From Leptobrachium leishanense (taxonomy: Eukaryota > Chordata > Amphibia > Anura > Megophryidae): a stretch of 64,000 bases of DNA. Position numbers and translations under genes: made by a program. Shown piece by piece: positions 1-64,000 of this stretch (positions within the stretch are counted from its first letter, which is position 1; each line of letters starts with the position of its first letter). The notes under the pieces are model-generated. The model searched no databases. It was not told the origin of the DNA and was given only the letters and a program-made list of their open reading frames with translations. Location: contig RXON01001590.1 of assembly GCA_009667805.1 (NCBI GenBank), positions 1-64,000 of the forward strand, read 5' to 3'.

Positions 1-646
1 GCCGCCATTGTACACAGGCGGCCATCTTGTTCAGAATATTGGTTCACTTGTATATAACTAGACAGGTTTGTAGCTGAGACTAGAATGAGGTATACGTAGA
101 AATTTAGGAATGCGTTTACATTAGCAGAAAAGCAATTAAAGTCTTATGAAAGATCTTTGCTGTTTCTGGCATGGAGAAGTAGATATTCCAAGGTCGTTGG
201 GCCCGTGAAAAGACGAAGGAGTATAGAAGACCGGGCCCCAGGCCATCTGAATAAACATAGCCGATAGGAGGGAGGCACTGCCCGGAGAAAGACAGCACAA
301 ACAAATCACAGACTGTCAAACTAACGAGAAGTGTATCAATTTATAGTTATATGTGGAATGTTCTTTGTGTTCGAATTAATGATGGGAGGTATTAACCCAC
401 GTGGGGTGGAATAGAGTGTCATAGGGAGGTGGGCTAATGGGGATGTACCTAATTATGTATTTGGGGCATAAAACCTCATGTCTCTGTGTAATCGGGGCTC
501 ACTCTAAGCGATTCAATCCTGTGTGAGCACTTGTGTGACGACACAATAAACTCTTGCCTTTCCTGAAGAGACTCGTGTTTGGACAATCCTTGCTTGTGTC
601 TGGTCCGGCGCCGTTAATGAAGTGAACCTGTCTGACTCCGGCTACA
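1..646 (+). mobile_element. Probable solo LTR of an endogenous retrovirus-like element
   Basis: The block has the order expected of an LTR on the plus strand: a TATA-like CATAAAA near 468, an AATAAA polyadenylation signal at 545-550, then a short U5-like stretch ending in a CA dinucleotide near 646. No gag, pol or env reading frame flanks it, so it would be a solo or truncated LTR. The 5' boundary is not visible; a TGT near position 9 or the window edge are both possible. Short minus-strand frames here look like chance openings. Assignment is inference from signal order only. Confidence 0.4.
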
Positions 647-737
647 ATAGGACTTAGAAAGCCCCCCCCTTCTCTGACCATACTATGACATGTGACTCTG
701 GGCAGAAATAATGCTTTTGTATTTTAATTTTTTTTGA

Positions 738-800
738 GAAAGGATTTTACCAGGAAGGATACATTGAGATTTCTCTCGTTTTCAAGTATGTCCTGGGTGG
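738..800 (-). mobile_element. LINE 3'-end fragment (recurrent 3' UTR motif)
   Basis: This stretch repeats the terminal sequence of the LINE at 31018-31690 and 52405-54243, recognisable by AGGATTTTACCAGGAAGG and TATGTCCTGGG. Related pieces occur near 15600-15655 and, in the opposite orientation, at 24046-24118. No coding part is attached. Confidence 0.55.
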
Positions 801-1130
801 CGAGTATGTACCGTTAGGTGTCTTGCCCAAGGACACTTACTGGAGAGGTTATAGTATCTCACTTACAAATTTCAGAGCCTAATAATGTCCAGGCTCTGGA
901 TTGAAACACCACGGGCCAAATATAGAGTGGCCGCTCACATATGTCCTACTGGAGGACCACCAATCATACAAATCCTGTAAATTCACATTTGTACTACACG
1001 ATACGCTGGTATATCGCATTCAGACATGATGCAAAGACTCGTAATACATATAGGAGGAATAATGATACCTTATCTGACTTTGATCTACTTAAATCTAGTG
1101 ATTCAAAGCTAAAATGTATTAACCCCCTAA

Positions 1131-1553
1131 GGCTAGGGTCAGACGAACGCAGTTTTAACGTGCGTTTAGCCGCACGAAATCACGGCCGTGCTAGCAGCAA
1201 ATGACGTCCAATGCCGGGGAACATACGACGAACGGCCGCACGAATGTTCGTCCGTGCAACGCAAGTGGCAAACGAACGCATTTTTTCGAGAACGTCAAAC
1301 CGCTACTACTGACGTACAGAGTGCGCTGCGTCCGCATAGCGGCGTGTTTGCGTGATTGGGAGACGTCAGACGCTGCTAAGGACCGGATAACATAACGTCC
1401 AGACACAAAAAGTGTTTTATTGATGATCCGTACAAAATCACGGACGAAACTGCGCATCGTATGACCGCCAACGCGTATTTCGTGAAAAAATACGTCCGTT
1501 CGACCGCACTTTTCCACGGACGATGCGAAAAATGCGTTCGTCTGACCCTAGCC
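1131..1553. mobile_element. PIF/Harbinger-type MITE, complete
   Basis: A 423-bp non-coding element with terminal inverted repeats GGCTAGGGTCAGACGAACG and its complement. It is flanked on both sides by TAA (1128-1130 and 1554-1556), the 3-bp target duplication typical of PIF/Harbinger. The 426-bp inner element at 42361-42786 is the same family, with shared ends and shared internal blocks. It carries no transposase and would need one in trans. Confidence 0.85.
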
Positions 1554-1843
1554 TAAAGGACACGAGGTAACATTTACATCATGAATGCACTGACTTAACT
1601 GTGCCCTGGTCCTATATGGGTTAACCAGCATATGAATTTGAGGGACATGAGGTAGAGATTGCCAGTGATTAAAATTCAGATGCCCAGGTATTGATACATT
1701 TGCAAGAACCACACCCTGTGAAGCCAGCTGCAAATGTATCTAATTAATGAGAGCAGACAGATAATTCACACCTAATTTAAATATCTTACTTTCCAAATGT
1801 CAATAACATGGGCTGAAGTCCAGAGATTTAAAAGCAAATTTTC

Positions 1844-2093
1844 CAGCATTTAACCCTGACATATACTGGCACATTCACTCTTCAATGTCATTAACACTGC
1901 ACAGCCAATGGAATTTGAACGTGTGACATATTACACCCGAGAAACACATGGCCCATAACACATGCTTTGACGCAATGCTACGGATTTAAACGCACATATT
2001 ACAGCATTTAACCCTGACATATACTGGCACATTCACTCTTCAATTTCATTAACACTGCACAGCCCATGGAATTTGAACCTGTGACAAGTTGAC
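1844..2093. repeat. Diverged tandem duplication, period 158 bp
   Basis: A segment of about 92 bp starting CAGCATTTAACCCTGACAT at 1844 recurs at 2002 with few substitutions. The sequence between the copies is not repeated a third time. No coding content is seen. Confidence 0.75.
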
Positions 2094-2263
2094 ACCTGAT
2101 TTCTACATGGGCAAATATGTAAGTTAAAGCCTGCATGAGTGTTTTACAAGCACATTTGCATGAACTGACAGATAACACATTATGCTGCACCATGTGTGGA
2201 CATATGTTGGCTAATGTATTTTACATGTGCTATGTGTATGTCAGGTTTATGCTATTCTACTTA

Positions 2264-2512
2264 CCGCTTCTTCACCACCTCCACGGTCCATCCATTCCCA
2301 CCAACCGCGTTCACTGCGTCCGTGATGTTCATCTACATCTCAGCCTTCTTGCCCTGGCTGGTCTTCTTTGCCGCAGCCCCGAATAAACCATTATAGTAGT
2401 GGAGGATCTTCTCCACTAATGCCTCATTCTCCTCTGACGTGAAGGACTCTTTGCGCTTCTTCCTGGCACCGCTATCCCCCTGGCTCCCCTTGCGCTTGCC
2501 TTTGTCGGCCAT
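2264..2512 (-). pseudogene. Myb/SANT-like protein of a PIF/Harbinger element, first exon, with a nonsense codon
   Basis: Reading minus from ATG at 2512-2510 gives a basic N-terminus rich in Lys and Arg, then a Myb/SANT-like trihelix start (SFTSEENEALVEKI) and a later part (ITDAVNAVGGNG, TVEVVKKR). Harbinger elements encode a separate Myb-like DNA-binding partner with this architecture. Codon 60 is TAG (2333-2335), at the position where a conserved Trp would be expected after KKAEM, which suggests TGG to TAG. The frame ends in a sequence that reads as a splice donor (CGGTAAGTAG), so this looks like exon 1 of a two-exon gene. The homology call is from memory of the family. A host MSANTD-type gene derived from Harbinger is an alternative, but the stop codon argues for a dead copy. 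Confidence 0.6.
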
Positions 2513-2876
2513 GCTGCTGGATTTAGGATTATTATTTTAAATCTGAGTAGCTCACTGTCTAGCAGGTTCTGAGTTGTGAGCTGTCAGATCTGGTGCACTT
2601 GTATTTAAGGTCTTTTTTTTCTGGAATTCACAGGTGCACTGATTGCAGGACTTGATACTTTTTTTGGTAATTAGGGAATTGATGTTGGCTACATTAATTT
2701 CTTTGAGATTCATTTGGTGTCCTTTCGGCGGTCGGTCGGTGACTTTTCGTCTGCATGTCGGGTTTTTCCGGAGCCGTTCGGCTACTTGGTGGCATTTTTT
2801 CACCTCGTACGGCGGGTTGTCGACGAGTACATCATTTGGCGGCATTTCCTTCGACGGCTTGTCGGGAGGTTTTCAC

Positions 2877-2930
2877 GATGTTCGGCTACTTGTCGACAAG
2901 TTTTGCGATGTTCGGCTACTTGTCGACAAG
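2877..2930. repeat. 30-bp direct repeat, two copies
   Basis: GATGTTCGGCTACTTGTCGA occurs at 2877 and again at 2907 with period 30. The surrounding 2700-3105 stretch is G/T-rich, dense in TTCGGC and TCGACG words, and has no recognisable gene. Confidence 0.8.
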
Positions 2931-3120
2931 TATGTCGTTCGACTGCGCTTCGTTCGCCGTCCTGTTCGGCAGGTTGTTCGGCAGCTTCCATTGCCTCCTG
3001 TTTGACGCAATTCAACGAGCCTGTGGTGCTTGGAGAATACACCGCAGGGTCGCCGAATTGAGTTCGCCATATCACGCCGAATTGAGGAGAACGAAAAGGC
3101 ACTGAACGTGCGGTGACTTT

Positions 3121-3642
3121 TCAAATCTCTTTGGATAACCCTGATAGTGTTGTGCGTTTTCCAAACAACTCAATTTTGGTTTCATCTGTCCACAGAATAT
3201 TTTGCCAGTAGTGCTGTGGAACATCCAGGTGCTCTTTTGCAAACTTCAAACGTGCTGCAATATTCTTTTTAGACAGCAATGGCTTCCTCCGTGGTGACCT
3301 CCCATGTACTCCATTCTTGTTTAATGTTTTCCTTATTGTAGATGTGTCAACAAAAATTTTAGCATGTGCCAGAGATTTCTGTAAGTCTTTAGCTGACACT
3401 CTAGGATTCTTCTTTACCTCATTAAGCATTCTGCTCTGTGCTCTTGCAGTCATCTTTAAAGGATGACCATGCCTAGGGAGAGTAGCAACAGTGCTGCACT
3501 TTCTCCATTTGTAGTCAGTCTGTCTTACCGTGGACACATGAACATCAAGGCTTTTGGAGATACTTTTGTAACCCTTTCCAGCTTCATGCAAGTCAACAAT
3601 TCTTGATCGTAGGTCTTCTGAGTGCTCTTTTCTGCGAGGCAT
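3121..3642 (-). pseudogene. Tc1-like transposase, N-terminal half
   Basis: A 173-residue frame starts [20 protein letters not shown]. It contains the paired helix-turn-helix DNA-binding region (about residues 1-115), then the start of the DDE catalytic domain with WTDETKIELFG carrying the first catalytic Asp. Tc1 transposases are about 340 residues, so the second Asp and the third acidic residue are missing. The last dozen residues after the FGKRTT segment do not look like the family, which marks the truncation. It cannot be catalytically active. Confidence 0.9.
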
Positions 3643-4022
3643 GGTTCACATCAGGCAGTGCTTCTTGAAAGCAGTAAAACCAAAACTGGTGTGTGTTTTT
3701 AAACGGCAGGACAGCTTTCAGCAACACATCCAATAATATCACACTGATTGGACTCAAGGTTGGCTCACTCCTGGCTCCAATTAGCTCTTGGAGAAGTAAT
3801 TAGGCTAGGGGTTCACATACTTTTCCCACCCTGCACTGTGAATGTTTACATGTTATGTTCAATAAACACATGAAAACATATAATGTTTGTGTTGTATTAT
3901 TTTAAGCAGACTGTGTTTTTCAAATTGTTGTGACTTAGATGAAGATCAGAGCATATTTTATGACCAATTCATACAAAACTCCACGTAATCCCAAAGGGTT
4001 CACATACTTTTTCTTGCCACTG
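3121..4022 (-). mobile_element. Tc1-like DNA transposon, one end missing
   Basis: The right end is intact: the inverted repeat reads, on the minus strand, CAGTGGCAAGAAAAAGTATG and abuts a TA dinucleotide at 4023-4024, as Tc1 elements do. The transposase start lies inside on the minus strand. The opposite inverted repeat is absent, and coding homology stops near 3150, so the distal part has been deleted or replaced. Confidence 0.85.
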
Positions 4023-4024
4023 TA

Positions 4025-5720
4025 GGTATACTGCTAAAAGTATTCAACCCCTCTTTTTTCCCCCTCCCACTGGATTTTTGGAAAATGGTAAAATAGGTGT
4101 TTTTTTGCTTCTCTAGACAAATCTAAATACCAATTTTCACGTCTGGAACATCTTCTGTTTTTGAGATGCAGGTATCCTGTTTAAAAGTATTCACCCCCTT
4201 TTTTTTACCCCCACTTGGATTTTTTTAAAATGGTAAAACTTGTGTTTCTTTATTTTCAAAAGATTGTAATTACCGAACTTCACACTCCCTTTTTCCCCCC
4301 TCCCACTGAATTTTTGGAAAATGGTAAAATAGGTGTTTTTTGTTTCTCAAGACGAATCTAAATACCAATTTTCACGTATGTAACATCTTCTGTTTTTGAG
4401 ATATAGGTATCCTGTTTAAAAGTATTCAGCCCCCCTTTTTTCACCCCCCCACTTGGGATTTTTGGAAAATGGTAAAACACCTGTTTTTTATTTTTCAAGA
4501 GGAATCTAAATACTGATTTTCACGTCTGTAACATCTTCTGTTTTTAAGATATAGGTTCCCTGTTTAAAATATTTAGAATATTCAACCCCCTTTTTTGGCC
4601 TCCCAGTCGAATTTTTGAAAAACGGTAAAATACGTGTTTTTTTATTTTTCAAGACGAATCTAAATACCGATTTTCACATCTGTAGCATCTTCTGTTTTTG
4701 AGCTATAGGTATCCTGTTTAAAATATTCAACCCCCTTTTTCACCCCCTTGTGGGTGGATTTTTTTCTTAAAATCCTTCCTTAGTGGGTGCCTACATCATA
4801 AAAACAGTGCACCTTCAAAATTTCACATTGCTAGGTTAAACGTTTTCAGCTGGGCTTTGATGAGTCAGTCAGTCAGGACTTTCGCATTTATATATATAGA
4901 TGTATTTAACCCCCCATTTTGGCCCCCCATGGAATTTTCAGAAAATGGTAAAATACGAGTTTTTTTATTTTTCAAGACGAATCTAAATACCGATTTTAAC
5001 GTCTGTAACATCTTCTGATTTTGAGCTATAGGTATCCTGTTTAAAATATTCAACCCCCTTTTTCACCCCCTTAGGGGCGGAGTTTCCAAAAATCCTTCCT
5101 TAGTGGGTGCCCACATCATAAATACAGTGCACCTTCAAAATTTCACATTCCTAGGTTAAATGGTTTCAGCTGGGCGTTGATTAGTCAATCAGTCAGTCAG
5201 TCAGGACTTTCGCGTTTATGATAAAAGTATTCAGCCCCCCTTTTTGCCCCCTCAAGGAATTTCCAGAAAATGGTAAAAGACGTGTTTTTTTATTTGTCAA
5301 GATGAATCGAAATACTGATTTTCACGTATGTACCATCTTCTGTTTTTAAGATATAGGTATCCAGTTTAAAATATTTAAAATATTCAACCCCCTTTTTTTT
5401 GCCCCAGTTGAATTTTTGAAAAACGGTAAAATACGTGTTTTTTTATTCACGAAGATTGTAAATACCAAATTTCACACCTGTAACATCTTTGGTTTTTGAA
5501 ATATAGGTATACTGATAAAAGTATTCAACCCCCTTTTTTTCCCCTCCCACTGGATTTTTGGAAAATGGGAAAATAGGTGTTTTTTTGTTTCTCTAGACAA
5601 ATCTAAATACCAATTTTCACGTCTGTAGCACCTTCTGGTTTTGAGCTATAGGTATCCTGTTTAAAATATTCAACCCCCTTTTTCACCCCCTTAGGGGCGG
5701 ATTTTCCAAAAATACTGAAT
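4025..5720. repeat. Modular T/C-rich interspersed repeat ('C repeat'), block 1
   Basis: Subunits of roughly 150-170 bp recur with the words AATCTAAATACCGATTTTCA, TAACATCTTCTG, TATAGGTATCCTGTTTAAAA and ATTCAACCCCC. Some modules end with a block running through CCTTCCTTAGTGGGTGCC, a TCAGTCAGTCAG run and GACTTTCGCGTTTATATATA. No long frame is conserved. Further blocks are at 9768-12548 and 14383-15024. The class is not certain. The start motif seen at 10669 and the TCAGTCAG end recall repeats I associate with invertebrate genomes. Confidence 0.75.
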
Positions 5721-7040
5721 ACAATGAAAAATGATTGGGCCCACTGAGTAGGTCCAACGATTATGAATGGAGCTTAGAACCCCAGCACGTTAGGATTAAA
5801 CCTTATTAGTAATTTATAGAACAAAAAAGAAAACATAAAGTAGCGGCTATTTTATCATGCCTATTGGCTAATATATTGATGCCACTTGTGCTGGTGTGAG
5901 TGTATACAAATTAATTACAATTGTACATATATATTGATTATCAACTTTATTAAACATACAAATATATATAAAACTTGGTTATTCCGAATTAAATGGTCCG
6001 CAATTGTTTGGATTATTTACGGTGGACCCTCGTATCTATCTGATTTAACACTCTTATCTACCCTAGAGTATTATGATATATGGACAGTCCTATGTGCTTA
6101 TAGGTTTATGGCTGGGATCAAGAATGATGATCAATAGGTAAACAGCATAATGGATTCTGTCTCACTCCACTTAAATTACTTAGTATATCAACACTTTCTC
6201 AGGATGAAATAATCATCTGATACCATGTGGCAGAGTGGTCACTATTAGCAAGTATTCCACAGGCCGTTGTAGTACCTATGTTATATATCATTTATAGTAA
6301 CAATTTACCATCTATAGTTGCAAGACATCAATGGGTTTGCTTATATTAGGTGCACTTATTGGCTATGCCGAAAATAACCACATCCAGTAAATTAGTTCTT
6401 AACTCTAAAATAGGATACATCCGCTATTGTTATATATGCCGATAGCTGTGAATTCCGCACAGTAGGTTAGAGGACAACATATAATTCATTCATGTTAATG
6501 AGTCCTTTAATAATAGAGTTTTAACCCATTCATTACCAGTCTAGATATGCTGGAGGTAAAAAAACTACTATATCTATGTGCTCCTATTTGGACTGTTAAT
6601 GTTGGAATATTCTTTCGCAAAACACCTGCATCAAGATTGTTTAACACCTTTGTGAATCAAGGGGATAGATTTGTAATTTGAAAAAAATACTCGGTCAGCA
6701 GGTTAACTTATCCCATAGGCAGTAGTTAACCCCTATAAACAGCATAAGATTCAATACAGTATACAGATACCAAAATCTTAATCAAGTATTTAAAGAATGG
6801 ATTGCAACTAATTGCCCATTATATAATACGACAACGCACTAAGCTAAATCTTTACGTTGAGAGAAAGCGTCATATCTTTTCTAGTACTGATGCCACACAG
6901 ATGTTTAGAATCCCCACCAAACTGGTATAGTAGTGAGAGAATCAAGGCTATCAATGCATTTAAGTAGAAAAGGAATCCTCCATCAACAATTGGGGTTGTC
7001 CATCTAGCAATTTTAAACCCTTCAAATTACGCAAATGCAA
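5721..7040. other. AT-rich sequence with no recognised feature
   Basis: No homologous coding frame, terminal inverted repeat or tandem array was found in this stretch. Short open frames such as the one near 5886-6137 have no recognisable protein character. Confidence 0.5.
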
Positions 7041-7793
7041 TTCGGCCAATTCGGCCATTTCTTACCGCGGTCACCACAAAACAACTCATACACGCCCTGG
7101 TAATCTCCCGACTCGATTATTGCAATAATCTCTTATCTGGCCTCCCTCTGTCCCACCTCTCCCCCCTACAATCCATCCTGAACGCCTCCGCCAGGCTAAT
7201 TCACCTCACCCGCCGCTCTGTCTCTGCCGCTCCCCTCTGCGAGTCCCTTCACTGGCTCCCCATCCACTGCAGAATTAAGTTCAAAATCCTTATCCTTACC
7301 TACAAAACCCTCACTAACTCAGCGCCCCACTACCTGTCCTCACTAATCACCAAATACACCCCAGCCCGCTCCCTAAGGTCAAACAGTGACCTGCGCCTAG
7401 CTTCTCCCCGCATCACCTCTTCCCATGATAGACTGCAGGATTTCTCACGCGCAGCCCCCACTCTCTGGAACGCTCTCCCTCGTACTGTCAGACTTTCCCC
7501 TAACTTCTCTTCCTTCAAACGCTCCCTTAAAACATTCCTATTTAGGGAAGCCTACCACCCACTCACTGACGCAACCATCAATCACTCTCACCTTACAGTC
7601 CTCTCCTCCTGTTTCCAACCCCAACCCTCCTAGATTGTGAGTTCCTACGGGAATAGGGCCCTCATCTCCTCCTGTACTGTTTGTCAAATGTTGTTCAATG
7701 TATTGTAACCCTGTCTGTACTGTGCTTATTGTACAGCGCTGCGGAATATGCTGGCGCTTTATAAATAAATAATAATAATAATAATAATAAAAA
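7041..7793 (+). mobile_element. L2-type LINE, 5'-truncated 3' end
   Basis: The block contains the C-terminal reverse-transcriptase region, a short 3' UTR and the tail. The 3' end carries GCGCTTTATAAATAAATAAT followed by an (AAT)n run, which is characteristic of L2-clade elements in amphibians. The 5' side breaks off inside the RT domain, as usual for LINE insertions. Target duplications were not identified. Confidence 0.85.
7061..7633 (+). pseudogene. L2 reverse transcriptase, C-terminal fragment
   Basis: The plus-strand frame runs without a stop from 7061 to TAG at 7631-7633. It shows motifs of the L2 RT thumb and C-terminal region: LIHALVISRLDYCNNLLSGL, then LHWLPI, later FSRAAPTLWNALP and FKRSLKTFLFREAY. 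There is no endonuclease domain or upstream RT core, so it is a dead 5'-truncated copy, although this part is undamaged. Amino-acid content (Leu, Ser, Thr, Pro) and the untranslated tail fit the family. Confidence 0.85.
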
Positions 7794-7954
7794 GGTGAAC
7801 AAGTTCTAAATCCTACAAATTACTATATTGCCCCTAGAGTAGCATACGAGCATATTTAGGGCTAAATCAACTCGGGACCAATTACCCGCACCAAACTTAT
7901 CGCAGTTTTGGTCAAGTGAGAACTGTTAAAAACAATTGGCCATCACCAAATTAG

Positions 7955-8003
7955 AGAAAACGCTGATGCGCGTTTCGCCGTATCGTCACGGCTTCATGAA
8001 TAA
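7955..8003 (-). ncRNA. Hammerhead-ribozyme-like motif of a Penelope-like element
   Basis: On the minus strand the order is CATGAAG, a 5-bp stem GCCGT/ACGGC around a 6-nt loop, GAAA, then CGC-loop-GCG and TTT. This is the layout of the hammerhead motifs known from terminal repeats of Penelope-like elements (CUGAUGA, stem II, GAAA, short stem III, UH). The first core block seems altered (CATGA instead of TGATGA), so activity is doubtful. It lies about 1.2 kb downstream of the Penelope-like coding end at 9174 on the same strand, as expected for a 3' terminal repeat. Confidence 0.45.
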
Positions 8004-8193
8004 GCACCCACCTCCATTCCCTATTTATATTAATCCAAGTGTAAAGATTAATTTGTCGCCCGACGTAGAAAATTCTAAGGCGATTTGCATAATTACATTT
8101 CCGCAGTGGTTCTCGGTCACGTCATCATTCCTCCACCAATGGGATTTCATGTCTCTTTACGCCAACATAGATCCTTCAGTCTGTATGTAGGGT

Positions 8194-8900
8194 ACTTGCG
8201 TTCCATGCTGGATTACGGTCAGGTGACTACAAACTAGCCAGACAAATTGTATGGCACATCCTAAATCTTCATCACCATGATTCCAGACTGTTATCTCCTA
8301 TGAAGACTTTCTCCTCAACAGGGGAGACTCAGTGGTCAACAAGAGTACCACAGATCTAAGGATATACGTGTTGTAAAATAAAGGATATGTTGTATGAATT
8401 GGAGACCACTCAAAACCGTGATTAGGTTGTTGCATACTGATCCATACAGTGCACAGGATGGACTGAAGGATCAGCTAATGTGTCTTCACGTCAACCTAAA
8501 TCATTCAATCTGTATATAGAACCCTTGCATTCCATGCTGGGTTGCGGTCAGGTGACTAAAGGTTAACTATGTAGTTTGTATAGCACATATTAACTCTTCA
8601 TCACCTTGACTCTAGATCAGTGGTTCTCAAACCTGTCCTCGTGACCCCCAACCAGGCCGGATTTTGCAGATAGCTGAAGCACAACACAGGTGATATGATT
8701 TGCTGCTCAGTGAATGCAAGATTCAGTCTGCAATTCTCCAAGGTGATCTGCAAAATATGGCCTGGTTGGGGGTCCCGAGGAAAGGTTTGAGAACCACTGC
8801 TCTAGATGGTCATCCCCTATGAAAAGTTTCCTCAATAGGGGAGACTCGGTGGTCACCACAACCACTATAGTTTTTTGCATGTTATGAAAGAATAGATTTT
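8194..8900 (-). repeat. Direct duplication of about 330 bp within the Penelope-like 3' region
   Basis: A block starting CTTGCGTTCCATGCTGG at 8194 recurs at 8524. Both copies include TTCATCACC and CAGGGGAGACTC-like words, at comparable spacing once the hAT MITE at 8618-8799 is removed. It lies between the Penelope-like coding fragment and the hammerhead-like motif, so it may belong to that element's terminal repeats. Confidence 0.6.
8618..8799. mobile_element. hAT MITE, 182 bp, perfect target duplication
   Basis: Terminal inverted repeats CAGTGGTTCTCAAACC and GGTTTGAGAACCACTG bound a 182-bp non-coding element. CTCTAGAT is duplicated exactly on both sides (8610-8617 and 8800-8807). An 8-bp duplication and CAGTG termini identify the hAT superfamily, Charlie-like group. 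It inserted into the Penelope-like 3' region. Confidence 0.95.
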
Positions 8901-9173
8901 ATAAGTTGAAAACCACTCGGATCCGCAATTATATTCCTATATAAATATTTATACAGAAGAATAGTTTGGGGAATTGGCAGGTGCAGGGTGAGAAGAAAAT
9001 TCAAAATACAAAACAGTAGGATAATAGAGATATTAGTGGCTGCGATACTGTATAGAGAACCTAAAAAGATATTGTTTTAAATTAGGAAAATTACTTATGT
9101 ACAGTAACAGTACGTGTGAATAGTTCAAACCTTTTTCCTTGCCTTTTTTATTTTTATTCTTAAAATGAAATCA

Positions 9174-9767
9174 TTAGATGAAGGGAGTGAATGTAAAACC
9201 CTCATTTAGACCTTCAGGGGCCAAAGTATGTAGAGTGTAGATCCAATAACATTCCATACGTCTTAGCATTAAATCATCGTTTCCCCCTCTCTGTGGACGT
9301 TTGACAAGCTCGATTCCACAATATTTCATGTGGCTAGTATTTCATCCTTGACATTGTCTCAAATGTCTCGCCACCGGCGTATCAATATGTCCACTAATTG
9401 ATCTAATATGTTCTCTGATCCTGTATTTAAAAGGGCGGAAGGTCTTGCCTACGTATTTTTTACCACATCCGCATACAATCATGTATACTAGGCCAGTCGT
9501 GTTACAATTAAAGAAGGTTTGGATCTCAAAATCATTTTCTCTCCTAGCGTCCTGTATTACTTTGGAATCTTTCAAGATGTTAGCACAACTTTTACATCTA
9601 CCACAGCTGTAGGTCCCTTTCAGATTGTTTCGTAACCAGTTGGTTGTTTGTACTGTTCTTTTCTCATAGTGGCTGTGAACTAGTATGTCTTTTAGATTCT
9701 TACATCTTCTATTTGTTATTGTTGCATGAGTGCCTATTGCTTCCTTCAAATGTGGGTCCAGAGTCAA
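9174..9767 (-). pseudogene. Penelope-like retroelement, C-terminal GIY-YIG endonuclease region
   Basis: The minus frame from 9767 begins in the RT-endonuclease linker with a Cys-rich motif (CGRCKSC). It then shows the GIY-YIG core (LVYMIVCGCGKKYVGKT) and a second segment (FKYRIREHIRSI, ending VARHL). TGA at 9342-9344 interrupts it, but the same frame continues with KYCGIELVKRPQRGGN and WIYTLHTLAPEGLNEGF to TAA at 9174-9176. That is the typical C-terminus of Penelope-like elements, in which the endonuclease nicks the target and the RT primes from it. The CxxC-rich linker suggests the Neptune-type group. Upstream RT is lost where the C repeat begins at 9768. One nonsense codon and the truncation make it inactive. 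Confidence 0.88.
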
Positions 9768-12548
9768 AATGGTAAAACACCTGTTTTTTATTTTTCAAGA
9801 TGAATCTAAATACCGATTTTCACGTCTGTAGCATCTTCTGTTTTTAAGATATAGGTATCCTGTTTAAAATAGTCAACCCCCTTTTTTTGCCCCCAGTTGA
9901 ATTTTTGAAAAACAGTAAAATATGTGTTTTTTTATTTTTCAATAAGAATCGAAATACCGATTTTCACATCTGTAGCATCTTCTGTTTTGAGCTATAGGTA
10001 TCCTGTTTAAATATTCAACCCCCTTTTTCGCCACCTTAGGGGCGGAGTTTCCAAAAATCCTTCCTTAGTGGGTGCATACATCATAAAAACAGTGCAACTC
10101 CAAAATTTCATGTTCTTAGGTTAAACGGTTTCAGCTGGGGCGTTGATTAGTCAGTCAGGACTGTCACGTTTATGATAAAAGTATTCAACCCCCCTTTTTG
10201 CCCCCCCAAGGAATTTTCAGAAAATGGTAAAATACTTGTTTTTTTATTTGTCAAGATGAATCTAAATACCGATTTTCACGTCTGTAACATCGTCTGTTTT
10301 TAAGATATAGGTATCCTGTTTAAAATATTTAAAATATTCAACCCCCTTTTTTCTCCCCCAAGTCGAATTTTTGAAAAACGGTAAAGTACGTGTTTTTTTA
10401 TTTTTCAAGACGAATCTAAATACCGATTTTCACATCTGTAACATCTTCTGTTTTTGAGCTATAGATATCCTGTTTAAAATATTCAACCCCCTCTTTCACC
10501 CTCTTAGGGGCGGAGTTTCCAAAAATCCTTCCTTAGTGAGTGCCTACATCTTAAAAACAGTGCACCTTCAAAATTTCACGTTCCTAGGTTAAACGGTTTC
10601 AGCTGGGCGTTGAGGAGTCAGTCAGTCAGTCAGGACTTTCACGTTTATATATATACTAGCTTTTGCCCGCGGCTTCGCTCGCGTGGATTTTAGGATTTGT
10701 TAAAATTGATTTTTAAAACCCCCCCCCCTTTCCCCTCACTTGGGATTATTTGGAAAATTGTAAAACACGTGTCTTTATATTTTTCAAGAAGAATGTAAGT
10801 GCCAAATTTCACACCTGTAACATCTTTGGTTTTTGCAATATAGGTATACTGATAAAAGTATTCACATCCCTTTCCCCCACCCCCCTTAACTGGATTTTCA
10901 GAAAATGGTAAAACATTTTTTTTTTGCACGAAGATTGTAAATATTGAATTTCATACCTGTAACATCATTGGTTTTTGAAATATAGGTATAGTGATAAAGG
11001 TATTCATCCCCCTTTTTGCCCCCCACTGGATTTTTGGAAAATGGTAAAATAGGTGTTTTTTTTGTTTCTCAAGATGAATCTAAATACCAATTTTCACGTA
11101 TGTACCATCTTCTGTTTTTGAGATATAGGTATCCTGATTAAAAGAATTCAGCCCCCCTTTTTTCACCCCCAATTGGATTTGTGGAAAATGGCAAAAAACA
11201 TGTTTGTTTTTTTTCACGAAGATTGTAAATACCAAATTTCACACCCGTAACATCTTCGGTTTTTGAAATATAGGCAAACTGATAAAAGTATTCAACCGCC
11301 CTTTTTGCCCCCCCAAGGAATTTTCAGAAAGTGGTAAAATACGTGTTGTTTTATTTTTCAAGACTAATCTAAATACCAATTTTCAGGACTGTAACATCGT
11401 CTGTTTAGGAGATACAGGTATCCCGTTTAAAATATTTAAAATATTCAACCCCCTTTTTTCGCCCCCCCACTTGGATTTTTGAAAAATGGTAAAATACATG
11501 TTTTTTTATTTTTCAAGACGAATCTAAATACTGATTGCCACATCTGTAGCATCTTCTGTTTTTGAGCTATAGGTATCCTGTTTAAAATATTCAACCCCCT
11601 TTTTCACCCCCTTATGGGTGGATTTTCCAAAAACCCTTCCTTAGTGGGCGCCTACATCATAAAAACAGTGCACCTTCAAAATTTTACATTCCTAGGTTAA
11701 ACGGTTTCAGCTGGGCGTTGATGAGTCAGTCAGTCAGTCAGGACTTTGGCATTTATATATATAGATGTATTTAACCCCCCATTTTGGACCTCCCATGGAA
11801 TTTTAAGAAAATGCTAAAATACGTGTTTTTTTATTTTTCAAGACGAATCTAAATACAGATTTTCACGTCTGTAACATCTTCTGATTTTGAGCTATAGGTA
11901 TCCTGTTTAAAATATTTAAAATATTCAACCCCCTTTTTCACCCCCTTAGGGGCGGAGTTTCCAAAAATCCTTGCTTAGTGGGTGCCCACATCATAAAAAC
12001 AGTGCACCTTCAAAATTTCACGTTCTTACGTTAAACGGTTTCAGCTGAGCATTGATGAGTCAATCAGTCAGTCAGGACTTTCGTGTTTATGATAAAAGTA
12101 TTCAACCCCCCTTTTTTCCCCCAGTTGAATTTTTGAAAACGGTAAAATACGAGTTTTTTATTTTTCAAGAAGAATCTAAATACCGATTTTCACATCTGTA
12201 ACATCTTCTGTTTTTGATCTATAGGTATTGTGTTTAAAATATTCAACCCCATTTTTCACCCCTTAGGGGCGGAGTTTCCAAAAATCCTTCCTTAGTGGGT
12301 GCCCACATCATAAAAACAGTGCACCTTCAAAATTTCACGTTCCTAGGTTAAACGGTTTCAGCTGGGCATTGATGAGTCAGTCAGTCAGGACTTTCGCGTT
12401 TATGATAAAAGTATCCAACCCCCCTTTTTGTCCCCCCAAGGAATCCTCAGAAAATGGTAAAATACTTGTTTTTTATTTGTCAAGATGAATCTAAATACCG
12501 ATTTTCACGTCTGTAACATCTCCTGTTTTTAAGATATAGGTATCCTGC
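9768..12548. repeat. C repeat, block 2, with a module start motif
   Basis: This is the longest uninterrupted block of the modular repeat. A module boundary is visible at 10657-10690: the TATATATA end of one module is followed by CTAGCTTTTGCCCGCGGCTT, with CGCTCGCGTGG after it, and the next end lies at about 11764. Ends near 10650 and 11750 carry the TCAGTCAGTCAG run followed by GACTT and TTTATATATAT. Subunits inside modules are tandem and diverged. The junction with the Penelope-like fragment at 9767/9768 is abrupt. Confidence 0.75.
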
Positions 12549-14382
12549 TTAACCACTTCGATGCTAAAGGATACGCACAGGTATGTTCCTTGCGGCGGAC
12601 GCGCTGAGCTTTGCTTTTTATATATATGGAGAGCTCACTACTTTCCTGGGTATGCACCACTCCCTGTTCACAGGTGTGTCCCACAGTGACAACCTACAAA
12701 GGCTAGTGTCTGCTGGGAAGCTCAAAGGTGAGTTAATTCTGTAAATGCAGATACAGTCAAGTAAGATAGGACCTGTCAATGATGGGGTACATTGGTGACT
12801 GTGACAGGCTTACGCAAACGATGATCATACTTTGTTAACTGAATCCCCATCATTTTACCTCAGTCAGGTTTTTTGAATTTTTAGAATTTTTGAAATGTGT
12901 TTTTTTCTTGCAGCAAATGGTGGATGAATGTGGTCATTGGTATGGTGTGCTCTTTTTTGGTGTTTTATATATATATATATATTATTTTTGTATATACTAT
13001 TTGCAACAAATACTTTAGGATAAAATCCTTATATCCGATTCTTCTTCATATCTCTATCTGCAGATTTAGAAATATTTTGAAGATTCTGGATTTAACAGTA
13101 CTTGAGATATCTCAATCTATTTCATTGCGAAGTACACACTCATATACATATATTTCTTACATTAACCACTTCCATGCGGAGGACGCGCTCAGCGCGTCCT
13201 CCACATGGCTCCTGCTGTGCGGAGGACGTGCTGAGCGCGTCCTCACTTTGGGGCCAGCGTTCGGCCGGGTTCCGGCCGATCGCTGGCCCCCCCGGTGCGG
13301 GCTGACATCCTCGATGTCAGCCTAGCACCCGGAACCGCCACCGGAGTAATTAGGTGTCATTGCGGGGGCGCGATGACACCTAATTCAGGCGCCCCCCCGC
13401 ATGTGCGGAGGAGGCGCCTGAAAGGGAGGGGGGGTCCTTCGGACCTCTCTCCCTCCCGATCGGCGGCGTGAAGGGGGTTAACCCAGGCACTGGTTTGGAA
13501 GGGCACAGCCTGCCCTTCCAAATGGTACCTGGCATTAACCCCATGGGGGCCGGATCACGAATCGGCGCCGAAAAGCGCCGGTTCGTGATCCTTTCCCGGA
13601 GCTGGCCGACATCTTGGATGTCGGCCAAGCTTCCGGGAATGCCCCCTAAGGACTGGCATCATCGTGCATAGCACGATGACGCCAGTCCTGGAGTTAACCC
13701 CTAACTGCCACCAATGGTGGAGATAGGGGGTTCCAATGAACCCCCTATCTCCCGATCCGTTTCAGTTAAGGGTTAATGTTTGGTATTGTTGGATCGGCCA
13801 GAGCATGGCCGTTCCAACAATACCAAACTTGACTATGAAAAAGTTTTAAAAAAAATAAATAAATAAGTAAATATTAAAAAAAAATTGTAAAAAAAAAAGT
13901 TGTTTTTTCTTTTTTTTGGTTCGTTAATGCAGCAATATTGTTCCCATTTCAATTATAATGTGAACAATAATGCTGCACTAACGATTTTTGTATGCAGTGC
14001 GTTTGTTAAAAATCGCGTAATTTTCCCCCAAAAAAATGTAACGAGACCCCATCTCTAATTTTTTTAACAAGCGCACCCCATACAAAATATAACCGCAATT
14101 GCTCGCATGTTAAAATGTGAAAAAAAACACTTTACACGTTGTAAATGATTGAAAATTCATCTTTTATTGCATTTTTTGTTATAATATACAGACAGGTCAT
14201 GATGTATACATATAATAATGACATATTATGAATCTGCCGAGTCTGACGGAAAGAACAATATATAATATGTCTGGGTCATATACTAAAATAAGCCTTCAAA
14301 ACACGTTTAAACATGATGAGCAAAATCGGTAAAAATGACCTCAGCACAGGGGCGGGAAATGCCTCAGCAGCGAAAGGGTTAA
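12549..14382 (+). mobile_element. piggyBac-like non-autonomous composite in a TTAA site
   Basis: The element lies between TTAA at 12549-12552 and TTAA at 14379-14382. Its ends are CCACTTCGATGC and GCAGCGAAAGGG, matching in inverted orientation at CC.CTTC..TGC. Removing it restores TATCCTG(C/T)TTAAAATATTT, exactly the C-repeat sequence seen uninterrupted near 10310, so the target is proven by the sequence. Inside, a second left end (TTAACCACTTCCATGC at 13162) begins the 1.2-kb body shared with 18492-19732 and 43438-44671. It holds no transposase. The TTAA target and CCC-type ends are those of piggyBac; Kolobok also uses TTAA and is the alternative. Confidence 0.85.
12608..13161 (+). repeat. 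Passenger segment shared with 17938-18491
   Basis: About 554 bp from GCTTTGCTTTTTATATATAT to the second TTAA is nearly identical to the sequence directly upstream of the piggyBac-like copy at 18492. It includes GGAGAGCTCACTACTTTCC, TTCTTGCAGCAAATGG and a (TA)n run. Here it lies between an outer left end and the standard body, which suggests it was carried along during transposition. Confidence 0.8.
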
Positions 14383-15024
14383 AATATTTAAAATATTCAA
14401 CCCCCTTTTTTGCCGCCCCGTTGAATTTTTTTTTAAAAAAAGGTAAAATACGTGTTTTTTTTTTTTTCAAGAAGAATCTAAATACCGCTTCTCACGTCTG
14501 TATCATCTTCTGTTTTTAAGATATAGGTATCGTGTTTAAAATATTTAAAATATTCATCCCCCTTTTTTGCCTCCCCGTTGAAATTTTGATAAACGGTAAA
14601 ATACGGGTTTTTTTTATTTTTCAAGAACTATCTAAATACTGATTTTCACATCTGTAACATCTTCTGTTTTTAAGATATAGGTATCCTGTTTAAAATATTT
14701 AAAATATTCAACCCCTTTTTTGCCCCAGTCGAATTTTTGAAAAATGGTAAAATACGTGTTTTTTTATTTTTTAAGACGAATCTAAATACCGATTTTCACA
14801 TCTGTAACATCTTCTGTTTTTGAGCTATAGGTATCCTGTTTAAAATATTCAACCCTCTTTTTCACCCCCTTAGGGGCGGAGTTTCCAAAAATCCTTCCTT
14901 AGTTGGTGCCCACATCATAAAAACAGTGCACCTTCAAAATTTCATGTTCCTAGGTTAAATGGTTTCAGCTGGGCGTTGATAAATCAGTCAGTCAGTCAGG
15001 ACTTTCGCGTTTATATATATATAA
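14383..15024. repeat. C repeat, block 3
   Basis: This continues block 2 after the piggyBac-like insertion and ends with the usual TCAGTCAGTCAG, GACTTTCGCGTTTATATATA terminus near 15024. Confidence 0.75.
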
Positions 15025-15430
15025 TCCAGGTCATCCCTGCAGCAAGACTCCTCTCCATGTCTTTGTTTTGATCCCAAAGTGGATTTTGTTTCTGGGGGAG
15101 CATAAATAAACTCCCACCAGTCTACCTCATGATTGACAAGCAGCATGAGCAGGTATGGTTTGCTATGTAGCAGCCTGTGGTTTCATTTTGGTTAGGACTC
15201 GCCCTTATAGAGGTGCCGTGATGTTGGCGGGCGAGCTAGTCTTATAATGGCCATTAATAAGAAACCAAACCTCTAATTGTGTTTAGTTTCACACGGTATA
15301 ATTGGAGTAAGCGCAGATGACATTTTTTTCTTTGATTTGTTCTACACATGTTGTTGGGCTGGATGCATTTGGTGGTTGCAGCCAACCCTTCGGGGAATAG
15401 GCGTGACCCCACCCCTCCTGCACTATATAT
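15025..15430. other. No recognised feature
   Basis: The interval from the C-repeat end to the fold-back element shows neither recognisable coding sequence nor terminal repeats. A short (TA)n run lies at its right end. Confidence 0.45.
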
Positions 15431-15546
15431 AGATATATATATATAAAGCAAACCAAAGGGTGGGTTGCACTCAACCTAAACTTGCAACACAAGCGGGTGC
15501 ATCTAAGACTTCAAATACAAAACACCAAAAAAGGGCACACCATACC

Positions 15547-17779
15547 CAGTGGTGTATTTTGGCCTAGGCCGACTAGTTTTTTTTTTAACTTTTGAAAAGT
15601 TTTTATACCAGGAAGGATACATTGAGATTTCACAAATTTTTCAAGTATGTCCTGGGTAGGCAAGGCCTAGGCTTTCACTTTCCAGGGGGCAGCAAAATAC
15701 CTCACCACTAAATGGGTTACTCACAGAGCACCAAAATGACGCCAACATTTTGGTGTTCTGTAGTTCCCTGCACTTCGGGGAATAAAATTTCCCTACCCTG
15801 CAGTGAATTCACCATTCACCGCAGGGTCCCCATAGTGCATGGAGTCGGCCGCTGAATGCTGCCACCGCAAACCCGTGGCCTGCTGTTTTCAAAAGAACTA
15901 CTGAACGAAAATGTCTGGAATTTACATATAAGATCCTATGATTGATAATAAAAAGTTCTGTTACAGAAAAAAGAAAAACTGCTATTAAAAAAGGGAGGAA
16001 ATTTGCCCAAAAAAATCTGAAAAATGACTAAAAGGTACTAAAAAAAAAATCGATAAAGACTTTTTACTGCAGATTAAAATAACAAATGGTTTATTAGATA
16101 TTGCATAAAAACGGGAATATTTTTAACATTGAAACCTATGGGTTTCGCCTGAATAAACCTGCTCATTGAAACCACCAAACATCAGGGAATTTCACTGCCA
16201 TTTCTCTGCTGTTTGGTGTTCTCTGAATAGATTAACCATTACTTCTCTATGGGGATTTGCACTGCCTTCAAACAGCACCGTACTTGCTGGCAGTTCAATA
16301 AACTTGTGTGTGAGCATATCACAGAGCAGTGGTGTACTTAGGGGAGTGGCGGAGGGCGGGCCGCCCCAGGTACCAGTGATTATTGGGGTGTCATTAGGGG
16401 ATACTAGGAGGTGCCACTTTCACTGTGTGTCAGCTTTGAGCTGTGTTCTCAAACAATGAGCAGTGGAGCAGGGCGTTTGCATTCGGAATAAAATCGAATA
16501 GAATAAAAATCCCACTCTCTTCCCTCAATAGCTCTTCCCCTGCCCCGCAGCAGCTCTAGGAGAGGGGAGGGGGATGTGATTTGTGTGCAGAGAGAGAAGA
16601 TGACAGTAATCGGCAGGTAAGGGGGGGGTATCAGCAGAATATGAAGCCCTGTCTGCTTACTGCTGTTTAAAGTGGACCTTTCCTTAACCAGCACTGCAGT
16701 GATAGAAATTTGTCATTGAACTGCCTGGCTCCTGGTGAGGCTGCGTGCGTGCAGGTCACGCGTTCCGGCCAGTCAGGTGGTACTGAGTCTCAGTACCACC
16801 TGACTGGCTGAACCACGTGACACGCACGCAGCTGCCGGCCATTTCGTTAACATGGACTCACACTCTATTCTGGACTGAACACCCACCGGGAAGGGAATCA
16901 AAGCCACGGTGCACCCTCTGGCAGTGGCACCCCACTGCTGACAAGATGGCTCCATGCACAGGCACAGTCGCGATCCTCACGTGGCCTGAAGGGACCCCTT
17001 GCTGAGTCCGTACACAGTCCCTGCTGACTCTGCACACAGCCCTACAGCGGACAGAGGCCGGTAAATATAGAATAAATAATTGCAGTGTGCTCATATACAC
17101 TCGGTTTGCTGGGAGTTTTATTGCAGTGGATTCTGATGCACTCATACACACCGCACATTGCATTGCTGGGAGTTTTATTGCTGTGGATTCTGATACGCTG
17201 ACACACACCGCACATTGCATTACTGGGTTTATTGCTGTGGATTCTGTGATACACACTGCATATTACTGTGAGTTTCATTGCCCTGGAGCTCTGGGATACG
17301 CTTATACAAACTGCACATTACTGTGAGTTTTATTGCTGTGCAGTTCTGTGAAATGCTCATACACAGTGCACATTTCTGTGGGTTTTATTGCTGTGCAGCT
17401 CTGATACGCTCATATGCATTGCACGTTTCTGTGGGTTTTATTGTTCAACCAATTAGAGCGGCTATGATCCAGTTTACTTGACATACGTGGCTGTTCTTTG
17501 TAAAAATGCTTGAATTTAAACATTTCATAATTTTCTTTATCTCAATAGATACATTTGAAATGGTATACAAAATATACAAGTAGGCACTTGGAATCCACTT
17601 TTATTATAAAGAGAGGAAAAGGCGGAGCTCTAAGAGGAAAAGGTGGAGTTTAAAGAGGAAGGTTGGGGATTTACCAGGAAGAGGTGTGCCCTTGACGGGA
17701 AGGGGTGCCTCAAATTTAAATTGGGGGGTGCACGAGTTTAGTCAGGCCTAGGGCAGCACAAAACCTAAATACACCACTG
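15547..17779. mobile_element. hAT-type non-autonomous element, 2.2 kb, internally composite
   Basis: The termini are CAGTGGTGTATTTTGG and AATACACCACTG. The target word CACACCATACC is present on both sides of the insertion, offset by two bases from the right terminus, so the exact duplication is ambiguous although the boundaries are clear. A second CAGTGGTGTA start at about 16334 suggests that one relative inserted in another. The interior holds a LINE 3'-end fragment near 15600, a copy of the B MITE family (about 15740-16320) and a satellite array at 17085-17450. No transposase frame is seen. Confidence 0.75.
17085..17450 (+). repeat. Satellite array, units about 57-60 bp
   Basis: Six or so diverged units contain GTGGATTCTG or GCAGCTCTG, ATACGCTCATACACACCGCA, CATTGCATTACTG and GAGTTTTATTGCTGTG. 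It is the reverse complement of the 40-bp array at 56950-57250, which lacks part of the unit. Confidence 0.75.
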
Positions 17780-17937
17780 ACCACACCATACCAATGACCA
17801 CCATTTGCTGCAAGAAAAAAAAAATGGTGGATGAAGATGATCATTGGTATGGTGTGCTCTTTTTTGGTGTTTTGTATTTGAAGTCTTAGATGCACCCGCT
17901 TGTGTTGCAAGTTTAGGTTGAATGCAACCCACCCTTT

Positions 17938-18491
17938 GCTTTGCTTTTTATATATATGGAGAGCTCACTACTTTCCTGGGTATACCACTCCCTGTTCACA
18001 GGTGTGTCCCACAGTGACACCTACAAAGGCTAGTGTCTGCTGGGAAGCTCAAAGGTTGTTAATTCTGTAAATGCAGATACAGTCAAGTAAGATAGGACCT
18101 GTCAATGATGGGGTACATTGGTGACTGTGACAGGCTTACGCAAACGATGATCATACTTTGTTAACTGAATCCCCATCATTTTACCTCAGTCAGGTTTTTT
18201 GAATTTTTAGAATTTTTGAAAATGTGTTTTTTTCTTGCAGCAAATGGTGGATGAATGTGGTCATTGGTATGGTGTGCTTTTTTTGTGTTTTATATATATA
18301 TATTATATATATATTATTTTTGTATATACTATTTGCAACATACTTTAGGATAAAATCCTTATATCCGATTCTTCTTCATATCTCTATCTGCAGATTTAGA
18401 AATATTTTGAAGATTCTGGATTTAACAGTACTTGAGATATCTCAATCTATTTCATTGCAAAGTACACACTCATATACATATATTTCTTACA
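17938..18491 (+). repeat. Second copy of the passenger segment, at its apparent source locus
   Basis: The sequence matches 12608-13161 closely but is here continuous with the right arm of the fold-back element. That suggests this is the original locus and the copy at 12.6 kb is derived. It ends at the TTAA where the piggyBac-like element inserted. Confidence 0.75.
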
Positions 18492-19732
18492 TTAACCACT
18501 TCCATGCGGAGGACGCGCTCAGCGCGTCCTCCACATGGCTCCTGCTGTGCGGAGGACGTGCTGAGCGCGTCCTCACTTTGGGGTCAGTGTTCGGCCGGGT
18601 TCCGGCCGATCGCTGGCCCCCCCCGGTGCGGGCTGACATCCTCGATGTCAGCCCAGCATCCGGAACCGCCGCCGATGAAATTAGGTGTCATCGCGGCAGC
18701 GCGATGACACCTAATTCAGGCGCCCCCCCGCATGTGCGGAGGAGGCGCCTGAAAGGGAGGGGGGGAGGTCCTTCGGACCTCTCTCCCTCCCGATCGGCGG
18801 CGTTGCGGGGGTTAAGCCAGGCACCATTTGGAAGGGCACAGCCTGCCCTTCCAAATGGTACCTGGCATTAACCCCTGGGGAGCTGGATCCCGAATCGGCG
18901 CTGAAAAGCGCCGGTTCGTGATCCTTTCCCGGAGCTGGCCGACATCTTGGATGTCGGCCAAGCCTCCGGGAACTCCCCCTGAGGAATGGCGTCATCGTGC
19001 ATAGCACGATGACGTCAGTCCTGGAGTTAACCCCTAACTGCCACCAATGGTGGAGATAGGGGGTTCCAATGAACTCCCTATCTCCCGATCCGTGGCAGCT
19101 AGTTAAAGTTTGGTATGGTTGGATCGGGCAGAGCATGGCCGTTCCAACGATACCAAACACGAAAGTGAAAAAAGTTTGTAAAAAAAATAAATAAATAAAA
19201 TAAAAATAAAAAAATATTTAAAAAAAAATTATAAAAAAAAATAAACACTTTTTTTTCTTTTTTTTGGTTTGTTAATGCAGCAATATTGTTCCCATTTCAA
19301 TTATAATGTGAACAATGATGCTGCACTAACGATTTTTGCATGCGGTGCGTTTGTTAAAAATCGTGTAATTTTCCCCAAAAAAAAATGTAACGAGACCCCA
19401 TCTCTAATTTTTTTAACAAGCGCACCCCATACAAAATATAACCGCAATTGCTCGCATGTTAAAATGTGGAAAAAAAACACTTTACACGCTGTAAATTATT
19501 GAAAATTCATATTATATTGCATTTTTTGTTATAATATACAGACAGGTCATGACGTATACATATAATAATGACATATTATGAATCTGCCGAGTCTGACGGA
19601 AAGAACGATATATAATATGTCTGGGTCATATACTAAAATAAGCCTTCAAAATGCGTTTAAACATGATGAGCAAAACCGGTAAAAATGACCTCAGCACAGA
19701 GGCGGGAAAAGCCTCAGCAGCGAAAGGGTTAA
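18492..19732 (+). mobile_element. piggyBac-like non-autonomous element, copy 2
   Basis: TTAA flanks both ends (18492-18495 and 19729-19732). The ends read CCACTTCCATGCGGAGG and CCTCAGCAGCGAAAGGG. The 5' third is GC-rich with many short palindromes, for example GGACGCGCTCAGCGCGTCC; the 3' half is AT-rich. The open frames in the GC-rich part are not recognisable proteins. It is near-identical in organisation to 13162-14382 and to the inverted copy at 43438-44671. Confidence 0.88.
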
Positions 19733-20043
19733 TATCGCTTATCTCAGGTCAAATGTCAATCTGTCTTAACAAAGACCCTATATTCAATCCTAGACTTTGG
19801 GTCTCTGTCATTTTTTATTTAATATTTCTGTTATTTCTATTCAAGGTTTTTACTGAGTACTCTTTATCAGCTAAATTCCTTTAAAATTAGATCAGCAAAA
19901 ATACTTCTATATTTAAATAACTTATTCTATTCTTCAGTAATTATACCATTATATAGTTCTACACTCTACAAAATATATATATATTGGAGCATCTATTTTT
20001 ACTGTGAATATATAGAATATATTGATTATAAAAATATATTTCG
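19733..20043. other. AT-rich sequence without recognised feature
   Basis: It contains only T/A-rich runs and short TATATA stretches. Confidence 0.45.
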
Positions 20044-20056
20044 TGAATATATATAT

Positions 20057-22028
20057 TTTTTTTATATTTGAAATTTTTTATTTTGGAAAAGAGTCAGCTT
20101 AACAACATACTATAAACAAATAAATGGCCTCGCAGGGCCAATAATCGTCAGCATAAAAAACACAGCTGTGTACAACAAATAATGAATCCATCTAATGGTA
20201 GTCATATAGTAGTAATAAACATCCCCTAATTGGGGGGTCTCATCTATGAACATGCGATAAATAAAAGCACGTCATGCTAAATCAAAAACAATAGGCATTA
20301 TGAAGTCAGCAAATAATCTACTCAATTTTTTTTTAGAGATATCAGCAGTCAACAGCGAGGGAGAGGAAAGGGAGGGGGATAATACACATATAGGTAGCAG
20401 AAAAAGCCAGGATAAGTCGTCCCCGAACGGGGGGGTCTCTTCAGAATAAAAACCTATGGTAAACGCAGGCGATACGTGAGGTGGAACAGCGAAGATCTGG
20501 CGCTCAGCCGGGGCAGTCCTCCGCCACATCCCTAGAAAGACCCGCTCCAGACAGGACAGACCATGCTTCAGAGGGGTCAGCAATATTATAAGGCACATTC
20601 CTGTGGGTCACCTCCAGGGAACCCGCCAGTCCCCAACAATATCTTACACCCCGTGCACGTAGGAAAGTTGTCACCTCTCGAAATTTCCTCCGGGCCAATA
20701 GAGTCACGAAGGGTAAGTCTCGGTATAACTGGAGTATCGAATTCTCGAAAGACACATTAGACCGTGCCCCCGGGGACGACATAAGGTTCACCTGCGTAGC
20801 GACATCCACCGCCGTAGCAATAACATCCCGTGGAGCAGCAGACGGAGCCGTCGCAGCCTTCCGGACCCTGAATTCTGCGACAAACACCGCAGGAGAATAA
20901 GAAGAGAGGCCCATAACGTGATGCCCCAGGCGATCCACATACTTCAGAAGACCCGCTGCAGGTACAGATTCGGTGATTCCCCGGACATGGACATTGCGTC
21001 AGCGATGCCTTGCCTCAAGTGTTTCCACAGAGAGGGTCAGAAGCGCGACCTGTGAATGAAGTTCCTCCACCTGGGTCGAAAGCACCGAAACTTCCTCATC
21101 CACATGAATCCACACCGCCAGCACCTCAGCTCGCACTCCATCAACCTCAGCCCGAATACCCGAAAATTCAGCTCACCACAACCTCATCTCTGCCATAAAG
21201 TTCCAAAGATCACCCTTCGTGGAAGGGAGCGAGTCCTCATTGTCCTCAAACTGACTGTCGGAGGTAAGTAGCCCTGAAGACAGTGGACTTGCCGCTGACA
21301 GTGGTCTCCGCCCATCACGGTTAGGTGGGACTGATTCCCGTTGTGTCTCCGTAGCCCCGGACCACCAGCAGAGGACAGCAAAAAGTCCAAATCTGTGGAC
21401 CGGTGATCCTCCTCTGAACTTCCCCACGGTGCAACAGAGGACGTCAGTGGGTTCAGGTAAGCCTCCTGTAGTGCTCCTGCCAGAGAGCGGTGTTTAGCCT
21501 GAGCTCTCTTTTTAGCTGCTGTACCGGCTGCCTTCCTCCCTCTCCCCGGGGTTATCAAAGTAAGCAATCGCCGGTCTTCCTCGTTGTCTTGAGGCCAGTA
21601 AAGATCTCCATCTGCCGGAATTACGGGGGAGGGTGCCACTGCCCGGGGAGCACCACCCCCACCTATAGAATCGCGAATGTCCTGTTGGCAGGGCCCCTCT
21701 GCCCTGTCAGCTCTTTTAACAGATCTCCTACCCATCTCTAATCTCTTGTCCGCGGCAGCGTCCTCGTGGCGATTAGGAAGAGACTGCCAAATCCAAAATG
21801 GCCACCGCACTAGGCCGCACTCGCGATCTCTGGGTAGACCTGCTTAGGGACTCGCCGCCAGAAACTACGCAGTCTCTCAGGAGTCGTTCCCCCAGTCAGA
21901 GGAAGTTCCTATGGCACTTAGAGGGTTAACACCAGGTAAATAGTCCCAAGAAGTCTCTAAATCATTAGCTTTAGCAGCAGAGCTCGGCAAGATGCGTCCT
22001 TCCTCCTCAGCTGTTAGCTCCGCCCCCC
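20057..22028 (-). mobile_element. L1 element with both ends but lacking ORF2 (HAL1-like)
   Basis: On the minus strand the element starts with a G-rich 5' end (GGGGGGCGGAGCTAACAGC at 22028), contains ORF1, then a short region without RT, and ends with AATAAAAAATTTCAAATA plus a short A run at 20057. A 13-bp target duplication is visible: TGAATATATATAT at 20044-20056 and TGAATATATTTAT at 22030-22042 (one mismatch). Full L1 is 5-7 kb, so ORF2 is missing although both termini and the duplication are retained. It therefore inserted in this short form, as half-L1 elements do in mammals. Confidence 0.75.
20504..21735 (-). pseudogene. L1 ORF1 (RNA-binding chaperone), disrupted
   Basis: ORF1p coats L1 RNA as a trimer. 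The likely start is MGRRSVKRADRAEG at 21735. A following coiled-coil-like region (EELHSQVALLTLSVETLEA) leads into the RRM-type segment RNVHVRGITESVP and then the C-terminal domain, with LPFVTLLARRKFREVTTFLR and RGVRYCWGLAGSLEVT. The frame is broken. The N-terminal part and the segment with LPSTKGDLWNF are in different frames, a TGA stop follows that segment near 21173, and another TGA replaces an Arg-like codon just before RNVHVRG. The C-terminal 144 residues are intact to a stop at 20504. Identification rests on the order of coiled coil, RRM and CTD motifs. Confidence 0.8.
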
Positions 22029-22042
22029 ATGAATATATTTAT

Positions 22043-23606
22043 ACACTTGCATAGAGATTTTAAATATGTTCCTATACCCAAAAAAGAAAAATATCTTTAA
22101 TTCAAGGACTTGTTAAAACAAACCAATAAATTTAAATATGACATGTCTGGCACTTAGCTCAGCATTATATCAAATAAAGACATTTTATCGTCTATAGCTT
22201 TTATAAAAAAAAACATAACTCTTATGGTTCACTTAGCCATGAACTATTTAAAAAAAAATCTCTGTCCATTTCTAAAACTAGGCGAAAATTGAGAAAGAAA
22301 AGACTTTACATTAAAACAAGATGGCTACAGGCATCCGTTTTAATTTTCCATTATAATATACCTGACAGAATTGTGTTTGAATTCGAACTTTTTCGGATGT
22401 TTGAGTTCAAATTCGAACCGAACACGGGGGTGTTCGGCCATCACTAATTATCAATCCTGTCGATTCTTTGATAGCTAGTCTTTTTGCAATATCCATCTAT
22501 ACACAGCGTTTTTTAATACAACATTTAACCCTAGCTTGCCTTTTAAACAGCAAGATTTGATAAATTGGGGATTTATTTATCAATTCGAAATTCGAATCAA
22601 TAACTATCAAATCGATCTCTGTTATACTATACAAAACTAAATTACAAAACGAAATCTAGAACGAAATAACCAAAAACGAGATTAATTTGAAACAAATTTT
22701 CCTTCTTCATTTTTCTGTTTTGTTTCCTCTTCTTCTTCCTTATTCTATCCTCTCGGGGCTTGGGCACACCCCATTCATTGTCTTTATCCTTTTTCTCCTT
22801 CTATCCACCCTCTTAATTAAAAGAAAGGTATTGTCTATTTTTTACGATGCTTGTACATCTGTTTAAAGTTATTGGAAAGCAATAACTAATTTAAAAAATA
22901 ATAATAATAAAAAAAAAGGATGTGTGCCAAACAGGAAACGCTCCCAAATTGGCCACGGTTTGGCTGCGGTTGAATTTGTGCTCAGAGTTTAGGTTTAGAT
23001 ATAAAGGTTAGGGATAGGGTTTGTTATACAGTTTTTTTCTGCAATATCTGTTTAACAAATAGCGAGTCAAGTGATGGCTTTTATATGCTGCTAGTTTGTA
23101 TGTGAAACTGATGTCCTTTCTCTGCTGATTGTATGGAAAAGCCTGGAGGAACAGTATCCCACCTCCACCAACAGGAAAGCTGGGCACAAACCTACAAGCA
23201 GTGGCAAGGTGAATTCTCTGAGCCGATACAATCAAGAGGCTCCACTGGCGGTAGTGTTATTCCTAAAGGGACATAGAGGGTGTCATATGTGATACATAGA
23301 ACGTTATGAGAGCTCTGTCTCTCTTCTGTTTCGCTTTCATTTAATCCAAACCGTGCATTCACTGGACATATGTCTGTCTTACACAACAGTGCGCAATTAT
23401 ACCTACATAACATAATAGTATGTATACATAAAATTTACTGATTGTTAAATAGGCCTATTACTACTTAACATTAATATGTATAACTTAATATGCGTACATA
23501 TATAGAAAGTACACCTAATATATATAATGCCTGCTTTATAACAGTTAAGCTCGCATTAACCCTCTATGTTTCCTATGTAGATTATGCCAATACCCTCCAT
23601 TACACG
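22043..23606. other. AT-rich stretch with one hAT terminal fragment
   Basis: At about 22380-22447 lies a fragment ending GTGTTCGGCCATCACTA, the terminus of the hAT family at 39001-39858 and 52590-53736. Its other end is not found. Around 22560-22690 there are TTCGAA-rich words resembling the interior of the element at 23607-23956. No coding region is recognised. Confidence 0.5.
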
Positions 23607-23956
23607 TAGGGCTGTGCATGGCTGAAAAATTTGTTTTGTTTAGTTTCGTTACGTTTTTAAATAATTTAGTTTTCGGAATTTCATAACTATTTTCGTTTTG
23701 TATTGATTTGAAATTTCGAATTGATTTCAAATTCGAGTTGATATCAATTTGATAGTTCATTTCAAATTCAAAAGTTGATATCACTTATTCAAATTTTTAT
23801 TTTATGATGATGACACAGTGTAAAACTAAATTAATTTGTTATATACCGTTTCGTTTCGAATTCGTATCGATTCGTTTTTCGATAGTACTTCTGAAATACG
23901 AATTACCAAATTTCTTTCCAAATTCTGAATTTTTCCGAAACGAATGCACATCTCTA
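23607..23956. mobile_element. hAT-like MITE, 350 bp
   Basis: The ends are TAGGGCTGTGCAT and, inverted, TAGAGATGTGCAT. The flanks ATTACACG and ATTACGCA agree in six of eight positions, compatible with an old hAT target duplication. The interior is made of TTCGAAATT-type words and is partly palindromic. Confidence 0.6.
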
Positions 23957-24045
23957 ATTACGCACGGCGTAAACAAAAATAATAAATAATAATAATAATA
24001 TGCATCTACATACATGCCATGCATAACATGCATTAACCCATGCAT

Positions 24046-24118
24046 TGAACCCAGGACATACTTGAAAACGAGAGAAATCTCATTGTATTCTTCTTGGTAA
24101 AATCCTTTCTAAATAAAT
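24046..24118 (+). mobile_element. LINE 3'-end fragment with A-rich tail
   Basis: CCCAGGACATACTTGAAAAC to TGGTAAAATCCTTTC followed by AAATAAATAAA matches, in plus orientation, the 3' end of the LINE at 31018-31690. Only the terminal UTR is present. Confidence 0.6.
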
Positions 24119-24511
24119 AAAAAATAGTAAATTAAGCATAGAGACCGGTTCTCTTTTTTCACTGAGCCTGAGGTCTCTCACCATCACATGCTCAGGTGGT
24201 TGCGATGGAAGGGAGTTCTTGCCAGTTTCTATGTGTAAGTTCTGGAACCTCCAGGCTGGTATTTTCAGATTGTGGTGCCTGGGTACAGCTTCCATGCCAT
24301 TTGTCACTGGCTAAGCTCCCATGCCTCTGCTCTGCCTGACACTCTCATCAACTATGAGGGTTCTTCCTTCATTTGCGCTCACAACAAGGCTCCTCTGTTC
24401 TGATTGGATGATTTGGAGCCATTCAAATGCTACTTTGTTATTGCAATTTGACAGCACACACCATGCCGCCGCTCCGCTGATTGCCATTACAGCCAGAGGT
24501 TAGTCTTTTCT
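24119..24511. other. No recognised feature
   Basis: Mixed-composition sequence with no conserved frame, inverted repeats or arrays. Its right end is the AT-rich LINE tail into which the Helitron inserted. Confidence 0.45.
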
Positions 24512-24709
24512 CCTTTATATTTATTTATTTATCTATACTATAAAAGAATAAGCTAAAAACTGTCCGTCGCCAAAACCCTACTGCGCATGCGCGACGGACA
24601 TTTGAAAGCGGCCGTTAGAACACACAGGTAGCTGCGCGTGCCGGCCGCGTGAAAAAAAAACAAAAAAAAAACGGCACGAGCCGCGCGCAGCTACCCGTGT
24701 GTTTACACG

Positions 24710-26165
24710 GCCAGATGCCCCGATCCTCCAGCGGTGACCGTCCTCCGGCTGCCGGCGGGCCTCCAGGCTCAGGCGAGCCCCCGGCTCGGTTTGGGCCTAC
24801 AGGCCCAGCCGAGCCGGGGACTCGCCTAAGCCTAGAGGCCCGCCGAGCAGCCAGCGGCAGCCGGAGAAGGTCACCGCTGGAGGATCGGGGCCGAAGTTCC
24901 CAAACAAACACACCCCAAAATCGGCCCTGAGCTCCAGCGGAGACCTCCTCCGGCTGCCGCTGGCTGCTCAGCGGCCCTCTAGGCTTAGGCGAGCCCCCGG
25001 CTCGGTTTGGGCCTACAGGCCCAGCCGAGCCGGGGACTCGCCTAAGCCTAGAGGCCCGCGAGCAGCCAGCGGCAGCCGGAGAAGGTCACCGCTGGAGGAT
25101 CGGGGCCGAAGTTCCCAAACAAATACACCCCAAAATCGGCCCTGAGCTCCAGCGGAGACCTCCTCCGGCTGCCGCTGGCTGCTCGGCGGCCCTCTAGGCT
25201 TAGGCGAGACCCCGGCTCGGTTTGGCCTACAGGCCCAGCCGAGCCGGGGACTCGCCTAAGCCTAGAGGCCCGCGAGCAGCCAGCGGCAGCCAGAGAAGGT
25301 CACCGCTGGAGGATCGGGGCCGAAGTTCCCAAACAAACACACCCCAAAATCGGCCCTGAGCTCCAGCGGAGACCTCCTCCGGCTGCCGCTGGCTGCTCGG
25401 CGGCCCTCTAGGCTTAGGCGAGCCCCCGGCTCGGTTTGGGCCTACAGGCCCAGCTGAGCCGGGGACTCGCCTAAGCCTAGAGGCCCGCCGAGCAGCCAGC
25501 GGCAGCCGGAGAAGGTCACCGCTGGAGGATCGGGGCCGAAGTTCCCAAACAAACACACCCCAAAATCGGCCCTGAGCTCCAGCGGAGACCTCCTCCGGCT
25601 GCCGCTGGCTGCTCGGCGGCCCTCTAGGCTTAGGCGAGCCCCCGGCTCGGTTTGGCCTACAGGCCCAGCTGAGCCGGGGACTCGCCTAAGCCTAGAGGCC
25701 CGCCGAGCAGCCAGCGGCAGCCGGAGAAGGTCACCGCTGGAGGATCGGGGCCGAAGTTCCCAAACAAATACACCCCAAAATCGCCCTGAGCTCCAGCGGA
25801 GACCTCCTCCGGCTGCCGCTGGCTGCTCGGCGGCCCTCTAGGCTTAGGCGAGACCCCGGCTCGTTTGGGCCTACAGGCCCAGCCGAGCCGGGGACTCGCC
25901 TAAGCCTAGAGGCCCGCCGAGCAGCCAGCGGCAGCCGGAGAAGGTCACCGCTGGAGGATCGGGGCCGAAGTTCCCAAAAAAATACACCCCAAAATCGGCC
26001 CTGAGCTCCAGCGGAGACCTCCTCCAGCTGCCGCTGGCTGCTCGGCGGGCCTCTAGGCTTAGGCGAGCCCCCGGCTTGGCTTGGGCCTACAGGCCCAGCC
26101 GAGCCGGGGACTCGCCTAAGCGTAGAGGCCGGCCGAGCAGCCTGCTCGGCCGGAGGAGGTCACCG
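24710..26165. repeat. Palindromic GC-rich tandem repeat, unit about 215 bp
   Basis: CCTGAGCTCCAGCGGAGACC recurs at 24926, 25141, 25355, 25571, 25785 and 26000, spaced 214-216 bp. Each unit is itself an inverted repeat: GGCTTAGGCGAG pairs with CTCGCCTAAGCC, and CTGCCGCTGGCTGCTCGGCG pairs with its complement, around a short CCTACAGG centre. About six units are present, very similar to each other, which indicates recent amplification or gene conversion. Confidence 0.9.
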
Positions 26166-26182
26166 CTGGAGCTCAGGGCCGA

Positions 26183-26455
26183 TGTTGCCTAACACATACT
26201 CACCGACATCGGCCCTTAGCTCCTCCAGCGATGGCGGTCCCGCTTGCAGCATCCTCTCTCTCTCCGTTGCTCGCCGGAATGACGTTACGAAAGCCTTTGA
26301 CCCCGGGGGGTCAAAGGCTTTCGTGACGTCATCCTGGCGAGCAACGGAGAGAGAGAGGATGCTGCAAGCGGGACCGCCATCGCTGGAGGAGCTAAGGGCC
26401 GATGTCGGTGAGTATGTGTGGAACCGGTGGAGGACTCGAGGCCGATGTAGGTGAG
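26183..26455. repeat. Large palindrome around GACCCCGGGGGGTC
   Basis: The arms run from CACATACTCACCGACATCGG on the left to GATGTCGGTGAGTATGTG on the right and are nearly perfect. The centre near 26300 contains CTTTGACCCC facing GGTCAAAG. A closely related palindrome, slightly diverged, is at 26926-27140. Confidence 0.85.
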
Positions 26456-26499
26456 TATGTGCTCTACACACACACACACACACCCTGCTTACTCGGCCG

Positions 26500-26925
26500 G
26501 TATCCAAGCTTAGGCGAGCCCCCGGCTTGGCTTGGGCCTAGAGGCCCAGCCGAGCCAGGGACTCACCTGAGCCTGGAGGACGGCCGAGCATGCAACTCGA
26601 CCGGCCTCCATGCTCAGGCGAGTCCCCGGCTCTGCTGGGCCTCTAGGCCCAAGCCGGGGGCTCGCCTAAGCTTGGATACCGGCCGAGTAAGCAGGGTGGG
26701 TGTGGAGAGCACATACTCACCTATTAGCCCTGAGCTCCAGCGGTGACTGTCCTCCGGCTGTCGCAGGCTGCTCGGCCGGCCTCCAGGCTCAGGCGAGCCC
26801 CCGGCTTGGCTTGGGCCTACAGGCCCAGCCGAGCCGGGGGCTCGCCTAAGCCTGGAGGCCGGCCGAGCAGCCTACGACAGCCACCGCTGAGGCTCCGGGC
26901 CAATGTAGGGATGTTGCCTACACAT
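26500..26925. repeat. Further GC-rich inverted-repeat units
   Basis: Two diverged fold-back units resemble those at 24710-26165, with GGCTTGGCTTGGGCCTACAG and CCGGGGGCTCGCCTAAGC. One runs about 26500-26690 between ACTCGGCCGGTATCCAAGC and its complement. The other runs about 26735-26890. Confidence 0.75.
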
Positions 26926-27140
26926 ACTCACCGACATCGGCCCTTAGCTCCTCCAGCGATGGCGGTCCCGCTTCCAGCGTCCTCTCTCGCTCCGTTGTTC
27001 GCGGAATGACGTCACGAAAGCCTTTGACCCCGGGGGTCAAAGGCTTTCGTGACGTCATCCCGGCGACCAACGGAGCGAGAGAGGACGCTGGAAGCGGGAC
27101 GCGGGACCGCCATCGCTGGAGGGCCGATGTAGGTGAGTAT
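26926..27140. repeat. Second large palindrome, ending in a splice-donor-like sequence
   Basis: The arms carry GCGATGGCGGTCCCGCTTCC and its complement, and the centre is CTTTGACCCCGGGGGTCAAAG-like. Its right end, TAG|GTGAGTATATCC at 27131-27142, leads straight into the 19-bp minisatellite. Confidence 0.8.
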
Positions 27141-29822
27141 ATCCACGAGCGGGGGGGCCATATCCACGAGCGGGGGGGCCATATCCACGAGCGGGGGGGC
27201 CATATCCACAAGCGGGGGGGCCATATCCACGAGCGGCGGGGGGCGATATCCACGTGCTGGGGCAATATCCACGTGCTAGGGCAGTATCCACGAGCTGGGG
27301 CAGTATCCATCCACGTGCTGGGGCAGTATCCACGTGCTGGGGCAGTATCCACGTGCTGGGGCAGTATCCACGTGCTGGGGCAGTATCAATCCACGTGCTG
27401 GGGCAATATCCATGTGCTGGCAGTATCCACGAGCTGGGGCAATATCCACGTGCTGGGGCAGTATCCACGTGCTGGGGCAGTATCCACGTGCTGGGGCAGT
27501 ATCCACGTGCTGGGGCAGTATCAATCCACGTGCTGGGGCAATATCCATGTGCTGGGCAGTATCCACGAGCTGGGGCAATATCCACGTGCTGGGGCAGTAT
27601 CCACGTGCTGGGGCAGTATCCACGTGCTGGGGCAGTATCCACGAGCTGGGGCAACATCCACGTGCTGGGGCAGTATCCACGTGCTGGGGCAGTATCCACG
27701 TGCTGGGGCAGTATCAATCCACGTGCTGGGGCAATATCCATGTGCTGGGCAGTATCCACGAGCTGGGGCAGTATCCACGTGCTGGGGCAGTATCCACGTG
27801 TGCTGGGCAGTATCCACGTGCTGGGGCAGTATCAATCCACGTGCTGGGGAAATATCCATGTGCTGGGCAGTATCCACGAGCTGGGGCAGTATCCACGTGG
27901 TGGGGCAGTATCCACGTGCTGGGGCAGTATCCACGTGCTGGGGCAATATCCATGTGCTGGGCAGTATCCACGTGCTGGGGCAGTATCCACGAGCTGGGGC
28001 AACATCCACGTGCTGGGGCAGTATCCACGTGCTGGGGCAGTATCCACGTGCTGGGGCAATATCCACGTGCTGGGTCAATATCCACGTGCTGGGGCAGTAT
28101 CCACGTGCTGGGGCAATATCCAGGAGCTGGGGCAGTATCCACGAGCTGGGGCAATATCCACGTGCTGGGGCAGTATCCATCCACGTGCTGGGGCAATATC
28201 CACGTGCTAGGGCAGTATCCACGAGCTGGGGCAGTATCCACGAGCTGGGGCAATATCCACGTGCTGGGGCAATATCCACGTGCTAGGGCAGTATCCACGA
28301 GCTGGGGGCAGTATCCACGTGCTGGGGCAATATCCACGAGCTGGGGCAGTATCCACGAGCTGGGGCAGTATCCACGAGCTGGGGCAGTATCCACGTGCTT
28401 GGGCAGTATCCACGTGCTTGGGCAGTATCCACGAGCTGGGGCAGTATCCACGTGCTGGGGCAGTATCCACGTGCTGGGGCAGTATCCATCCACGTGCTGG
28501 GGCAGTATCCACGTGCTGGGGCAGTATCCACGTGCTGGGGCAGTATCAATCCACGTGCTGGGGCAATATCCATGTGCTGGGCAGTATCCACGTGCTGGGG
28601 CAGTATCCACGAGCTGGGGCAATATCCACGTGCTGGGGCAGTATCCACGTGCTGGGGCAATATCCACGTGCTGGGGCAATATCCACGTGCTGGGTCAATA
28701 TCCACGTGCTGGGGCAGTATCCACGTGCTGGGGCAATATCCAGGAGCTGGGGCAGTATCCACGAGCTGGGGCAGTATCCATCCACGTGCTGGGGCAATAT
28801 CCACGTGCTAGGGCAGTATCCACGAGGGGCAGTATCCACGAGCTGGGGCAATATCCACGAGCTGGGGCAATATCCACATGCTGGGGCAATATCCACGTGC
28901 TAGGGCAGTATCCACGAGCTGGGGCAGTATCCACGAGCTGGGGGCAGTATCCACGTGCTGGGGCAATATCCACGAGCTGGGGCAGTATCCACGAGCTGGG
29001 GCAGTATCCACGAGCTGGGGCAGTATCCACGTGCTTGGGCAGTATCCATCGTGCTTGGGCAGTATCCACGAGCTGGGGCAGTATCCACGTGCTGGGGCAG
29101 TATCCACGTGCTGGGGCAGTATCCATCCACGTGCTGGGGCAGTATCCACGTGCTGGGGCGGTATCCACGCTGGGGCAGTATCAATCCACGTGCTGGGGCA
29201 ATATCCATGTGCTGGGCAGTATCCACGTGCTGGGGCAGTATCCACGAGCTGGGGCAATATCCACGTGCTGGGGCAGTATCCACGTGCTGGGGCAATATCC
29301 ACGTGCTGGGGCAATATCCATGTGCTGGTCAATATCCACGTGCTGGGGCAGTATCCACGTGCTGGGGCAATATCCAGGAGCTGGGGCAGTATCCACGAGC
29401 TGGGGCAGTATCCATCCACGTGCTGGGGCAATATCCACGTGCTAGGGCAGTATCCACGAGCTGGGGCAATATCCACGAGCTGGGGCAATATCCACATGCT
29501 GGGGCAATATCCACGTGCTAGGGCAGTATCCACGAGCTGGGGCAGTATCCACGTGCTGCGGCAATATCCACGTGCTGGGGCAATATCCACGTGCTGGGGC
29601 AATATCCACGTGCTGGGGCAGTATCCACGTGCTGGGGCAGTATCCACGTTCTGGGCAGTATCCACGTGCTGGGGCAATATCCACGAGCTGGGGCAATATC
29701 CACGTGCTGGGGCAATATCCACGTGCTGGGGCAGTATCCACGTGCTGGGGCAATATCCACGAGCTGGGGCAGTATCCACGAGCTGGGGCAGTATACATGA
29801 GCAGGGGCAGTATATCCACAAT
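27139..29822 (+). repeat. 19-bp minisatellite, about 140 units
   Basis: The consensus unit is GGGGCAGTATCCACGTGCT, with common variants CAATATC for CAGTATC and CACGAGCT for CACGTGCT. The first units have a G-run instead (CACGAGCGGGGGGGCCATAT). Nineteen is not a multiple of three, so all three frames on each strand step through the same 19-residue cycle and stay open for hundreds of codons. Frames of up to about 700 residues here are by-products, not genes. Many units carry the palindromic E-box CACGTG. Occasional inserted ATCC or ATCA bases mark sub-blocks that recur, indicating block duplication. Confidence 0.95.
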
Positions 29823-29825
29823 AGA

Positions 29826-29853
29826 CTGCCCTCTGGGCAGGCTTTACAACTAG
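29826..29853 (+). other. Helitron 1 terminal hairpin and CTAG end
   Basis: CTGCCC, loop TCT, GGGCAG, then GCTTTACAACTAG. It is identical to the end of Helitron 2 at 30990-31017. A third copy of the hairpin without the CTAG lies inside Helitron 2 at about 30872-30886, showing that a former end was absorbed into the array. Confidence 0.85.
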
Positions 29854-31017
29854 TCTATATAATAAAAGAGTAAGGCTTTGGCTGTCCGTCGCCAAAGCCT
29901 TACTGCGCATGCGCGCGCAACCAGCGGCGGTTGGTTGCGCGCGCATGCAACCGCCGCGGCACGAGCCGGCTGCCGGCTCGCCGCGGCGGTTACACATGCA
30001 CACAGCAGCCGGGTAGAGGCTGCGCTCGCAGCCTCTACCCGGCTGCCGCGCGCATCCAACCCCAGAGCGGCGAAGGGAAAGTTTCCTCGCTTCCGCTTTG
30101 AAGGACCCAAGCCCCGGTCACGTGACCGCGGCTTGGGTCCTTCAAAGACCGGAAGCGGGGAAATCTTCACTTCCCTGGCGGCGCTCGACAGGTAAGTATG
30201 AGCGCTGGGGGGGGGGTCAATATCCACGAGCTGGGGGGGTCAATATCCACGAGCTGGGGGGGTCCATATCCACGAGCTGGGGGGGTCCATATCCACGAGC
30301 TGGGGGGGTCCATATCCACGAGCTGGGGGACCATATCCACGAGCTGGGCAAATCCACGAGCTGGGGCAAATCCATGTGCTGGGCAACTCCATGAGCTGGG
30401 CAACTCCATGAGCTGGGGGCAAATCCATGTGCTGGGCAAATCCATGAGCTGGGGCAAATCCATGTGCTGGGCAAATCCATGAGCTGGGCAACTCCATGAG
30501 CTGGGCAACTCCATGAGCTGGGGCAAATCCATGAGCTGGGCAAATCCATGAGCTGGGCAAATCCATGTGCTGGGCAAATCCATGAGCTGGGGGCAAATCC
30601 ATGAGCTGGGGGCAAATCATTGTGCTGGGCAAATCCATGTGCTGGGGCAAATCCATGAGCTGGGGCAAATCCATGTGCTGGGGCAAATCCATGTGCTGGG
30701 CAAATCCATGAGCTGGGGGCAAATCCATGAGCTGGGGGCAAATCCATGAGCTGGGGGCAAATCCATGTGCTGGGGGCAAATCCATGTGCTGGGGGCAAAT
30801 ATCCATGTGCTGGGGCAATATCCACGAGCTGGGGCAGTATCCACGAGCTGGGGCAGTATACCCACAATAGACTGCCCTCTGGGCAGGCTGGGGCAGTATC
30901 CACGTGCGGGGGCAGTATCCACGTGCTGGGGCAGTATCCACGTGCTGGGGCAGTATATCCATGAGCAGGGGCAGTATATCCACAATAGACTGCCCTCTGG
31001 GCAGGCTTTACAACTAG
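29854..31017 (+). mobile_element. Helitron 2, fused head-to-tail to Helitron 1
   Basis: It starts TCTATATAATAAAAGAG immediately after the CTAG of Helitron 1 and ends with the same hairpin and CTAG at 31014-31017, followed by T at 31018. The 5' region (to 30190) is GC-rich with palindromes such as GCCAAAGCCTTACTGCGCAT, partly shared with the start of Helitron 1. A splice-donor-like CAG|GTAAGTATG at 30189-30199 leads into the minisatellite. It has no protein gene, so it depends on Rep/helicase in trans. Confidence 0.85.
30198..30860 (+). repeat. 17-19-bp minisatellite in Helitron 2
   Basis: It begins with units of the type CAATATCCACGAGCTGGGGG and changes to GGGCAAATCCATGAGCT (17-18 bp) for most of its length. 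A few 19-bp CAGTATCCACGTGCT units return near 30820-30960. The core GAGCTGGGGCAA is shared with the array at 63281-63880. All frames are open by composition. Confidence 0.9.
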
Positions 31018-31189
31018 TTTATTTATAAAGGATTTTACCAGAAAGGATACATTGAGATTTCTCTCGTTTTCAAGTATGTCCTGGGTTCAAGAACATTGAA
31101 GTATTACAGTTACAGAAATACAAAGTAATACAATGCAAGATATTAAAAAAACCCACAAATATACAGATTAACAGACAATAAATATGTAG

Positions 31190-31345
31190 GAAATAGTCAT
31201 TATATTACATGTTTACAGGTGGATTCTGTATATAGTCATTATGTTACATGTTTACAGGTGCATTCTGTATATAGTCATTATGTTACATGTTTACAGGTGC
31301 ATTCTGTATATAGTCATTATGTTACATGTTTACAGGTGCATTCTG
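31190..31345 (-). repeat. 39-bp tandem motif in the LINE 3' UTR
   Basis: GTTTACAG recurs at 31211, 31250 and 31289 within a unit containing ATTCTGTATATAGTCATTAT. The LINE at 52-54 kb shows the same unit, so it belongs to the element family. Confidence 0.8.
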
Positions 31346-31690
31346 TATTGAGGTGTGTTAGTAAGGAGCTCTTGAGTGACTTAAGACTGGGGAAAGATTT
31401 GATGGTGTCTGGGAGGTTAGTCCATAATTGTGGTGCTCTGTAGGAAAATGAGGACCGAGCCACTGTCTTTTTGTATTGCGGTATTGCAAGTAAGGTGCCG
31501 GTCTTGGATCGGAGGTTATAGGATGAGGGAGCTGCTGGGGGAAGCAGTCTATTCAGATAGGGTGGCAGCTTCCCAGAAAAGCTCTTAAACACCAGGCTGC
31601 ATTTAGACTCCAGCGATGGCCAGTTTAGCTCTTTTAACATGTCACAATGGTGGGTCATGTAGTTACATTGTAATGCAAAGCGGCAGAATG
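31317..31690 (-). pseudogene. LINE reverse transcriptase C-terminus
   Basis: The minus frame shows THHCDMLKELNWPSLES, then FSGKLPPYLNRLLPP and FSYRAPQLWTNLPDTIK followed by SLKSLKSSLLTHLN. The last motif (RAP.LWN.LP..IK...SLK.FK) is common to the C-termini of CR1/Rex1/L2-type RTs. Compared with 53765-54241 it lacks the preceding residues and has a short deletion near KCSLVFK. It is an inactive remnant. Confidence 0.8.
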
Positions 31691-32217
31691 CTTTAGTTTC
31701 AAGCTCTCTAGGGATTCTCTCTCTTTTTTTGTTAAATTGTTTTTTCTACATTTCTTCTTATTCAATTCTTTTAATTCTTTCTCCAACATGTCCCCAAATA
31801 CTGCAATATGATTACTTTTCTCCCATACCGTGTTAAATTTTGATTTCCCTTTCAAATCCGTATGTATGTATATATTGGACTCATTATTAACATCACCGAT
31901 TTTTGTATCTATGTTAGATGTTTCAAGCCCCTCCTCTCTTTTAAGAAAAAACTTTTTAATGGTTAATGAATCTTTGTATGTCCAAAAAAAGTTGAAAACT
32001 ATTTTGGTTCTCGTATTGGGGCAAATTTTAACCCTTTCCCCAAAAGGGACAGTTCCGAACTAGACAAGGATACCTCAGAAAGATTAAAAACACCCACATT
32101 CATTTCAATATTTTTAGTAACAATAGGGTCGGGAACTAATAGTCCTCCCTTTTCCTTTTGTAAGGTGAGTCTATTCCCTTCAACGGAGAATATCTGTTCG
32201 TGTAATGCTTTTTCCAT
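31690..32217 (-). pseudogene. Penelope-like element, start of RT ORF
   Basis: The minus strand reads MEKALHEQIFSVEG, then VFNLSEVSLSSSELSLLGKG with LKFAP. After a frame break come SLTIKKFFLKREE and finally KNNLTKKERESLESLK. NLS..L...E..LL.KGLKF.P and LTKKER.(A/S)LE.LK are the conserved N-terminal blocks that precede the palm of Penelope-like RTs. Coding stops at 31690, where the truncated LINE begins, so the RT core is lost. It is at least one frameshift away from intact. Confidence 0.72.
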
Positions 32218-32314
32218 TTCTGATTGTTCGGGGATGATCGACGCCCTAAAAAATTACCATTGTGGGTCACATGTTCCGTTAGTTGTCTCCCTTTATTTCG
32301 TTCTGTTGGTAAAT

Positions 32315-33070
32315 TTAAATGATTATCGATTCTCCATGAAGAATTTCTCCATGCATGATTTCTCCATGGTGGATTTCTATTATAATTAGAACGTTGTCTA
32401 TCTCCATTATAATTAAAACATTGTTTGTTATTGTACGGTCTTTTCTTTTGCCCATTAAAAGAATTAGTATAAGGTCTAGACTTACATTTATTATGATAGA
32501 GGAATCCCTCCGGGGGATAGATCTCTGACCGGATGGAGATCTCTGACCTGATTGGGATCGAGACCTCCCTCGGTACCGGGATGATGTTCTACCTCTATTT
32601 AGAGGGGGTTTTCCCTCACTATAATCCATTTTATACCTACTAAGTTTTTTTCTTTTATTTTCAACCAGTATTTCTTCTAGTTTTTCAATCTTTTCTTGCA
32701 ATTCTACCTGCTTTACATCTATCACGTCCTTTTCAAAATTTTTATTAACCTCATCCTCTAATAATTTTGTTTCTGTTTCAAGAGTTTTTAGGGTATCATT
32801 ATGGAAATTAACTAATAACTCCATTAAATGGAACGAACATTCATCCAAGATGTCCGCCCATTTGTCCATAAACTCCTTATTATCCAGACCAAAGGCTGGC
32901 ATTTTTTGTATCCTCAAACCTCTAGGTACAACTCTTAATTTAAGGTATTGTTCAAGGAAAACAATTTCCCACCATTTTTTCACTTCTTTTTCTGCCAATC
33001 TTTCTATTTTGACAAAAACATGTGTGGGTTTAGAATACAACATGGAACCCATCTTATTCGGACTTTCCAA
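32315..33070 (-). pseudogene. Probable upstream ORF of the same Penelope-like element
   Basis: The frame starts MESPNKMGSMLYSK and continues with KKWWEIVFLEQYLKLRVVPR, GLRIQKMPAF and a region predicted as coiled coil (residues about 95-150, rich in Glu and Lys heptads: LETETKLLEDEVNK, VELQEKIEKLEEILVENKRK). It ends in an Arg/Ser-rich tail near residue 185, after which the translation looks out of frame. It lies just 5' of the RT ORF on the same strand. I recall similar WW.(A/I)(I/V)FLEQY proteins as the first ORF of amphibian Penelope-like elements, but cannot verify this here. Confidence 0.5.
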
Positions 33071-33530
33071 AAGATATTTTCAATTCGTTTCCTCCTTGCC
33101 TCCCTTAAACCAGATGTCATAAGTCTACAATATGCCATACTGATGAAAAAACGTAGGGGATACAGAAACTTTTATATGCAAAGACGTGTTATTAAATATT
33201 ATTATATTATTATATTATTTAAATTTTTATATTATATGTATATTTGGCTTTGCCTTTCATCCTCTTTTATGTTTATCTGTTATTGCTGCTATACCATTTT
33301 TGCCAGTAATGCAATTGGGAATTGTTTTTACCGGGAAGCTTTTTGCCCTGCTTCCGGTTTTCGTTTTTGCCAGAAATAGCTTTTGCGTGTCACGGTATTT
33401 TTTGGCTGTGGGACATATGAGATTTGTCTTTTGGACTGATTACTTCCGGGACTCCTTTTTGTTTCACACCTGAGGTCTATCTTTTTCTCCATTTTAGGAA
33501 CTATTTAGGAGAGGTAAGCCTCTATTATTG

Positions 33531-33595
33531 ATACAGCTTTGAAAAAGTCGCTTTACTTCAAAGGACGAAACGCGTCAGCGTATCATTCCCTTCGA
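33531..33595 (+). ncRNA. Degenerate hammerhead-like motif
   Basis: The order is TTTGAAAAAGTC, a stem GTC.CTTT/AAAG.AC around ACTTC, GAAA, CGC-GTCA-GCG, then TATC. The GAAACGCG(T) block and stem II fit the hammerhead layout of Penelope-like terminal repeats. The CUGAUGA block is too degraded for confidence. It is on the strand opposite to the Penelope-like ORFs at 31690-33070, so it may belong to an inverted terminal copy. Confidence 0.35.
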
Positions 33596-34055
33596 GGGTC
33601 TTTCACATATCGCTGGGACTTTACTGTATTCTTGGACTCTACCGCGGACTGTGCTCTGGAGAATTGTTTTTTCCACCTGAAAGGATTGGACTCGATACTC
33701 CGCGACAGAGACGGTATCTGTGGATTGTCTGTAAATTATGCGATTTTGCACACAGTTTTGTTCTAGTGTGCCACTTCTTTTGTGAGTGGTTTTTAATCCT
33801 ACCTATGTTTATGTTTTTTTAAATCTTTGCAGTTTTACGCTATGTCCAGTTTTTCTTCTGTATTTTTTAGCTGGAAGAAAAACACTCCATGATGACCACT
33901 GCATCCTGACTATATATTCTTGGATCTACATGAGGACTTCATTTGTCATTTTATGCTGCTATTATTATTACTTTCTGCTCCGTTATTAATTTATTAAGGA
34001 ATTCCCTTCCTCCTTGGTTTTTTGTTACCTTGTCCAAATTTATGTTTGTTTGCCT

Positions 34056-34620
34056 TTATAGGTACCCTCTCACAGTCTTCCAGAGTTTGGTTATGTATCC
34101 AGTCGCCAGTGATTCATTGATTAGGGTTGCGACAGGATTTGCAATTGCCGGTGCACTGATTTTCAGCAGCATTGCTGGTATTTGATCAGGTCCAGATTGG
34201 TATTTCATGTTTTGCTTACGGAGAAGTTTAGTAACGACACTGACAGGCACTGATCTAAAACTGAATTCCTGTCTGATACAGGGACTTTGCACAGTTGGAG
34301 GGGCCTGACCTGCATGAGGCCTCTCTGATTGCATGTCATTTACTAGCTTGGCAAACAAAGTGGTGGCACATCCAACAAAATAACCATTAAAGGCATTTGC
34401 TACATCTAGGGGGTGTTGCAGGGTTTTGTTGTTTACTTTGACAGCAGCCGGCTGGGAGTGGACTGGGGGTGCTTGTATGTTACTTATGGTTCTCCAAAAG
34501 TTTCTATGGTGGTGTGCCCCTGTTGACTGTTCCAAGCCCCCCATTGACTTTTCAAAGTATAAAGATACAATTAAGTCACAGTTACATTGACTGTATGTCA
34601 CATAAGTAACCCCATGCGTC
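34056..34620 (-). pseudogene. LINE reverse transcriptase, N-terminal RT segment
   Basis: The minus frame includes HHRNFWRTISNI, LDVANAFNGYF and then FSFRSVPVSVVTKLL, SGPDQIPAMLLKI and ATLINESLATGYI, ending at LWKTVRG. This is the block between endonuclease and RT palm in CR1/Rex1/L2-type LINEs (FW..I, FN.YF, SGPD.IP..LLK, LIN.SL..G..P..WK). Palm motifs with the FADD box are absent because the fragment ends at 34056. It could derive from the same family as 31317-31690 and 53765-54241, but there is no overlap to test this. Confidence 0.75.
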
Positions 34621-34944
34621 ACCCAGGAGACGCACAATTCTCCTTCAGTCTGATAAATGGCACATATCATTCATCGGGTGGGCAGGCTTCATAGTCCGCG
34701 CCGGCCTTGCAGTACTTTGGTTCTGCTCCAGCCTGGATTTTGTCACCTTGATTTTCAGAGCTCGGCTTGTAACCTGTGCGAGGCAGAGACTGAGCATTAA
34801 TAAATGCTTATCATGTGATTCATAATATATATTACATATAATGGATCAAACAAATCATATAGATTGGGATTTTTTTGTGGAAAAACATTCAAAATGCAAA
34901 ATAATCAACTGGAAATATTTCACTAAAATCCAGTCATTTACTTG
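34621..34944. other. No recognised feature
   Basis: Non-coding sequence between the LINE fragment and the B MITE. Confidence 0.4.
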
Positions 34945-35664
34945 CAGGGTTATTCAAAGAGCACCGAGATTCCACCGGAGTATATTTGGTGCTCTTACTC
35001 TCTCAGCACTTCAGAGAGTCAAATCCCCTGACCCTGCAGTGAATTCAGCAGTCACCGCAGGGTCCCAGAAGAGCAGGGAACAAGCCGCCGAATGCATCAG
35101 AAAAAAACGCTGGAAAAACACAGAACCGGGTTGAAAAATGCTGAAAATCCACTGAATGCATCAGCCACAAAACCGCAGAATTAACCCGAAAAAAGCTGAT
35201 GACCTGCTGAACAGAGCGCTGACCAGTCGATGGAAAAAGCAGGCAAGCTGACGAACGGGGTAAGGGAAAAGAAATTTGACTAAAAAAAAATTCCTGAAAA
35301 ATGCTTAAAAGATCCTAAAAAAATATTTAAAAAATCAATAAATAGGTTTATTAGATATTGATTTAAAACAGGAATATTTTTTACATTGAAGCCTATGGCA
35401 TTCGCCCGAATAAACCTGCTGAATTAAACCACCGAACAGCAGGGCATTTCACTGACATTTTTCTGCTGTTCGGTGTCTGTGAATAGATAACCATTGCTTC
35501 TCTATGGGGGATTTCACTGCCGTCAAACAGGCACCGTACTGCCTGGCAGTTTGCCAAAATTTGGCGAACTGTCTGCTCTCTGAATAGGCCAAATAGCCAT
35601 GAAATGTCACCATACGGGGAAACTCACTGTTCTGTGACATTTCGTCTTTCTCTGAATAAACCCT
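34945..35664. mobile_element. B-family MITE, about 720 bp
   Basis: The ends are CAGGGTTATTCAAAGAG and, inverted, AGGGTTTATTCAGAGA. Internal landmarks are CACCGCAGGGTCCC, TTATTAGATATTG, CATTGAAGCCTATGG and TTGCTTCTCTATGGG. These recur at about 15740-16320, 38225-38700 and, as inverted arms, in 44882-46205. It is non-coding. The CAGGG terminus suggests hAT, but no clear target duplication was found. Confidence 0.65.
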
Positions 35665-36189
35665 CAAATGTTTCGGTGGATAAAGTTCTCCAAACTTTAA
35701 ACTGGAGACCTGCCAGGGGGGTGCAGGGGAATGTGAGAGAAAATCCCAGGGTGCAGGAGAAGAGAACCAAGTGAGAGGATCTGTTTAACATGACCCCAGG
35801 GTTACTTTAACTCCAAGGAACACTCTGAGAAAAGGGGGAAATACAGGAGGAGGGGGGCAGAGGGTGATTTGGGGACATGCCAGTACTGGTGCCGGTGCTG
35901 GTGTATGCGGTGCTCATGGATTATATTTAGCTATACTTTATACTGGACATGCTCACGTTGCTGGATTTGCTGCCGTTGACTTACATTTTTGCTATGTGTA
36001 CGTGCAGGCTCTGACATATTTCGGCTTCAGACAATCTTTTCCCCATCTCCAGGTATCTCTTTATTTATTAGTGTATATATACTAAAGACTTGATATTTAT
36101 TCAGTTAGGGTGTGCTTGCTTTTATTCTATATATTCAGAGCTTTAAATATTCTCATTTTCAGTGTTAGCAAAAAAAAAATTAAAAAAAA
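35665..36189. other. Mostly featureless; possible terminal-exon acceptor
   Basis: On the minus strand a long pyrimidine tract ending CCCCTTTTCTCAG precedes 35824, a good acceptor in the orientation of the host gene. Joined to the phase-1 exon at 40119 it would give an immediate TAG stop. This is speculative. Otherwise nothing is seen apart from A-runs near 36170. Confidence 0.25.
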
Positions 36190-36193
36190 ATAA

Positions 36194-36608
36194 CCCCTTC
36201 ACTACCATGGTCCACTAGACTAATTCTTCAAAAACACCTGCCAGTGCTCCGATATAGCGTATACTCTGTCTGCTCGGATTCTGACAATGCAAAGGACTTT
36301 CATATGTTGCAAACAGGCTCCTGAATGGGCCCCCAAAACACCAACATATGGGACATGACAGCCACCGCAATAAAATTATTTGAAAAGATCCATTTTTCTT
36401 TCACAGAAACACAGAGCCCAAGCTGTAATGTAAATGTAGTCGTGCTTTTGGCCAGCAGAGGGAGCCCTCTACCTGTCACATAATCGTCACCTAAAATGAA
36501 CATATATCTGTATGTATATTCATCCTGTGGGTAATGGAAAAGTGTCTCCCATAAAGTCACCGGTTCCTGCCAGTGGTTTTATGGAAAAATCACTTTGTGC
36601 TGAAGGGG
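36194..36608. mobile_element. Short TTAA-type MITE (piggyBac-like)
   Basis: The inverted ends CCCCTTCACTACC and GTGCTGAAGGGG share CCCCTTCA. The right flank is TTAA (36609-36612); the left is ATAA, probably a mutated TTAA. It is 415 bp and non-coding. Confidence 0.6.
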
Positions 36609-37073
36609 TTAACAGCTATTAGATTGCTGTCACCCAAAGAGTACTATCCAAAATGCACTCACCTGATGCCAAATCCTCCATATTTACCAAGACACAAGTA
36701 TTTCCTTCATGCTAATGGAGGGTATGTGTTAAGGTGCTTCCCTGCAGTGTGCAGAATTCACACGCTGCAGGGGGGGGAATTCACTAATAAAGACAGCGTG
36801 ATTTCTTGCAGCATATGATTTCTGCACACTTCAGGGAAACACGTCTCTGCATGATACAGAAATCCATTCACTGATTAGGTTGATGATTTGATGTCATGGA
36901 ATGGCTTCCCTGCTGTATGTAGAATCACATGCTGCAGGAAATCACACCGCCTGCAGCATATAGACACACTTTATCCAGACTCCCTGGCTCTCTGTGACAC
37001 AGACTAATTAACGTTATACATGTTCCCTGGCTGTGCATGACAGTTTGACTTTATGAACCGGTTCTGCTGGAGG

Positions 37074-37980
37074 GATGGAATGCGAGGAATGTGAGGAATG
37101 CGAGGAATGTGAGGAATGCAAGGAATGTGAGGAATGCAAAGAATGCGAGGAATGCGAAGAATGCGAGGAATGCGAGGAATGCGAAGAATGCGAAGAATGC
37201 GAGGAGTGTGAGGAATTGAAGAATGCGAGGAATGTGAGGAATGCGAAGAATGTGTGGAATGTGAGGAATGCGAAGAATGCGAGGAATGTGAGGAATGCAA
37301 AGAATGTGAGGAATGTGGGGAATGCGAGGAATGTGAGGAATGCGAGGAATGCGAAGAATGCGAGGAATGCAAGGAATGTGAGGAATTGAAGAATGCGAGG
37401 AATGTGTGGAATGTGTGGAATGTGGGGAATGCGAGGAATGCGAAGAATGCGAAGAATGCGAGGAATGCAAGGAATGTGAGGAATGCGAGGAATGCGAAGA
37501 ATGCGAGGAATGCGAGGAATGTGAGGAATGCAAGGAATGTGAGGAATTGAAGAATGCGAGGAATGTGTGGAATGTGTGGAATGTGGGGAATGCGAAGAAT
37601 GCGAAGAATGCGAAGAATGCGAGGAATGCGAGGAATGTGGGGAATGCGAGGAATGCGAAGAATGCGAGGAATGTAAGGAATGTGAGGAATTGAAGAATGC
37701 GAGGAATGTGAGGAATGCGAAGAATGTGAGGAATGCGAGGAATGTGAAGAATGCGAGGAATGTGAGGAATGCGAAGAATGTGGGGAATGCGAGGAATGCG
37801 AAGAATGCGAGGAATGTGAGGAATGCAAAGAATGTGAGGAATGTGGGGAATGCAAAGAATGTGAGGAATGTGGGGAATGCAAAGAATGTGAGGAATGTGG
37901 GGAATGCGAGGAATGTGAGGAATGCGAATAATGTGAAGAATGCGAGGAATGTGAAGAATGCGAGGAATGTGAGGAATGTG
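37074..37980. repeat. 9-bp satellite (GAATGYGAG)n with higher-order structure
   Basis: About 100 units of GAATGCGAG, GAATGTGAG, GAATGCGAA and related variants. Nine is a multiple of three, so every frame on both strands is open: Glu-Cys-Glu runs on plus, Ser-Ser-His or Leu-Thr-Phe runs on minus. The frames of 329-369 residues are artefacts. A unique 8-bp unit GAATTGAA recurs at 37213, 37383, 37544 and 37687, spaced 170, 161 and 143 bp, each one less than a multiple of nine. It defines larger duplicated blocks. Confidence 0.95.
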
Positions 37981-38224
37981 AGCTGCTGATACATGTGTTG
38001 CAATGAATTCTGCCAGTCAGCACTGAGTAGCCCTTGATTATAACAGGGTCACACAGCCTAGTTTGGTGGAATTTCCCTGGTAAAGATACACAGATAAGCC
38101 GGATAGGAACCATGTCTAATCCTTATCACCGCTGAAACAAGGGGGTAACCCCAAAACAAACTATAGTTAAAATCCCCCCACTCAGATAAACCGCCCAGGA
38201 GCTACAACAGCTGGGATACACAAT

Positions 38225-38700
38225 AGGCACCTCTCTCGTTCCCCGCACTTCGGGGAATCAAATTCCCTGACTCTGCGGTGAATTCAGCTTTCACTGCAGG
38301 GTCCCTAAATGCAGGAAAAATCCACCAACCGCATCTGAAAATCCAACGCATTGAAAGGAAAAACTGCTGAAAAAACACCGAAAACCCCCAAACGCATCTG
38401 AGAAAAGCAGACGATCCGCCGAGCAGAGCGCCGACCAGCCGCCAGAAAAAGCCGACAAGCCGACGAACGGGGTCAATTTTTATTTTAAAAGTTTCACATT
38501 TGAAATGCCGTTTGCAAAAACAAATACTGGATGAAAATGTCTGGAATTAACATATATTATCTTATGAATAATAATAATAGTGTCTGTTGCAGAACAAAAA
38601 ATGCAAATTAAAAAAATTAATTTGCTGAAAAAATCCCGAAAAATGCCTAAGAAAATCCTGGACAGGACTTTTATGAGAGTGACGTTATTTTTCAGGTAAA
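38225..38700. mobile_element. Partial B-family MITE
   Basis: CGCACTTCGGGGAATCAAAT, TCACTGCAGGGTCCCT and ATGTCTGGAATTAACATAT match the left part of the family copies at 15740 and 34945. The right part is missing. Confidence 0.6.
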
Positions 38701-39000
38701 CCCTATGCATTTGCACTTTTTGGATTTATACACCTCTCTTGGCGCGCATTCAGGTGAAGTTTTTCTTACATGTATTTGTGTTTAGATATTGGAGTTTAAC
38801 ACTCATGTGAGGACGATGGGGACTTGCACATCTAGCATCTCTTGTGCATTCCATTTATACATGTATTTGTTGTTTTAAGAGGTTTGTGGAGTGGGTGTCA
38901 TTGTGGGTTTCTTTTATCCGACTATCCCTGGACACTAGCTGTGCCCAATAGCGTTTTAGGCAGATTTTCACGAGGCTCTTTGGAATTAGTATCTAAGCAT

Positions 39001-39858
39001 TAGTGATGGGCCGAACACCCCCGTGTTCAGTTCGCAATCGAACACCATGCAAGTCAATGGAGCTCGAACATTTGAAAACTAAGGTCCCCCTCCAAGAGGG
39101 CATATATGCAAGATATTTTCCATAAAAGGTGTATGGGGGTCTGGGTACTGCCCTGGGGGACAGGAAACAATGAAAAAAAAATTAAAACAGTTTTAACCCT
39201 TTCACTGCTGAGTGCTGAGCCATTTCACCGCTGTGCACTGAGCTCATGTTTATTGCTTTTGCTCATGTTTATACGTGATTTGAAGCCATGGGGAATGTTT
39301 TATCACCAACGAGTGGGAAATATCTGACCAACAAGAAGTGGGAAATGTTTGATCATCAAGGAGTGGGAAATTTTTGACCAACAATGAGTGGGAAATGTTT
39401 GACCAAGAAGGAGTGGGAAATGTTTGACCAAGAAGGAGTGGGAAATGTTTGAGCAACAATGAGTGGGAAATGTTTGAGCAACAATGAGTGGGAAATGTTT
39501 GACCAACAATGAGTGGGAAATGTTTGACCAAGAAGGAGTGGGAAATGTTTGACCAAGAAGGAGTGGGAAATGTTTGAGCAACAATGAGTGGGAAATGTTT
39601 GAGCAACAATGAGTGGGAAATGTTTATGAATCCCATAGGCTTCAATGTTAAAAATATTTCTATTTTAATCCATTATCTAATAAACTGTTTATTATTATAT
39701 TCTGCAGTAAAGAGTCTCTTTATTTTTAGATTTTTTAGGATCTTTTAAGCATTTTTTTGAATTTTTTTTTCTCGAACGTCCCGAAAAGTTCGAAGTTCGT
39801 GAATTTTCGAACAGTCGATGTTCGAATCGAACTGATTTGAACCGGCAGCCCATCCCTA
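39001..39858. mobile_element. hAT element, 858 bp, perfect target duplication
   Basis: The ends TAGTGATGGGC and GCCCATCCCTA are flanked by exact 8-bp duplications CTAAGCAT (38993-39000 and 39859-39866). Interior blocks such as CCAAGAGGGCATATATGCAA and GCAGTAAAGAGTCTCTTTA recur inverted in the element at 52590-53736, so the two are one family. A 25-bp minisatellite and a TTAACCCTTTCACTGCTGAG fragment of the piggyBac-like family lie inside. It has no transposase. Confidence 0.92.
39311..39625. repeat. 25-bp minisatellite inside the hAT element
   Basis: About 12-13 units start GAGTGGGAAATGTTTGA, followed by CCAACAAT, CCAAGAAG or GCAACAAT. The alternation of these endings shows paired-unit duplication. 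The 52590-53736 relative lacks the array. Confidence 0.92.
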
Positions 39859-40118
39859 CTAAGCATAGGATTTTATAAGAGAAACCATAAAGTTGTGATG
39901 TTATGGAATGATTAGTGTCATGTTTTGGATACATTGTGTATCACCAGCTGTTGTAGCTCCTGGGGTATTTCCCTAATAGCTTCACCGCAGCCGCAGAGTG
40001 ACCTGGTTCCACCACGGAAAGTCCACAGTTTGCCGGTCACCAGTGCTTAGTGATTAACCCCTAAGAGTAATTGTATTTGTGCTTTTAGGTCACTATCTTT
40101 ATCCGCACACATACTCAC

Positions 40119-40220
40119 ACAAGCAGCACAGAAGCAGAGACATAATGATTTGGAAGCCGACGGAAGCGACTCCTGAGATGATCAAGCCGCGCTTCTCGTT
40201 TTCGGTCAGGCTGCCATGAG
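40119..40220 (-). CDS. Host gene exon (most 3' found): membrane segment
   Basis: The 102-nt minus-strand exon lies between the acceptor TTTACTTGCAG and the donor GTGAGTATG. It is in phase 1 at both ends and continues the frame of the exon at 40300-40464. It encodes SHGSLTENEKRGLIISGVA followed by SVGFQIIMSLLLCCL: a short hydrophilic loop and then a hydrophobic segment long enough to cross a membrane. There is no transposon similarity. The downstream exon was not identified with confidence; one candidate acceptor at 35824 would give an immediate stop. The protein family is not recognised. Confidence 0.72.
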
Positions 40221-40299
40221 CTGCAAGTAAAAAATAACAGGTTCAGGCCCAGAAATGGAGAAGAGGCAACACATACTGCACAGGACAGCGGCTACTTAC

Positions 40300-40464
40300 A
40301 CATCACAAAGTACGTGATCAGGACACACACAGAGAATCCGGCATGTTCTATGATTTGCCTCAGGAAGGGGAGCACGCGTACGATCAGCTGACACGCGGCA
40401 ATCTGACCAATGTCATCTCTACTAGGGTCCCCGGGCGATGGAGGGCAGCAGAGATTTATCGGAC
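40300..40464 (-). CDS. Host gene exon: Cys/Pro loop plus hydrophobic region
   Basis: The 165-nt exon lies between acceptor TTATTACAG and donor GTAAGTAGCC, with phase 1 at both ends. It encodes GPINLCCPPSPGDPSRDDIG, then QIAACQLIVRVLPFLRQIIE, then HAGFSVCVLITYFVM. The first part is a hydrophilic, Pro-rich loop with a Cys pair; the rest holds one or two membrane-spanning stretches. The intron to the next upstream exon (57921) is 17.5 kb and packed with the transposons listed between 41 and 57 kb. Codon use and the lack of any stop across six exons support a real gene. Confidence 0.75.
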
Positions 40465-41467
40465 CTGTAATAAAAAGGGTGTATAGAGCGTGAAATGCAT
40501 CCTATCCTCGTGCTGGGCGTGTTTTGCCTGTATGTCAGCAGGCACGAGCTCCTGTCCTTCCTCTCATACTCAGAAAACATCTCACTCCACCAAGATCTTG
40601 TGTCTACCATGTGTCATCATGTACATACAATGATTATATATATGTAAACATTATATAACAGGCAACGCACACCTGTCATTGAAGGAGGATCCAGGACATT
40701 ATGAAGTGACATTATCCACCTGTTACGGCTATGGAAGTACCAATGACTGGTTTTAGCCGAGTATCTGTGCTTGCTGTGCCCTGATCAGACCCCTCTGCCT
40801 GCAGGCGTTGAGTCGAGGGGTGAGGGGACAGAAGCTGTGGTAGCTGCATACTCCCTATCTACAGGATCCGAACGAGTGAGCTTTTAAGTCCTGCTTGTTA
40901 ATTCTATTCCATCCGTGCCACAAACGTTGCCGGCAGCTCGGCTTTAACGCTCCCCCTCCTTGCTGTAAGTCTGTGCTTCCTATTCTATGTAAACTTAATT
41001 GACTAGGGAGAACATGCTATTCCACTTTAGCAATCCCCTCAATATACCTCATGTGTGGGGCATTTCCAGCCCTAGAAGAATAGAGATAACAAAGTCTCAA
41101 CAGAACAGGCTTTGACACGTGTTCCGTGTTAACATTTAACCTTTAATAATGCCTTTAAAAAAATATACACGAAAATTCATCACTTAATAACCTACTTAAA
41201 AACAATAGTATTGCTACTGAAAAAGGTGATGTAAGGGATCATTCAATTCTCGATCCCAGTGTATACAATATCACGATGTTAAAGACTTCTGGGCGTGTCT
41301 TAGTATTTTTCACATTTGAATCCGTGTATTTACAAATTAAATATTCACATTGGAATTTCAGAGTGTCTCCTACAATTCATTTTATCTGCTATTACGTTGG
41401 ACTTTGGCCGGAGGCGATCGGAGTATCAGGTTTATATTTTCGTGCTGTTCATCATTATTGGAGCAAT

Positions 41468-41905
41468 TAGAAACATAGAAACATAGAAAAGTGTCGGCAG
41501 ATAAGAACCTTTCGGCCCATCTAGTCTGCCCAATTACATGGATACTTTACCTGGATTTATCTTTTGTTTAGGATAGCCTTATGCCTATCCCATGCTTGCT
41601 TAAATTCAATTACTGTTTTGGCCTCAACCACTTCTACTGGAAGGCTGTTCCATGTATCCACCACCCTCTCAGTAAAATAATGCTTTCTGATGTTACTTTT
41701 AAACCTTTACCCCTCTAATCTAAGACTATGTCCTCTTGTTTTGCTACTTTGTTTCCTTTTAAATATACTCCCTTCCTCTACCTTGTGGATTCCCTTTACG
41801 TATTTAAATGTTTCTATCATATCTCCTCTGTCTCGTCTTTTTTCCAAGCTGTACAATTGCCACTATCGTATCGTACCCTTTGCGCTCTTATAAGTGTAGC
41901 TTCAC
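41468..41905 (-). mobile_element. CR1 LINE, 3' end
   Basis: On the minus strand the coding part shows KRRDRGDMIETFKYVKGIHK, KTRGHSLRLEG, a stop at 41707-41709 where Gln is expected, and then RFKSNIRKHYFTERVVDTWN, SLPVEVVEAKTVIEFKQAWD and RHKAILNKR before TAA at 41557-41559. The 3' end is a TTTCTATG octamer repeat (41468-41490 on the plus strand as AACATAGAAACATAGAAA). A short 3' octamer array is diagnostic of CR1. The element is 5'-truncated and carries a nonsense codon. Confidence 0.88.
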
Positions 41906-41957
41906 AGATTGTTCTGAATTAGCGATACAAATTAAATTTGTAGCCGGCGAAGTATAA

Positions 41958-42813
41958 GGCTAGGGTCAGATGAGCGCATTTTGTACGGACGTACTTACTG
42001 ACTGACGACAAGGTAGTGGCCACACAGTCAGTTTTTTTCACTGACGTATTTTTTGACTGATGTAGCAGGGAAAATAAATTACAATGAAAAAACATTCTGT
42101 CCGTCAAAAATGCTGGACGTATAAATGCAGTCCATCTGACCACGCTCCATCACTCACACACAAAGCTATGCGGACGTTGTGGATGTGGCGCACTCTGCAC
42201 GTCCGTTCTAGCAGTATTACGTTCTTGCCTAACCTGCGTCCGTTTGCAGCGTCCGTCATGCCTCCGCACTTCTGTGCGGACGTACTTCGTGTGTGGGGCT
42301 CCATTTAACACAATTGTATGCTATCACGGACGTACTTATGTGCGGCAACACGGACGTTAAGGCTAGGGTCAGACTGAGGCAGTGCGAACGCGCGTTCTGG
42401 CGCACTTAATCACGGCCGTGCTAGCAGCAGATGCCGGGCAATGACGGCCAATATACGAAGTACGGTCGCACAAAAGTCCGGCTGCGCAACGCAAGCGGCA
42501 AACAAACGCATTTTTTCGAGAACGTGAAACCACTAGTACTGACGTACAGAGTGCGCTGCGTCCGCTAGCGGCGTGTGTGCGTGATTAGGAGACGTCAGAC
42601 GCTGCTAATGTCCGGCCAACATAACGTCCAGACGCAAAAAGGGTTTTATTGATGATCCGTACAAAATCACAGATGAAACTGCGCATAGTATGACCGCTAT
42701 TGCGTATTCCGTGAAAAAATACGTCCATTCGTTCGAACGCACTTTTTCACGGACAACGTGAAAAATGCGTTAGTCTGACCCTAGCCTAACACTGCGCTCG
42801 TCTGACCCCAGCC
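41958..42813. mobile_element. PIF/Harbinger MITE (outer), interrupted by a relative
   Basis: The ends are GGCTAGGGTCAGATGAGCGC and GCGCTCGTCTGACCCCAGCC, with TAA on the left and TTA on the right, a possible but imperfect TWA duplication. Without the insertion at 42361-42786 and its target copy it is about 427 bp, the usual family length. Its interior (CGGACGTACTT, GACGTATTTTTTGAC) differs from the inner copy. Confidence 0.75.
42361..42786. mobile_element. PIF/Harbinger MITE (inner), 426 bp
   Basis: It is flanked by TAA (42358-42360 and 42787-42789). The ends are GGCTAGGGTCAGACTGAG and GTTAGTCTGACCCTAGCC. It is closely related to 1131-1553, with shared CACGGCCGTGCTAGCAGCA and TTTTATTGATGATCCGTAC. 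It inserted about 27 bp from the right end of the outer element. Confidence 0.88.
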
Positions 42814-43437
42814 TTAGTCTGTGCCATCCATTCATTTGTAACACAATCATTAAAGGCTGATACTAAGTTCAAGAGTTAATACTTGCAGCTTTTGTTAACA
42901 ATGCAATGATATTTTCTTTTTAGATTTATTTTATCACAGTACTGCTGATAGATTAACAGATTCACTTCCCATGAGAGTTGGATTTCCCAGTGTCCCTCAA
43001 TCGCAGTATCAGCTCAATATTTCAGTAGCAGTGCATTAATTAACTGTCAGGGCAGCACTTCAGTCAATAATCATAGGTACATATATTATTAATGGTATTT
43101 TCGATAGTCCCAATATTTCTCTTTGTTACTGCCCAATGCCCATCCATACAAATACTTTTAAGACTGAATGTTAGATACTATGATATAGATCTTAATGCAT
43201 CATAGTGCGTGCGACATTGATGATCATTAGCACCTGTTTGGTATAATTTGTTGATCATACACCTGACTATAATCCTACAAAATCCCTGACTTTGTGCAAG
43301 TGGACCTATGAGAATTGATGCTGGTTTGACGGCAAAAGGCAGTAACACCAAATATTGATTTGATTTAGATTTTTCTTTTGTTCGCTCACTTTGCATGTTG
43401 AAAATTGACAAAAATAAACAATCATTATTTATGTTTC
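42814..43437. other. No recognised feature
   Basis: AT-rich single-copy-looking sequence between the Harbinger pair and the piggyBac-like copy; no conserved frame or inverted ends. Confidence 0.45.
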
Positions 43438-44671
43438 TTAACCCTTTCGCTGCTGAGGCTTTTCACACCTCTGTGCTGAGGTCATTTTTACCGGTTTTGC
43501 TCATCATGTTTAAACGCGTTTTGAAGCTTATTTTAGTATATGACCCAGACATATTATATATCGTTCTTTCCATCAGACTCGGTAGATTCATAATATGTCA
43601 TTATTATATGTATACGTTATGTCATGTCTGTATATTATAACAAAAAATGCAATAAAATATGTATTTTCAATAATTTACAACGTGTAAAGTGTTTTTTTTT
43701 CACATTTTAACATGCGAGCAATTGCGGTTATATTTTGTATGGGGTGCGCTTGTTAAAAAAATTAGAGATGGGGTCTCGTTACATTTTTTTTTGGGGAAAA
43801 TTACGCGATTTTTAACAAACGCACCGCATATAAAAATCGTTAGTGCAGCATCATTGTTCACATTATAATTGAAATGGGAACAATATTGCTGCATTAACAA
43901 ACCAAAAAAAAGAAAAAAAAATGTGTTTGTTTTTTTTATAATTTTTTTTTAAAATATATTTTTAATTTTATTTTTTTTTAAAAAACTTTTTTCACATTCG
44001 AGTTTGGGATCGTTGGAACGGCCATGCTCTGGCCGATCCAACCATACCAAACTTTAATCCCTAGCTGCCACGGATCGGGAGATAGGGAGTTCATTGGAAC
44101 TCCCTATCTCCACCGTTGGTGGCAGTTAGGGGTTAACTCTAGGACTGGCGTCATCGTGCTATGCACGATGACACCAGTCCTCAGGGGGAGTTCCCGGAGG
44201 CTTGGCCGACATCCAAGATGTCGGCCAGCTCCGGGAAAGGATCACGAACAGGTGTTTTTCAGCGCCGATTCGCGATCCAGCTCCCAGGGGTTAATGCCAG
44301 GCACCATTTGGAAGGGCAGGCTGTGCCCTTCCAAATGGTGCCTGGGTTAACCCCCGCAACGCCGCCGATCGGGAGAGAGAGAGGTCCGAAGGACCTCCCC
44401 CCTCCCTTTCAGGCGCCTCCTCCGCACATGCGGGGGGGGGGCGCCTGAATTAGGTGTCATCGCGCTGCCGCGATGACACCTAATTTCAGCGGCTGCGGTT
44501 CCGGATGCTGGGCTGACATCGAGGATGTCAGACCGCACCGGGGGGGCCAGCGATCGGCCGGAACCCGGCCGAACGCTGACCCCAAAGTGAGGACGCGCTC
44601 AGCGCGTCCTCCGCATACCAGCAGCCATGCGGAGGATGCGCTGAGCGCATCCTCCGCATTGAAGTGGTTAA
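43438..44671 (-). mobile_element. piggyBac-like non-autonomous element, copy 3
   Basis: This is the inverted copy of the element at 18492-19732. TTAA flanks both sides (43438-43441 and 44668-44671), starting CCCTTTCGCTGCTGAGG and ending GCATTGAAGTGG. The GC-rich palindromic portion is at the right. The flanks differ from copies 1 and 2, so this is an independent insertion. Confidence 0.88.
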
Positions 44672-44881
44672 AGCATTCTTTGTTTACAGCTTTTTTTCAC
44701 ACCTGCCTAAAACTTTTGCACAGTACTGTAGTTGCCTTAGATCTTGTTGTTTTCTTAGATCTTGTTGTTTTCTGCTTAGACTTCTCACCTATCATGTTTT
44801 GTAGTTCTCTTTAGTTCCTCTGTGACCTTTATCCTCTGTTTAGTTACAGTGTCAGTTCCTTCCTGTCTCGCCCCTGTTCTA

Positions 44882-46205
44882 TAGGGGTTATTCAGAGATC
44901 CGAACTTGCCCCGAAAATGCACCGATCTTCCCCATACGGTGCAATTTTGGGGCCATTCGTCAATTCAAAAGCTGGCAGTTCGGCAAATTTTGGTGATTTG
45001 CCAGCAAGTACGGTGCCTGTTCGGTGGCAGTGAAATACGGTGCCTGTTCGGCGGCAGTGAGTTCCCCTATAGAGAAGCAATGGTTAATCTATTCACATTG
45101 AACAGCAGAGAAATGTCAGTGAAATGCCCTGCTGTTCGGTGGTTTCATTCGACGGGTTTATTCAGGCGAACACCATAGTCTTCAATGATAAAAATATTCC
45201 CGTTTTAATCCAATATCTTTTATATTGACAAATATGTGCATAAACCAGTAAGCCACGTCACCAAGTTCCAAACAACACCCCCCTCTCCTGGTGTGAAAAA
45301 AACAAACAGTATATGAACACAAGATGAGCACGATGACAAGAAAGCAATGAAACAATACTGTCCTTATAATAGATGCTGAACAGATGGGGTCATCACCAGG
45401 AATCTTCTATACTGGGAATTAGGGGATACAACACTGGCATAGCGTAAAACCATAAACCATTAAATGTGGTAAAAAGAATAAATTGTCCCACTCACAAAAT
45501 AAGTGGCACACAATAGGATGAAAAGTGTGCAAACTCGCATATTAAACACAAAGACATTCAGGAACAGGTACCGTCCACTGTATATAGGAAACCATAAGCG
45601 ACCGTCTCAACTTTGGATCCGGAATCTCTGGAAACGGTCCTGTGTCCACAGCATATACAGCAAAGTTTGTCCAGGAAAGCCATATGATAGATAAGTGTGA
45701 CATCCTCGAGCTCTTGAGGAAGTGACACTTATTTATTAGACGAAACACGTCAAGCGTATCTATCGTACGGCTTTCCTGGACGAACTTTGCTGTATATGCT
45801 GTGGACACAGGACCGTTTCCAGAGATTCCGGATCCAAAGTTGACCGTTTATGCACATATTTGTCAATATAAAAGATATTGGATTAAAACGGGAATATTTT
45901 AACATTGAAGCCTATGGGATTCGCCTGAATAAACCTGCCGAATGAAACCACCAAACAGCAGGGCATTTCGGCAACTTTTCACTGCTGGTTTTTGTTCTCT
46001 GAATAAACGAAGCATTGCTTCTCTATGGGGATTTCACTGCCCTCGAACAGGCACCGAACAGGCACCGTATGTGCAGGCAATTCGCCAACATTTGGCGAAC
46101 TGCCCGCTCTCTGAATAGCCGAATGGCCAGGAAAGGTAACCGTACGCTGAATTTCACTGTTCAGTTACCTTTCGGCCACAATTCGGATCTCTTTGAATAA
46201 CCCTG
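44882..46205. mobile_element. Fold-back element with B-family arms
   Basis: The left arm (44882-45246) and right arm (45846-46205), about 360 bp each, are inverted copies of the B family. They begin AGGGGTTATTCAGAGATCCG and end CGGATCTCTTTGAATAACCC. Their inner ends are perfectly matched through CAATATCTTTTATATTGAC and TTTGTCAATATAAAAGATAT. The 600-bp centre contains a second palindrome. The whole could form one very long hairpin. No coding sequence is recognised. Confidence 0.8.
45608..45842. repeat. Inner palindrome with a hammerhead-like loop
   Basis: The arms of about 85 bp, beginning CAACTTTGGATCCGGAATCT on the left and ending AGATTCCGGATCCAAAGTTG on the right, flank a loop. The loop holds CTTGAGGAAGTG, then CGAAACACGTCAAGCGTATC. 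The second part matches the GAAA, stem III and UH portion of the motif at 33531-33595. The CUGAUGA block is degraded. Confidence 0.7.
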
Positions 46206-46438
46206 CCTATGTTAATTCCAGACATTTTTGTTCAGTATTTTTTTTTTCCCCGTTCGGTGGCTAGTCAGTGCTGTGTTCTGCAGCTGCTTGTGGGTGTGTT
46301 TGGTGGCTGTCTGGAAGATTTAGGCCCAGCAGGTCTGCAGCGACTGTCCGATGGTTTGGCAGTGGCTTTCAGCAGCTGATTAATCACACTCCAGGGACCC
46401 TGCGGTGACATTTCGGTGCTCTCTGAATAACCCTGTTC
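46206..46438. mobile_element. Probable B-family terminal fragment
   Basis: The block ends TTTCGGTGCTCTCTGAATAA followed by CCCTG, the B terminus, and contains AGGGACCCTGCGGTGA. It lies directly beside the fold-back element, sharing the orientation of its right arm. Confidence 0.4.
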
Positions 46439-47182
46439 GTTTCTCCTTGTTTGCCCTCTTTCTGTCTCACTCCTCTAAGCGGTCTCGCTGTGAACTTGCA
46501 GAGCTCTTGCTATAGACTTGCCATTGCAACTTTGCTCTTGTGTTCTGTCTCCACCCTGCCCCTGGTGGTGAAGGGCCTCCATGTCTGTTTTCAACTGTGG
46601 TGTGTTTGGCTGTGCTGTCTGGGGCCGATCTGGGGTTCTGATGTGATCTCCTGGTCTGGGTTCACATGGCCCAATCACACAGGCCCACTTCCTATATATA
46701 TCCCAGCAGCTGTCATGCCCCACGCCGCTGTCGGACCGCAGCCGCCATGTTGGGACACCTTGCACACTCACCCGAGGTCCCTCGTGGCGCTTTGCTCCCT
46801 GGTTCCGGTCTTCAACTCGGAGGAGGAGAGCCAGGATGTGTCCCACGCCATCTCCGGGATCCAACTGAGCAGAAACCAAGCGCGCATGCGCGATCGTCCA
46901 TCCTAAAGCATGAAGACCTAGGTGCTCTGGCGCCCTCTGCTGGTCAAGTAAAGATACTGCATTACACCTGCACTGGAGATCCTCGTATGCCACCAATTAA
47001 CCTATCAAGTACTCAGGTATCCCAACTCCACCTACGAGCCCCAGGTGAATGGTGTTCTTATGATCCTCTGAACCGTATTTAAATCTGCCGCCTTTCCCAG
47101 TTCATTAACCAGGTTATACTGTGGTTCATCACCACGTTATCCAGTGGTTCCTCTTCGTATCTGCTCTAAGAGAATCCCGACT
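46439..47182. other. Possible LTR-like or other repeat sequence, unassigned
   Basis: One copy of the 31-bp unit found at 49970 is present near 46500. A TATATATA box near 46693 is followed by a GC-rich segment. No protein motifs are recognisable in the open frames here, so I leave the class open. Confidence 0.3.
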
Positions 47183-47945
47183 TCCAGACCGGCTTCCACG
47201 GTACCAGCTCCGCTTCCAGACCTGCTTCCACGGTACCAGCTCCGCTTGCAGGCCTGCTTCCACGGTACCAGCTCCGCTTCCAGGCCTGCTTCCACGGTAC
47301 CAGCTCCGCTTCCAGACCTGCTTCCACGGTACCAGCTCCGCTTCCAAACCTGCTTCCACGGTACCAGCTCCGCTTCCAGGCCTGCTTCCACGGTACCAGC
47401 TCCGCTTCCAGACCTGCTTCCACGGTACCAGCTCCGCTTCCAGACCTGCTTCCACGGTACCAGCTCCGCTTCCAGACCTGCTTCCACGGTACCAGCTCCG
47501 CTTCCAGACCTGCTTCCACGGTACCAGCTCCGCTTCCAGACCTGCTTCCACGGTACCAGCTCCGCTTCCAGACCTGCTTCCACGGTACCAGCTCCGCTTT
47601 CAGTCCTGCTTCCACGGTACCAGCTCCGCTTCTAGACCTGCTTCCACGGTACCAGCTCCGCTTCCAGACCTGCTTCCACGGTACCAGCTCCGCTTCCAGG
47701 CCTGCTTCCACGGTACCAGCTCCGCTTCCAGACCTGCTTCCACGGCACCAGTTCCATCTTCAGGCTTGCTACCACAGTGCCAGTTCCATCTTCAGGCTTG
47801 CTACCACAGTGCCAGTTTCCTCTCCAGGCTTGCCTCCACAGTGCCAGCTCCATCTACAGGCTCGCCTCCACAGTACCAGCTCCATCTACAGGCTCGCCTC
47901 CACGGTACCAGCTCCATCTACAGGCTTGCTTCCATACCCACGGTA
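47183..47945. repeat. 32-bp minisatellite, about 17 regular units plus a diverged tail
   Basis: The unit contains CCACGGTACCAGCTCCGCTT and CCAGACCTGCTT (32 bp; starts at 47196 and 47228 confirm the period). After about 47745 the units diverge to CCACAGTGCCAGTTCCATCT-type. All frames are open on both strands, giving frames up to 369 residues that cycle every 32 residues; these are by-products. KpnI-like GGTACC palindromes recur in each unit. Confidence 0.93.
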
Positions 47946-48432
47946 CCAGTTCCAGTTCCTATCTTCAAGTCTAATTCATCTACCCTGGTCTATTTCAAAG
48001 ATTACAACTCGTGTTATTTACCCCTACAATCCTTTGTTCTGGACTTAACGCAAGATTTCTTTGACAAGAGTAATCTTTTGTTCTGGACTTATATTTTGTT
48101 CCATCCAGTAAACGCTGAACTGATCATACATCTCCTGGTCTCCTTCTTCGGCTTGCCATTGGGTTCCATACACACAACACTACACAGGGGTCATAGCCTC
48201 TGCCCTTACAGCAGCACAGAGCCTCATTGACGATTTGTGAAGTTTGATGGTGGTTGTGTCCTGTTTGTTCCTGAGTTGCTGCAAAGCATTCTAGTCTTGA
48301 TTATTCTGGTTTTGACCTCGGCTGTATTTCTGACGTTCCTTTCCTGCCTGCTCCTGGTACTCTGCATTCTGATCTGTTGCCAACCTTTGCCTGCCTGACC
48401 ATTCTTATACGTTTCATGTTCCCTGTATCTTG

Positions 48433-49411
48433 CAGGGGCGGATCCAGAGCCTAGTCTCGGGAAGGGCAATGACTGATGAATGATGATGAAGATGAGGGCA
48501 GGCAGAGTAGGGCAGGCAGGCAAAAAAATCACACCATTTATTATCATTCACTTGACTGAAAAACTCACCGTCTCAGTCTCTGACTGACAGTGTCTTCTCT
48601 CAGTCTCTCTCACTCGAGTGCACTGCAGTGTGACTGTGCCGCTGACGCTGTGCGAGTGGCGTGCGCACGCACTCGCAGCAGGCCAGCGGACTTAGCCACA
48701 GCACTCATGACACTGACTGGTCTGACAGGCTGCTCAGCTGCTGCTCAGCAGCACACAGGGCACGCCACAGGCTGCTGCTGCACTGTGTGCAGCAGAGCCA
48801 GAGACAATGTGGCGCCTCCTGCTCGCTTTCCCGCCCATGTGACACTCACCATGTGACACTGACTGACCACGTCACCAGTCCAGCGCCCGCCCCGGATGCA
48901 CACGTGACTGAGGAGGAGGCTGAGCTAGTGACATAGGGCTGGGCTGCAGCTGGGCATGGCTGGTGCTCGCCTCGCTCCTCACTTCCTGACACCTGTTCTT
49001 CCTGTTCCTGCTCGCTCGCTGGCTGCAGCTGCCGCCTCGCTCGCTTTGTTTGAGTCGGCGGTGGCGGCGGAAGCCTGGCCCTTGCAGCCAGTGCGTGGCC
49101 GTGAGACGTGAGGGCTGTGAGCGGAGGTTGAGCTCAGCGGCGGACATTACAATCAGTATATCAAATTAAATTTTAGACAGCAGCCGCCGGCGCTGCCACA
49201 GTCAGTCAGACAGACAGTGAGTGAGAGTCGAGAGAGAGAGGATAATGGGCAGGCAGTGCGCGCCGCGGGTCGCGGCAGGCGCTGCTGCCTTCAGTTAGGC
49301 CGGCCCGGCAAGATATAATGCACTAAGTAAGTCTGTAAGGCAGTAAAAGTAAATTTATCAGAATCTCGGGGGGGGGCAATTGCCCCGTTGCCCCCCCCGG
49401 ATCTGCCCCTG
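48433..49411. mobile_element. hAT element, 979 bp, perfect target duplication
   Basis: The ends CAGGGGCGGATCCAG and GGATCTGCCCCTG lie between exact copies of GTATCTTG (48425-48432 and 49412-49419). The interior is GC-rich, with CACTGACTGG-like and CAGTCAGTCAG words, and has no recognisable transposase. The terminus is typical of widespread vertebrate hAT families. Confidence 0.93.
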
Positions 49412-49969
49412 GTATCTTGTGTGTCTTAGTTTAGTATATTCTCCGAGGCCATTACAAGGACCTCTTTAGTGGAGGATTTTTGTATATCGTGTTAACCCTC
49501 ACTTTTCTTGTTCCCACTGCTCTGTAATACTTTGTGAGGCATTCTCCCTAGTTAGAGGCCAACTAAAGGACCTACCCCAGCTTAGTATTCCTTTAGTTCT
49601 TCTAGTCCTCTTGTTCCTTGTGTCTGTCTGGTTACTGCATAGCCCTGACGTGGAATTCAGTTCCGGTATCACAAAATCTGTCAGTGTGCTGACTGCCCTG
49701 CAGTCTGATCAATTCATTGCCTGTCCTGCCGAATGTCAGTTCTAACGTTTCAGTCTCGCAAGCTGATGTCTTGTTATGTGCTCTAAGTTGTCTATTGGTC
49801 TCGAAACATTTTGGAGCTTAGTAGCAGTTCTCTTGTCATGGTCCTTGGTTTTGGTAAAAAATGTCTATTATTTATTTGTCCTGTGTCTAGTCAGTAGCTC
49901 ATCTGCCTAAAGGGCTTCACTCCATGTTCCAAGCCACCACGATGGCCCAACCGGGGCCAACCGTTACAT

Positions 49970-50321
49970 CTTGCTAGAGACTTGCCATTGCAACTTTGCT
50001 CTTGCTATAGACTTGCCATCGTAACTTTGCTCTTGCTAGAGACTTGCCATTGCAACTTTGCTCTTGCTAGAGACTTCCCATTGCAACTTTGTTCTTACTA
50101 TAGGCTTGCCATTGCAATGTTGCTCTTGCTAGAGACTTGCCATTGCAACTTTGCTCTTGCTATAGACATGCCATCGCAACTTTGCTCTTGCTAGAGACTT
50201 GCCATTGCAACGTTGCTCTTGCTAGAGACTTGCCATTGCAACTTTGCTCTTGCTAGAGACTTGCCATTGCAACTTTGCTCTTGCTAGAGACTTGCCATTG
50301 CAACTTTGCTCTTGCTAGATG
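49970..50321 (+). repeat. 31-bp minisatellite, left part
   Basis: Units of CTTGCTAGAGACTTGCCATT plus GCAACTTTGCT, period 31 (CTTGCCA at 49981, 50012 and 50043), about 11 units. The array continues at 51436 after a solo LTR. Confidence 0.93.
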
Positions 50322-50325
50322 CTTG

Positions 50326-51435
50326 TGTAGCGCTGTGTTAAAATCTTGCTGCTGGCAGTACCTATTTTTGGCCACAAGATGGAGACAATCGCGATTAGAG
50401 ACACTGGACATTGGGACTACATTTCCCGGCGTGCTTTGCAAGGAGACAGGAAGTGGGTGGGACCGAGCAGACTTACATCCCGAACCTCGTGGAGAACGCG
50501 CCAGAGCGCGCCAGGGAACGAGAGAGAGCAGACGCAGTGCCAGACATCGCGAGAGGGCCTAGGCCAGAGCGCGAGTGAGACCTGACAGTTTCTTTATCGG
50601 GTCATTCAGCACAAGTGAAGGAGACCTCCAAGTTCCAGAGATTGCTGCAGATCGAACAATCCGAAGACCTCGAGTGAGGAGTTACCGCGAGTTGATCGGA
50701 TACGGAAAGCAGGCGGTGAGCTGGACAAGTCGTGGACAAGCTACGGAAAGTCAGACAACGGATCCAGCCGCAAGTATCCCCAGTCAATATCGAGCGGAGA
50801 GACGTCCTGGGTCAGCGGAGCCTAAAGCAACCGGTGGATGGGTGAGAGGCCTCCAAGGCCGTTTGTAAATAAAGAACACGCTGCTGTTTTCTCTTTAAAG
50901 TCCACAGGGCCCCAACTTGACTAGTCGAAGACATTCCTTAAGTAAATTCACTGGCCAGTTGAACAGTACCCAGGTACCACACACACATACACACCTTTTA
51001 CATTCCGGTACTTAACCTGTGCAGGACTCATTCTGTTACGATTCGGAACAGGGGTTAAAGATACGTTCCGAATAATATTTTTCTCTTTTCCGCTGCGCGT
51101 TTACCGTAATACGAAGAGATTGTATTTTTGGGTTTCGCTACCTGTCCCTTTTTCGAATTTCGTGCAATTGCATTTCTTTTCTGTTCGGTTGTGAATATAT
51201 TTTTTCCGAAATACGAAGCCTCGTGTTTCGTTTCTTTCCCGCTACGCGCTTTTACCGCGATACGAAAGTACTGTAATAATATCTGTGAATACCGTGTCTC
51301 AACGTCTGCTTACTATTTTAGTAAACTATTTAAATGATAAAAACTCACAGCGGTGTTGGTGTATTTTTTTTCCCTAGTGCGGGGAGACTGACCCGTGGTT
51401 CATTTTTAGCGGCTCCTCCGGGAGTGAGCGCTACA
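50326..51435 (+). mobile_element. Solo LTR inserted in the 31-bp array
   Basis: The 1110-bp element starts TGTAGCGCT and ends AGCGCTACA, a perfect 9-bp inverted repeat with TG...CA ends. It is flanked by CTTG on both sides (50322-50325 and 51436-51439). An AATAAA signal lies near 50868. No internal retroviral or Ty3/gypsy genes are present, so it is a solo LTR left by recombination. The strand is inferred from the polyadenylation signal. Confidence 0.8.
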
Positions 51436-51612
51436 CTTGCCATTGCAACTTTGCTCTTGCTAGAGACTTGCCATTGCAACTTTGCTCTTGCTAGAGACTT
51501 GCCATTGCAACTTTGCTCTTGCTAGAGACTTGCCATTGCAACGTTGCTCTTGCTAGAGACTTGCCATTGCAACTTTGCTTGTGCTAGAGGCTTGCCATTG
51601 CAACTTTGCTTG
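51436..51612 (+). repeat. 31-bp minisatellite, right part
   Basis: About five to six more units of the 49970 array, with the same ACTTGCCATTGCAACTTTGC core. The two parts were one array before the LTR inserted. Confidence 0.9.
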
Positions 51613-52404
51613 AAAATGTGCAGGAAGATTGCAAGACTTACAATTCAAATGTGCCGTTTGTTTGTGGCAAGTTATCTTTGCTATCTGGGACTGTGTCAGT
51701 TTCCTTCCTGTCTCGTCCCTGTCTACTTTGTTCCCTTCTTCTCTTGCCTTTGTTTAGTTAGTTATTCCTTGTCTGTTTCTCGTCAGTCATTCTTTGTTAG
51801 CAGTGAACCTCCATTATTCAGCTCTGTCTATTGTTGTTTATTTTGTCCTTGTGTTTCCTATTAAATTTATTGTTGCCCTGGAATCCGCCTGGCCTCTCCT
51901 CATTATCACCGCACACTGACTCGCTGGTGCTCGCATCCACACGACTCGCTTGACATTCACTGTGTCACGAGTCAGGTTAAGAACTAAAGAAAAAGCCTCA
52001 CAAATCTCCACTGGAAGCTGTAAATAAAAAGGTTTAATTAAACTACAACCAAACACATATCAGAAATCTATGTAGCAGACGGTGAGTGCACTTCACGGGG
52101 ACATGTCAGGCATTGTGAACTCTCCCAAATCATTTCTTCATATTAAAACAAGTATCCCCATCATTTACCTGTGCCTTTAGTGAGTTGTGATAAGTTTTCA
52201 TGATTCTGTGGTGCTATGGGCATGATCTCTGCCATGTCTTGGGGTATGGATTTGTCGTAGGAGACACGGGGACCTATTGCACATTCTTTTGGATCAGACG
52301 GGAGAGGTTTTCGGCCTATTCAGATGTCAATAAGGAAGGAAAAGAATATTGGACAGTAAAATAATTATCCTTTAATAATATTATATATATATATATATTA
52401 TGTA
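51613..52404. other. No recognised feature
   Basis: A T/C-rich stretch (CCTTCCTGTCTCG and similar, also seen near 44855) suggests another repeat family whose limits I cannot define. A (TA)n run lies near 52383. Confidence 0.35.
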
Positions 52405-52589
52405 ATTTTACCAGGAAGGATACATTGAGATTTCTCTCATTTTCAGTATGTCCTGGGTTGAAGAACATTGAATTGTTACGGAAATACAAAGTAATAAAAT
52501 GCAAGATATTAAAAACAAAACACAAATATACAGATTAACCCAGAAAATAAATATGTAGGAAATATAGTTACTATGTTACATGTTTACAG

Positions 52590-53736
52590 TAGGGATGAGC
52601 TGTTCAGTTCGGAGTTCGACTCGAATATTGGCAGGTCGAAAGTTCGCAAACTTCGAACATTTTGGCGTGTTCGGTTCGAGTTAGAAAAATTCGTTTTTGA
52701 AAAAAGTATAAAAAATGCTTAAAAAAAATACAAAAAATTCTAGAAATAAAGAGACTCTTTACTGCAGAATATTATAAGCAACGGTTTATTAGATATTGAA
52801 TTAAAAAACTACCTAATGTCTAGGTGCAAAGAATCTCACCTCTAAGTGTGCTCTCAAACAGCGTAAACAACAGGTGTTTAATTAGTGTTTGGAAATAACA
52901 TGTGCTTCTAATTAGCAATTAGAATTTTATACATTGCCTGCAGACTGGGTGGAGCTCCTGCACATGTATGAACAAACACTGTGCTTGTTTTGAATTCTAA
53001 GAAGTGTTCATTTCTACTATATGATCCTCTCTGATATGTTGTTTAACCCCTTAAGGACCAGGGCTCTGTAAAGCCAATCATGAATGATGTAGGTGTTACG
53101 TCATTTGTCATCAAGGGCTTAATAAAATCTTTATCACACTCCTTAGATTTAAACATAGTATTCCAGTATTTGTATGTCATGTACCTCTCCCGAAGGGCCT
53201 ATGTGAGCATACAATTATTATTGTGTTAGAAATGTCTATCATAAAGCGTACAAGCTGAGTCCCTAGAGCCTCTGACTATCCATTGTCATATATACCTTGC
53301 TTTGTACATAGAATACATTCCGTCATCTAACAGGATAGTAACCAGTCCCTGTGCATTTTAACTCCTTAAGGGTGGCTAGGTGTCGGGTGTTTCTATACAT
53401 CCTACAAATCCGCCACTTCACGAGCAGGTTATGGGGACCTCCTAGGCACGATATTTGAAGGAATTTTTTGTTTTTATTTTTAACCTTATTTTATGGAAAA
53501 CTCAGTTCCTTTAAAAACGTCTTTTTTTTAAAAACTTTTTGTCCTTGTTTCCTGTCCCCCAGGGCACTACCCAGACCGCCATACACCTTTTATGGCAAAT
53601 ATCTTGCATATATGCCCTCTTGGAGGGTACTCTAAAAATCAAACTTTTGAGTCCCATTGAGTTCGGGTCGAGTTCGAACTCGAACGTTTGAAATTGCTCG
53701 AATGCGAACCGAACTCGGGTGTTCGGCTCATCCCTA
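52590..53736. mobile_element. hAT element, 1147 bp, perfect target duplication
   Basis: The ends TAGGGATGAGC and GCTCATCCCTA are flanked by exact copies of GTTTACAG (52582-52589 and 53737-53744). The target lies in the 39-bp motif of the LINE UTR. The terminal regions are rich in TTCGAACTCGAA words. The internal part shares GACTCTTTACTGCAGAATAT and GCATATATGCCCTCTTGGAG with 39001-39858. It has no transposase. Confidence 0.94.
53043..53122. mobile_element. 80-bp TTAA-flanked micro-MITE inside the hAT
   Basis: TTAA at 53043 and 53119 bound CCCCTTAAGGACCAGGG ... TCATCAAGGGC, with CCCTT shared at the inverted ends. A similar TTAACCCCTTAAGGACTGGG begins at 60196 without an evident partner. Confidence 0.5.
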
Positions 53737-53764
53737 GTTTACAGGCACATTCTGTATATAGTCA

Positions 53765-54241
53765 CTGTGTTACATGTTTACAGGTGCATTCTGTATTGAA
53801 GTATGTTAATAGAGATCTCTTAAGGGACTTTAGACTGGGGGAAGATTTCATAGCGTCTGGGAGGTTATTCCATATTTGTGGTGCTCTGTAGGAAAATGAG
53901 GATGGAGACACTTTCTTTTTGTATTTTGGTATTGCGAGTAAGATGTTGGTCCTGGATCGGAGGGTATAGGAAGAGGGAACTGCTGGAGGAAGCAGTCTAT
54001 TTAGGTAGGGTGGTAGCTTCCCAGAAAATCTCTTAAACACCAGGTTGGAAAGGTGAAGGGTGCGTCTAGATTCCAGCGACGGCCAGTTTAGCTCTTTTAA
54101 CATGTCACAATGGTGGGTCATGTAGTTACGTTGTAGCACAAAGCGGCAGAATGAGTTACACGATGTAGTAAGTTTCTGAAGGTGTGTTTGCGGGGCGGCT
54201 GCATATACTACATCTCCGTATTGAATAGCCAGCATAAGCAT
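53765..54241 (-). pseudogene. LINE reverse transcriptase, C-terminal part
   Basis: An uninterrupted minus frame of 159 residues begins MLMLAIQYGDVVYAAAPQTH. It continues with FCRFVLQRNYMTHHC, LKELNWPSLESRRTLH, GKLPPYLNRLLPPAVPSSY and FSYRAPQIWNNLPDAMK, then SLKSLKRSLLTYFN. LQYGD.VYA..P...L.KL and the final RAP..WN.LP block place it at the RT C-terminus of CR1/Rex1/L2-type LINEs. It retains the part deleted in the 31317-31690 copy. It is truncated 5'. Confidence 0.82.
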
Positions 54242-54243
54242 TT

Positions 54244-55646
54244 GTTACTCCTTAGCTAATAAGCCCTTAACAAACGTAAGTACAGATTATTTGCTGTAGA
54301 AAGTCTCAGGAATGTGGGATGCTGTATAAATAAATAATATCTTTCTTTCTAGCAACAGGCTTCATAGAGGGGTCCCCTCAGACAGATATCTCTTTGTGCT
54401 GTGTATAAACCATATATGGTAACAGTGTTGTTGGGCTGGTTAAATCTGAGGTAAAAAATGTATCCGCGTCTTTTTGGCTACGTGATCTGTTTCTCGATTG
54501 GCTATTGTGCCACACCCTTCTATGTATGTTATATAAGCCAAAACCAGGGACCATAAAACTGAAGTGATTACTCTGCACCCTTGTGTTTGTGTCTTACGGC
54601 TTCCCGCTAGCTAGCGTTGTGTTGTGTTGCGCTTGCCACGCCTTACATGAGAAATACAGAAATCTTCTGGGTTGCATGTCTTGGTTAATCTGAATTGAAA
54701 TATATTTAATTTCAGATGGAAAGTAGGATAATGCTTGTTTTAATGTGCTAAACTGTCACAGCCTGAATAGGCCTGGGCCTAGAGCATCACATTGGAAGGG
54801 GCGGCAGGTTATCTCTCTTTAGAGGGCCTTTATATGTCGGGGTGTAAGAAACTCCCAGAGGTGACTTTGCTCGTCTTCTAAATTATATGTTTATTAACAT
54901 AAATAAAACGTGACGTTTGTCTTCACGTCTTGTGTTCACATTTATTTGAGGTGTGGGGAAGGGCAGCAGAATGTGCTGTGTCTAGGGGGGCCACCGAACC
55001 TAAACACTCCTGTGATCTGAGCGAGTCCAAAAAGCACTGGAAAGCAGGAGCTTTAATGGATCTGCCCGGCAGAATGAAATAACAATACATTATAGATCTG
55101 ACGGAAATTATTAAAAGTCAATTGGTAAAACAGAAAAATCTGACAGCCTTTATAGTGAGCGATGAACACTCACATGTCCGCACAGTCCACAGCTTTTCGC
55201 CCTCACAAGGACATGTTAGAGAAGGAAATTGGAAAGAATGTGTCACGCATGCATAAGACGCAACATGTACAGCAGCAGATACAGGCACACTGACAGAAAC
55301 CACAGACCGTCATCTCAACATGTAAGCGCAATATGGCGGCACTTACTTGTAGATCATCCTCCGGCTCGAGGAACAGATGGAAGCACGGGATGTTATTCAG
55401 GAATCAGGGAATGTATTAGATGCCCTTAAAGCCAACATGTTAGTACGTTAGATGTACTGCGAGCAGCCAGAGGAAGGAGGGTATTTCTCCCGCAGTAGAT
55501 AAGATGTAGAGAGGAAGGTTAGGAAGATAGAGAGTTAATATTGCATTCTACGCCGCCTCAATGTTTAAAGTGCTCCCCACTAACCCCTATAACCTGCTGA
55601 CCCAGACCTGCACGAAAAGATGATTCCCACATCACAGAACTATAAG
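54244..55646. other. No recognised feature
   Basis: I see no conserved frames or terminal repeats. A donor-like GTAAGTGCC on the minus strand at about 55343 has no acceptable acceptor with an open frame. Confidence 0.4.
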
Positions 55647-56355
55647 CAGGGCTGGATTTGCATCTCAGAAGCCTTTTAGGCACAGAAATGTGTAGCCCCC
55701 CCCCCAAACAAAAAGAAACATACCAAAATTTTCTTTCCAAAGAGTTTTAAATTTTGGTTTTGGGGCAAAAAAAAAAATCAAAAATAAAACAAAAACAAAA
55801 ATTTAAAAAAACTGAAAATCAGTTTCTCTCTGTAAATGAAGGGGCAGAATCAATATAGACCAGACTCTGACCTTTCCAATGACACCTCACTTCACCTTGT
55901 GCGCCGTACAATTGAGAGATGCAGGTTCCAAAGTCCCCTTGTCTCTCCTCACTGCAACGCTACGGTCTAGATGGCCGATGGGACAATGCGTTGCATCATC
56001 AGTTCCACACTTGCTGGCAGTGTGGGAAATGAGAAGGTGTGTTAGCGTAGCATCACTGTGCACTTTATAAACTGAATAATAGTGCTGCATTAGAAAAAAT
56101 AAGGAAAAATAATATTTTATTAATTTTATTTTTAAATAATTCTAAGATGGTTATATTTGGTAATTGGTATCACTGGAAAGGCCATAATCTGGCCAAATCA
56201 ATGATATCTCATATGTCCCTCTAGCCCTTAGGGTTCCAGTGATACAGTGGTCTGAATGATTGTAAAAGAGAAAAAAATTAAAACAGCAAGGCTCTCCCTT
56301 GTGGCAGGCGCCTGTAGGCACATGCCTACTTTGCCTAGTTATAAATCCAGCCCTG
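55647..56355. mobile_element. hAT element, 709 bp
   Basis: The ends CAGGGCTGGATT and AATCCAGCCCTG form a perfect inverted repeat. The flanks ACTATAAG (55639-55646) and GCTATAGG (56356-56363) agree in six of eight positions, as for an old 8-bp duplication. CTTTTAGGCACA and its counterpart TAGGCACATGCC extend the inverted ends. It is non-coding and AT-rich inside. Confidence 0.82.
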
Positions 56356-56949
56356 GCTATAGGACGTTGACAGAGTGTTTCTGCTACTTTACCTTGTCGA
56401 GTGGCCACTCTTTAACCTGCCATATATATGGACTTAAACTTTATACCTAGACCGTCGCTGTCTCAGGCCAGTTTCATAATACCTCGTGAATAGAACGCAA
56501 TTTGCAATTTGTGTTGTGATTTAATTAAGAATTCTATTCAAGGATTACGAGCAGAGACAAAGAATATATAGCAAGTAGATTACACGTCATACTGCAGCAC
56601 TTTCAGTGAATCATTTCAATCAGTTCACGGGGGGAGGGGGGCATGGATCGATGGATCACAATACAGCGGAAATCACAGACAAGGAAATTATTAATGTAAT
56701 CCTAGAAATGAGGAAACATCAAGTAAATGAAACGTAACTAGCCACTAGAGTAACAAGAACTTATCTCTAAGATGGGCTCATCTTTGCATAGAGGTGTTGT
56801 CACGGTTCCCAGATCCCACCACGCAGTAAGCCCCCAACATTACAGGTGTGCATAGTCACGTTAGCCAAGCCTACATAGGGCAGCAGACGTCACACATTGT
56901 GCCCTGTGACCTATCAGAGGGGATGGCCACCATCTTAAAGTCTGCAGGG

Positions 56950-57250
56950 CCACAGCTCCACAGTATGTGCGATGAGTATGAGGGTGTCTCAGAGCTCTAC
57001 AGTAATGTGCGGTGTGCATACGGTTGTCACAGAGCTCCACAGTAATGTGCGGTGTGTATGAGGGTATCATAGAGCTCCACAGTAATGAGCGGTGTGTATG
57101 AGGGTGTCACAGAGCTCCACAGTAATGTGCGGTGTGTATGAGGTTGTCACAGAGCTCCACAGAAATGTGCGGTGTGCATACGGTTGTCACAGAGCTCCAC
57201 AGTAATGTGCGGTGTGTATGAGGGTATCACAGAGCTCCATAGCAATAAAA
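56950..57250 (-). repeat. 40-bp satellite array
   Basis: About seven units of CAGAGCTCCACAGTAATGTG plus CGGTGTGTATGAGGGTGTCA, with AGCTCCAC at 57033, 57073 and 57113. The last unit regains AATAAAACCCAAAGTAATGT, which matches the complement of the longer units at 17085-17450. Confidence 0.88.
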
Positions 57251-57920
57251 CCCAAAGTAATGTGCGCGGTGTAGAAAAAAAAAGTAAGCTGCTCATTCCA
57301 AAATGCCAGGGCCTATATTTTTGTCCCAGTCCAGGTCTAACTAACACCCCTCTAGGCACACCTCAAACAAGGGGTCCACGTCTTGATTTCCCTGTATATT
57401 AAGTAAAAGCAATGTTTGTGAGCATCCTGAAAGATATGCTGGGGTTCTCATCGCGGTGGCGGCTTCCATCTTGGAATGACATCACAATATCAAATCCTTT
57501 ATGGTGGTTACTAATAAAATAAGCTACAGAGAATGGGGGATATCAGTAGTCTTCGATATCCACAAAACAGCTCCCAGCATGCCCCTGTGCAGGACACTGT
57601 TCTACGAACCATCAGCGCATATTGTGCTCAAAATTATCTCAAGGTACTTCTAGGTGTGATTAAGAAATAGTGATGAAATGATAAAAGATCCAAACGCCGT
57701 ACCGGCAGTATTATAAAATGTCATATGGTGGAAACAGAGAGAATCCCGCAGTGACTGCCCATTGTCTGCTTTATGGGAGTATGTCTCATCACGTGTTTTA
57801 AAAGGGCTCCATCAGTCACATTAGAATTCTATTTGTTGTGATGGAATCCTTTAAGTAAATCATTTTAGTATTTAGTATAATGTGCTGCTGAAGGTTACAT
57901 ATAAGGTCGTGCACTCTTAC
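57251..57920. other. Intronic sequence without recognised feature
   Basis: This lies in the 17.5-kb intron of the host gene and shows no repeats or frames that I recognise. Confidence 0.4.
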
Positions 57921-58016
57921 CGTTGTTTACACACGGCCTCCGAACACCGGACAGAAACATTGCCATCTTCAAGATGCTGGTAACCAGTAAAACCCAGGCT
58001 AGGCCATGTGGATTTC
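57921..58016 (-). CDS. Host gene exon: transmembrane segment
   Basis: The 96-nt exon lies between acceptor TTTGCTTCTCACAG and donor GTAAGAGTGC, phase 1 at both ends. It encodes GNPHGLAWVLLVTSILKMAM then FLSGVRRPCVNN. The central 20 or so residues are hydrophobic and flanked by polar ends, as for a membrane helix followed by a basic loop. The junction codons are completed by single bases from the neighbouring exons, consistent across the whole gene. Confidence 0.75.
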
Positions 58017-59643
58017 CTGTGAGAAGCAAACAGAGATATATTACCAAAGTCAAAAGCCCAACTCGGGCCACCATTCAGGACAACGCGTTTTACTTTAAAA
58101 AAACTGAGACACAAACCCGTATACTCTGCCCTACCATGAATAAACCAGCAGATCATGCTTGTAATGTCACAGGTGAGAGTGATGTACTTCATCCAACCGG
58201 CCACAAAATTAAAGCAATCCAAACATTTTGCATCTGTGAAGATAAGAAACAGGAGTTATTTTCTTGCAATTTTTTTAAGATACAAAAGGCTTAGCCGGCT
58301 CAAACGCCGAGCACCCTGGCCATAAATTATAAATGTGTCACTATTCAGTATTTCTGCAAAGACAGAGCATGTGTCGTCCGTTGCTCCCGATTCCCTGTGC
58401 GGTTAGCCGGGACAACAATGACAAGTAATGATTACAGCCAAGTTGCCCTTTTCAGAGCCTCCTCAGCACTAGCTTAATAGAACCTGGAGACCTTTATGAT
58501 GATTCTTTACAAGAAACATGCCACGATGTGTCTAGGGAGTCTATTGGCAGGAGGCAAAGGCGTACGTTACAGTGTATTAATTGTAGCCATAGGGAAAGGT
58601 GTAACAACTTTCCACTTTCCAATAAACCTGCAAAGGCTTCTGGGAGCAGCCACCTTCTAGAGTATTGTATCAGAGATTCCCATTACCCATGAGATCAGAG
58701 GAGCATCTTTTACTCTCACCGAATCATCCAAAGAGACACCAGTGATACGACTCCTTTTGGCTTCTAAGTCTACAATCCCTTCCCTGTCTTCCCCAGTATA
58801 CATTCTGTATCAAGGTCATGTCCATTGGCTTTTTGGCACCCCCCCCCCCAGCCAACGTCCTCCCAAGCCTGTGCAACACTCCATGGACATTACATGGATT
58901 CTTGAAAGTTAGGAAAAGACCTCCACAAGTGACGGCCCTGTTTTAAGGGTAACCCCATCAATACAAACGTAGGTAAGATGCAGCAAGTGTGCTGAGATGT
59001 TTCATATCCAATTCTTTGGAAGGTCACCAGTCATTAGGAAACATGGAGCCCCTGCCAGGTCTTGTTTTTAACAACTTGGTGTACCCTGGAATTTGCAGTC
59101 TGTGGACAGAGCCATGGTTTATGTGATATTATGCCACATCCCCAATCCCCCCAAAAAATAGAGCGATCTAATGAGAAGACCAGGCAAGAAGCCGAGAGGG
59201 CTACAGGATCAATCCATCAAACCACACCAGGGCACAAGGGCTTAGTGGAAGGTGAGAAGAGATGAGGAGAATTGCAGGAAAGTTTGAAGACAGAATTGAG
59301 ACATTAAGGGATTTTCCACACAACTTGATCACTTTTTTAAGTGGATCGAGAGGATTGAACCTACCGGCTCTCGATCACTAGCTCAAGCGTCCGAACATCT
59401 CCTGAGACCACCTGCGAGCCAACGCTTGTCAGGGAGAAAGCCGATGGATCGTATTTGCCCATGCAGCGCCGATCCATCATTGTGCACAAGTGGTAGAGGT
59501 CTTGCGTGTGCCAAGAGCCTAGTCCTGTTACTGCTGCACAATTTATGTCCCTTAGGCTACAGTTTATCGAAACACACTTATTTTTGTCATTGTTTCTCCT
59601 TCCCAGCGTCACAATCAAGTTATTATAGAGGACAATGACTTAC
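58017..59643. other. Intron, no recognised feature
   Basis: Sequence between two host exons; mixed composition with a poly-C run near 58845. No transposon ends found. Confidence 0.45.
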
Positions 59644-59685
59644 CTGACATAGCTTGACTTATCACTTGAGGGATTTGAGCTGTTC
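59644..59685 (-). CDS. Host gene micro-exon, 42 nt
   Basis: It lies between acceptor TTGTTTCCCCCAG and donor GTAAGTCATTG, phase 1 at both ends. It encodes GTAQIPQVISQAMS, a polar linker between two hydrophobic exons. By itself it would be weak, but the strong splice sites and exact phase agreement with both neighbours support it. Frames other than phase 1 would not join to the adjoining exons. Confidence 0.65.
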
Positions 59686-60925
59686 CTGGGGGAAACAAAA
59701 CAGATCTATAAACTCTTCATAAGACGCAGAGACATCACCGTCCGTCCAATCAAATGACAAAACACAAGCTCTGTTATTACAAATAAGGAGGAGACTATGG
59801 TTTGATGTATGTGAAATCAACATTTGAAACATACATTTCACATTTCTAGAAGAACTATCCCACTTCTTTTCACGCTCTTCGCATATGGAAGTGGTGGAAG
59901 TGGTGTAAGTGGTGTTGGGTTGAATTCCCTCGTCTATCTTCATATACATTCCCTGTACTCCTCCCATTCTTAAAGAAATGCTGCAGATTTATTAGTAGTT
60001 AATTTAAAATCAAGGTTATCCTCCAGATCAAACACTTCTCCACGTCTGTCCCCCCCCATATACCCTCCAGCGGGGCAGATCAACGTATCAGCCAAACAGC
60101 CCTGTATTACTCAAACCGCACACCCCCACATGTGCAGGGTGACTATTGATGCCTTAATTGTTTACCAAGCACAATACAGAACATGGCTTTTTATATTAAC
60201 CCCTTAAGGACTGGGGTAATTTTACAAGTTCGGGCTGGACATCCCTGGGGGTGCGTTTATGGATGGGGAGGTGAGGGGGTTCAAAAGACCAGTCTTGGCT
60301 AGGTCAGCCAGTGGTGTGTGTGGGACCACGTCACTTAAGATCTCAGCGCATGTGGATTGAACCCAGGATTTCTGCTCCTCCTCTTCCAAGCCCACTGGAA
60401 TCATATCTCAGTCAGATGCCAGGACTATGAGTTAGCTGTTGTGCTTATCTCCCTTTTATTTTATGTATCTGTCTGTACCATTTATCCCCTTTTATGTATT
60501 AAACCCCTATTTAATGGCTTTCTTTTGTTGGCTGTTGGGTGACTCGTGTTTGGGATTGCCAGCTCTATCCAGTTTTTTTGGGAATCATTTTTGTCTGGGG
60601 CTGGGGGGGTATCTTGTCCCTTTCAGGACTTATAAGGTTGAAGCTGGTGGGGGTAACTCCCAGTGAGTAGAATGCTAACCCCGGGTGAGGAAGGTGAACC
60701 AAGTGTGCAGAGCACAGGCAGGAAGGTTGTAGTGTCTGCAGCCGTGCTCTGAGGCCACCTCCTAGCAGTCAAGCTATAGTACGCCTGGTACTTATGGGGG
60801 ACAAGCCCAATGTTACGTCACATCATCCTAAACTACAATAAAACCAAATATATATATATACACACACACACACGGGAAACAATTAAACTATTAACTAAAT
60901 GCCACTAAGTAAACCCCCTGAACCA
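59686..60925. other. Intron with microsatellite and a TTAA-type terminus
   Basis: A (TA)n(CA)n run lies at 60846-60874. TTAACCCCTTAAGGACTGGG at 60196 resembles one end of frog-type TTAA MITEs, but no matching end was found. Confidence 0.45.
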
Positions 60926-61057
60926 AGGGTCTCAAACTCTGCCCCCAGATGTTTATCGCTTACAATTGCCAGAATTATTTTAATGCAATAAACGGCCAGA
61001 GAATCATGGGAGGTGCAGTTCAGGAACATCTGGGCCAGAGTTTGAGATCACTTCCCT
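60926..61057. mobile_element. Small hAT-like MITE, about 130 bp
   Basis: GGGTCTCAAACTCTG with CCCAGATGTT on the left and AACATCTGGGCCAGAGTTTG followed by AGATCACTTCCCT on the right form inverted ends; the left one has lost about five bases. No convincing target duplication was found. Confidence 0.55.
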
Positions 61058-61156
61058 AAACCCAGTGGTTCCCAGTCTTTAACTAATCAGTCACTCGGTG
61101 CAGTACATGAGGTTTGTTAAGTGCAGGTCACTATGTATGTACCGGGATGCACTTAC

Positions 61157-61246
61157 CCAGGAATAGCAAGAACCTAGCGAAATGTGCAGCCATCTGGAAT
61201 GTGGGAAACCAGGAGAAACACGCAGCCAGGAGACCCGCCATATTAC
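61157..61246 (-). CDS. Host gene exon: hydrophobic segment
   Basis: The 90-nt exon lies between acceptor TTTGTTATTGTCCAG and donor GTAAGTGCATC, phase 1 at both ends. It encodes GNMAGLLAACFSWFPTFQ followed by MAAHFARFLLFLG, rich in Leu, Phe and Ala, and probably a membrane helix or a pair of short ones. It joins in frame to 61343-61396 upstream and 59644-59685 downstream. Confidence 0.75.
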
Positions 61247-61342
61247 CTGGACAATAACAAAGAAACAAACTCATCACCAGGTGATTTCCTGAATGCCAGC
61301 ACCCCGACCATGCACAAAATGCCGAGGGGTCTGAACGCTTAC

Positions 61343-61396
61343 CGTGGTGCCCAGCGGAACTGTCTGCGGTCACTGTCAGCACCGAGACTGGGGGGT
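61343..61396 (-). CDS. Host gene exon (most 5' found), 54 nt
   Basis: It lies between acceptor TCTCTCCTCAG and donor GTAAGCGTTC, phase 1 at both ends. It encodes PPVSVLTVTADSSAGHH, a polar, probably extracellular or luminal stretch. The initiating exon should lie further right (above 61400, or beyond the window) and was not found. Together the six exons encode about 183 residues of a multi-pass membrane protein of unknown family. Uniform 1-1 phasing is common in cell-surface protein genes, which allow exon shuffling. Confidence 0.7.
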
Positions 61397-62253
61397 CTGA
61401 GGAGAGAAAACATGAAGAATCATATTGGACTTTGCTTCTTATTGTTACATTAACATTCCCAGTTCTGCACTAAAATATCCCCATGTCGATGTCCTCATAA
61501 CAAAGCTGTACGAAAAAGAAAACAATGGTTTGTAAAAATCGACGTTTCATGGCCGTACTGTCCAGCAACTTCTGATACCACCACATACCACTTAAAAATG
61601 GTACCCAACTAACGGACCGCGGGACATTCTGACTCCGATGTTCTGTGTCTTCAGTGTCTTCATTACAATCCCATGCTTTGTATGAGGTCACCAGTCAGGC
61701 CGCACTGTCCCCTTGCATCATTCTCACCTTAGCAGGCATCGGAGACACAAGATAAAGGGTCTCTAGCGTCAATCCCAGTGGTCCCATGGGCGTAAATGAT
61801 CAGGAATACATCCATCCTACACATGTTGTGCCCTACTTTAAGTGGAGCAGTAGCTATGAATCGGTGGAGCACAGAATTAACACTCCCCATGACCCAGTGG
61901 CATGTTCTGCCTAATGCTAATCTCACTAGCAGTGGTAATCATTGCTGGTAGTATGCACGCGGCACACCATAGTGCGCCACTGAGTGTTCCTCCTTGAAAT
62001 CTCATGGTGCAATGCAAGGCTCTGGTGGAACAACAGACAGGAAATACATGAGCTCTGTGTCCTTCCAGTGATGTTGTGAAAAGACAGCAATATTACATAG
62101 AGATTGTTATTCCGAGACAGTAAAAAGAGTCACAGTAAATTTTGCACGTTTTCATATTTCATGTATCGGTTTATCCTTTACAGAGATATCACTGGGATGA
62201 AAGGTTGTAAACTCTAGATGGCGTCCCTTATCTGGCACAATGTCACACGGGTC
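61397..62253. other. No recognised feature
   Basis: A donor-like AAGGTGAGAATG (minus, near 61727) has a stop in the phase needed to join the next host exon, so I do not call an exon. Confidence 0.4.
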
Positions 62254-62510
62254 TGCATTATCAGCATACAGGCAGAATTGGTCTTTGTGTCCGTAAATGT
62301 GCTGCAGGCAGATAATAAAATGGTGAGATCTCCTGCTTACACTGGGTCTGCATTATCAGCATACAGGCAGAAATCACATTTGTGTCAGTAAATGTGCTGC
62401 AGACAGATAAAATGGTGATCTCCTGCTCACATGTGTTCGGCATTATCAGCATACAGGCAGATGCAGTATAGGTGCTGAAGACAGATAATAAAATGGTGAG
62501 GTCTCCTGCT
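62254..62510. repeat. Tandem repeat, period about 90-96 bp, three units
   Basis: GCATTATCAGCATACAGGCAG-type starts occur at 62254, 62350 and 62440, each followed by AATGTGCTGCAG and AAATGGTGAGATCTCCTGCT variants. Confidence 0.85.
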
Positions 62511-62554
62511 TATGGCGGTTTGTAGTGATCAGAATGAGATTATTTGCAGTGCAA

Positions 62555-62975
62555 TATCTGTATGTGCTGCATAATGCCTGTGTATGGCAATTACAGCAAC
62601 ACCTTGTACTGTATGTGCTACATAATGCCTGTGTATGGCAATTACAGCAACACCTTGTATTTGTATGTGCTGCATAATGCCTGTGTATGGCAATTACAGC
62701 AACACCTTGTATCTGTATGTGCTGCATAATGCCTGTGTATGGCAATTACAGCAACACCTTGTACTGTATGTGCTGCATAATGCCTGTATATGGCAATTAC
62801 AGCAACACCTTGTACTGTATGTGCTGCATAATGCCTGTGTATGGCAATTACAGCAACACCTTGTACTGTATGTGCTGCATAATGCCTGTATATGGCAATT
62901 ACGGCAACACCTTGGATCTGTATGTGCTGCATAATGCCTGTGTATGGCAATTACAGCAACACCTTGTATCCAAGG
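62555..62975. repeat. Tandem repeat, period 51-54 bp, about eight units
   Basis: The unit is TGTATGTGCTGCATAATGCC plus TGTGTATGGCAATTACAGCA and ACACCTTG; ATAATGCC recurs at 62571, 62622 and 62674. The frames here are open because 51 is divisible by three. Confidence 0.9.
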
Positions 62976-63280
62976 CTGGCACTAATGTAAGGTGGCACAG
63001 GCATTGACCTTACTGCCTGGCTTCCTGCCAGATGAGGGGGCGCCGGCCCGGGGCAGACTTCAGGTGCAGTCGGAAAGGGGGGGCAATCGCCGCCGACGAC
63101 GTTCTTCTCACTCTGTCCTTAGGCTACCGCGGCTGGTCAGGTGGTTCCCAAATCCCATCCCAGGCGAGCGGCAAAGCTGCACATGCATGCCAGCGGCTGC
63201 TCGCCTCGCGTAGCCTAGAGACTGAGTAGAAGAACTCCGGGCGGGGCCTGGCAGGCAGCAAAGCAGAGGTAAGAGCTGCT
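62976..63280. other. GC-rich segment before the terminal array
   Basis: No coding or element ends are recognised. It finishes with the splice-donor-like GAG|GTAAGAGCTGCTGGGG at 63266-63282, in the same position relative to the following minisatellite as in the two Helitrons. Confidence 0.5.
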
Positions 63281-63880
63281 GGGGCAAATATGCCAATATA
63301 TATGCTGGGGCAAATATACCATATATGAGCTGGGGCAAATATACCCATATATGAGTTGGGGCAAATATACCCATATATGAGCTGGGGCAAATATACCCAC
63401 ATATAAGCTAGGGGGACTATTATACCCATATATGAGCTGGGGCAAATATACCCATATATAAACTGGGGGCAAATATACCCATATATGAGTTGGGGCAAAT
63501 ATACCCATATATAAGCTGGGGCAAATAACTCTATTTGAGCTGGGGCAAATATACCTGTGTGAGCTGGGGGCAAATATATAACCATGTGAGCTGGGGTAAT
63601 ATATCCATGTGAACTGGGTGTAATATATCCATGTGAGCTGGGGCAAATATATCCATGTGAGCTGGGGCAAATATATCCACGTGAGCTGGGGCAAATATAT
63701 TTATGCGAGCTGGAGGCAAATATATCCATTTGAGCTGGGGGGCAAATATATCCATTTGAGCTGGGGCAAATACAGTATATCCATTTGAGCTGGGGGCAAT
63801 ATATATATCCATGTGAGCTGGGGCAATATATACCCATGTGAGCTGGGCAATATATCCATGTGAGCTGGGGGCAATATATA
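63281..63880 (+). repeat. 24-26-bp minisatellite related to the Helitron arrays
   Basis: The units are GAGCTGGGGCAAATATACCC with ATATAT, then GAGCTGGGGCAAATATATCC with ATGT. The core GAGCTGGGGCAA and the following AT..CCAT are shared with the array at 30198-30860. About 24 units. The minus frame of about 287 residues is a by-product of the repeat. Confidence 0.9.
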
Positions 63881-64000
63881 CCCATGTAAACACAGGAGAG
63901 AGATAGGCATTGATGGAAGACTTTGGATGGAGATGACAAGTCCCAATGCTGCTGTCCACTTGGTGGGGTTGTCCTTGTCCAGTACAACCATGGAATAGAT

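Follow-up and report, generated by a model that had tools for sequence, protein, structure and literature searches.

We lean towards reading a pair of head-to-tail elements in the window, a stretch of 64,000 nucleotides on a 128-kb contig of the searchable 3.54-Gb Leptobrachium leishanense assembly, as a heterodimer of two non-autonomous Helitrons of a Helibat-like family, one of which most likely inserted exactly beside the other. The joint itself is real, exact and beyond chance. The CTAG that ends Helitron 1 (29850-29853) directly adjoins the TC that begins Helitron 2 (29854), head to tail and exact to the base, and the pair is flanked by A at 24531 and T at 31018, so that the original prediction of a perfect CTAG/TC joint within A and T outer flanks was right in every coordinate (here and below, a slash between bases marks a junction). 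The features of the pair are as follows.

24531, + strand: A of the A/T target, left outer flank (37/40 Helitron-2-type 5' ends elsewhere also follow A)
24532-29853, + strand: Helitron 1, non-autonomous, 5,322 bp (from its borders; related copies elsewhere in the genome)
24532-24546, + strand: 5' end of Helitron 1, TCTATACTATAAAAG, with ATAA at +9
24532-27138, + strand: body of Helitron 1, GC-rich hairpins and a 214-bp palindromic tandem unit (from inverted repeats and fold)
27139-29813, + strand: minisatellite of Helitron 1, units of 21 and 19 bp
29826-29840, + strand: terminator hairpin of Helitron 1, CTGCCCTCTGGGCAG
29850-29853, + strand: 3' end of Helitron 1, CTAG
29854-31017, + strand: Helitron 2, of a young subfamily, non-autonomous, 1,164 bp (its first 200 nt match 40 scored places at 100%)
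29854-29868, + strand: 5' end of Helitron 2, TCTATATAATAAAAG, with ATAA at +6 and +9
29869-30173, + strand: body of Helitron 2, consecutive hairpins (from fold)
30210-30989, + strand: minisatellite of Helitron 2, units of 23, 17 and 19 bp (similarity to the Helitron 1 array about 78%)
30872-30886, + strand: inner hairpin without CTAG, a subfamily trait
30990-31004, + strand: terminator hairpin of Helitron 2
31014-31017, + strand: 3' end of Helitron 2, CTAG
31018-31029, + strand: right half of the target, TTTATTTATAAA, with ATAA at +8 (same repeat position used by the type X element L116, C8:134.06 Mb)

Both elements have the canonical ends of Helitrons, a 5' TC and a 3' CTAG (CTRR), with a hairpin that stops 9 nt before the CTAG. 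They also show insertion between A and T without target duplication, as seen in the window flanks, in 37/40 5' ends and in 39/39 type X 3' ends; these tallies come from separate ends, the left and right flanks of one element having been read together only for composites. The ends are not complementary to each other by eye. The 15-nt hairpin CTGCCC-TCT-GGGCAG occurs exactly three times (29826-29840, 30872-30886 and 30990-31004), and allowing up to three mismatches gives 8 matches (three are the same palindromes on the other strand), compared to a mean of 1.4 in shuffles. Its first and last exact copies are the shared hairpin plus CTAG end that had been proposed for both elements; that both are Helitrons with exact A/TC...CTAG/T borders is upheld. 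The tests proposed for these borders, homology running past both ends and missing empty A/T sites, did not overturn them. Within the window, the flanking repeat has copies that span the joined A/T point (52365-52588, 24045-24126 and 723-798); left of that point they match only through an A+T-rich tract, which makes them modest evidence of an empty site. A dispersed repeat, TTTATTTATAAAGGATTTTACCAGG...TTCAAGTATGTCCTGGGTT, lies at 31018-31417, 52405-52589, 24045-24117, 729-798 and 15596-15657, and the window pair and the type X element L116 are inserted at the same point of it.

The two elements follow a common plan: a 5' end TCTATA(C/T)(T/A)ATAAAAG, a GC-rich hairpin chain, a minisatellite, the hairpin CTGCCCTCTGGGCAG and then GCTTTACAACTAG. 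The 5' end of Helitron 2 appears to resemble that of bat Helitrons. Helitrons 1 and 2 are identical over their last 54 nt and 82.5% alike over their first 62 nt, and their arrays are about 78% alike; positions 63-354 of Helitron 2 gave no match in Helitron 1 at E 1e-3. Since the bodies are unrelated and the ends alike, the window pair is a heterodimer of one family. The region 24500-31100 holds 129 inverted-repeat pairs of at least 20 nt, and folding as single-stranded DNA gave z scores of -29.9 for 24532-25120 and -17.7 for 29854-30200. Arrays aside, both elements are little more than consecutive long hairpins (24532-30200). By eye, there is a likeness between the minisatellite unit CTGGGGCAG and the 3' arm of the terminator hairpin.

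Tandem Helitrons have been read as footprints of rolling-circle replication, and the original prediction had the pair arise in this way, by copying past a missed CTAG terminator into a second lap that leaves a dimer. Helitron circles with an exact end-to-start joint are described in the available part of PMC4778049, and this genome holds a homotypic joint at C1:40.6 Mb with 1 mismatch in 330 nt and a trimer at C8 whose monomers 2 and 3 differ by 1 mismatch in 560 nt. A second lap, however, gives two copies of one element, whereas the bodies in the window are unrelated and neighbouring monomers are not copies of one element; moreover, two trimers of a TC-less lineage (see below) look recombinant rather than lapped. 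We therefore rejected second-lap copying for the window pair, given the unmatched positions 63-354 of Helitron 2, and consider a missed terminator very improbable there.

The hairpin inside Helitron 2 had likewise been taken for another end already absorbed, and we rejected this candidate too. The inner hairpin is present in 12 of the 13 Helitron-2-type copies compared (twice in one) and in none of the eight M-type and three Helitron-1-type copies compared, and it lies within a roughly 118-nt tandem duplication at the 3' end of Helitron 2. As a trait of the subfamily, it does not point to an absorbed end in the window copy.

Joints of this kind recur across the genome, and those found all run in one direction. 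A 94-nt joint query returned 30 loci (best 40 of 1,166 candidates scored), 27 of them with an exact CTAG/T joint, either CTAG/TC (21) or CTAG/TA, in which the TC is lost (6); the other three comprise one CTA/TC and two that are not tandem (L020 and L024). At L020, which is also L044 (C10:44.576 Mb), two Helitrons of the same direction stand 7 nt apart, CTAG/TACTTTA/TC, a near miss of the exact joint. Exact patterns run over the whole genome found 21 head-to-tail joints, 1,301 copies of the same 5' end that follow A and 5,162 3' ends followed by T, each with 0 in the control; joints thus make up 21/1,322 exact 5' ends, or about 1.6%. This count of 21 leaves out joints with diverged ends, without TC or with CTA/TC, and includes the identical joints C3645 and C4009, which may be one locus. 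No head-to-head joint was found in the whole genome with a pattern allowing up to two mismatches (control also 0), which differs in stringency from the head-to-tail pattern.

Single ends gave a consistent picture of the target. Perfect Helitron-2-type 5' ends (the tied best 40 of 938 candidates, all on two chromosomes) are preceded by A in 37 cases, by T in two and by G in one, the last being itself a joint (L003). The other 39 upstream stretches differ by eye, except for the pairs L066/L074 and L079/L082, each of which looks like one repeat. A sister type, X, ends in TTTCCACCTAG and lacks the minisatellite of Helitrons 1 and 2. Among its 39 3' ends read (best 40 of 2,198 candidates, one being the query), T comes next in all and another Helitron in none. 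Formally, the A/TC at the left edge of a resident element is itself an A/T site, so that one Helitron might land on another's 5' end by chance, with no further preference. Such chance insertion predicts 0.03 joints at 20,000 insertions and equally many head to head, against the 21 and 0 found; we rejected it, and give it next to no credence.

The targets are best accounted for, on sequence comparison, by a family preference for a one-way half-site, A/T-N(about 5-7)-ATAA, rather than for any A/T. ATAA starts 5-10 nt after the junction (counting T as 1) in 39/39 type X 3' flanks, and its first occurrence is at +7 or +8 in 35 of these; the half-site is found at 1,387 of 38,249 A/T sites (3.6%) in a 262-kb background that includes the elements themselves. 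The mirror motif TTAT occurs in only 9/39 type X targets. Of 25 further ends read, 22 carry ATAA; its first occurrence lies between +7 and +10 in 20 of them and at +4 in the other two. The right flank of the window pair, TTTATTTATAAAGG, fits the half-site. So do the family's own 5' ends, which carry ATAA at +9 (in Helitron 2 also at +6) and rank in the top 0.5-1.8% of A/T sites by a score built from the same 39 targets. Two observations count against a half-site model: three of the 25 further ends have no ATAA, and the spacing of +9 that is usual in family 5' ends is rare among type X targets (1/39 by first ATAA). Helraiser prefers A+T-rich sequence, most strongly on the 3' side (PMC4778049, available part), and a search of the open-licence literature found no account of an ATAA half-site, which is not proof of absence.

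Under the explanation that we favour for the window pair, insertion of one element beside the other, both would be moved in trans by a presumed RepHel transposase of the same family. A resident element would present two half-sites that point the same way, one at its left edge, formed by its own 5' end (A/TCTATAYWATAAAAG), and one directly behind its CTAG, where the kept right half of its own target lies. Insertion at either edge would produce the same CTAG/TC head-to-tail joint and never a head-to-head one. The resulting chain could then behave as a single unit, copied from its first 5' end through to its last terminator, and could gain or lose monomers by unequal recombination. The unrelated bodies and the 21 head-to-tail against 0 head-to-head joints argue for side-by-side insertion. 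That the window pair arose by insertion, which of its members came first, and that RepHel itself reads the half-site are steps that we infer.

In more general form, our proposal is tentative, and we place it somewhat short of an even chance: the transposase may recognise its target in much the same way as its own 5' end (A/T plus ATAA about 7 nt on), residents may serve as one-way landing pads at both edges, and hetero-chains may grow by self-targeting, with intact inner terminators skipped and the whole chain copied. Unrelated cargo, here minisatellite arrays, would then become one mobile element without the loss of any end. Among bacterial elements, IS91 and ISCR use rolling-circle transposition and a target related to their own terminus.

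The ages of joined members bear on which edge is used, and both orders seem to occur, most ages being rough. At L023 and L025 a young left member stands beside an older-looking right type (right members compared only with the copies retrieved). At L004 the left member, of type X, is no more than 96% similar to any of the other 39 copies scored (best 40 of 2,198 candidates), and its right neighbour is identical to two other copies over 330 nt, which indicates an older left and a young right member. L007, L011 and L022 also have an older-looking left member, more weakly, judged only by decayed hairpins and low similarity to the types retrieved. Because the left member looks older at these four loci, we dropped insertion at the resident's 5' edge as the sole route. 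The left member at L004 could instead have arrived as part of an older Helitron 1/X chain.

These ages also weigh on a different origin, in which the free CTAG of Helitron 1 was joined in trans to the 5'-TC of Helitron 2 before integration, by circle-closing chemistry, and the dimer was inserted once. Joining in trans would account for heterodimers, for the single direction and for the excess of joints over the target motif. It predicts equal ages, however, and members look unequal at L004 and, more weakly, at L007, L011, L022, L023 and L025; we judge it distinctly unlikely. At an assumed 20,000 insertions, 0.7 joints are expected from the motif by itself if every half-site counts equally, and 2.6 if only the best 1% of A/T sites count, compared to the 21 seen. 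As the motif under-predicts the joints, attraction to resident ends, joining in trans or movement of ready-made chains must add to them. Insertion beside a resident also faces a difficulty at the right edge, since landing after CTAG puts G at -1, a base found there in 0/39 non-tandem 5' ends.

The pair might also have formed elsewhere and arrived at the window site as a unit. Another dimer lineage did so, at four loci, and C4 holds a pair of the same two types. Copies related to Helitron 1 are present at C4 (L036), C9 (L038), C1:248 (L039), C4:41 (L048), C9:99 (L049) and C1:529 (L050). In the C4 pair (L036), however, Helitron 2 differs from that of the window at 51 of 1,131 sites, the most in 12 comparisons, which suggests that the two Helitron 1/Helitron 2 pairs formed apart; their common descent is not supported. 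The 30 loci read (best 40 of 1,166 candidates) include no closer copy of the pair, and we regard arrival as a unit as unlikely. The predicted mobilisation of dimers by this family stands for one other lineage, and no sister composite of the window pair was found among the loci read.

That other lineage carries a faulty, TC-less joint, CTAG/TATAC, in two trimers and two dimers (C11:117.34, C5:141.89, C5:163.06 and C5:232.30 Mb). Similarity between the 1-kb flanks of the four loci is confined to short blocks of about 100 nt. A comparison of first and last monomers over 560 nt gave 2-5 mismatches between first monomers of different loci, 1-6 between last monomers and 9-13 between a first and a last monomer. 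The same faulty joint and position-specific monomers at loci with different flanks show that one dimer moved as a unit, its inner terminator skipped. Of 13 diagnostic columns, the first three carry type-2 letters in the middle monomer at C5:141.89, nine carry type-1 letters and one carries neither; the middle monomer at C11 has type-2 letters at 13/13 and a type-1 array tail. Such chimeras are what unequal recombination between two members predicts, and we rejected a further lap as the origin of these two trimers. In both (L032 and L033) the 5' end of the first monomer has the same 3-nt extension, A/TCTTCTATAC; an alteration at the extreme 5' end was thus transmitted with the element. In the C8 trimer, monomers 2 and 3 differ at one site and each differs from monomer 1 at eight, which does not decide its origin. 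The two arms of a 311-nt inverted repeat, 98% alike, enclose this trimer (L031, C8:101148800-101158700), giving it the look of an insert in a palindromic element.

The proposed check for a Rep/helicase copy with the same ends turned up RepHel loci with the same 3' terminator hairpin. Among the best 150 of 535 candidate matches to the PF14214 profile in the genome, ten lie in stop-free frames of 1,399-1,503 aa, and three matches lie on the same strand as a joint and stop about 2.8 kb upstream of it. The left member at these RepHel-linked joints ends in the family hairpin, which is exact at C4009 and C3645; the hairpin at C8 has one mismatch, and the open frame there reaches only 377 aa.

Comparable elements are the bat Helitrons Helibat1/Helraiser and HelibatN (PMC4778049 and PMC5876387, available parts), which share with the window family the TC...CTAG ends, the 3' hairpin terminator, the A/T target and the A+T preference on its 3' side. 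The same parts describe circles with an exact joint and reading past the terminator, and cite tandem Helitron arrays in bats and plants; they give no ATAA half-site and no likeness between target and 5' end. Unlike the bat elements, the window family carries hairpin chains and minisatellites as cargo and has documented heterodimers. Head-to-tail neighbours like the window pair are reported in the available part of PMC5148889 for tandem Helitrons of bats, Drosophila, rice, maize and fungi, and a three-copy case is left undecided there between 5'-end insertion and rolling-circle copying; here, the alternatives were tested by composition, direction, target motif and a common joint error. Helitrons and Helentrons of Drosophila and oyster (PMC3833285, PMC7492417) likewise include non-autonomous rolling-circle elements with satellite- or minisatellite-like arrays. 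Tandem Helitrons as such are thus known (PMC5876387, PMC5148889, available parts), and a directional, self-like target together with movement as a unit is what may be new. In this genome, heterotypy, direction and the directional target favour side-by-side insertion, and the common joint error shows that a chain moved whole; if the account is true, it offers Helitrons a simple route to larger composite elements.

Elsewhere in the window, the array GCTGGGGCAAATATACCCATGTGA at 63278-63887 looks by eye like the array of a sister Helitron, the right member of L048. The terminator hairpin was looked for after this array and not found, and the array may be what is left of a third, decayed family member in the window. 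Further minisatellites lie at 37077-37982, 47181-47915, 49969-50319 and 51435-51610, with, for example, about 101 copies of a 9-mer and 23 of a 32-mer.
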